DNA of 32,582 nt from Falsirhodobacter xinxiangensis. GTDB taxonomy: Bacteria > Pseudomonadota > Alphaproteobacteria > Rhodobacterales > Rhodobacteraceae. The stretch is from contig NZ_SMYN01000024.1 of NCBI RefSeq assembly GCF_004959935.1, positions 1 through 32,582 of the forward strand, given 5' to 3'. Numbering within the stretch: position 1 is the first letter of the stretch; each line of letters begins with the position of its first letter. Of the stretch, positions 1 through 32,582 are shown one piece after another. The notes below the pieces were generated by a model. It had not been told where the DNA came from. It was given only the letters and a program-made list of their open reading frames with translations, and ran no database searches. The translations under genes and the position numbers were made by a program.

Positions 1-134
1 TTTTAACCTGGACCACTCGGGTGGGGCTGATCAAACAGGTATGAACCAGATTTGCGAGCCTTGTCGCAGCTTGGTCGGGTACTCCATTCGCATTGAGGGG
101 AAGCTAAGCCCCCAGTCCTTCGGAGTTCATGGTG

Positions 135-509
135 TTAAGCTCCGCGATCCCGTTCGTCCTCGGCCCACATGAAGCCGATGACTGCCCCCTTGATGAAACG
201 CAATAAGCCGAGAGAAACCACTGTCAGGCCGACAGAGATCACCACTGCCATTGTCAGAGGATCGGGCCGCAACGCGACGAAATACCAGCCGATCACCGGA
301 ATGAGCAGCAGTCCCACAAGCGTGACGGTGAAAAAAGCAGGTCCATCTGCAGCACGGTAGGGGGTGAAGTTTTCTTCACAGGCTGAGCACCGTCGCACCA
401 CCGTAAGATAACCATCGAACAAACGCCCCTCGCCGCAGTGAGGGCATTTGCACAAGAAGCCTCTGCGCATCGCCAGCGCTCTGTCTCTTTCGACAGGACG
501 GTTCGTCAT
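135..509 (-). CDS. DUF983 family membrane protein
   Basis: A 124-residue protein. The N-terminal half carries two CxxC zinc-ribbon-like pairs (CPHCGEGRLFDGY near residue 22 and a CSAC pair about 20 residues on). Two hydrophobic segments follow (about residues 58-77 and 85-105). This is the layout of DUF983, a family of alphaproteobacterial inner-membrane proteins of unknown function. The start at 509 is preferred over an upstream TTG/GTG-type extension because a GGAG motif lies 6 bases before it. It is followed on the same strand by nothing readable up to the window edge. The DUF2934 gene upstream may be cotranscribed (gap about 40 bases). Function unknown. Confidence 0.85.
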   Translation of the reverse strand: MTNRPVERDRALAMRRGFLCKCPHCGEGRLFDGYLTVVRRCSACEENFTPYRAADGPAFFTVTLVGLLLIPVIGWYFVALRPDPLTMAVVISVGLTVVSLGLLRFIKGAVIGFMWAEDERDRGA

Positions 510-551
510 AGCAGCTCCAATTGTTAATACGGACCGCGTTACCAACGTTTA

Positions 552-740
552 TTAGGGAGTCGCCGCGCTGGATGAATGGCCTTCGGTATTGGCACTCTCA
601 ATCATCTCGGCGTTCGCCTCTGGAACGCCATCCACCTCTTTGCGAGCGCGACACCAATGCTTTGCGGCCATACCGTCGGGTTTTCCTTCCGCTTCCCATA
701 ATTCGTAGGCGCGTCGTTCAATCCCTTCAGTCCTGCCCAT
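552..740 (-). CDS. DUF2934 domain small protein
   Basis: A 62-residue protein. Its first half reads IERRAYELWEAEGKPDG followed by a short W-containing helix, the signature of DUF2934 (small soluble proteins common in alphaproteobacteria, function unknown). An in-frame start at 797 would add a hydrophobic N-terminus. The start at 740 is preferred because a GGGAGG ribosome binding site sits 7 bases upstream. The C-terminal half is low-complexity and polar. It lies just upstream of the DUF983 gene and may share its transcript. Confidence 0.75.
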   Translation of the reverse strand: MGRTEGIERRAYELWEAEGKPDGMAAKHWCRARKEVDGVPEANAEMIESANTEGHSSSAATP

Positions 741-890
741 AACAAGTCCTCCCATCAAGATTATGAGGAACCCAAGTGGGGTTACGAAGTTCCGCATTGC
801 TATCGGCTAAGATGGCGAGATGATGGTCTTACATCAAAGTCGCAGTTCAAACTTGAATCCACCGTTTCCTGTTTCGGTGGGCGCTACTGC

Positions 891-965
891 ATGGCTCAAT
901 CCCTCTTTCTTCTTATCGTCATCGGAGCGATCCTGATCTACCTAACCGGGGTGGCAGCGACGTAG
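891..965 (+). CDS. possible 24-residue hydrophobic peptide
   Basis: ATG at 891 opens a 24-codon frame ending in TAG at 963-965. It encodes a single hydrophobic helix (LFLLIVIGAILIYLTGVA) with a short N-terminal MAQS. There is only a weak GGTGGG-like ribosome binding site. A single-span small membrane protein is plausible, but no family is recognised and chance cannot be excluded. Confidence 0.3.
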   Translation: MAQSLFLLIVIGAILIYLTGVAAT

Positions 966-1084
966 TAGGGGTGTGCGGCGAGAGAAAATCATCCTGTTTG
1001 GTGATATCCGTCCTAGTGTGCTATCCTGATCCTCTAGCCCGAAAAACCAAGATCGGGGACCTCCCGTCAAAGATCGGACCTGCC

Positions 1085-1186
1085 ATGTTCTCGACACTGC
1101 TGCTTGCAGGCGAGACGATCATGATTATCGTGACCATCGCCGCCGTAGGGATCTCTGCCGCCCTGTTTGTTCTATCCCGCTGGTAA
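1085..1186 (+). CDS. possible 33-residue single-span membrane peptide
   Basis: The frame from ATG 1085 encodes MFSTLLLAGETIMIIV followed by a further hydrophobic stretch ending in SRW. The frame is open further upstream (to 971), but that part is Cys/Arg-rich and lacks a ribosome binding site. The distribution of hydrophobic residues fits one transmembrane helix. No family recognised. It is a second tiny hydrophobic frame within 200 bases of the first. Confidence 0.3.
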   Translation: MFSTLLLAGETIMIIVTIAAVGISAALFVLSRW

Positions 1187-1421
1187 CGGCGGACACGTTG
1201 TCCCGAGGTCTACTCGGCTAGCCCATATGCTAGCGATGCAGCAGTGCAAAACCCGTCGGCAGGGGAGGATGCCAGCGGGGTTTCGGTAGGGCAGGGAGCA
1301 CATGCTAGACAGCCCGGCAGCCCGTTTGTTCCTTGATAAAATCGAAAACTGACCTGAGCTGCCGCTTGTGTTACTGTACAGCGGTGCTCGTCACCTGAGA
1401 GCGACAGCCAGAGGTGTCTTT

Positions 1422-1790
1422 ATGCCGTTTTCTGGGCGCTGCCATTGCGGCGGCATCAGCTTCACCGTCTTTGCTGATATTCCCGACCGCTTTATGCGCT
1501 GCACCTGCTCGTTCTGTTCGAAAAGTGGAGCGCTGCATGCTTATTTCTCGCCGGATGAGATCGATGTGAGAGCGAAGCCCGACGGGGTCTACCGCTGGGG
1601 GACGCATCGCGTAGACCATCACTTCTGCAGCACATGCGGCTGCGCGGTCTGATCCGACAGTCCGGCTTTCGAGATGGATGGAAGCTGGGACGGGCATACC
1701 CGCCGTCTGTCGATAAACGCTCAACTGATCGATGGAATAGACGCAGCCGAATGGCCGGTGGAGGTGATCGACGGCAAGACCCTCTGGTGA
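1422..1790 (+). pseudogene. GFA/CENP-V family gene with an internal TGA
   Basis: The frame starts MPFSGRCHCGG and contains the zinc-binding cysteines expected of the GFA family (CHCGG near residue 7, CTCSFC near 28, CSTCGCAV near 71). GFA proteins are S-hydroxymethylglutathione synthase-like zinc proteins. A TGA at 1650-1652 follows CGCAV, exactly where this family normally has a tryptophan. Reading through it, the same frame continues for 45 sense codons (starting SDSPAFEMDGSWDG and ending IDGKTLW) to a TGA at 1788-1790, a natural family C-terminus. A single G-to-A change (TGG to TGA) would explain it. The start at 1422 is chosen because AGAGGTG precedes it. Recent inactivation is the simplest reading; sequencing error or readthrough are alternatives. 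Confidence 0.8.
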
Positions 1791-2283
1791 AATCTCAGCC
1801 AAGGCGTCGCGCCTGTCGCGAGCGCTTTTGAGAGGCGATTGAACGCGGCACCGTGCAACGTCACCGGAATGTTCTGTGCTTACCCCGCAGCCGCGTTTGG
1901 GCGCTATTAGCCTGTAGCCTCGCTCCGCGCCAGAGACTATCGTGGCCGTCGCAAAAGCTTCGCGAAACCAAATGATGCTCGCGATCGCTTTGCTGAGGTT
2001 CTCGCCCGAGGCCGCCCGGTCTTACGCTGACATGACCGGCACGGTTGTCGATGAGGACATTGAAACGCCGGCTGGAACCATTCGCGGCACTTTGAAGCTG
2101 ATGGATACTTGGAAAACCAGTTTGTAGGTCATGGCGCTTTCGCTCCTTGTGGTGAGGGCGGCACGGGTCTTGCCCGCATCCGCCGATGGCTGCGCCTCGC
2201 CAATCTGTTTTGACGAATACGCATGTATTCGGCGGAACAGAGTGGAGAGGGCGAAGCCCGACCCACGGCGCTGAGCGGGACTG
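1791..2283. other. intergenic stretch, no supported gene
   Basis: Between the broken GFA gene and the left long repeat there is no frame with a recognisable product. A GTG-initiated 61-codon plus-strand frame (1942-2127) ends in a plausible-looking sequence, but it has no ribosome binding site and matches no family I know. Confidence 0.4.
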
Positions 2284-2298
2284 TGTGAACACCGCGCA

Positions 2299-2338
2299 AA
2301 ACTGCCTTTTGCGTCACGAAACTACCTCGTGGGTGTGT
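2299..2338 (+). repeat. two tandem 20 bp iteron-like units
   Basis: AAACTGCC at 2299 and AAACTACC at 2319 start units exactly 20 bases apart, each followed by a GCGT-type tail. The right repeat has the same pair with AAACTACC in both units. Spacing of two helical turns resembles replication-initiator iterons, but no initiator gene is visible in the window. Confidence 0.45.
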
Positions 2339-2405
2339 GTCCGACATTTCCCGTTCGTGCCCTTCTGATCCGCCAAGTGGCGAAGCCATCCGTGCTTTTC
2401 ACTTT

Positions 2406-2424
2406 GGATGACCTCATGTCATCC
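2406..2424. repeat. perfect 7 bp hairpin in left long repeat
   Basis: GGATGAC, a five-base loop CTCAT, then GTCATCC, followed by GAAGGGCAAAG. It is conserved base for base in the right copy at 32252-32270. An inverted repeat next to a conserved G-rich stretch is the shape of a relaxase recognition site, but this is inference only; there is no T-run to make it a terminator. Confidence 0.5.
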
Positions 2425-2979
2425 GAAGGGCAAAGCAGGGTGGGCGCAGCCCGACCTGCGGCCGGACGGTGATCTGACACACGGGGCCGTAGCGGTGAAA
2501 TTGGGAGGGGCCCGCGCCCTGGCGCGGGAGGAACCGGATTTCTCCGTGGAGGCTGACGCGCAGCGGCACCAGAGCCCGTGTTCAGAGCGCCGGCCGGATG
2601 GCAGGCGGACCTTGCAAAGAGAAAAGGTGTCAGGCGCGCCAGAGCGGAGCGGAGGCGCGGCTGTCCTTCGGATCAGCGATCGCGGCTTCTACCGCGATCT
2701 CCGCATCGGCGTCCGTGGCAGCAGGGCAGGGGCAAAAGGTGAAAAGAGCCCATTGCAGTCATTCGTCCCTGCTGCAGCGAATGCAGATGCAGCAAGAGTG
2801 ATCGACCCAAACCGGACCTTGGTCCGGGCAAGGCCAACTATGGTTTAGGGCGACGCTCATCCCATAGCGGTCATTCGTCATGCGAGGCAAAGGGTGCCGC
2901 TCTGCCGTTTCGGGTGGGAACAGCGAACTCTCTCCGTACTGCGTATCTATGTTGCGAACCTGACCAATGCCTCGCCACC

Positions 2980-3120
2980 GACATGGCCGAGGTGAAGCTG
3001 GAGCACGGCACTGATGACGAGACGCGCGATATGCCGCAGAAGATCGTCGACGCGCAAAAGAAAGATATTGCCGAGATGACGGCCATGCTGGACCGCATGG
3101 GCGTTGAAGTGCCGGAATAA
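2980..3120 (+). pseudogene. C-terminal remnant of a DUF305 gene
   Basis: From about 2980 the plus-strand frame reads DMAEVKLEHGTDDET and on to a terminus ending GVEVPE. This parallels the C-terminal 46 residues of the complete DUF305 protein at 16203-16568 (DMAKVELEQGKDHET, ending GVEAPE). The upstream part of the family, including the signal peptide and the HHQSA metal-binding helix, is missing. The sequence before 2980 is unrelated, so this is a 5'-truncated remnant. Confidence 0.75.
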
Positions 3121-3127
3121 TAGGGTG

Positions 3128-3146
3128 GGCCCGCCTTGCGCGGGCC
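3128..3146 (+). terminator. Rho-independent terminator
   Basis: GGCCCGC, loop CTTGC, GCGGGCC (7 bp perfect stem) is followed by TGTTCTTT. It sits directly behind the stop of the DUF305 remnant and before the convergent malate dehydrogenase gene, so it ends plus-strand transcripts. It lacks a T-run on the other strand. Confidence 0.7.
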
Positions 3147-3152
3147 TGTTCT

Positions 3153-4136
3153 TTACAGAAGGGCTGAGACAGCCTCGCGTTCCTCCTCCAGTTCGGCGAT
3201 GGTGCGGGCCATCATCTCGCGCTGGAAATCGGTAAAAGTCAGACCTTCGACGCGTTCGTATGTGCCGTTCGCACAGATGACCGGAACGCCGAACATCAGC
3301 CCCTCGGGGATACCGTATTCGCCGTTCGAGTGGACGCCCATCGACACCCATTTGCCCCCCGTGCCGTGAATCCAGCCATGCATGTGGTCGATGGCGGCAT
3401 TTGCGGCGGACGCGGCCGAGGATGCGCCCCGCGCCTCGATGATTGCGGTGCCGCGCCGGGCCACGTTCGGGATTAGGGTGTCGCGATACCATGCGTCGTC
3501 GCCGATCATGTCGGGCAGTTTGCCGCCCTGCGCGGTGGCTTCGGTCCAATCCGCGAACATGGTGGGGGAATGGTTGCCCCAGACGGCCAGCCGGTCGATC
3601 TCGGCCACGGCGACGCCCGCCTTCGTGGCCAGCTGCGTCAGCGCGCGATTGTGGTCAAGCCGGATCATCGAGGTAACGTTCTCGGTCGGGAAGTCGGGCG
3701 CGTTGGCGGCAAGGATCATCGCGTTGGTGTTCGCGGGGTTGCCGACGACCACGACCTTCGCGTCACGCTTGGCGGTCTCGTTCAGCGCTCGGCCTTGGGC
3801 GCGGAAGATCTCGGCATTGGCCGACAGCAGATCGCGCCGCTCCATCCCCTTGCCACGCGGGCGCGAGCCGACGAAGAACGCCGCATCCGCATCGCGGAAG
3901 GCCGTCGCCGGATCGTCGGTCACCATGGTCTCGACCAGCAGCGGAAAGGCGCAATCCGCCAGCTCCATTACCACGCCGCGCACGGCATCCTGCGCCTGCG
4001 GCAGGTCCAGTAGTTGCAGGATTACCGGCTGGTCGGGGCCATAGACGTCGCCCTTGGCGATGCGGAACAGCAGGGCATAGCAGATCTGGCCGGCGGCGCC
4101 GGTGACGGCGATGCGTTTGGGGGTAGATGTGGTCAC
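3153..4136 (-). CDS. mdh: malate dehydrogenase (cytosolic-type)
   Basis: A 327-residue NAD-dependent malate dehydrogenase of the Thermus/cytosolic type, interconverting malate and oxaloacetate. Visible elements: Rossmann nucleotide loop [12 protein letters not shown] (residues 12-22), substrate-binding arginines in [15 protein letters not shown] (about 90-104), NPANTNA (near 133), RLDHNR with catalytic Asp161, and GNHSP with catalytic His189. Full length for the family. Oddity: the nucleotide-binding loop has Cys19 where relatives carry Gly (GQIGY). It is last in a minus-strand series after ZIP, LysR and UDG-like genes, with a 74-base gap to the latter. A chromosomal mdh would be expected elsewhere, so this is likely an extra copy. 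Confidence 0.93.
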
Positions 4137-4210
4137 GGTGTCCTCCTAAAGGTTGCGGGGAATAGGTAGGCCCGCGGAAGACAACCGTCCAACGCATCGT
4201 TCCGTTTGGA

Positions 4211-4810
4211 TCAATCGCCTTGTTCGATGAATGACGCGACACCCTCGCGGAATGCGGCCAACCCGCCTTGCGCCGGATGGCGGACATAGGTGGCGGAAAC
4301 GCCCAAGCCCTGCGCCGCGCGTTCGGCCACGCGCCCGATACAGAGGATGCGCGGCGGGCGTTTCCACGCGATCAGCGCATGCAGGACGGGCATGTTGGCG
4401 GCAATCTCGGCCACGGCCGGCGGGCGGGTGCGGCCATCGGCATGATGAGGATGCTGCATGACGGCGTTCCAGAACAGCGGCGGCGGGTCCGACACGGCGG
4501 CCCAGATCGCACAGGCGGTCGGCCCGTCGGGCAGCGCATGGCGGGTCGGCTGAATCAATGGCAGGCCGAGACGGTGCAGCGCCTCCTCGCCGCAGAACGG
4601 GATGCCGGTGCGACGCGCGCCGCGTCGTGCCATCGCCTCGCCCAGCCACAGCGGCGCGCCCTTCGGCATCGCCTCCAGATAGACGCGCAGGTTGCAGCGG
4701 CGAATTTCAGGGGCACCCGCAGCCTCCACCGCCGGATCATGGTCGCGGTAAGGGTTGAACAGCCGATCGGTGGACGCAATCGCCATCAGGGCGCGCAGCA
4801 CCTCATCCAA
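4211..4810 (-). CDS. uracil-DNA glycosylase family protein
   Basis: A 199-residue protein resembling the uracil-DNA glycosylase superfamily. Motif 1 region: LWLGEAMARRGARRTGIPF near residue 55. A WNAVMQHPH segment near residue 115 matches the family's NAV-x-HPH block, and PRILCIGR is the central strand near 153. The usual Pro of the GEAPG loop is replaced by Met (GEAMA), so activity is uncertain. Its start overlaps the end of the LysR gene by 8 bases, indicating translational coupling. A role in base excision of uracil is inferred from the family. The connection to sulfite is suggestive, because sulfite deaminates cytosine to uracil, but this is speculation. Confidence 0.7.
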   Translation of the reverse strand: MDEVLRALMAIASTDRLFNPYRDHDPAVEAAGAPEIRRCNLRVYLEAMPKGAPLWLGEAMARRGARRTGIPFCGEEALHRLGLPLIQPTRHALPDGPTACAIWAAVSDPPPLFWNAVMQHPHHADGRTRPPAVAEIAANMPVLHALIAWKRPPRILCIGRVAERAAQGLGVSATYVRHPAQGGLAAFREGVASFIEQGD

Positions 4811-5642
4811 GAGCGCGATCCAGAAACGCTTGGGCGGCTCGGCTCACATGGCGGCCGGTGGGACGCACGGCGTTGAAATGGCGCGGCGGGATGGGGAACT
4901 CGATCTCGAACAACCGACCCGCTGCCAAGGATGCCTCTATCACCACGCGCGACAGGGCGGTGACGCCAGTGCCCGCCTCGACCGCCGCACGGACAGCCTC
5001 GTTCGAGGGAAGCTCCATCCCCACGCGTGGCACGATCCCCGCCGCCGCCAGCGCCTGTTCCAGAATGGCGCGCGTGCCAGAGCCCTGTTCGCGCAGGATC
5101 CATGTCCCCGCTGCCAGATCGGCCACGGGCTTTGCAGCCACCACGACCAGTCGGTCCGTTGCGGCGGGGATCAGGGTAAACGCGGGCGAGGTCACCTCAT
5201 CCTCGACAAAGCCCAGATCGGCCTCACCCTCGGCCACCGCCTGGCACGCGTCATGGGTGTTCAGGATGCGCAAGGTCAACGCGATCCCCGGATGGGCGGC
5301 CTGGAAGGTCTGCATAACCTTCGGCAGCCAGTAATTCGCGACCGTCTGGCTGGCCACCAGCCGTAACCGCCCATGATGCAATCCCATCGAGGCCGCAAGG
5401 AACCCCGCCGCATCCTCGGCCCGCGCCACCACCGCCCGCGCCTCGGGCAGGAAGCTGCGGCCCAGATCGGTCAGCATGATGCCGCGCCCCACGCGGTCGA
5501 ACAAGCGCACGTTGTGGCGTTCCTCAAGTGCTGCAATGGCGGCGCTGGTGGCGGACTGGGTCAGGTTCAGCGCGCGGGCGGCCTCGGTCACATGCTGACG
5601 TTCGGCCACGGCGATGAAAATCCGAAGCTGTTCCAGCGTCAT
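4803..5642 (-). CDS. LysR family regulator (CysL/YeiE-like)
   Basis: A 279-residue LysR-type transcription factor. The N-terminal winged helix-turn-helix is clear (MTLEQLRIFIAVAERQHVTEAA, then LNLTQSATSAAIAALEE). A periplasmic-binding-like effector domain begins near residue 88 (GRLRLVASQTVANYWLP). The start at 5642 overlaps the stop of the ZIP gene (ATGA); a longer in-frame extension is only antisense-looking low-complexity sequence. The overall pattern resembles the CysL/YeiE branch, whose members respond to sulfite or sulfur compounds. The nearby TDT exporter and sulfite dehydrogenase support that role. Likely operators lie in the ZIP/TDT divergent promoter region. Confidence 0.88.
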   Translation of the reverse strand: MTLEQLRIFIAVAERQHVTEAARALNLTQSATSAAIAALEERHNVRLFDRVGRGIMLTDLGRSFLPEARAVVARAEDAAGFLAASMGLHHGRLRLVASQTVANYWLPKVMQTFQAAHPGIALTLRILNTHDACQAVAEGEADLGFVEDEVTSPAFTLIPAATDRLVVVAAKPVADLAAGTWILREQGSGTRAILEQALAAAGIVPRVGMELPSNEAVRAAVEAGTGVTALSRVVIEASLAAGRLFEIEFPIPPRHFNAVRPTGRHVSRAAQAFLDRALG

Positions 5643-6394
5643 GCGGCAGTCCCCAGATGCGACAAGGCGAAGGCCACGAGGAACCCGAGCGTGACCAGAT
5701 GGCCGGTCTCGCCGCGTTCGCCCTCTACCGCCTCGGGGATCATGGTATCGGCGATCATGGTCAGCAGGGCGCCGGCGGCCAGCGCATTCACCGCCGCCAG
5801 CAGATAGGGCGGCGCATCCCCCAAGGCCGCTGCACCGATCAGCGCCGCCGCGCCGGAACACAGCACGATCGCCGCCCACAGGCCGAACACATACCCCGCG
5901 CTGCGCCCCGCAGCCTTCATCCCGACGGCGCTGGACAGACCTTCGGGAAAGTTCGACAGAAAGATCGCCGCGAACATGGCGATGCTGACGCCGCCGCCGT
6001 CCAGCATGCCCACCCCCAGCACGACCGATTCCGGTATCCCGTCCAGAAACGCCCCCGCCGCGATGGCCAACCCGCCGCCCTGTGCCGCCTGCCGCTGCTG
6101 TTTTCCCGACCGCTTGCGATGGTGCCCGCCATTCCGCGATATCAGCGCGTTGGCCACCGTATACAGCACCGACCCCGCCACGGCCCCCAGCACCACCGGC
6201 CAGATGCCCGCCTTGCCGAATCCGTCCAGGATCAGGTCATAGCTGACGGCCGAGATCAGGACACCGCAGCCGAACGCCATGAACCCCGTCGTCACCCGTT
6301 TGGGAAACGGCGCAAACCATGCCAGCGCCACGCCGATCAGCAGCGACGATGCGCCCGCCAGCCCCCACAATCCCGCCTGCATCCAGATCGTCAT
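5639..6394 (-). CDS. ZIP family metal transporter
   Basis: A 251-residue inner-membrane protein with about eight hydrophobic segments, of the ZIP (zinc/iron permease) family. The two metal-site helices are visible as FLDGIPESVVLG and FLSNFPEGLSSA. A basic, His-containing cytoplasmic loop (NGGHHRKRSGK) lies between helices 3 and 4, as usual for ZIP proteins. The start at 6394 follows a GGGA motif; starts at 6397, 6421 or 6478 are in frame but have worse ribosome binding sites and run into the promoter region. First gene of the minus-strand group ZIP-LysR-UDG. Its substrate cannot be read from sequence. Confidence 0.85.
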   Translation of the reverse strand: MTIWMQAGLWGLAGASSLLIGVALAWFAPFPKRVTTGFMAFGCGVLISAVSYDLILDGFGKAGIWPVVLGAVAGSVLYTVANALISRNGGHHRKRSGKQQRQAAQGGGLAIAAGAFLDGIPESVVLGVGMLDGGGVSIAMFAAIFLSNFPEGLSSAVGMKAAGRSAGYVFGLWAAIVLCSGAAALIGAAALGDAPPYLLAAVNALAAGALLTMIADTMIPEAVEGERGETGHLVTLGFLVAFALSHLGTAA

Positions 6395-6412
6395 CATCGT
6401 CCCATCGTCAAA

Positions 6413-6445
6413 TCCGATCATTCGGACAAGTTTAATCCGTTGGAT
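6413..6445. promoter_or_regulatory. two dyads in the ZIP/TDT divergent promoter (LysR operator candidates)
   Basis: TCCGA-TCAT-TCGGA (6413-6426) and ATCC-GTT-GGAT (6435-6445) are perfect short inverted repeats in the 95-base region between the divergent ZIP and TDT genes. The first matches the T-N11-A pattern of LysR binding sites. Binding by the local LysR protein is inferred from position. Confidence 0.5.
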
Positions 6446-6489
6446 CGGTTGCGCTAGCCCCTCTATCTCCATACCCAAGGAGATACCCG

Positions 6490-7599
6490 ATGACCTTCGA
6501 GAAAATGCGCGCCGTATCGCTCGGCTTTCAACCGCTCAGCCGCCTCGACAGCCCGCGCGAGGTGGTGCGCCAGTTCACCCCGAACTGGTTCGCCGCCACC
6601 ATGGGCACCGGCATCCTGTCCATCGCGCTGGCGCAAACCCCGTTCCGCGCGGTGGGCGAGGCGCTGTGGATCCTTAACATCGGCCTCTTCGCGCTGTTCA
6701 GCGTGCTTTACGCGGCGCGGTGGGTGTTCTTCTTCGACGGGGCGCGCCGCGTCTTCGGCCATTCGGTCGTGTCGATGTTCTTTGGCTGCATCCCGATGGG
6801 ACTGGCCACGATCATCAACGGCCTGCTGATCTATCGCGGCGCGGTGGGGCTGGCGGAAACGCTGTGGTGGATCGACGTCGCGATGGCTGCCGCCTGTGGC
6901 ATCGCCATCCCCTATCTGATGTTCACCCGCCAAAGCCATTCCATCGACCAGATGACCGCCGTGTGGCTTCTGCCCATGGTCGCGGCCGAGGTGGCGGCAG
7001 TGACGGGCGGGCTTCTGGCCCCGCATGTCGGGAACGGCCTGACGGTGCTGTGGGTGTCTTATACCCTCTGGGCGCTGTCGGTGCCCATCGCGATGAGCGT
7101 GCTGGTGGTGCTGGTCCTGCGCCTTGCGATCCACAAACTGCCGCATGCGTCGATGGCGGCCTCGGCCTGGCTGGCGCTTGGGCCCATCGGCACCGGCGCG
7201 CTTGGCCTGATGACCCTGGGCGAGGCTGCGCCCGCCATCTTCGCCGCGCACGGGCTGGACGCCTATGTCGGCGCAGCCCAGGGCGTCGGTCTGATCGGCG
7301 GGATGATCCTGTGGGGCTACGGCCTGTGGTGGTTCGCGATGGCCGCCCTGATCACTGGGCGCTACCTGCGCGAGGGGCTGCCGTTCAACCTCGGCTGGTG
7401 GGGCTATACCTTTCCCATCGGGGTGTTCGCGGTGGCGACGCTGAAGCTGGGCACGCTGATGCCCATCGGCTCGATCCACGTCTTCGGCCTGATGCTGGTG
7501 GCCCTGCTGGCCGTGATCTGGACCATCGTGGCTACGCGCACCGTGCGCGGGGCGTGGCGGGGTGATCTGTTCGTCGCTCCTTGCCTGAAGGAGGATTGA
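6490..7599 (+). CDS. TDT/SLAC1 family anion transporter (sulfite exporter type)
   Basis: A 369-residue membrane protein with about ten hydrophobic segments. The opening FTPNWFAATMGTGILSIAL is diagnostic of the tellurite-resistance/dicarboxylate transporter (TDT) family, which includes TehA, SLAC1 and the yeast sulfite pump SSU1. A strong AAGGAG lies 7 bases before ATG. It is divergent from the ZIP-LysR genes and upstream of a sulfite dehydrogenase, so export of sulfite or a related anion is the best guess. A dicarboxylate or chloride role is possible. Its stop is followed after one base by the start of a truncated Tat-signal gene. Confidence 0.88.
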   Translation: MTFEKMRAVSLGFQPLSRLDSPREVVRQFTPNWFAATMGTGILSIALAQTPFRAVGEALWILNIGLFALFSVLYAARWVFFFDGARRVFGHSVVSMFFGCIPMGLATIINGLLIYRGAVGLAETLWWIDVAMAAACGIAIPYLMFTRQSHSIDQMTAVWLLPMVAAEVAAVTGGLLAPHVGNGLTVLWVSYTLWALSVPIAMSVLVVLVLRLAIHKLPHASMAASAWLALGPIGTGALGLMTLGEAAPAIFAAHGLDAYVGAAQGVGLIGGMILWGYGLWWFAMAALITGRYLREGLPFNLGWWGYTFPIGVFAVATLKLGTLMPIGSIHVFGLMLVALLAVIWTIVATRTVRGAWRGDLFVAPCLKED

Positions 7600-7600
7600 G

Positions 7601-7660
7601 ATGATCGCCACACGTCGTACCGTTCCGGCGGGTGCTGCCGCCCTGATGCTGTCAACATGA
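7601..7660 (+). pseudogene. 5' stump of a Tat-exported protein gene
   Basis: ATG 7601, with AAGGAGG 5 bases upstream, encodes MIATRRTVPAGAAALMLST before a stop at 7658-7660. The twin Arg followed by a hydrophobic Ala/Leu stretch is a Tat signal start. The downstream sequence changes character (AT-rich, hairpin) immediately after. This looks like the first 19 codons of an exported redox enzyme, possibly the original sulfite dehydrogenase, cut off by the arrival of the 7.66-9.6 kb segment. Confidence 0.6.
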
Positions 7661-7679
7661 GACTGCAAAACAAAAAATC

Positions 7680-7718
7680 ATAAGCCGCAAATAATGCTTC
7701 GCATCCCTTGCGGCTTAT
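7680..7718 (-). terminator. 11 bp perfect inverted repeat, minus-strand terminator-like
   Basis: ATAAGCCGCAA (7680-7690) and TTGCGGCTTAT (7708-7718) form a perfect stem with a 17-base loop. On the minus strand the stem is followed by GATTTTTTGTTTTG, a good T-run. No minus-strand gene lies just upstream, so the element seems out of context and may mark the edge of an inserted segment. Confidence 0.6.
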
Positions 7719-7743
7719 CTACCGAATGCTAGGCAAAGCATTT

Positions 7744-7761
7744 CCTTCAGTTGGTTGAAGG
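7744..7761. repeat. small perfect dyad upstream of sulfite dehydrogenase
   Basis: CCTTCA-GTTGGT-TGAAGG, 6 bp arms with a 6-base loop, in the 310-base gap between the Tat stump and the sulfite dehydrogenase gene. It could be an operator or a hairpin; nothing further can be read. Confidence 0.35.
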
Positions 7762-7969
7762 CTCTGCTTATGCCAGTTCACCAAAGCGGACGCTCACGGG
7801 GGCAGGATAGATCGACACAATGCGGGACGGTACGGAGCGGACGGTCAGTGATAGACACCCGTGAAACGGCTCTGATAACGCGGCGCACAAAAGGAGGCCG
7901 TGGACACGCCAACCTCTTTTCATGCTAGGCTCAAAAGTAAGATCAAAACCTTTGGGAGGAGGCTCAGTG

Positions 7970-9154
7970 ATGATGGGTGATTTCAAGATAGGCCGTCGAA
8001 GCCTGCTGGCCGGAAGTGGTGCCATCTTGTCCGTGATGGCCAGCGGTGTCCGTGTGCAAGCTCAGGAAAGTGTGACGGCCCTGCCTGACTATGTCAGTTG
8101 GAAAGACGCCGATGCACTGATCGTGCACTCCAACAGCACGATCGAGATGGAGCGGTCTGCGTTTGGAACCTCTGCGTTTACGCCTGAGGACAGGCTGTAT
8201 GTCCGCAACAATGTGGCACCGCCTCCTGCTTCCATTCTTGACGATCGCGATGCATGGGAAGTCAGCATCGACGGCGTGGCAGAGCCTCGGAGCCTGACGC
8301 TGGCCGAACTGAAGACAATGGGGATCACGACTGTTGCCATGGTCCTGCAATGCTCCGGGAACGGCCGTGCCTATTTTGAGCACGAGCCGTCCGGCACACC
8401 TTGGCAGGTTGGTGCTGCAGGCTGCGTCATGTGGACCGGTGTGCCCTTGAGAGTCGTGGTTGACGCTCTGGGGGGAGCTGCGGAGGGGATGGAATACGTG
8501 ACCGGCACGGGTGGAGAGACGCTTCCCGAAGGACTTGATCCGCTGACATTGCTCGTCGAGCGGTCGGTGCCCCTGGATGCGCTCGATGATATCTTGCTGG
8601 CGTGGGAGCTGAATGGGGAGCCGATTTCCCTGGCCCATGGCGGTCCGCTGCGCATGGTCGTCCCCGGGTTTACGGGCGTCAACAGCGTGAAATACGTCAC
8701 CAAGGTCGCCATGACCGCGGAGCAGTCGCCAGCGCTGATCCAGCAGACGCGCTATCGGTTGCAGCCTGTGGGTGAAGAAGGCGGCCCGGACCATCCGTCG
8801 GTCTGGCAGATGTCGGTCAAATCCTGGATCACCGGCCCGTTGGATGCGACCCAGGCTGGTCGCGTTCAGGTCACGGGTGTGGCGTTCGGCGGAACAACCA
8901 ACGTCGCATCAGTCGAAGTATCTGCGGATGATGGCCAGACGTGGAGCACAGCAGAGTTCATCGGACCTGATCTCGGGAAATTTGCGTGGCGTCCCTTTGT
9001 GGCACAGATGGATCTGCAGCCCGGCACGTATCGGCTGGTCAGCCGGGCCACGGATGCGGACGGAAACCAGCAGCCTGAGCAGACTGAGCCCAACGACCCC
9101 GGATACAATCATAATGGGTGGCGCGCGCCCGGCATCGAAATCGAAGTGGCATGA
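7970..9154 (+). CDS. sulfite dehydrogenase, molybdenum catalytic subunit (SorA-like)
   Basis: A 394-residue sulfite oxidase family protein, oxidising sulfite to sulfate in the periplasm. An N-terminal Tat signal is seen (GRRSLLAGSGAIL, then a VQAQ cleavage-like site near residue 31). The molybdopterin domain contains the Mo-ligating cysteine in MVLQCSGNGRAYFEHE (near residue 126) and LSLAHGGPLRMVVPGFTG-type residues near 222. The C-terminal Ig-like dimerisation domain follows (SVEVSADDGQTWSTAEF). The start at 7970 is chosen because GGGAGGAGG lies 7 bases upstream. It is followed by a cytochrome c gene 52 bases on, the arrangement of SorAB. SoxC is an alternative, but no other sox genes are present. 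Codon use is less GC-extreme than in the flanking genes. Confidence 0.9.
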   Translation: MMGDFKIGRRSLLAGSGAILSVMASGVRVQAQESVTALPDYVSWKDADALIVHSNSTIEMERSAFGTSAFTPEDRLYVRNNVAPPPASILDDRDAWEVSIDGVAEPRSLTLAELKTMGITTVAMVLQCSGNGRAYFEHEPSGTPWQVGAAGCVMWTGVPLRVVVDALGGAAEGMEYVTGTGGETLPEGLDPLTLLVERSVPLDALDDILLAWELNGEPISLAHGGPLRMVVPGFTGVNSVKYVTKVAMTAEQSPALIQQTRYRLQPVGEEGGPDHPSVWQMSVKSWITGPLDATQAGRVQVTGVAFGGTTNVASVEVSADDGQTWSTAEFIGPDLGKFAWRPFVAQMDLQPGTYRLVSRATDADGNQQPEQTEPNDPGYNHNGWRAPGIEIEVA

Positions 9155-9206
9155 CACACGCGGCTGGCGGTTCGTGCCGGACACCCCTCAGATCAACGGA
9201 AAACAC

Positions 9207-9545
9207 ATGAACAAGACACTGAGTGCCGCGGCCATTTTGCTTTCATCCTTGTCAGGTATGGCTGTAGCTGAAACAGACTCTGCCCGGATCGACATGGGCA
9301 AGGCACTTTTCACACAAGGGGCAGAGCCGTCCTGCTCGATCTGCCATACCCTGGCCGATGCCGAGACAATGGGAGAGATCGGGCCGAACCTCGACACCAT
9401 GCGTCCCGATTATGACCGCGTCATGCGGGCGTTGGTGAACGGCGTCGGACCGATGACGCCGTATGATAGCCTGACGGACGAGGAGTTGGACGCTCTGTCC
9501 CACTATGTCGCAAGCGCGACCAAGGCAGACAACGTCGAGCCCTGA
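9207..9545 (+). CDS. sulfite dehydrogenase cytochrome c subunit (SorB-like)
   Basis: A 112-residue mono-haem cytochrome c. A Sec signal peptide (residues 1-21, ending MAVAE) is followed by the haem site CSICH near residue 44 and a probable axial Met in GVGPMTPYDSLTDEE near residue 80. It probably takes electrons from the SorA-like protein upstream and passes them to the respiratory chain. An in-frame open stretch upstream of 9207 overlaps the SorA gene and is not coding; the ATG at 9207 gives the signal peptide. A terminator lies about 40 bases after the stop. Confidence 0.88.
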   Translation: MNKTLSAAAILLSSLSGMAVAETDSARIDMGKALFTQGAEPSCSICHTLADAETMGEIGPNLDTMRPDYDRVMRALVNGVGPMTPYDSLTDEELDALSHYVASATKADNVEP

Positions 9546-9585
9546 GATGATCGATGGCTCTTCTCCACGACGGAACTGAACGAAA

Positions 9586-9611
9586 AACCCCCCGCTTGCA
9601 GGCGGGGGGTT
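9586..9611. terminator. Rho-independent terminator after sorAB
   Basis: AACCCCCCGC, loop TTGCAG, GCGGGGGGTT: a perfect 10 bp stem. On the minus strand it is followed by TTTTTCG, and on the plus strand by ACGTTTGG. It can serve the convergent sorB and acfC-like genes. Confidence 0.8.
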
Positions 9612-9755
9612 ACGTTTGGCGTCTTGCTCATTCCATCGCCGTTCAAGCCGGGACTTCAGGCTGACGATGAGGGTTCGCATTCAATCGCATTGCGTTGGAC
9701 AGATCTCCGGTCAGGTCAAACCTCATGCTTTAGAGATGCTGGATCGTGGACCCCT

Positions 9756-10553
9756 TCAGCGGGTCCAGCCTTCGGTTTCCATCAGCGCCTGCGCCTCGTC
9801 CGTAACCAGAAAGTCCAGAAAGGCCTGCGCCTCCGGGTCAGCATCCGGCGCGATGGCGACGTTCAGGTCGCGCCAGATCGCGCGGTCCTCGGACAGCGAT
9901 ACGGCCTCGATAACGTCGGGATTGCGCGCGGTCCAGTCCGGCCAGGTGATCCAGGCATCCGCGTCCATATCGGTGAACGCCTTGAAGCTGGCGCCCGACC
10001 CGTGCTCGAACGCCACAATGTTGCGGCGCATGCCCACAACATCGTCCAGGTTGCCCGTTCGCCCTGCGATATCCTCCCAAACTCCGGTGCCCGATGTGTT
10101 GCCGACGCCGGCGCCCTCGGTCACGACGATCTTGACGCCGTCGGCCAGAAGATCGTCGAAGCCGGTGATGCCCTTGGGGTTGCCGGCCTTCACCGCGATG
10201 ATGGCGGGACGCAGGTAGATCGGCTGAACCTGATCGGACGAGAACGAGGTGTAGGTTTCCAGAAACGCCGTCATCGACTGCTCGGACGTCCCCCAGATGA
10301 TGTCGGCATCGGCCTGCGCCTGATCGGACCATGTGGGTTCCGGTCCGAAGGTGATTGCAACCTCGGTGCCCGTTTCGGCCTGCCAGACATCGGCGACCTT
10401 CTGCAGCGCGCTATGCGGCCCGCCCGCACCATAAAGACGCACAACGCCGTCGCCAGCTTCACGCGCGATCGCGGGCGCATCCGTGGCTGCGTCCTGGGCA
10501 AGGGCGGGGGTGGTCAGGGACAGGCTCATGGCCAGAAGGGATATCATTTTCAT
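9756..10553 (-). CDS. AcfC-family periplasmic binding protein
   Basis: A 265-residue secreted solute-binding protein. A Sec signal peptide (ending TPALAQ, about residue 20) precedes a type II binding fold: LYGAGGPHSALQKVADVW, then WGTSEQSMTAFLETY, IYLRPAIIAVKAGNPKGI, TEGAGVGNTSGTGVWED, FEHGSGASFKAF and DAWITWPDW. These blocks correspond to AcfC, the accessory colonisation factor C family of ABC-type binding proteins first named in Vibrio. Family members are suggested to bind sulfate or other oxyanions, which would suit the neighbouring sulfite genes, but this is inference. No ABC permease or ATPase is adjacent. A GGAG sits 8 bases before ATG 10553. Confidence 0.85.
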   Translation of the reverse strand: MKMISLLAMSLSLTTPALAQDAATDAPAIAREAGDGVVRLYGAGGPHSALQKVADVWQAETGTEVAITFGPEPTWSDQAQADADIIWGTSEQSMTAFLETYTSFSSDQVQPIYLRPAIIAVKAGNPKGITGFDDLLADGVKIVVTEGAGVGNTSGTGVWEDIAGRTGNLDDVVGMRRNIVAFEHGSGASFKAFTDMDADAWITWPDWTARNPDVIEAVSLSEDRAIWRDLNVAIAPDADPEAQAFLDFLVTDEAQALMETEGWTR

Positions 10554-10556
10554 CAA

Positions 10557-11601
10557 GGCACTCCGGTCGAACAGGATCGCGTCGGCCTGATGCCGACGCC
10601 ATGTGACGTCTAGAACGCTGCAGCTGGCGTAAACGCCCGAACGGCTTCGCCGTTTTCTGCCATTTCTACATCACTCTTGCGTGTGGGGCACGGCTGACGC
10701 GTGATAAATGCTGACTAGTCAATTCGATCAAAAGGTCAGCGCTGACGCTGGCGCGCAGGAACGCATCCGCTGCGCAGCTGACATCGCCCTGTGTCGACGT
10801 AACGCCTGAGAGCCGGCGTGCCAGCAGCGCGAAAAGGCCATCGTCGCCGAATTCGTAGCGGCGTTCGAGTAGGTGTGTGTGAGTGGCCGCGCTTTGATAA
10901 GAATATGGGATGACGAGCGGCTGCTTCCGGACTCTAGACCTGTAAATATCAGGAATCTTTAGCGGCGGCTTTCCGCCCAGCACGTCGCTGATGCTGCAAT
11001 TGCGAACGGTCTTAGCGTAGGCGCACTCAATGGCCGAAAGGTCCCATCATCAGACCATAGCACAGATCGCGCCGCAGGTTGGGCTGGGTCGGAAATGGTT
11101 GGCAGTTGGGTCAGGATTGCTTGGCGTGGCCTCCTGATAGGATTCAAAAATTCTAAGGTTCGAGTCGCTTTTGCGCGGCATTCGACACGCGCCAGCGGGT
11201 ATCACCCTCGATCTGCAAAACGGTGGAGCTGGTGCCGCGCGGGGAAGGTAGATCCCGCCCGCCGCGCAAGCGATCGTCACCCGAAGGGCCGAAACGGGCC
11301 GCGCCCTCGACCATTTGCGCGGCGCTGGCGCTGGCTCGGAGAGACAGGGCCGGGGCCAATCAGCGCGAAGGGAGAGGGGGCGAGTCCGGTTCGAGGCGGA
11401 GGCCGGTCTTGCCGGCCAGAGCCTAGAGCGCGGTCACTCGGGCAGGCAGGTCTAGGGCGACAGCCCTAGACCGGACGGCGCGAGGGATGCGCCATAGATA
11501 AAGAGCATTGCCCCCGCCTACATTGAAACATTGGATTTGCCCACCCGTCCTGACGGGAGTTAGATTCCGGTCATTGATCTGATTTCCAATGAGAAGCCTT
11601 C
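10557..11601. other. 1 kb without a convincing gene
   Basis: No frame here has a recognisable product and a ribosome binding site. A minus-strand frame at 10666-10983 (105 codons) and several Arg-rich GC-rich frames at 11050-11470 look spurious. The right part is extremely GC-rich and holds two strong hairpins. A small stem AACGGC-TTC-GCCGTT with a T-run (10640-10656) points in the plus direction although no plus-strand gene ends there. The region could hold a remnant or a non-coding functional site. Confidence 0.5.
11401..11472. repeat. pair of strong GC-rich hairpins
   Basis: GGCCGG-TCTTG-CCGGCC (11401-11417) and GGTCTAGGGC-GACA-GCCCTAGACC (11449-11472), the latter a perfect 10 bp stem with a tetraloop. 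Neither has a T-run. They sit at the end of a gene-free, GC-rich block and may be structural sites for a DNA-binding protein, or an RNA. Confidence 0.5.
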
Positions 11602-11790
11602 ATGTCAGACCTTGCTGCCGAAGCCACGTCCCTTAAGCAAATGATTTGGGGGATAGAGGCCGAACTTGCCTATCAGTCATCTTTCGGTGGATCGCAGGAA
11701 GCTGACGCCAAAATCCACGCGTTGACTGATCGGCTTCGTCAGGCTCATGCCGATCTGGTGAAGATCGAGCGTAAAATGCCAAAGCCCTAG
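11602..11790 (+). CDS. small hypothetical protein
   Basis: A 62-residue, Ala/Leu/Lys-rich, predicted all-helical protein (MSDLAAEATSLKQMIWGIEAE, then DRLRQAHADLVKIERKMPK), possibly a short coiled coil. ATG 11602 follows AGAAG 5 to 6 bases upstream. It converges on the DUF982 gene with a 16-base gap. No family recognised. Confidence 0.55.
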   Translation: MSDLAAEATSLKQMIWGIEAELAYQSSFGGSQEADAKIHALTDRLRQAHADLVKIERKMPKP

Positions 11791-11806
11791 GATGGGTGAA
11801 GTCGCA

Positions 11807-12058
11807 TCATTCATCGCGAATGAACACTCCGGCGGTTGTCATCGCCCTGACAAAATCGGCACGGACCAGCTCTGCATTGCCCTGCCCTTCTGCAAAGGCG
11901 ATGCACGATTTTGCTGCTGCCAAATAGTCAGAGTCGGTTTGATCGCAATGCTCGATCAGGGCTTTGCCCATGCCATTCGCATCGGTCACGGTTCGATACT
12001 GGCTAACTGTTTCTTGGAACGTAACAGGCCGGATCGTTGCGCGTGAAAGGCCCGTCAT
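11807..12058 (-). CDS. DUF982 family protein behind umuC
   Basis: An 83-residue protein. The pattern RPVTFQ near residue 8, a central helix, SDYLAAAKSCIAFAEGQG and a C-terminal RADFVRAMTTAGVFI matches DUF982, a small alphaproteobacterial family of unknown function. The start at 12058 is chosen because AGGAGCGAGG lies 8 to 17 bases before it; an upstream ATG at 12085 overlaps umuC and has no such site. It starts 23 bases after umuC stops on the same strand and may be the third gene of the SOS unit. Confidence 0.72.
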   Translation of the reverse strand: MTGLSRATIRPVTFQETVSQYRTVTDANGMGKALIEHCDQTDSDYLAAAKSCIAFAEGQGNAELVRADFVRAMTTAGVFIRDE

Positions 12059-12081
12059 CGTCCAATCCTCGCTCCTTTGTG

Positions 12082-13377
12082 TCATATGCGAATGACAGGT
12101 AGCTCCGTGATCCGCGTCGTGTAGCGCGGCGAACGCATGTCGGCCTTGGTCGTCCATGCCTTCTTGTCAAAGCCCTCGCGGGCCGTGACCATCTTCTTCT
12201 TTCCGAAACGGTCATTGATCGCGTCCAGCGCGTCCATGACCTTTGCATTGCGGGGCCGTTCAGGCGGAAACAACATCGCAGGCACGTCTTCCTGCGGGAT
12301 CAGGTCGTCCAGCACAACGCCAGCCTTAGTATACCCGCATCCATTGCCGGAAGGATCTCCCTTCCAACCGCGCCGCGCGGCAGCAATGGCAGCCTCCACC
12401 AGCTCGAACGTGTTGTTCGACATAGGAGACAGGCGAACGCTGCGGGACGCCGAATGCTGGGGCCGTTCCGGCTTGTGCTTATTGGTATGGAAAAAGACAG
12501 TAATCGTTCCCGCGACCAAACCATGCTGGCGCAATTTCTCGGCCGCGCGGGTGGCGTGAGCCGATAGGGCCTGCGCCAGCACGTCAAAGGTCATCATGGG
12601 TGTGCCCGCAGAGCGGGTCACGGCCATGCCTTTGCGTTGCGGCGGCACGTCTTCAAAATCAATGCAGGCCACGCCGCGCAACTCGGCCACCAGCCGTTCA
12701 AGAACAACCGTGCCCACCTTGCGACCCAAGGCGAGGGGCATGTCCCGAAGCTGCGCCGCTGTGGTGATGCCTTGTGCGATCAGCTTGGCCTCGGTGGCTC
12801 TGCCCACGCCCCAGATCTCGCCCACGGGGATGCGCTGCATGACGTAATCGCGCACGTCATCCCGCATCAGGTTGCAGACACCGCCAAAGATCGGGTTCTT
12901 CTTGGCGGCGTAGTTCGCGAGCTTGGACAGCGTTTTGGTCGGCGCGATGCCTACGCAGGTCGGGATGCCGGTGGCACGGCGCACGGCGGCGCGCATGGCC
13001 GTGGCATGAGCTTCCATCCGCGAACCGAAGCCAGATAAGTCCACGAAAGTTTCGTCTATGCTGTAGACCTCGAAGCGCGGGGAGAAATCATGCAGCGTGT
13101 CCACGACGCGGCGACTCATGTCACCGTAAAGCGTGTAATTACTTGATAATGCTACAACTCCGTGTCGCTTCATCAAGTCGCGGATTTTGAAAACAGGGTC
13201 CCCCATGCGTATCCCGATGGCCTTAGACTCGTCCGAACGGGCGACTGCACACCCGTCGTTGTTGGATAGGACGATGACCGGAATACCATGCAATCTGGGG
13301 TCAAAAACCCGTTCGCACGACACATAGAAGTTGTTGCAGTCGATGAGCGCAATCGGCTTGTCGGACGGGACGATCAT
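12082..13377 (-). CDS. umuC: UmuC, Y-family DNA polymerase V catalytic subunit
   Basis: A 431-residue translesion polymerase. N-terminal catalytic block [15 protein letters not shown] (first metal-binding Asp), [11 protein letters not shown], then [12 protein letters not shown] with the Asp-Glu pair of the palm. [19 protein letters not shown] is the next conserved block, and [14 protein letters not shown] is the helix-hairpin-helix. The C-terminal little-finger and UmuC-specific region reads [13 protein letters not shown] onward. Full length for the family. The start at 13377, 8 bases after the umuD stop, begins [14 protein letters not shown]; a longer frame lacks similarity and overlaps umuD. 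Error-prone replication past lesions under SOS control, with UmuD'. Confidence 0.95.
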
Positions 13378-13384
13378 CGCCCTG

Positions 13385-13819
13385 TCATTCGATCGGCAGG
13401 CGGCGGAAAATCCCGGCCGCCACGCCCCAGATCTCTGTCGACTCGGTGCAGCGGATCGGCTTGTGCTGATCGTTGCGCGAGTGAGGATCAAGAAACCACT
13501 CGTCGCCTTGCTTGCGCAGCTTCTTCAGCGTGATCCCACCATCGACCAGGGCCAGCACAACGCGACCATTGCGTTTGCGCCCCGCACGGTCGATGGCGAT
13601 TATGTCACCATCAAAGATGCCCTCGACCTCTAGGCTATCGCCGGAAATCCGCCAGAAAAACGTCGATGACTCGTGGCGGATGATCCACGCCATCGGGTCC
13701 ACCAAATCCTCAAGATCGTCGGCAGCGGGGGACGGGAAACCGGCAGGCACCCGCGACAAGGCCAGCGGCACAAGGCGCTGGACGATTTCGATGCTGACGG
13801 GTTCAAGGGTAAGGGACAT
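13385..13819 (-). CDS. umuD: UmuD, S24 peptidase subunit of DNA polymerase V
   Basis: A 144-residue LexA/UmuD-type autoprotease. The cleavage region [10 protein letters not shown] (near residue 26, A-G bond) is followed by [19 protein letters not shown] with the catalytic Ser in GDS and by [10 protein letters not shown] with the catalytic Lys. GDSL replaces the more usual GDSM, which should not affect the nucleophile. First gene of the umuDC unit, preceded immediately by an SOS box. RecA-stimulated self-cleavage would yield UmuD', which partners UmuC. Confidence 0.93.
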
Positions 13820-13827
13820 GACAGCCA

Positions 13828-13842
13828 GAACAATACAGGAAC
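13828..13842 (-). promoter_or_regulatory. SOS box (LexA site) before umuD
   Basis: GAAC-AATACAG-GAAC on the plus strand, i.e. GTTC-N7-GTTC read toward umuD. This is the direct-repeat LexA site of alphaproteobacteria. It ends 8 bases before the umuD start codon, so LexA would block transcription start or early elongation. Confidence 0.85.
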
Positions 13843-13924
13843 ACCACCCATAGCGCAGCGCCCCCCTAGGCCGTCAACCTGCAAATCTAGGAACGGTTAA
13901 ATCGTGATGGGGATAAGTAAAAAT

Positions 13925-13977
13925 GGCGGCCAATGATCTGCATTGGCGGTCGGCTCTATCACTCTGAGCTATAGCGT
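13925..13977 (-). other. tRNA-like fragment
   Basis: Read on the minus strand, TATAGCTCAGAGTGATAGAGC is close to a tRNA position 8-25 region (TA, D-stem GCTC, AG..GATA loop, GAGC). It is followed by a hairpin CCAATG-CAGAT-CATTGG. A proper anticodon stem, T-arm and acceptor pairing are not found, so it is not a functional tRNA. It overlaps the last codons of the secreted-protein gene. A tRNA 5' half left by an integration event, or coincidence. Confidence 0.3.
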
Positions 13978-14246
13978 ATTTTCGCGTCTGCTCCGAAGTA
14001 TTGGACCCAGCGGTTCAACACGTCCCGTGTTTCAGCTTGTGCGCGGCCAATCTCGGACTGAAGGCAATTCAGATAGCCTTCCGAGTCCTCGATGTAGGTC
14101 TGATACTGGTCGCGCACGATCTCGCGCAACTCTGGATCATCGGTTGGCGGTGCATAGGCGTAGGGAGGTTCGGGAGGAAGGCACCCTTGCGCGACCGCGC
14201 AGGGTGCCGACAAGGCAAGTGCCACAATGGCGAGGCGGATGATCAC
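13959..14246 (-). CDS. small secreted hypothetical protein
   Basis: A 95-residue protein with a Sec signal peptide (LAIVALALSAPCAVAQ, cleavage near residue 20). The mature part has a Pro-rich start and two cysteines (CLPPEPPYAYAPP, later YLNCLQSEIG), then a helical part. Its start overlaps the stop of the TrbM-like gene (ATGA), so the two are coupled. Not recognised as a named family; the pairing suggests a periplasmic partner of the TrbM-like protein. Confidence 0.75.
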   Translation of the reverse strand: MIIRLAIVALALSAPCAVAQGCLPPEPPYAYAPPTDDPELREIVRDQYQTYIEDSEGYLNCLQSEIGRAQAETRDVLNRWVQYFGADAKIRYSSE

Positions 14247-14818
14247 GGGCGGAAGGACACGCGGGTGCTGCCAAAGCCGTAGCCATGATCCGTTCGATAC
14301 CGCTGGACGCCGTTGGTGTATTCCGCCTCGGTGCCGGGTTCGACCGTGATCTGAACACGAAAGTTCTTATACTCGGGGGTAGATACGCCCGTGTAGTAGT
14401 AGCTGGAGTCGCTGTTGAAGCCACCGCCGTAACCGATGCGGCGGCGTTCGTCATAACAGAAAACCTTGACCTCAGTGCGGTTGTCGCCGTCTACGTTGCG
14501 GCTGAAATGCTTGTTCTTGCCCTCGGGGCAGATCCAAGCATCGGAGCTGGTGCGGTTCGCAAAGCTGTAGTCGATGTTGTAGTTGGAGTATTCCTCCCCA
14601 TCAGACATGGTGCAGGTGCCCACGGGCGATTTACCATCGCGCAGTCGGTCAATCATGTGGTCGTAGGCATCGCCACAGGTCGCCGGAAAGCCGCCTGCCA
14701 TACACAGGATCAGCTTGCAGTCGATGTCATAAGCTTTGGCCTCGGTCGGTGCGGTGAAAGCTGCAAATGCTGCGACGACCGGAAAGAGGGCGGCGCTGAT
14801 GCTACGGGTAATGCGCAT
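14243..14818 (-). CDS. TrbM-like exported protein
   Basis: A 191-residue exported protein. A signal peptide (to about residue 29, EAKA) is followed by DIDCKLILCMAGGFPATCGDA and RLRDGKSPVGTC, a cysteine pattern like the TrbM family (conjugal transfer). The C-terminal 110 residues are Tyr/Gly-rich and read VSTPEYKNFRVQITVEPGTE, possibly a beta domain not present in the classic TrbM. GAGGA lies 8 bases before the start. No other conjugation genes are in the window. TrbM assignment is by motif only. Confidence 0.6.
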   Translation of the reverse strand: MRITRSISAALFPVVAAFAAFTAPTEAKAYDIDCKLILCMAGGFPATCGDAYDHMIDRLRDGKSPVGTCTMSDGEEYSNYNIDYSFANRTSSDAWICPEGKNKHFSRNVDGDNRTEVKVFCYDERRRIGYGGGFNSDSSYYYTGVSTPEYKNFRVQITVEPGTEAEYTNGVQRYRTDHGYGFGSTRVSFRP

Positions 14819-14825
14819 GTCGTTT

Positions 14826-14843
14826 CCTCATAATTCAATGAGG
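14826..14843. promoter_or_regulatory. dyad before the trbM-like gene
   Basis: CCTCAT-AATTCA-ATGAGG, perfect 6 bp arms, overlapping the ribosome binding region of the TrbM-like gene. Possible operator or hairpin affecting translation. Confidence 0.35.
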
Positions 14844-15012
14844 GGAGAATAGCAGATAAATCCAGCAATGCCAAAGCATTAGGGTTTATGGGTCAGAACA
14901 TAGGTCCCGACTTCAAGAACCACTTTCTGATGTATAGCGGTGAGTTCAGCCACCCATTCTAGGCCCAACTCACCAATGTTTTTGTGCTTCCCTACTAAAC
15001 GAGCGTCTTAGC

Positions 15013-15372
15013 TCAATCGTAGTGGGGGCCGTCCACGGTAATGCTGGACAGATCAAGCCCATCTTGCATCAGGACGACAGAGAACCGTTTGAAAAACGAA
15101 TAGAACTTCTGCGGTGCCATATTAATGTCAACAGCACGGACCACTTTGGCTGGATCGTCAAAGCTGCCTTTTTGCAGGTATACCAAAACGCCGGGTTCGC
15201 ACTCTTTCCCGTGGTTCCCCCCAACTGTCAAACGATAGCCGATCACCCTCTCATCGCTTGTGGCGAGTCCCTCGCCCACGAGATACTGACCCATTTCTTC
15301 GGTGTCTGACCTGTCTGCGGCGACAGTTCCTTTATAATCGTTATACTGAACAGAAGCTGTAAAATCGGACAT
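15013..15372 (-). CDS. hypothetical protein
   Basis: A 119-residue soluble protein (starting MSDFTASVQYNDYKGTVAADR) with a central GYRLTVGGNHG stretch and a C-terminus ending DGPHYD. GGGAG lies 7 bases before the start and composition is normal, so the gene is likely real. No signal peptide and no membrane segment. It lies 80 bases downstream of the resolvase gene on the same strand. No family recognised. Confidence 0.65.
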   Translation of the reverse strand: MSDFTASVQYNDYKGTVAADRSDTEEMGQYLVGEGLATSDERVIGYRLTVGGNHGKECEPGVLVYLQKGSFDDPAKVVRAVDINMAPQKFYSFFKRFSVVLMQDGLDLSSITVDGPHYD

Positions 15373-15452
15373 ATTTCACTCCCGGCTCTCTTTGATAGAT
15401 CTAGCTGACCAAGCTATCGCACAGGCCGCGAGTATGACAGGCAGTTTCGGTT

Positions 15453-16022
15453 TCAGGGACGACAGCGAGCTATCGTCATGCGGCTACATCCGTAGCGGCG
15501 GGACAAATCTGAAACGGTCGTGCCGTTGTCCAGCTCCGCCCGAATGCTCTCCTTCTGAACCTCTGTTAGTCTGGCAGGCCGTCCGATGATCTTACCTTGG
15601 GATCGCGCACGAGACATGCCCGCATGTGTCCGCTCAATCAGCAATTCCCGCTCAAACTGCGCGACTGCATTTAAGATGGTCATGGTGAATTGTCCGGCTG
15701 GACTGGTGAGGTCACTGCCTCCCAAAGCAAGACAGTGAACACGAACCTGCATCCCGGCCAAAAGATTCACGGTCTGAGCCACGTCCATCGCATCACGTCC
15801 CAAGCGGTCCATCTTTGTGACCACTAAAATGTCGCCCTGCTCTAGCCTGTCGATCAGACGGGCAAACATCGGACGCTGTTGTGCAGGGACACTTCCCGAA
15901 ACAGTTTCAGAAATGATCCGATGCTTGGGGATCGTGAAGCCAGCCCCCTCCAACTCCTGCACCTGATTTTCGATTGTCTGCTGGACGGTCGAGACACGGA
16001 CATACGCGAAGGTGCGGGACAT
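15453..16022 (-). CDS. serine recombinase (resolvase/invertase family)
   Basis: A 189-residue small serine recombinase. The catalytic domain starts YVRVSTVQQTIENQ with nucleophile Ser11, followed by the KMDRLGRDAMDV block with active-site arginines near residue 71, and the long E-helix (NAVAQFERELLIERTHAGMSRAR). A C-terminal Hin-type helix-turn-helix reads LTEVQKESIR to RYGCSRMTIARC. A resolvase for multimer resolution or transposon cointegrates is the likely role. A dyad-rich region immediately upstream fits a res site. Confidence 0.92.
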   Translation of the reverse strand: MSRTFAYVRVSTVQQTIENQVQELEGAGFTIPKHRIISETVSGSVPAQQRPMFARLIDRLEQGDILVVTKMDRLGRDAMDVAQTVNLLAGMQVRVHCLALGGSDLTSPAGQFTMTILNAVAQFERELLIERTHAGMSRARSQGKIIGRPARLTEVQKESIRAELDNGTTVSDLSRRYGCSRMTIARCRP

Positions 16023-16140
16023 GGATTAAACCGTTCAATAGGGCTGGTCCTAAGTTACATGGTCAAAACACCCACACAAGTCCCGTTTTGAACACCGGCT
16101 CCGCCCCCTGTTCAAAACCGTTCGGTTTCGAACAGGGGAA
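16023..16140. promoter_or_regulatory. res-like recombination site region
   Basis: Upstream of the resolvase lies an inverted repeat of 16 bp arms (16105-16120 and 16123-16138; CCCCTGTTCAAAACCG against CGGTTTCGAACAGGGG, 15 of 16 matching). A further half-site CGTTTTGAACA is at 16084-16094 and an AACCGTTCAA motif near 16028. Several half-sites upstream of the recombinase is the layout of Tn3-type res sites; subsite spacing was not resolved. Confidence 0.55.
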
Positions 16141-16202
16141 CATGATGGCGTCGAGCTCAATCGGACCTTCGAATGAGGGCGGGCGGCGCCGGCCCATAAA
16201 GC

Positions 16203-16568
16203 TCACTCGGGCGCTTCAACCCCAAGACGTTCCAGCATCGACTTCATCTCGGCAATTTCCTGCTCCTGAGCCGCGATGATCTTTTCGGCCATTTCCTGAG
16301 TCTCGTGATCCTTGCCTTGCTCAAGCTCGACCTTCGCCATGTCGATGGCAGACTGATGGTGCGGGATCATCATCAGGAGAAAATCCGCATCGGCATTACC
16401 CGAGGAGGTCATGCCGTTCATGGATTCCATCATGGTGTCCATGGTCGCCATGTAGTCAGCCATGGGGCCTTCCGCATGAGCGGAATGGTCCATGCTTGAT
16501 TGGGCCGTGGCAGGCGTCGTCAGCAGCGCGGCCATGGTGGCGGCCATAATGGTCTTTTTAGTCAGCAT
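16203..16568 (-). CDS. DUF305 family periplasmic protein
   Basis: A 121-residue exported protein. A signal peptide (ending TPATAQ near residue 23) is followed by a Met/His-rich segment (SSMDHSAHAEGPMADYMATMDTM) and the DUF305 helix FLLMMIPHHQSAIDMA. The rest is a helical bundle ending ERLGVEAPE. The family is ferritin-like in fold and often found with copper or silver genes; metal binding by the Met/His residues is inferred. It follows the glutaredoxin-MauE gene by 46 bases, so it is probably in the same MerR-controlled unit. A truncated paralogue sits at 2980-3120. Confidence 0.88.
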   Translation of the reverse strand: MLTKKTIMAATMAALLTTPATAQSSMDHSAHAEGPMADYMATMDTMMESMNGMTSSGNADADFLLMMIPHHQSAIDMAKVELEQGKDHETQEMAEKIIAAQEQEIAEMKSMLERLGVEAPE

Positions 16569-16614
16569 TTGCAGGATCTCCGTCTTGCTGGGTTAAGGTC
16601 ACCGGGGCTTTGGG

Positions 16615-17394
16615 TCAGAAATGGGCGACGCTGATAAAGCCCGATCCCATGAGCGCCATCCATACGGCCATAGCAATCATCATGAGGTTCTCGGTCAGGG
16701 AAACGAAGCCGAGCGGCACGTTGCTCGATCCCCCGACGCAGGCACATTTCAACTCGCGGCGGTCGATATAGACCGCCTTGAGGACCGAGGCCGCGCCAAC
16801 CGTTCCGATGAACAAGGCCACGGGCACAGACAGCCAGTTCAGAACACCCGCGATCATCAGAATGCCCGCGAAGCCTTCGGCGAAGGGATAGATGTAGGAA
16901 TAGGGCACCCATCGTTTCGCAAGCAGATCATAGTTCAGGAACATCGTAGCGAAGCTTTCGACGTTCTGGAGCTTCAGCAGGGCAAGGATGACCATGCTGA
17001 ACGCGATGAACCATTCAGCGGCGCGCATCGTGAAGGGCGTGCCGTAGACTGCCAGGCTCGTCGCTAGGGCCATGAGCAGCGTCATGCCGAACAGGGCAAT
17101 GATCGGTTTGTAGGTGGTGGCCTTCGGGTCGGCGACGGACTTGCCGAAGTGGCGGCGCAGGTCGTCATAGCCCCCGATCCGGTCAGGGCCGATGAACACC
17201 TGTGGGGTGGTCTTCACCTGATGGTCCGCCTTGAAGGCATCCGTCTCTGCACGTGTCGTCAGCCAACGGTCCTCGATCTCGTATCCTTGCCGTTTCAGAA
17301 GATCCCTGGCCTTCAGCCCGTAAGGACAGAGATGCTTATCCATGACCATGCGATAGAGCGTGGCAACTTTGGGGGTATGCAGTGTGGCAGTCAT
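16615..17394 (-). CDS. glutaredoxin-MauE fusion membrane protein
   Basis: A 259-residue protein in two parts. Residues 1-85 are a glutaredoxin domain with a monothiol-type active site HLCPYGLKARDLL (Cys23) and the cis-Pro motif KTTPQVFIG. Residues about 95-255 are a MauE/DoxX-like membrane domain with four hydrophobic helices and a CAC motif (LKCACVGG) in a loop before the last helix. Such fusions are found in alphaproteobacterial metal cassettes and probably shuttle electrons across the membrane to periplasmic thiols. The MerR operator is directly upstream. Exact substrate unknown. Confidence 0.85.
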   Translation of the reverse strand: MTATLHTPKVATLYRMVMDKHLCPYGLKARDLLKRQGYEIEDRWLTTRAETDAFKADHQVKTTPQVFIGPDRIGGYDDLRRHFGKSVADPKATTYKPIIALFGMTLLMALATSLAVYGTPFTMRAAEWFIAFSMVILALLKLQNVESFATMFLNYDLLAKRWVPYSYIYPFAEGFAGILMIAGVLNWLSVPVALFIGTVGAASVLKAVYIDRRELKCACVGGSSNVPLGFVSLTENLMMIAMAVWMALMGSGFISVAHF

Positions 17395-17428
17395 GGCATC
17401 CGGCTTTCATAGGTCTGGTCCGGATGCT

Positions 17429-17459
17429 ATATGGGGTCCGTACTATAGTACGGAGTCAA
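17429..17459 (-). promoter_or_regulatory. MerR-type promoter/operator
   Basis: The perfect 16 bp palindrome CCGTACTATAGTACGG (17438-17453) lies between a minus-strand -35 TTGACT (17454-17459) and a -10-like CATATA around 17429-17434. The spacing is about 20 bases, the stretched spacing typical of MerR-activated promoters, and the -35/dyad strongly resembles the mercury mer operator. It drives the glutaredoxin-MauE gene; MerR is transcribed the other way. Confidence 0.8.
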
Positions 17460-17462
17460 GAC

Positions 17463-17855
17463 ATGAATCTGACAATTAAACGGTTTGCGGATGAAGCCGA
17501 TGTTGGCGTCGAAACGGTTCGTTTTTACCAGCGGAAAGGACTGCTGGAAGTTCCCGAAAAGGAAAATCCCGCCGGAGGCATAAGGCGCTATGGTGAGGGG
17601 GATGTGCGGAGATTGCGATTCATCCGTAAAGCCCAGCGGGCGGGCTTCACTCTCGAAGAGATAAAGACGCTGATCGAGTTGGACGCGAATTATGATCATG
17701 AACGGGCTCATGCGTTCGCGACGGCACGCCTACGTGCCCTGGACGCACAGATATCCGAATTGGAAAAGGCACGTGCGTCTTTGCGGTACCTGGCGGAACA
17801 ATGCAAGCATCAGACCTCTGGCCCATGCCCGATCATTGCCGCTTTCGAAGCCTGA
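17463..17855 (+). CDS. MerR family metal regulator
   Basis: A 130-residue MerR-type activator. Winged helix-turn-helix MNLTIKRFADEADVGVETVRFYQRKGLL, then IRRYGEGDVRRLRFIRKAQRAGFTLEEI, a long dimerisation helix, and a C-terminal metal loop CKHQTSGPCPIIAAF. The two cysteines are seven residues apart as in CueR, whereas mercury MerR has eight. The residue aligning with the first Cys of mercury MerR (HCEEAS) appears to be His (DHERAH). It therefore may sense a metal other than Hg(II), or the same by different ligands. Start 17463 has GGAG 7 bases upstream, and that site lies in the operator. Confidence 0.9.
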   Translation: MNLTIKRFADEADVGVETVRFYQRKGLLEVPEKENPAGGIRRYGEGDVRRLRFIRKAQRAGFTLEEIKTLIELDANYDHERAHAFATARLRALDAQISELEKARASLRYLAEQCKHQTSGPCPIIAAFEA

Positions 17856-17876
17856 GCGACACCGAAATAAGAAATC

Positions 17877-18302
17877 ATGGATATCCTCACTCCGGTTTTA
17901 GGCTTGTTCAGCGCTGCGTTCTTGGCGGCGACCCTGCTCCCCGCTCAGTCTGAAGCACTGCTTTATTATCTGGTGCGACAGGGCGAAGTGGCTGTGCCTG
18001 TCCTGTTTATCGCGGCAACGGCCGGAAACGTTCTTGGCTCTATGGTCAACTGGGGTCTCGGTCGAGAACTCAAGCGCTTCGAGGGGCGTCGGTGGTTTCC
18101 CGTGACACCTGCAAGGAGGGCGCAGGCCGAAGGCTGGTATCGCAAATGGGGTCGGTGGAGCCTGCTCCTGACATGGGTGCCTGTCATCGGCGATCCACTT
18201 GCCTTAGTCGCTGGTGTCCTTCGCGAACCATTCTGGACGTTTGTGCTTTTGGTGACAGTATCGAAGGCTGGGCGGTATCTTCTGATCCTGGCTATCGCCT
18301 AA
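17877..18302 (+). CDS. YqaA family membrane protein (DedA-like)
   Basis: A 141-residue protein with four to five hydrophobic segments. The sequence FLAATLLPAQSEALLYYLV, GNVLGSMVNWGLGREL, WYRKWGRWSLLLTWVPVIGDPLALVAGVLREP matches YqaA, a small VTT/SNARE-associated family related to DedA. It follows merR by 21 bases and is probably cotranscribed. Such proteins recur near metal-resistance genes, but the transported species is unknown. Confidence 0.82.
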   Translation: MDILTPVLGLFSAAFLAATLLPAQSEALLYYLVRQGEVAVPVLFIAATAGNVLGSMVNWGLGRELKRFEGRRWFPVTPARRAQAEGWYRKWGRWSLLLTWVPVIGDPLALVAGVLREPFWTFVLLVTVSKAGRYLLILAIA

Positions 18303-18405
18303 GATGCTGAACGTCGGCTCCGTCCCATTTTCGGCGCGCAGAGCCCTCAGCTGCCATTTGCACCCCCTTAACCTCTCGCATCTGCAGCAGTTCACTCGCT
18401 GAAAT

Positions 18406-18843
18406 CTAACCGATCATCTCGCGGACATTACCATGCTCGCTTTGGCAATGCTCATGGTTGCCCAGCACTTCAATCACACGGCAATCTGCGATGGTGCCGC
18501 AGGCGCATTGGCGCAGCATGCGTTCCAGCTCGCCTTGTAGCGACGTCAGGCGCGCAATGCGCGTCTTCACCTCGGCAAGCTGACGTGCGGTGATCCGGTC
18601 TACCTCAGCGCAGGACTGGTCGGGATTGTCCGACAGGCTGAGCAGGTCCCGGATCGCCTCCAACGGGAATCCGAGATCGCGCGAATGGCGGATGAATACC
18701 AGCCGGTCGACGCTCGCATGTTCATAGACACGCTGGTTTCCGGCCGATCGGTCGGCCTGCGGCAGCATCCCGATTTCCTCGTAATAGCGGATGGTCGGCA
18801 CCTTGACGCCTGTAGCATCGCTCAACTTTCCAATGCTCAGCAT
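18406..18843 (-). CDS. MerR family regulator, CadR/ZntR type
   Basis: A 145-residue MerR-family activator. HTH MLSIGKLSDATGVKVPTIRYYEEIGMLP, then QRVYEHASVDRLVFIRHSRDLGFPLEAI, a dimer helix with Cys in QSCAEVD, and a C-terminal CACGTIADCRVIEVL metal loop followed by a His/Cys tail (NHEHCQSEH). This is the ligand set of Zn/Cd/Pb sensors (ZntR, CadR, PbrR). Divergent from the P-type ATPase it presumably controls. Confidence 0.9.
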   Translation of the reverse strand: MLSIGKLSDATGVKVPTIRYYEEIGMLPQADRSAGNQRVYEHASVDRLVFIRHSRDLGFPLEAIRDLLSLSDNPDQSCAEVDRITARQLAEVKTRIARLTSLQGELERMLRQCACGTIADCRVIEVLGNHEHCQSEHGNVREMIG

Positions 18844-18853
18844 GAGAAACCTC

Positions 18854-18884
18854 TTGAACCTCTAGTTGCTTGAGGAAGTAGTTT
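18854..18884 (+). promoter_or_regulatory. MerR-type promoter for the P-ATPase gene
   Basis: -35 TTGAAC (18854-18859), a 19-base spacer with an imperfect dyad (CCTCTAG and CTTGAGG), then -10-like TAGTTT (18879-18884). The long spacer is the hallmark of MerR-family activation. Transcription would start near 18891, very close to the first in-frame ATG at 18898. Confidence 0.65.
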
Positions 18885-18921
18885 CCTGATTCGATGGATG
18901 CAAGATGCGGGAATCCGAAGA

Positions 18922-21174
18922 ATGGCAGAGCGGCGCGAATGGACGGTGACAGGCATGGATTGCGCATCCTGCACCACGAAGGTGACGCGGGCGCTGGAAC
19001 GGATGCCGGGCGTCAGCGATGTGAAGGTCGCTCTTATGGCCGAACGCTTGACGCTGGATCTGGAGGATGCAGCGCAAGGGGCGCTGGTCGAGGATGCGGT
19101 GCGTAAACTGGGCTTCGGTATTGCGCCGAAAGGACAGGATGCCCTGCGCAAAAAGGCTTTCATCCTGCCAGATGCAGAAATCGCGGCACCCGCGGGTCTG
19201 CAACCGGCGGCCTGTTCCGACGGCTGCCACGGCACGCATGCAAAGCATGACGATTCCGCCCGCGATAAGCACGATGGTCATGGACACACCCATGACGATC
19301 CCCCCGATCGTGGAAAGCCGTGGTATCGCACTGCGAAGGGTAAGCTGGTGATCCTGACCGGCGCGCTTCTGGGCGCCGCCTGGGGGATCGAGCTGTTAAC
19401 CTCGGCCGAGCTTGGCTACTGGGCTTTCCTATTGGCCTGCCTTATCGGCGTTGCCCCTGTAGCCAAACGCGCGTTCGAGGCGCTTCGGATGGGCCAGCCT
19501 TTCACCATCGAGGCACTGATGACCATCGCCGCCATCGGTGCGCTTGCCATTGGCGCGGCGGAAGAAGCCGCACTGGTCGTGTTCCTGTTCGCCGTCGGAG
19601 AGGTGCTGGAAGGCGTCGCCACCGGAAAGGCCCGCGAGGGGATCAAGGCTCTGGCCAACCTCGTCCCCAAGACCGCGTTGCTGGAGATCGAAGGCCAAAC
19701 CCGCACCGTGCCCGCCGATACGCTGGAAATCGGCCAGACCGTGCTCGTCCGTCCCGGCGACCGCATTCCGGCGGATGGCGAGATCGCGGAAGGCACCAGC
19801 GGCATCGACGAAAGCCCGGTCACCGGAGAGAGTGTGCCACTGGCCAAAACCGTGGGCGATGCGGTCTTCGCGGGCTCCATCAACACAGAGGCGGCGCTCC
19901 GGATCCGTGTAACGCGCGAGCCGTCCGACAACACCATCGCCCGCATCGTCCGATTGGTGGAGGACGCCGAGGAGGCCCGCGCCCCTACCGAGCGGTTCAT
20001 CGACCGCTTCAGCCGCTGGTATATGCCCGCTGTGGTCGCGATCGCCGCGCTGGTCATCGTCGTGCCGCCGCTGGCGATGGGGGGCGACTGGGGCACCTGG
20101 ACCTATCGCGGGTTGGCGCTGCTATTGATCGGCTGCCCTTGCGCATTGGTGATCTCGGTGCCCGCGTCCATCGCATCCGCGCTGTCGGCGGGGGCGCGGC
20201 GGGGTCTGCTGATGAAGGGCGGCGCGGTGATCGAGGCAGCGGCGAAGACCACCCATGTCGCCTTCGACAAGACCGGAACCCTGACGCAAGGCAAGCCGGT
20301 GGTGACGGATATCGTTCCTGCGACCGGCATTGCAGAGGCGGACCTGCTGGCCGTCGCCGCTGCGGTCGAGACAGGATCGAGCCATCCGTTGGCGCAGGCG
20401 ATCCTGGCCCGTGCTGGGGCGCTGGCCCTGCCATCGCGCGATGGCAGGGCCATCCCGGGCAAAGGGGTGGAGGCGATGGTGGACGGCGCTAAGGCTTGGG
20501 TCGCCTCGCCGCGTCATGCCTCGGATCTTGGCGGGATCGACGGGATAGCCCTGCGCCGTGCGGTGCAGCTTGAAGATGAGGGCAAGACCGTCGTCGCCGT
20601 CTTCCGGGAACGCCAGCCCCTTGGCCTGATCGCGCTGCGGGACGAGCCGCGCACCGATGCCGCCGATGCCGTGCGGCAACTCAAGGCGATGGGCGTCGAG
20701 GCGGTGATGCTGACGGGCGACAACGCCCGCACAGCAGCGGCCATCGCGGGAGGCCTCGGCCTCGGTCACCGGGCGGAGATGATGCCGGAGGACAAATTGA
20801 CCGCCATCCGCGACATGGGCGCGAGCGTTATGATGGTGGGCGACGGGATCAACGATGCCCCTGCACTGAAGCAGGCTGGAATCGGTGTTGCCATGGGTTC
20901 CGGCACCGATGTCGCGTTGGAGACGGCGGATGCTGCGATCCTGCGCGACCGTGTGACGGACGCACCCGCGATGATCCGTCTTGCCCGTGCCACGATGGGC
21001 AACATCCGCCAGAACGTGACACTGGCGCTCGGGCTGAAGGCCGTGTTCCTCGTGACCTCGGTGCTGGGGATCACCGGCCTGTGGATCGCGATCCTTGCAG
21101 ATACCGGTGCGACGGTGCTGGTCACGCTGAACGCACTGCGTCTGCTCCGCTTCGATCCGACGAAGGAGGCATGA
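18922..21174 (+). CDS. zntA: Zn/Cd/Pb-exporting P1B-type ATPase (ZntA-like)
   Basis: A 750-residue heavy-metal P-type ATPase of the inner membrane. An N-terminal HMA domain with GMDCASC is followed by a His-rich linker (CHGTHAKHDD, GHGHTHDD) and membrane helices. TGES is the actuator motif, the intramembrane metal site is GCPCALVISVP, the phosphorylation site is DKTGTLTQG, SSHPLAQ is in the nucleotide domain, and the hinge is GDGINDAPAL. It pumps divalent soft metals out of the cytoplasm. Start 18922 is preferred because a GGGA/GAAGA site lies just upstream; ATG 18898 is in frame but would leave almost no leader. The regulator is divergent. Confidence 0.93.
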   Translation: MAERREWTVTGMDCASCTTKVTRALERMPGVSDVKVALMAERLTLDLEDAAQGALVEDAVRKLGFGIAPKGQDALRKKAFILPDAEIAAPAGLQPAACSDGCHGTHAKHDDSARDKHDGHGHTHDDPPDRGKPWYRTAKGKLVILTGALLGAAWGIELLTSAELGYWAFLLACLIGVAPVAKRAFEALRMGQPFTIEALMTIAAIGALAIGAAEEAALVVFLFAVGEVLEGVATGKAREGIKALANLVPKTALLEIEGQTRTVPADTLEIGQTVLVRPGDRIPADGEIAEGTSGIDESPVTGESVPLAKTVGDAVFAGSINTEAALRIRVTREPSDNTIARIVRLVEDAEEARAPTERFIDRFSRWYMPAVVAIAALVIVVPPLAMGGDWGTWTYRGLALLLIGCPCALVISVPASIASALSAGARRGLLMKGGAVIEAAAKTTHVAFDKTGTLTQGKPVVTDIVPATGIAEADLLAVAAAVETGSSHPLAQAILARAGALALPSRDGRAIPGKGVEAMVDGAKAWVASPRHASDLGGIDGIALRRAVQLEDEGKTVVAVFRERQPLGLIALRDEPRTDAADAVRQLKAMGVEAVMLTGDNARTAAAIAGGLGLGHRAEMMPEDKLTAIRDMGASVMMVGDGINDAPALKQAGIGVAMGSGTDVALETADAAILRDRVTDAPAMIRLARATMGNIRQNVTLALGLKAVFLVTSVLGITGLWIAILADTGATVLVTLNALRLLRFDPTKEA

Positions 21175-21752
21175 TGCTATCGCTTGGCATCCTTGCCGCC
21201 TATCTGCTGCTCTTCGCCCTTGGGACGACCGAGGTGACACGGGTGACGGGGCGCTCCGTCTGGCTGTTCGGCCGCGCGAAAGGGGTGGACAGGATTGCCG
21301 CCTTCGGATTCCGCGCCGCCTTCGCACTTGCATTCCTTGGCGGTGCATTGGTGCCGCAAGACGGGCTTTCCGTTGGCCCGGTCGTTGCTGCTTTCGGCGG
21401 CATGATCGCCTTTGCCTCGCAAATGTCGATGGGAAGCTCCTGGCGTGTCGGAGCCGTCGCGGGAGAGACGGGTGAGCTGGTCACGGGTGGCATGTTCCGC
21501 CACAGCCGGAATCCTACCTTTCTCGGTCAGGCGTTGCTGCTGGCAGGGGTTGCGACGTCGATCCCTTCCATCCCGACTGTCCTTGCAGTGCTCCTATTCC
21601 TCGCCTCCGCGTCGATTCAAGTTCGCAGCGAGGAACGCCTCCTTGCGGCGAACGAGACCTACAACCGGTGGGCGGCAGAGACACCGCGATGGCTGCCCCG
21701 CGGGCCATTGAGATCGGCGGTGCAAAAGTCGGCCACGGTAGCGGCGGAATAA
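21174..21752 (+). CDS. isoprenylcysteine carboxylmethyltransferase (ICMT) family protein
   Basis: A 192-residue membrane methyltransferase-family protein. About five hydrophobic segments precede the SAM-binding C-terminal block FRHSRNPTFLGQALLLAG and the EERLLAANETYNRWAAETPRWLP motif. It overlaps the end of zntA (GGAGGCATGATG), so it is translationally coupled. The final residues after PRGPL come from the left end of the IS21 element, so the native C-terminus has been replaced; the catalytic core appears complete. Relatives often sit beside metal ATPases and their substrate is not known. Confidence 0.8.
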   Translation: MLSLGILAAYLLLFALGTTEVTRVTGRSVWLFGRAKGVDRIAAFGFRAAFALAFLGGALVPQDGLSVGPVVAAFGGMIAFASQMSMGSSWRVGAVAGETGELVTGGMFRHSRNPTFLGQALLLAGVATSIPSIPTVLAVLLFLASASIQVRSEERLLAANETYNRWAAETPRWLPRGPLRSAVQKSATVAAE

Positions 21753-21803
21753 TCCGGCCGCGGGCGGAGTAAAATCCGGCCACCTATCTTCCTTCTGCAT
21801 TGA

Positions 21804-23327
21804 ATGCCGGAGGGCCTGGGGATCTACACCGTGGAACTTTATCTGAGAGTTCGTCTGGCTTGTTCTGAAGGAATGAGCCGGCGTCAGGCTGCGAAGCATT
21901 TCAACATATCGCGCGACAGTGTCGCCAAGATGGTGTCGTATTCGACGCCGCCTGGCTATCAGCGGCAGCTGCCGATCCGGCGGCCGAAGCTGGATGCGTT
22001 CGTCTCGACGATCGATCATTGGCTCAATGAGGATGTGAAGGTGCCGCGCAAGCAGCGCCACACGGCCAAGCGGGTATTCGACCGCCTTCGTGACGAGCGC
22101 GGGTTCACCGGCGGCTATACGATCATCAAGGATTACATGCGTGAGCGGGATCAGCGCCGCCAGGAGGTGTTCGTGCCGCTGGCGCATCCGCCGGGCCATG
22201 GGCAGGCCGATTTTGGCGAAGCGATGGTGGTCATCGGCGGTGTGAAGCGGAAAGCGCATTTCTTCGTGTTGGATCTGCCGCATAGCGATGGCTGCTATGT
22301 GCGGGCCTATCCGGCGGCGGTATCGGAAGCCTGGATAGATGGCCACATCCACGCGTTCCGGTTCTTCGGGGGCGTGCCGCAATCGATCGTCTACGACAAC
22401 GACCGCTGCCTTGTCGCCAAGATCCTGCCCGACGGCACGCGCAAGCGTGCGGCGCTGTTCAGCGGGTTTTTGTCCCACTACCTGATCCGGGATCGTTATG
22501 GCCGGCCAGGCAAGGGCAACGACAAGGGCAATGTCGAGGGGCTCGTTGGTTATGCCAGACGCAACTTCATGGTACCGATCCCGCAGTTTCCAACATGGGA
22601 GACGTTCAACGTCTGGCTGGAGGAGCAATGCCGCAAGCGCCAGCGCGATAAACTACGCGGGGAGAACGAGACGATCGCAGAACGGCTGCAGCGCGATCTT
22701 GCTATAATGCGTATGTTACCGGCGTCGCCTTTTGATGCCTGCGATCAGGCCGGCGTCAAGGTCACGGCCCAGTCACTGGTGCGCTACAAGACTAACGATT
22801 ATTCCGTGCCTGTGGCCTACGGCCATCAGGATGTCTGGGTTCGGGGCTACGTTGATGAGGTGGTGATTGGCTGCCGTGGCGAGATCATCGCCCGTCATCC
22901 CCGGAGCTGGGAACGGGAGGACGTCGTCTTCGATCCTGTGCATTACCTGCCGCTGATCGAGCAGAAGATCAACTCGCTGGATCAGGCCGCACCTTTGCAG
23001 GGCTGGGATTTGCCGGAAGAGTTCGCCACGCTGCGCCGGCTGATGGAAGGTCGCATGGCCAAGCATGGCCGGCGTGAGTATGTGCAGGTCCTGCGCTTGC
23101 TGGAAAGCTTCGATCTCGCTGACCTGCATGCGGCAGTGAAGCAGGCCCTGCAGCTCGGAGCTATCGGATTCGACGCCGTCAAACATCTGATCTTGTGCCG
23201 TGTTGAGCGCCGACCGCCTAAACTGGACCTGTCGATCTATCCCTATCTGCCGAGGGCAACAGTCGAAACGACATCGGCGAAAGCCTATATGCGCCTTCTG
23301 TCGTCGGATGCAGGAGAAGCAGCATGA
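21804..23327 (+). CDS. istA: IS21 transposase IstA
   Basis: A 507-residue transposase. N-terminal HTH (GMSRRQAAKHFNISRDSVAKMV) is followed by an RNase H-like DDE core: Asp136 in GHGQADFGEA, the second Asp in SIVYDND, and Glu in KGNVEGLVGYARRNF. The C-terminal Mu-like region (YSVPVAYGHQDVWVRGY) follows. Complete length. The stop overlaps the start of istB, the normal IS21 coupling. Confidence 0.95.
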   Translation: MPEGLGIYTVELYLRVRLACSEGMSRRQAAKHFNISRDSVAKMVSYSTPPGYQRQLPIRRPKLDAFVSTIDHWLNEDVKVPRKQRHTAKRVFDRLRDERGFTGGYTIIKDYMRERDQRRQEVFVPLAHPPGHGQADFGEAMVVIGGVKRKAHFFVLDLPHSDGCYVRAYPAAVSEAWIDGHIHAFRFFGGVPQSIVYDNDRCLVAKILPDGTRKRAALFSGFLSHYLIRDRYGRPGKGNDKGNVEGLVGYARRNFMVPIPQFPTWETFNVWLEEQCRKRQRDKLRGENETIAERLQRDLAIMRMLPASPFDACDQAGVKVTAQSLVRYKTNDYSVPVAYGHQDVWVRGYVDEVVIGCRGEIIARHPRSWEREDVVFDPVHYLPLIEQKINSLDQAAPLQGWDLPEEFATLRRLMEGRMAKHGRREYVQVLRLLESFDLADLHAAVKQALQLGAIGFDAVKHLILCRVERRPPKLDLSIYPYLPRATVETTSAKAYMRLLSSDAGEAA

Positions 23328-24078
23328 CCGCCGAAGCACCCGAGATCCTGCTTGCCCACTACCTCAAGACCCTGAAGTTGCCGACATTCCAGCGCGAGCA
23401 CCAGAAACTGGCCCGGCTATGCGCCACCGAAGGCGCAGGTCACGTCGGATACCTCGGCTCTCCGAAAGGGAAATGATCGAACGCGATCGCCGCAAGGTCG
23501 AACGTCGGATCAAGGCGGCCAAATTCCCGGTCGTCAAAAGCCTGGATAGTTTTGACTTCACCGCCATCCCGAAGCTCAACAAGATGCAGGTGCTGGAACT
23601 GGCCCGATGTGAGTGGATAGAGCGACGCGAGAACGTCATCGCTCTCGGCCCCAGTGGAACGGGCAAGACGCATGTCGCACTCGGTCTCGGCTTGGCCGCC
23701 TGTCAGAAAGGCCTGTCCGTTGGCTTCACCACGGCCGCCGCTCTGGTCAGCGAGATGATGGAGGCGCGTGACGAGCGGCGACTCCTCCGCTTCCAGAAGC
23801 AGATGGCCGCCTACCAGCTACTCATCATCGACGAGTTGGGCTTCGTGCCGCTCTCCAAGACCGGCGCAGAGTTGCTGTTCGAGCTGATATCGCAGCGCTA
23901 CGAGCGGGGCGCCACCCTGATCACCAGCAATCTTCCGTTTGACGAGTGGACGGAAACCCTGGGCTCCGAACGTCTGACGGGTGCCCTGCTGGACCGTATC
24001 ACCCATCACGTCAGCATCCTCGAGATGAACGGCGACAGCTATCGTCTCGCCCAAAGCCGTGCCCGAAAGCCAGGCTGA
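23324..24078 (+). pseudogene. istB: IS21 helper ATPase IstB, frameshifted
   Basis: ATG 23324 opens a frame reading MTAEAPEILLAHYLKTLKLP to GHVGYLG and then ends at TGA 23474-23476. The rest of IstB is in another frame: RLSEREMIERDRRKVERRIK, Walker A GPSGTGKTHVA, LLIIDELGFVPLS (Walker B), TSNLPFDEW, ending ARKPG. A loss of four bases near 23455 between GYL and RLS explains the shift. An ATG at 23473 overlaps the premature stop (ATGA), so a truncated ATPase lacking the N-terminal 50 residues could still be made by reinitiation. Confidence 0.85.
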
Positions 24079-24100
24079 AACCCTTCCCCGAAATCGCAAC

Positions 24101-24153
24101 GCATGTATGAGACCCCCGCTCGGGCTCCGCCCTCCCGGAGGTCTCATACATGC
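24101..24153. terminator. long hairpin behind istB
   Basis: GCATGTATGAGACC (24101-24114) and GGTCTCATACATGC (24140-24153) are perfect 14 bp arms with a GC-rich loop. There is no T-run, but it is placed to block transcription through the IS right end. Confidence 0.6.
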
Positions 24154-24211
24154 GCCGAAGGTGGCCTGGTTTTACTCCGCCGAATGGCCGGTTTTTACTC
24201 CGGCGTTGACA

Positions 24212-24478
24212 GATGATGAGGCCCAATGCCAAAAGGGCGCACCCTGCGGCCAGCACGGGTCGTCCGCCAAAGCGCGCGATGGCTCCACCCACCTGTGGCG
24301 ACACCATTCCGGCGCAGGCCAGTGCCGCCGAGATTGCACCCACCACCCACGGCAATGACCAGCCCGTATCTGCCACGATGGGCGCCGCGAGCACCGCCAT
24401 CAGGTAGTAGCTGCTGCCCCAGGCGAATATCTGCACGATGCCAAGGGCGGAAATGACCGGCCAGCGTCGTGTCGTCAC
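24212..24478 (-). pseudogene. MFS transporter of the ars operon, truncated by IS21
   Basis: The first 89 or so codons of a major facilitator protein are left ([20 protein letters not shown], helices 1 to 3, ending ALLALGLII). The frame then enters the IS right end. The start overlaps the arsH stop (ATGA). Relatives with this N-terminus accompany ars genes. The encoded stump cannot function as a transporter. Confidence 0.85.
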
Positions 24479-25164
24479 GTCGCGGACGTCTGATTGACAC
24501 GCGCGGACAGTTCCGCCGCCGTCTCTTTCCGCTCGCTGTAACGGTCGGTCAGGTCGGGACGGTCACGGGTCAGGAGGGTAAAGCGCACGAGTTCCTCCAT
24601 CACGTCCACGATCCGGTCATAGAAGGGGGTTGCGTGCATGCGCCCCGCTTCATCGAACTCCTGAAACGCTTTCGGAACGGAGGACTGGTTCGGGATCGTC
24701 ACCATCCGCATCCAGCGCCCCAAGATGCGCATCTGGTTCAACGCGTTGAAGCTTTGCGAGCCGCCCGACACCTGCATCAGCGCCAGCGTCCGACCCTGAG
24801 TGGGGCGGACAGATCCGAGTGTCAGAGGGATCCAGTCGATCTGCGACTTCATCACGCCGGTCATCGCACCGTGCCGTTCGGGGCTGGTCCAGACCTGCCC
24901 CTCGGACCAGAGGCACAGATCGCGCAACTCCTGCACCTTGGGATGGTCGGCCCCGGCGTCATCCGGCAACGGCAAGCCATCGGCGTGGAAAATGCGCGTC
25001 TCGCAGCCGAAGTGGCGCAGCAACCGCTCGGCCTCAAGCGTAGCAAGGCGGCTGTAGGACCTTTCGCGCAACGAGCCATAGAGCAGGAGGATGCGCGGAG
25101 GGGGACCGTCGATCTGCGGCAGACGCAGGGCATCAGGTGACAGGTTCGGCAGGTCGGGGATCAT
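24475..25164 (-). CDS. arsH: ArsH, NADPH-dependent FMN reductase
   Basis: A 229-residue flavodoxin-like reductase. The FMN phosphate loop is [14 protein letters not shown] near residue 29; further ArsH blocks are [20 protein letters not shown] and [15 protein letters not shown]. ArsH oxidises trivalent organoarsenicals or acts in quinone/oxidative defence. It overlaps acr3 upstream and the MFS gene downstream by 4 bases each. Confidence 0.95.
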
Positions 25165-26219
25165 GGGCGGGCTTCCTTCAACGCGGCATCATCCGGGAAC
25201 CAGTGCCTGCCGAGGCGCAGGGCAACGCTGACAAGAAGGATCAGCACCGGCACCTCCACCAGCGGGCCGATGACGGCGGCAAAGGCGACGGGCGAGGCCA
25301 GACCGTAGGCCGCGATGGCGACGGCAATCGCCAGTTCGAAGTTGTTGCCCGCCGCCGTGAAGGCGATGGCCGTGGTGCGCGGATAGTCCTTGGCGATCCA
25401 GCGACCCATCGCAAAGCTGACGAGGAACTGCACGGCGAAGTAGATCACCAGCGGAACCGCAATCCGCAGCGCGTCCAGCGGCAGGCGCAACACGTCGCCG
25501 CCTTTGAGGCTGAACATGGCGACGATGGTGAACAGCAGAGCGACCAGCGTCAGCGGGCCGATCTTCGGCAAGAATGTGTCCTGATACCAGCGCTCGCCCT
25601 TGCGGGCGATCAGGACGCGGCGCGTCACGAAGCCCGCGAGGAAGGGCAGGCCGAGATAGATCAGCACGGCCTCGGTCACCGTCCAGAATCCTACGTCGAT
25701 CACGCTGCCTTCCAGCCCGAACAGGGGCGGCAGGACAGTTAGGAAGAACCATGCGTAGGCTGAGAAGAACAGGATCTGGAAGATCGAGTTGAAGGCCACC
25801 AGCCCCGCGACATACTGGTTGTCGCCCCGTGCAAGCTGGTTCCAGACCAGCACCATGGCGATGCAGCGGGCAAGCCCGATCAGGATCAGGCCCGTCATGT
25901 ATTCCGGCTGGTCGCGCAGGAAGATCACCGCCAGCACGAACATCAGCACCGGCCCAATGATCCAGTTTTGCACCAGCGACAACACCAGAACGCGCTTGTC
26001 GGCAAAGACCTGTGGCAGTTCTTCGTAGCGCACCTTCGCCAGCGGCGGATACATCATCAGGATCAGGCCGATGGCGATGGGAATGTTGGTGGAGCCGACC
26101 GACATGGCGTTCAGCGCATCCGGCAGGCCCGTGAACACAGAGCCGAGCAAGATGCCAAGCGCCATCGCCGCGAAGATCCACAGTGTCAGATAGCGGTCGA
26201 GGAAAGACAGGCGCTGCAT
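25161..26219 (-). CDS. acr3: ACR3-type arsenite efflux permease
   Basis: A 352-residue inner-membrane transporter with ten hydrophobic segments ([61 protein letters not shown] with the conserved Cys, [15 protein letters not shown]). This is the Acr3 family exporting As(III). ATGATG at 26222/26219 overlaps the arsC stop; 26219 is chosen because the GGAG is better spaced. A longer in-frame extension overlaps arsC and is not supported. Confidence 0.95.
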
Positions 26220-26650
26220 CATGCGCTCCGCACGCGATTGCCCTGCTCGTCCACGACTTGCTCGCCATCTTCCTTGCTGAAGGCGGCTTGCTGTGCGGGC
26301 AGAAGGTCCAGCACGGCTTCGGACGGACGGCACAGCCGGACGCCCTGCGGGCTGACGACGATGGGCCGATTGATGAGGATCGGATGCGCCATCATCGCGT
26401 CGATCAGGGCATCATCAGGCAGCGCGGGATCATCCAGACCAAGGTCGGCATAGGGTATGCCCTTTGCGCGCAACAGGGCGCGGGGTGTGATCCCCATCCG
26501 TTCGATAAGCTGCACCAGCAACGCCCGCGACGGCGGCGTCTTCAGATACTCGACCACATGCGGCTCAATGCCCGCGTTGCGGATCATCGCCAGCGTATTG
26601 CGCGACGTGCCGCAGGCAGGGTTGTGATAGATCACGATGTCCATGGTCAT
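26219..26650 (-). CDS. arsC: ArsC, glutaredoxin-linked arsenate reductase
   Basis: A 143-residue ArsC of the Escherichia coli plasmid type. [14 protein letters not shown] holds catalytic Cys13; the conserved arginines are in [17 protein letters not shown] and [15 protein letters not shown]. The C-terminus [12 protein letters not shown] is family-typical. It reduces arsenate to arsenite with glutathione and glutaredoxin. The start overlaps the preceding gene by 4 bases (ATGA). Confidence 0.95.
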
Positions 26651-27174
26651 ACAGCCTCGGGCTTTGCGCTGGTCGAGCCTTCGGAACGACCGATTTGGTG
26701 AAGATGCGAGGTCAGGCTGGCAGAATCGAGGCTGGACACCGGCAGTTCCTTAAAAAGGCCAATGCGTGTTTTGACGTAACGAAGGGCTTCGATGAAGGCC
26801 AGTTCACGCTCCAACTCTGTCCCTTGGGCAGCAGCCGGGTCCGTGATGCCCCAATGGGCCGAGACAGGCTGGCCGGGCCAGAACGGGCAGACTTCTCCTG
26901 CCGCGTCGTCGCAGACCGTGAAGATGAAATCCATCTTCGGCGCATCGGGACCGGCAAATTCATCCCAGCTTTTCGAGCGCAATCCATCGGTCGGATAGTG
27001 GTAATTGCGCAGCAGGTTTAGGGCCATGGGATGCACATCGCCTTTCGGTTGGCTTCCAGCCGAAAAGGCACGGAAGCGACCCTCGCCGTCCTTGTTCAAC
27101 ACACTTTCCGCGATGATGGACCGGGCAGAGTTCCCCGTGCAGAGGAACAGGACATTGTAGATGGGATCAGACAT
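26647..27174 (-). CDS. arsenate reductase, low-molecular-weight phosphatase type
   Basis: A 175-residue LMW-PTP-like arsenate reductase. P-loop FLCTGNSARSIIAE (C-x5-R), then SAGSQPKGDVHPMAL, TVCDDAAGEVCPFWPG with candidate redox cysteines, and SAHWGITDPA. It would reduce arsenate with thioredoxin or glutaredoxin. Start 27174 has GAGAGAG upstream and overlaps arsR by 8 bases. Its C-terminal 30 residues are unusual Ser-rich sequence. Two non-homologous arsenate reductases thus lie side by side. Confidence 0.93.
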   Translation of the reverse strand: MSDPIYNVLFLCTGNSARSIIAESVLNKDGEGRFRAFSAGSQPKGDVHPMALNLLRNYHYPTDGLRSKSWDEFAGPDAPKMDFIFTVCDDAAGEVCPFWPGQPVSAHWGITDPAAAQGTELERELAFIEALRYVKTRIGLFKELPVSSLDSASLTSHLHQIGRSEGSTSAKPEAV

Positions 27175-27520
27175 TTTCTCTCTCCTTCGAGGGAAAGCAG
27201 GGGGAAGCATCCAAAGCGGGGGCACAGATTTCCGGATGGCCTTGGCAGCAGTCATGCAGCAGGAATTGGATCAAACCTGTGAAGGCCGGATAGACGGCGC
27301 TGTAGATGATGAAACGCCCGTCACGGCGGGACTGAACAAGGCCAGCATGTTCCAGATGGGTCAGGTGAAACGACAGACGCGAAGTGGTTGCGCCTATGAC
27401 TTCACCGATAGAGCCCGCGGCCATGCCGTCCGGTCCGGCTTGGACGAGCAGACGCACGATACGAAGGCGGGTTTCCTGGGACAGAGCAGCAAAGGCGACA
27501 AGTGCGCGGTCTTCTTCCAT
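27167..27520 (-). CDS. arsR: ArsR family repressor of the ars operon
   Basis: A 117-residue winged-helix repressor (ALSQETRLRIVRLLVQAGPDG, IGATTSRLSFHLTHLEHAGLV, RRDGRFIIYS). The C-terminal cysteines in HDCCQGHPEIC are the likely As(III) ligands. First gene of the minus-strand operon arsR, LMW reductase, arsC, acr3, arsH, MFS. GAGAGG lies 8 bases before ATG 27520. Confidence 0.93.
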   Translation of the reverse strand: MEEDRALVAFAALSQETRLRIVRLLVQAGPDGMAAGSIGEVIGATTSRLSFHLTHLEHAGLVQSRRDGRFIIYSAVYPAFTGLIQFLLHDCCQGHPEICAPALDASPCFPSKERENV

Positions 27521-27541
27521 CGAATCAACCTCTCAACGATT

Positions 27542-27552
27542 ATTGATACAAT
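27542..27552. promoter_or_regulatory. ATTG-ATA-CAAT dyad upstream of arsR
   Basis: A perfect short dyad 22 bases before the arsR start codon, in the 136-base region between two divergent arsR genes. ArsR operators are AT-rich dyads in this position, so autoregulation is likely. Confidence 0.55.
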
Positions 27553-27629
27553 GATTGGTGAAGGTCATCTGTGCAAGAGAGATTGATAGCTGGTTCGGCA
27601 TAAAGCTTGCCATTCTTGTTCAACACCAT

Positions 27630-27659
27630 CATTACAACACCAAAAGGATGGTTGTAATG
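27630..27659 (+). promoter_or_regulatory. 9 bp dyad spanning RBS and start codon of second arsR
   Basis: CATTACAAC (27630-27638) and GTTGTAATG (27651-27659) are a perfect inverted repeat. The loop contains AAAAGGA and the right arm contains the ATG. It may be a repressor operator placed over the start, or an mRNA hairpin that hides the start codon. Confidence 0.6.
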
Positions 27660-28013
27660 AATCAGGATGAAGCTCTCCGTGGGTTTGCAGCGATTGCACA
27701 GGAAACGCGCCTGAGGATCATCCGGGCGCTGGTGACGGCCGGAGCGGATGGGCTTGCGTCTGGAGCCATTGCCGACAGCCTCGACGGCTCGCCTCAACGA
27801 ACGTCCTTCCATCTGAAGGAGTTGGAGAATGCCGGGCTGATCCAGAGCCGCCGCGAAGGCAAATCCATCATCTACAGTGCAAAGTTCTCGGCGCTATCGT
27901 CCTTGGTGGCATTCCTCATGCACGACTGTTGCCACGGCCACTGCAAACACTGCGATGACGCCATCGCGCTGTTTGCAAAATGTGAAGGACGGCCAACAGG
28001 CCCGATCCACTGA
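27657..28013 (+). CDS. second ArsR family repressor
   Basis: A 118-residue ArsR-type protein resembling the first (AIAQETRLRIIRALVTAGADG, SPQRTSFHLKELENAGLIQ, REGKSIIYSAKF) but with a different C-terminal ligand region, HDCCHGHCKHC. Divergent from the main ars operon and followed by a transporter gene 56 bases later. The longer frame to 27555 covers the promoter; ATG 27657 is chosen for homology start. It may sense a different oxyanion or arsenical. Confidence 0.92.
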   Translation: MNQDEALRGFAAIAQETRLRIIRALVTAGADGLASGAIADSLDGSPQRTSFHLKELENAGLIQSRREGKSIIYSAKFSALSSLVAFLMHDCCHGHCKHCDDAIALFAKCEGRPTGPIH

Positions 28014-28069
28014 TCTTACCCTTCCCATAATGACTGTGGCTGGCGTCTGGACCACGGCAAGGAAATGAC

Positions 28070-29044
28070 ATGCGCGATATTCTCGAACGGCAACAGGTGT
28101 GGATCTACTTTGCGGCTGTCGCCCTTGCCGCGATCGTTGGATTTGCCGTGTCAGGCACAGGCGAACTGGAAGGCGCGATCAATCCCGCACTCGCCTTTAT
28201 GCTGTTCGTCACCTTTCTGCAGGTGCCGTTGCCAGAGATTGGCCGAGGATTCCGAGAAACACGGTTTCTGGGTGCCCTTCTCGTCAGCAACTTCATCTGC
28301 GTTCCGATCCTTGCCTTCCTGCTGTCCCGCCTTGCCATAGACGACGCATTGCTGCGCCTTGGCATCCTCATGGTGCTGCTCACACCCTGCATCGATTACG
28401 TGATCACCTTTGCCCATTTGGGGCGGGCGGATGCACGACTGCTGCTGTCATCAACGCCGATCCTGCTGCTGGTGCAGATGGCCCTGCTGCCGATTTACCT
28501 GGGCGTATTCCTTGGCGACGAAGCTGCCGACCTCGTGCGTGTCGGCCCGTTCGTGCATGCGTTTGTGTGGCTGATCGCCGTGCCGCTGATCTGCGCGGGC
28601 ACTGTCCAGCTTTGGGCCGCGCGACATACGACAGGACAGCGCGTCAGCGACATTCTGGGGCTTCTTCCGGTCCCCGCGACGGCTGTGGTCCTGTTCCTCG
28701 TCGTGGCCGCCACGGTTCCGGTTCTGGGAGCCGCCAGCCGTCATGCACTATCCGCCCTGCCCATCTACATCGCGTTTGCCGTCATCGCTCCATTCATCGG
28801 CTGGGGCGTTGCACGGGCCTTCGGGCTTCAACCTGTTGCAGGACGGGCTGTGTCCTTCTCGACAGCAACCCGAAACTCCCTTGTCGTGCTGCCGTTGGCC
28901 CTTGCTGTTCCGGGTGCGATCCCCGTGCTTCCGGCTGTGATCGTGACGCAGACTTTGGTCGAGCTGATAGCCGAGTTGGTTTACATCCGCGTTCTTCCAC
29001 GCTTTGGGAAAAACGCGGATGAGGCGAAGGTTCATGCTTGCTGA
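28070..29044 (+). CDS. BASS-family 'arsenic resistance' transporter
   Basis: A 324-residue membrane protein with about ten helices (VWIYFAAVALAAIVGFAV, GAINPALAFMLFVTFLQVPL, MVLLTPCIDYVITFAHLGRAD, FSTATRNSLVVLPLALA). It belongs to the bile acid/sodium symporter superfamily, in the branch annotated as arsenic resistance proteins related to but distinct from Acr3. AAGGAA lies 6 bases before ATG. Together with the second arsR it is a complete separate efflux unit; the substrate may be arsenite or another metalloid. Confidence 0.85.
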   Translation: MRDILERQQVWIYFAAVALAAIVGFAVSGTGELEGAINPALAFMLFVTFLQVPLPEIGRGFRETRFLGALLVSNFICVPILAFLLSRLAIDDALLRLGILMVLLTPCIDYVITFAHLGRADARLLLSSTPILLLVQMALLPIYLGVFLGDEAADLVRVGPFVHAFVWLIAVPLICAGTVQLWAARHTTGQRVSDILGLLPVPATAVVLFLVVAATVPVLGAASRHALSALPIYIAFAVIAPFIGWGVARAFGLQPVAGRAVSFSTATRNSLVVLPLALAVPGAIPVLPAVIVTQTLVELIAELVYIRVLPRFGKNADEAKVHAC

Positions 29045-29322
29045 ATGGCAGGAATGTCCCATCCCATGCCATTCCTGCGGGCCACAGGCCCGCCACGGGT
29101 GCGGGGTCTGCTCGTGGGACCAAGCTGCCCTTCGCTGCATTGGCACCATAGTAAGCCTCCTGAGGCCGCTATGTGCTCGAAGCGGACATAGCTTCCCCAG
29201 CACTACTCGGTTTCGCCGATTGTCGTTACCGACACAAGTTCCGTCATATGACAACATACTGATGCAGCGCCGTGACGCCCCAGAAATTGATGCGCCAATC
29301 GCGTTAAGTAGGGAAATTACAC
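29045..29322. other. intergenic, contains a hairpin
   Basis: Holds a stem GCAGGAATG / CATTCCTGC (29048-29078, 13-base loop) just behind the transporter stop, a likely transcript end although no clear T-run follows. The rest has no supported gene and marks the change from GC-rich to AT-richer sequence. Confidence 0.5.
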
Positions 29323-30345
29323 CTAGAAGCCAAGTGTTACTGTATGAAATACCTGTTGAGCGTCGCGATCTAAACCCAGTATGTCAGCAAGATAGTCATC
29401 GACAGTCGCTGGTGTTATATGAGTTTTGACGCCATACGCTGTTGCAATGACGAGGAGATACTGCGCCATTCTGCCTACGTCGAAGTAAAGGTTGCGCAAA
29501 GCACGTTCGTGTCGGTAGCGCCACTGGAAACGCCGAAAATCAGCGGTTAATAGAATAGTGCAAGCTGCGGTCAGCGCCTGCTCATGGCCTATTAGCCCCT
29601 TACAAATTTCTTGCCGAAATAGTCCAGACCGATTTAGGCGAAGCCGATCTTGGCTGATACTGTAAAAATAGATACCGGCTTCAAGACCAGGCACATCAAA
29701 AATAGCAATGTACGGGTCGAACGCAAAACCCACACCGTGAAGAATATTATGAATATGCTCTTCAACATCCGGCACATGATAGCGGCGAGATACTGAGAAG
29801 CCGTTGGCCAACAAACCATGGAGTATTTCCGATGTTAGCTCGCCGTTAGAAGTCATCGAAAGTGTTGTTTTTCGCGACGCGAGAACATCTCCTACATTAC
29901 ACTTTGGTGGGATTGGTGCCGGCGCCCCTATGAAGCTGTTCTCACTGGCGTCCACGAGCTCGGGCAAGGGAAGTTCCTTGTCTACCAGCATCTGCTTAAG
30001 CGCATTGCACCGAAGATCTTCGTAGTTCTCGCCTTCATCAAGAAACGTGTCCCTAATAGACCAATGATAGTAGCTCAAGGCCAAGGCCCAGTTTCGCTCT
30101 TTCCAGTGGTTTAGACTCCCAGTAGCGCTTGCTGTCTTTGATTCTGCTGTAGGTCCGATGAGGTCGAGTGCCGTCAAAGCCTCAAGCTGTTTCTTACCAA
30201 GGCCTTTATCCGAAAAAAGTGCGTCGAGTAGATCTTGCTTCCGCATACGATAACGCTTTTGCTCAGATGCGTCACTAATTTGAACCTCTCCGAGCGGCTC
30301 AACTTTGTTGGGCCTTATCGTAACAAGTGGATTCCAATAGCTCAT
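29323..30345 (-). CDS. SagB-like (nitroreductase-fold) protein B, lacks SGG motif
   Basis: A 340-residue protein. The first 120 residues are helical (ERNWALALSYYHWSIRDTFLDEGENY), then a nitroreductase/SagB-type domain: GLEAGIYFYSISQDRLRL, HEQALTAACTILLTADFRRFQWRYRHERALRNLYFDVGRMAQ (given in parts), and VDDYLADILGLD. These blocks fit SagB-type peptide dehydrogenases and their relatives. The FMN-contact SGG-x-RHP motif of the partner is absent (FAFDPYIAIF stands there). ATG 30345 overlaps the stop of the partner gene (TGATG) with GAGG 7 bases before. Codons are visibly AT-richer than in the resistance genes. Confidence 0.75.
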   Translation of the reverse strand: MSYWNPLVTIRPNKVEPLGEVQISDASEQKRYRMRKQDLLDALFSDKGLGKKQLEALTALDLIGPTAESKTASATGSLNHWKERNWALALSYYHWSIRDTFLDEGENYEDLRCNALKQMLVDKELPLPELVDASENSFIGAPAPIPPKCNVGDVLASRKTTLSMTSNGELTSEILHGLLANGFSVSRRYHVPDVEEHIHNILHGVGFAFDPYIAIFDVPGLEAGIYFYSISQDRLRLNRSGLFRQEICKGLIGHEQALTAACTILLTADFRRFQWRYRHERALRNLYFDVGRMAQYLLVIATAYGVKTHITPATVDDYLADILGLDRDAQQVFHTVTLGF

Positions 30346-31508
30346 CAATCAGCCTCATAAACGAAGACTTTTGAATTTCTAGTGCGTTGGTTTCCAGAAC
30401 CTCCGATCGCAGCGCCGTAGATTACGCCTTCAACAAGTGGATCCAATCTGAGAAGTTCTCCAACTTTTCGGTCATTGAGCCCATGTTGCACTAAACAGTT
30501 CACGCGAAGAGCTTTTGCAGAGATATCCATGGTCCCGCATATGTGCCCAACGTCCATGTAGATCGCCCGGAAGCTTCGTGGTTCCCGATACCGATACATG
30601 CTTCGCTCAAAGACGCTTGTCATCACGACGACGCCGTCGACAGCAAACGATGCTCGCAACGGCCCCGAAAATAGTTTCATCATTTGATCGTGAGAGTCTT
30701 CGAATTCTGCGATCCTATCAAGCGAAACATCGAGAACGTTATAGTGGTAAATGCCGGGATTAAGTCCCTCAATGGATGCGGCAAAAAGATAGGCTTCGGT
30801 TGGATGCCGCGACCCTCCAGAAGGACTAGTCTTGCCTATAGCATCGGCCATTAGGCGGGAATTGGTCGCGAGTTGGCGAGATCTCAGTTTTCCAAAAACT
30901 ACAGATAGAAGTGCAAGGCATCGCGAGCGGTCTAAGCGCTCTAGACCAGGGTCGCCGTTCCACAAGTCTACGAAAGGCTCTTTGAGGTCTTGGAGCACGT
31001 CAGCGGCTAATGGCGCAGGAATGCGATTTGGCGCATCAGCAAAGTACTTCGCTCGCTCCAAGTCTGGTTCTGTTTGGACATACTGAACCATCCTTTGGTA
31101 ATCAATTTCTCTTCCGTCTACCGAATAATCCGCAAACGGGTAATTTAATGTCGCGACGTGGTAGTCAGCAGAGTCAACCCAGCCATATTCGGCCCAAGCC
31201 TTAAACAGCGCAGAATATCGACAATGGTCTGTATCGTCTGGCGGCACTAGAAGACGGAGCTGACTGAGTTGCGCAACTGTCTCATCCAGGAGAGACCGAT
31301 CCAAGGCATACCGATTAGCGAGTGCGGCGCAGATAGCCTCTACGTTGCCGCCGTCCATAAATGCAATCAGAACTGCAGTTGCAACTTGCGAGCATCGAAA
31401 CCGTACGCAGCTTACCAAGTCAATCGCGAGCCATCCTGAGCCGTCGCCCGCGCTAGGATAGAGCCGCAACCCGCTGTGGGTTACCAGCTCATCGGTGCTC
31501 CAGTTCAT
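30345..31508 (-). CDS. SagB-like (nitroreductase-fold) protein A with N-terminal winged-helix-like domain
   Basis: A 387-residue protein. Residues about 10-90 (LRLYPSAGDGSGWLAIDL to LSQLRLLVPPDD) look like a PqqD-like or SagB N-terminal domain of the sort that binds leader peptides. WAEYGWVDSADYH follows, and from about residue 190 the nitroreductase fold with the FMN motif KTSPSGGSRHPTEAYLFA, LNPGIYHYNVLDVSLDRI, and YMDVGHICGTMDISAKALRVN. It would be an FMN-dependent oxidoreductase. The start could also be GTG 31526; ATG 31508 is chosen. It follows the small-peptide gene by 26 bases and is coupled to protein B. Confidence 0.78.
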   Translation of the reverse strand: MNWSTDELVTHSGLRLYPSAGDGSGWLAIDLVSCVRFRCSQVATAVLIAFMDGGNVEAICAALANRYALDRSLLDETVAQLSQLRLLVPPDDTDHCRYSALFKAWAEYGWVDSADYHVATLNYPFADYSVDGREIDYQRMVQYVQTEPDLERAKYFADAPNRIPAPLAADVLQDLKEPFVDLWNGDPGLERLDRSRCLALLSVVFGKLRSRQLATNSRLMADAIGKTSPSGGSRHPTEAYLFAASIEGLNPGIYHYNVLDVSLDRIAEFEDSHDQMMKLFSGPLRASFAVDGVVVMTSVFERSMYRYREPRSFRAIYMDVGHICGTMDISAKALRVNCLVQHGLNDRKVGELLRLDPLVEGVIYGAAIGGSGNQRTRNSKVFVYEAD

Positions 31509-31534
31509 TCTCACTGAGAATTCCACCGACGACT

Positions 31535-31708
31535 TTATTCAGAAGCATCTGATTCGTCTTTGGCTTGCTCCCTTAGAGTCCACGGTTCGGCTTTCATTTG
31601 CTTGAGAGCAGAAATTGGCTCCCCAAGTACCTCGATAATGAATATATCGCTTTTCTCACTGTCGCGACGGATCCGGACGAGGTCTTCACTGCTGTCAGGT
31701 GCGGTCAT
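31535..31708 (-). CDS. 57-residue peptide, candidate substrate of the SagB-like pair
   Basis: A small acidic peptide beginning MTAPDSSEDLVRIRRD, with a hydrophobic middle (SDIFIIEVLGEPISALK) and a charged C-terminus (EPWTLREQAKDESDASE). No cysteine, no signal peptide, no GG cleavage site. GGAG lies 8 bases before ATG 31708; a longer frame upstream has no ribosome binding site. First gene of the operon with two SagB-like proteins. It could be a precursor peptide or a small accessory subunit; there is no family I recognise. Confidence 0.65.
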   Translation of the reverse strand: MTAPDSSEDLVRIRRDSEKSDIFIIEVLGEPISALKQMKAEPWTLREQAKDESDASE

Positions 31709-32134
31709 GGCGTTAGCTCCAATTAAATAAAAACGAGCAAACAATGCGATCAGTTTCTGCAGAGGGCAAACGAGAGCTGCAGGTAAAGATCGACCAGCCG
31801 ATTGAGCCACAGAATTTCATTTCTAGCAAGAAAAACGTGATGGTTTGGAGGCGGCATAAGTAGCGAATGGCTTTTACGGTTGTGCGGGTACCGTGTTCAG
31901 GCCGTCGGGCTACTTTCTGTCCGAGCTTAATGTTGCGCCGCGCACGAATGTCCGAGGGGAGGTTGGAAGCGGTCCGCTGCACTTACAGGACTCTAGATCA
32001 ACCTGACCGTCATCTATGGGCTCTTTGCGGTAGTTTTGCGTGACGAACGAGGCAGAGACGTCTGACACACTGTCGGTGCTTTCCGAAGTCCTTGCATCGT
32101 GCCGAGGCAGATCCGTCTGCGAATCTACAATCTT
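31709..32134. other. upstream region of the peptide operon, AT-rich, no supported gene
   Basis: About 425 bases between the peptide gene and the right long repeat. The first 90 bases are AT-rich and should contain the operon promoter, but no convincing -35/-10 pair could be fixed. An inverted copy of the repeat's AAACTACC motif lies at 32030-32037 (GGTAGTTTTGCGTGACGAA). Confidence 0.5.
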
Positions 32135-32582
32135 TGTGAACACCGCGCAAAACTACCTTTTGCGTCACGAAACTACCTCGTGCGTGTTCCGACATTCCCG
32201 TTTGCGCCCCTCTGCTCCGCCAGTGGCGAAGCCATCCGTGCTTTTCACTTTGGATGACCTCATGTCATCCGAAGGGCAAAGCAGGGTGGGCGCAGCCCGA
32301 CCTGCGGCCGGACGGTGATCTGACACACGGGGCCGGAGCGGTGAAATTGGGAGGGACCCGCGCCGTGGCGCGGGAGGAACCGGATTTCTCCGTGGAGGCT
32401 GACGCGGAGCGGCACCAGAGCCCGTGTTCAGAGCGTCGGCCGGATGGCAGGCGGACCAAGCGAACAGAAAAGGTGTCAGGCGCGCCAGAGCGGAGCGGAG
32501 GCGCGGCTGTCCTTCGGATCAGCGATCGCGGCCTCTACCGCGATCTCCGCATCAGCTTCCGTCGTTGCAGGGCAGGGGGTTA
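32135..32582. repeat. right copy of the long direct repeat, to window end
   Basis: Second copy of the 2284-2735 sequence, same orientation, offset about 29.85 kb. The iteron-like pair is at 32150-32189 (AAACTACC at 32150 and 32170) and the GGATGAC-CTCAT-GTCATCC hairpin at 32252-32270. Differences are single-base changes (for example GGCCGTAGC against GGCCGGAGC) plus small indels around 32185-32225. It may continue past the window edge. Confidence 0.85.

Follow-up and report, generated by a model that had tools for sequence, protein, structure and literature searches.

What do two SagB-like proteins act on when their genes directly follow that of a 57-residue peptide? SagB-type oxidases are usually seen as finishing enzymes for YcaO-made azolines. 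We address this question for a cassette in the window, that is, the whole 32,582-nucleotide stretch of Falsirhodobacter xinxiangensis DNA that was analyzed.

A compact three-gene cassette

The cassette lies on the minus strand and consists, in this order, of a peptide gene, B and A. The peptide gene (31535-31708, stop included) starts with ATG and encodes a candidate precursor peptide of 57 residues. The sequence upstream reads GGAG at 31717-31720 (minus strand), a likely ribosome-binding site 8 nt from the ATG. After a gap of 8 nt, counted up to its GTG, B (30345-31526) encodes a 393-residue SagB-type protein with an RRE-like N-terminal domain; the actual start codon may instead be the in-frame ATG at 31508. 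A (29323-30348 from a TTG start, or from the ATG at 30345) encodes a 341-residue SagB-fold partner without the PSGG motif, and its ATG overlaps the stop codon of B in the sequence TGATG. A preliminary description of this DNA had named a 57-residue peptide gene followed by two coupled genes, and all three were found at these positions. Its remark that the operon is richer in AT than its surroundings also holds: the GC content is 50.0% in the cassette versus 60.1% in the window, and 2 of 302 equal-size sliding windows are lower.

The scaffold carrying the window is 35,414 bp long, and inspection by eye past the window end revealed a stretch of undetermined bases, a NUDIX-like ORF and a transposase of the IS3 type. 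Sequence at the right end of the window is shared with plasmids from Paracoccus and from further alphaproteobacteria of marine type. Highly similar ORF sequence is found at 2408-2848 and 32254-32582, at both window ends; because the latter copy lies in a stretch up to 93% like Paracoccus plasmids, it may be a repeated plasmid element. Arsenic-resistance-like genes were seen by eye to the left.

Rare cassettes in bacteria and archaea

A tblastn search of plasmids identified a full pair in Thermus thermophilus SG0.5JP17-16 (34% identity for B, 29% for A) and, in Anoxybacillus amylolyticus, a pair split by an IS630 element. A three-sequence B profile retrieved eight loci from a species-genome collection of 84,980 genomes, and all eight also encode A: Rhizobium phaseoli (59%), two Thermoplasmata, four actinobacteria and one Chlamydiae MAG. 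Two more sampled families contributed six further pairs (L035, L036, L043-L046), which gives 17 loci with the window counted. Two genes lie between B and A in L016, and Halorussus encodes a more distant pair of about 28% identity. In a tree of 19 B proteins, the window-Rhizobium and L035-L036 pairs are supported and the joining of the two pairs is not.

The cassette is rare and not common in relatives. It was absent from the six other genomes of the window's genus, and sampling 149 genomes of its family added to the window genome itself just a single weak match (26% identity over query residues 198-377). In sampling at E <=1e-20, in which every count includes the centre genome, matches occurred in 1/396 from the phylum of Kribbella, 1/297 from the family of Rhizobium and 3/145 from the phylum of L017, where the B proteins hardly differ. 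The corresponding counts at E <=1e-30 were 4/297 in the family of L018 and 5/300 in that of L016. Near the Rhizobium cassette (L013:10137-12907), PADLOC detects a short prokaryotic Argonaute (pAgo class I) with a DUF4365/REase-type partner.

B and A belong to the SagB fold, and B has an RRE-like domain

The preliminary description proposed a search of both proteins against SagB/TIGRFAM models. B scores 91.4 bits against TIGR03605 (SagB family peptide dehydrogenase), above the cut-off of 78.4, and A scores 63.6 bits, below it. A exceeds the cut-off of PF00881 (31.3 versus 23.5 bits). NCBIfam TIGR04511 (SagB_rel_DH_2, "putative peptide maturation dehydrogenase") is matched at E <=0.001 by each of the 11 B and 11 A proteins scanned, but the window pair lies far below its cut-off of 240 (103 bits for B, 79.6 bits for A), which rules out membership; we found no paper under the full name of this family. 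B and A look like paralogues. An anti-phage defense system was also considered and rejected, with PADLOC models returning 0 families for A and B at E <=0.001.

The N-terminal PqqD/winged-helix-like domain that had been assigned to B stands as a fold but not as a PqqD sequence match. The Pfam PqqD match (residues 48-87) reaches 16.3 bits, below the cut-off of 23.4, with an E-value of 0.012. The predicted model of residues 12-104 (31215-31493, minus strand), with a pLDDT mostly about 90 and lower around residues 21-30, matches RRE-containing proteins. By this fold match, B has an RRE-like domain, or peptide clamp, as expected of a RiPP-type system, and peptide binding by this domain is putative. 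The best fold match of B is ThcOx, which, according to the available part of its description, has a peptide clamp and, unlike the proposed B-A heterodimer, is built from two like chains, each with its own FMN (PMC5108345).

B and A probably contribute complementary halves of one FMN site

How could two unequal SagB-like proteins form an oxidase? The FMN motif had been noted in one protein only, and TSPSGGSRHP indeed occurs in B and is missing from A. Alignment to 3EO7 and conservation place one element of the B half-site at K232-T-S-P-S-G-G-S-R-H-P242 (30801-30833, minus strand), where K232, P235 and S236 align with R98, P101 and S102 of 3EO7; K/R, P and S are kept at these positions in 11/11 loci examined. 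The other B element, D325-V-G-H328 (30543-30554, minus strand), aligns with D188 and H191, its histidine being present in 11/11 loci and its aspartate in 10/11, with asparagine once. A provides Arg159 (29872-29874, minus strand), which aligns with R334 and is invariant in all 11 A proteins. Thus, as judged by residue conservation, FMN contacts are predicted to be split over unlike halves in the manner of 3EO7, with complementary half-sites in B and A at all 11 loci examined.

The fused form of such a split-site fold is already solved. 3EO7, a putative nitroreductase of Anabaena variabilis, resembles B-A in having B-like and A-like halves with FMN contacts from both, as far as the accessible part of PMC7538488 describes it. 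Unlike the window pair, it is one fused chain. Natural B-A fusions, in which B and A are one protein, also occur in L015, L018 and L019; a model of the fusion has a pLDDT of 63, a moderate confidence, and four aligned rows underlie its B half. We know of no peptide partner for 3EO7. The half-sites, the natural fusions and the solved fusion thus back the earlier suggestion that the two proteins may form a heterodimer with a single FMN site, and B and A appear to share one active site.

McbC, ThcOx and SagB share the FMN nitroreductase fold and PSGG motif with B. K201-Y202 of McbC, which we take to be its catalytic residues, align with R312-Y313 of B. R-Y occupies this position in 17/17 B proteins, and two haloarchaeal outgroup proteins do not have this pattern.

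A short peptide accompanies the pair

The window peptide has no NCBIfam or Pfam match, and tblastn against 72,556 plasmid records at E <=1 returned no homologue. Compared with the Rhizobium phaseoli peptide (L013:6793-6969), 30 of 57 aligned residues are identical, and differences at codon positions 1/2/3 number 22/15/37, indicating that the peptide frame is translated and conserved. The precursor idea would have suffered had pairs elsewhere lacked the small gene or had the frame not been conserved; a small ORF is present in nearly all related loci and the frame persists in Rhizobium. A RiPP requires a short encoded precursor beside the modifying enzyme, a role that the conserved short ORF would fill.

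Residues 31-37 of the window peptide (31598-31618, minus strand) form a PxxALKQ stretch that recurs in the L013, L035 and L036 peptides. The motif was defined after peptides had been inspected; L035 and L036, both of which have it, were retrieved once those of the window, Rhizobium and the archaea had been read. Among 2,624 short ORFs (20-75 aa) from 23 sources, in which the window peptide is not counted because it reads there as a 91-aa ORF, PxxALKQ occurs in the L013, L035 and L036 peptides only, and ALKQ in one more ORF. Other lineages have features of their own. In the seven actinobacterial loci that form one B clade, the peptide terminates in Y-x-x-M-L-L-Q followed by 4 or 5 residues. The archaeal peptides are 23 residues long and encoded divergently from B, with strong Shine-Dalgarno sites, and an AKQNGG terminus is found in L014, L017 and the near-identical L023, L024 and L025. 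The Thermus ORF carries a hypothetical-protein annotation. A general motif, [FY][ED][ILV]x[LV][LIV]Q, fits the Thermus, Chlamydiae and actinobacterial peptides but not that of the window, and was dropped. In Halorussus caseinilyticus, two 30-aa ORFs (L026:6149-6241 and 6436-6528, minus strand) with 28/30 identical residues adjoin B; both are preceded by TTGGAGGTGAAACTA, strong Shine-Dalgarno sites, and together with the B-A pair they lie near carbamoyltransferase, MFS exporter and siderophore genes.

Across lineages, similarity is uneven. In local alignment of 11 peptides, the window peptide ranked first against other lineages, but 71/500 shuffles did as well; in the 17-peptide round, it ranked 3 of 111 with 280/1000 shuffles as good; in neither round was the similarity significant. 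In that round, the assigned peptide was top among the short ORFs of its locus in 8/17 cases, and 9/17 beat shuffles at 5% while 8/17 fell short. Neither the Rhizobium peptide (327/1000 shuffles) nor the Anoxybacillus candidate (794/1000) beat shuffles, and similarity lends the latter no support. Since Shine-Dalgarno-preceded short ORFs stand upstream of 20/156 genes in these loci, B genes included, position alone is weak evidence for a peptide.

Azole chemistry is disfavored

Could B and A simply finish azoles in an ordinary RiPP cluster whose cyclodehydratase is encoded elsewhere in the genome? B does score above the SagB model cut-off and resembles ThcOx most closely in fold. However, YcaO is absent from the whole window genome (99.58% complete) and from five of eight other whole genomes searched (G150, G151, G152, G153 and G155), several of the genomes surveyed being MAGs of unknown completeness and those of L035, L036 and L043-L046 lying outside the survey. 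In the other three (G149, G154 and G156), it is encoded on contigs other than that of the cassette. Moreover, 15 of the 17 assigned peptides are free of cysteine, which occurs in two; the window peptide, as noted earlier, has none and does contain serine and threonine. Without a YcaO or a peptide cysteine for thiazoles, the window cassette lacks the hallmarks of an azole (TOMM) RiPP. The azole reading, already disfavored, is therefore very improbable. A YcaO just outside the window would have made this an ordinary azole cluster, but none was seen by eye on the scaffold to 35,414 bp. The same inspection beyond the window revealed no protease or exporter, and the cassette itself encodes neither, in agreement with the preliminary description.

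Accessory genes and alternative substrates

The window and Rhizobium cassettes consist of peptide, B and A only, and by eye the same applies to L035 and L036 within their short stretches. Elsewhere the pair has company: an S9 peptidase and a MATE exporter in all seven loci of the actinobacterial clade, which also have a TPR protein, reduced to a remnant in L015; a MATE protein and a DUF885-like protein (24.1 bits, below the cut-off of 32.4) in Thermus; MFS and GNAT proteins in Thermoplasmata; and an ABC transporter, with one membrane subunit above the Pfam cut-off, in Chlamydiae. One to two further full or partial copies of a TPR-containing family of about 410 aa surround the actinobacterial cassettes (L018:11021-12274 and others). 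The Anoxybacillus cassette (L010:9643-10476) includes one more SagB-like protein, shorter than the other two and with the motif NGARH, between A and a gene that by eye resembles one for a membrane transporter. On Priestia and Natrinema plasmids (L028:4800-7135; L029:4719-7078), a B-like SagB gene followed by an MFS gene adjoins nickel ABC transporters, and these B-like genes are perhaps metallophore-related.

Such neighborhoods permit a different view, in which the B-A heterodimer is a small-molecule dehydrogenase, acting on an amino-acid-derived or other metabolite, with the short ORF serving as chaperone, regulator or coupling ORF. The proximity of the Halorussus pair and the Natrinema and Priestia B-like genes to siderophore genes, nickel transporters or MFS exporters fits this view, as does the proposal, in the part of PMC7538488 available, that plant relatives of the single-chain fusion 3EO7 are ordinary nitroreductases. 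The RRE-like domain of B, the conservation of peptides in several lineages and their doubling in Halorussus, and the peptidase gene beside the pair in seven actinobacterial loci speak against it, and we consider it unlikely, though the most serious of the alternatives.

ThiF-type proteins in the Thermus, Chlamydiae and L046 cassettes raise another possibility, namely that the peptide is a scaffold whose C-terminus is activated or extended in a ThiF/MccB- or PEARL-like manner before B-A oxidizes the appended or terminal unit. The L035 peptide is weakly similar to the ammosamide/lymphostin leader (13.6 bits, cut-off 30, E 0.056). No ThiF was seen by eye in the window cassette, however, and tblastn detected none in the Rhizobium, archaeal, Anoxybacillus and other actinobacterial loci, which leaves scaffold chemistry with a slim chance.

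Discussion

We propose that the locus is probably a minimal three-gene cassette of the RiPP type, in which a peptide held by the RRE is directly oxidized by two electrons at a split-site B-A heterodimer. Gene order, conservation, half-site complementarity, fusion, the RRE fold and the absence of YcaO are supported by computation. We infer the peptide as substrate, dehydrogenation as the reaction, the target residue and any product function. The 57-residue peptide would dock onto the RRE-like domain of B. B and A would form a nitroreductase-type heterodimer with a single FMN site, to which B would give the PSGG and DxGH elements and A the arginine of an RR[ST] element, the second possible site having been lost on both sides. 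The dimer would then take two electrons from an ordinary peptide residue, by Calpha-Cbeta or side-chain dehydrogenation, with no prior azoline. The residue changed may lie around PxxALKQ or in the tail after it.

How does this system differ from known ones? McbC, ThcOx and SagB act after a YcaO-type cyclodehydratase, whereas here YcaO is missing and the peptides contain hardly any cysteine. Direct dehydrogenation of a peptide residue by B-A would parallel AlbAB, which dehydrogenates cyclic dipeptides, as stated in the accessible portion of PMC11055893. AlbAB differs from B-A in the helical bundle of AlbB, covalent FMN, filament formation and its cyclic dipeptide substrate; the window encodes no AlbB-like helical partner, A itself being of the SagB/nitroreductase family, and a cyclodipeptide oxidase was rejected. 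There is a published precedent for a SagB cluster that has a precursor-like protein but lacks homologues of sagC and sagD, namely OS3 of Pseudomonas sp. Os17 (Os1348-1351). According to the available part of their report (PMC7726476), its authors detected no homologue of sagA, sagC or sagD, and antibiotic activity fell when the precursor gene was lost. By the gene content given there, OS3 is like the window cassette in combining a small precursor-like protein with a SagB-type protein, and unlike it in its 85-aa precursor annotated as nitrile hydratase-like, a GNAT, an HEXXH peptidase and a single SagB-type protein of 650 aa (PMC7726476). In the literature covered, which largely excludes subscription journals, we found no account of an unfused A-B pair accompanied by short peptides.

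Beyond the window, the chances seem about even that these loci represent an uncharacterized RiPP class of bacteria and archaea. Its defining step would be the oxidation of a residue not modified beforehand, carried out without YcaO by the flavin of a split-site SagB heterodimer; the window cassette would be its minimal form, and the ThiF, protease, TPR-protein and exporter modules would be optional. Three genes are small enough for direct coexpression work, and the loci provide a mining signature, a B-A pair plus a short ORF, that YcaO-based searches miss. If our proposal is true, a one-FMN pair with a conserved peptide and no YcaO would mean that the SagB fold carries out primary chemistry on peptides in its own right.
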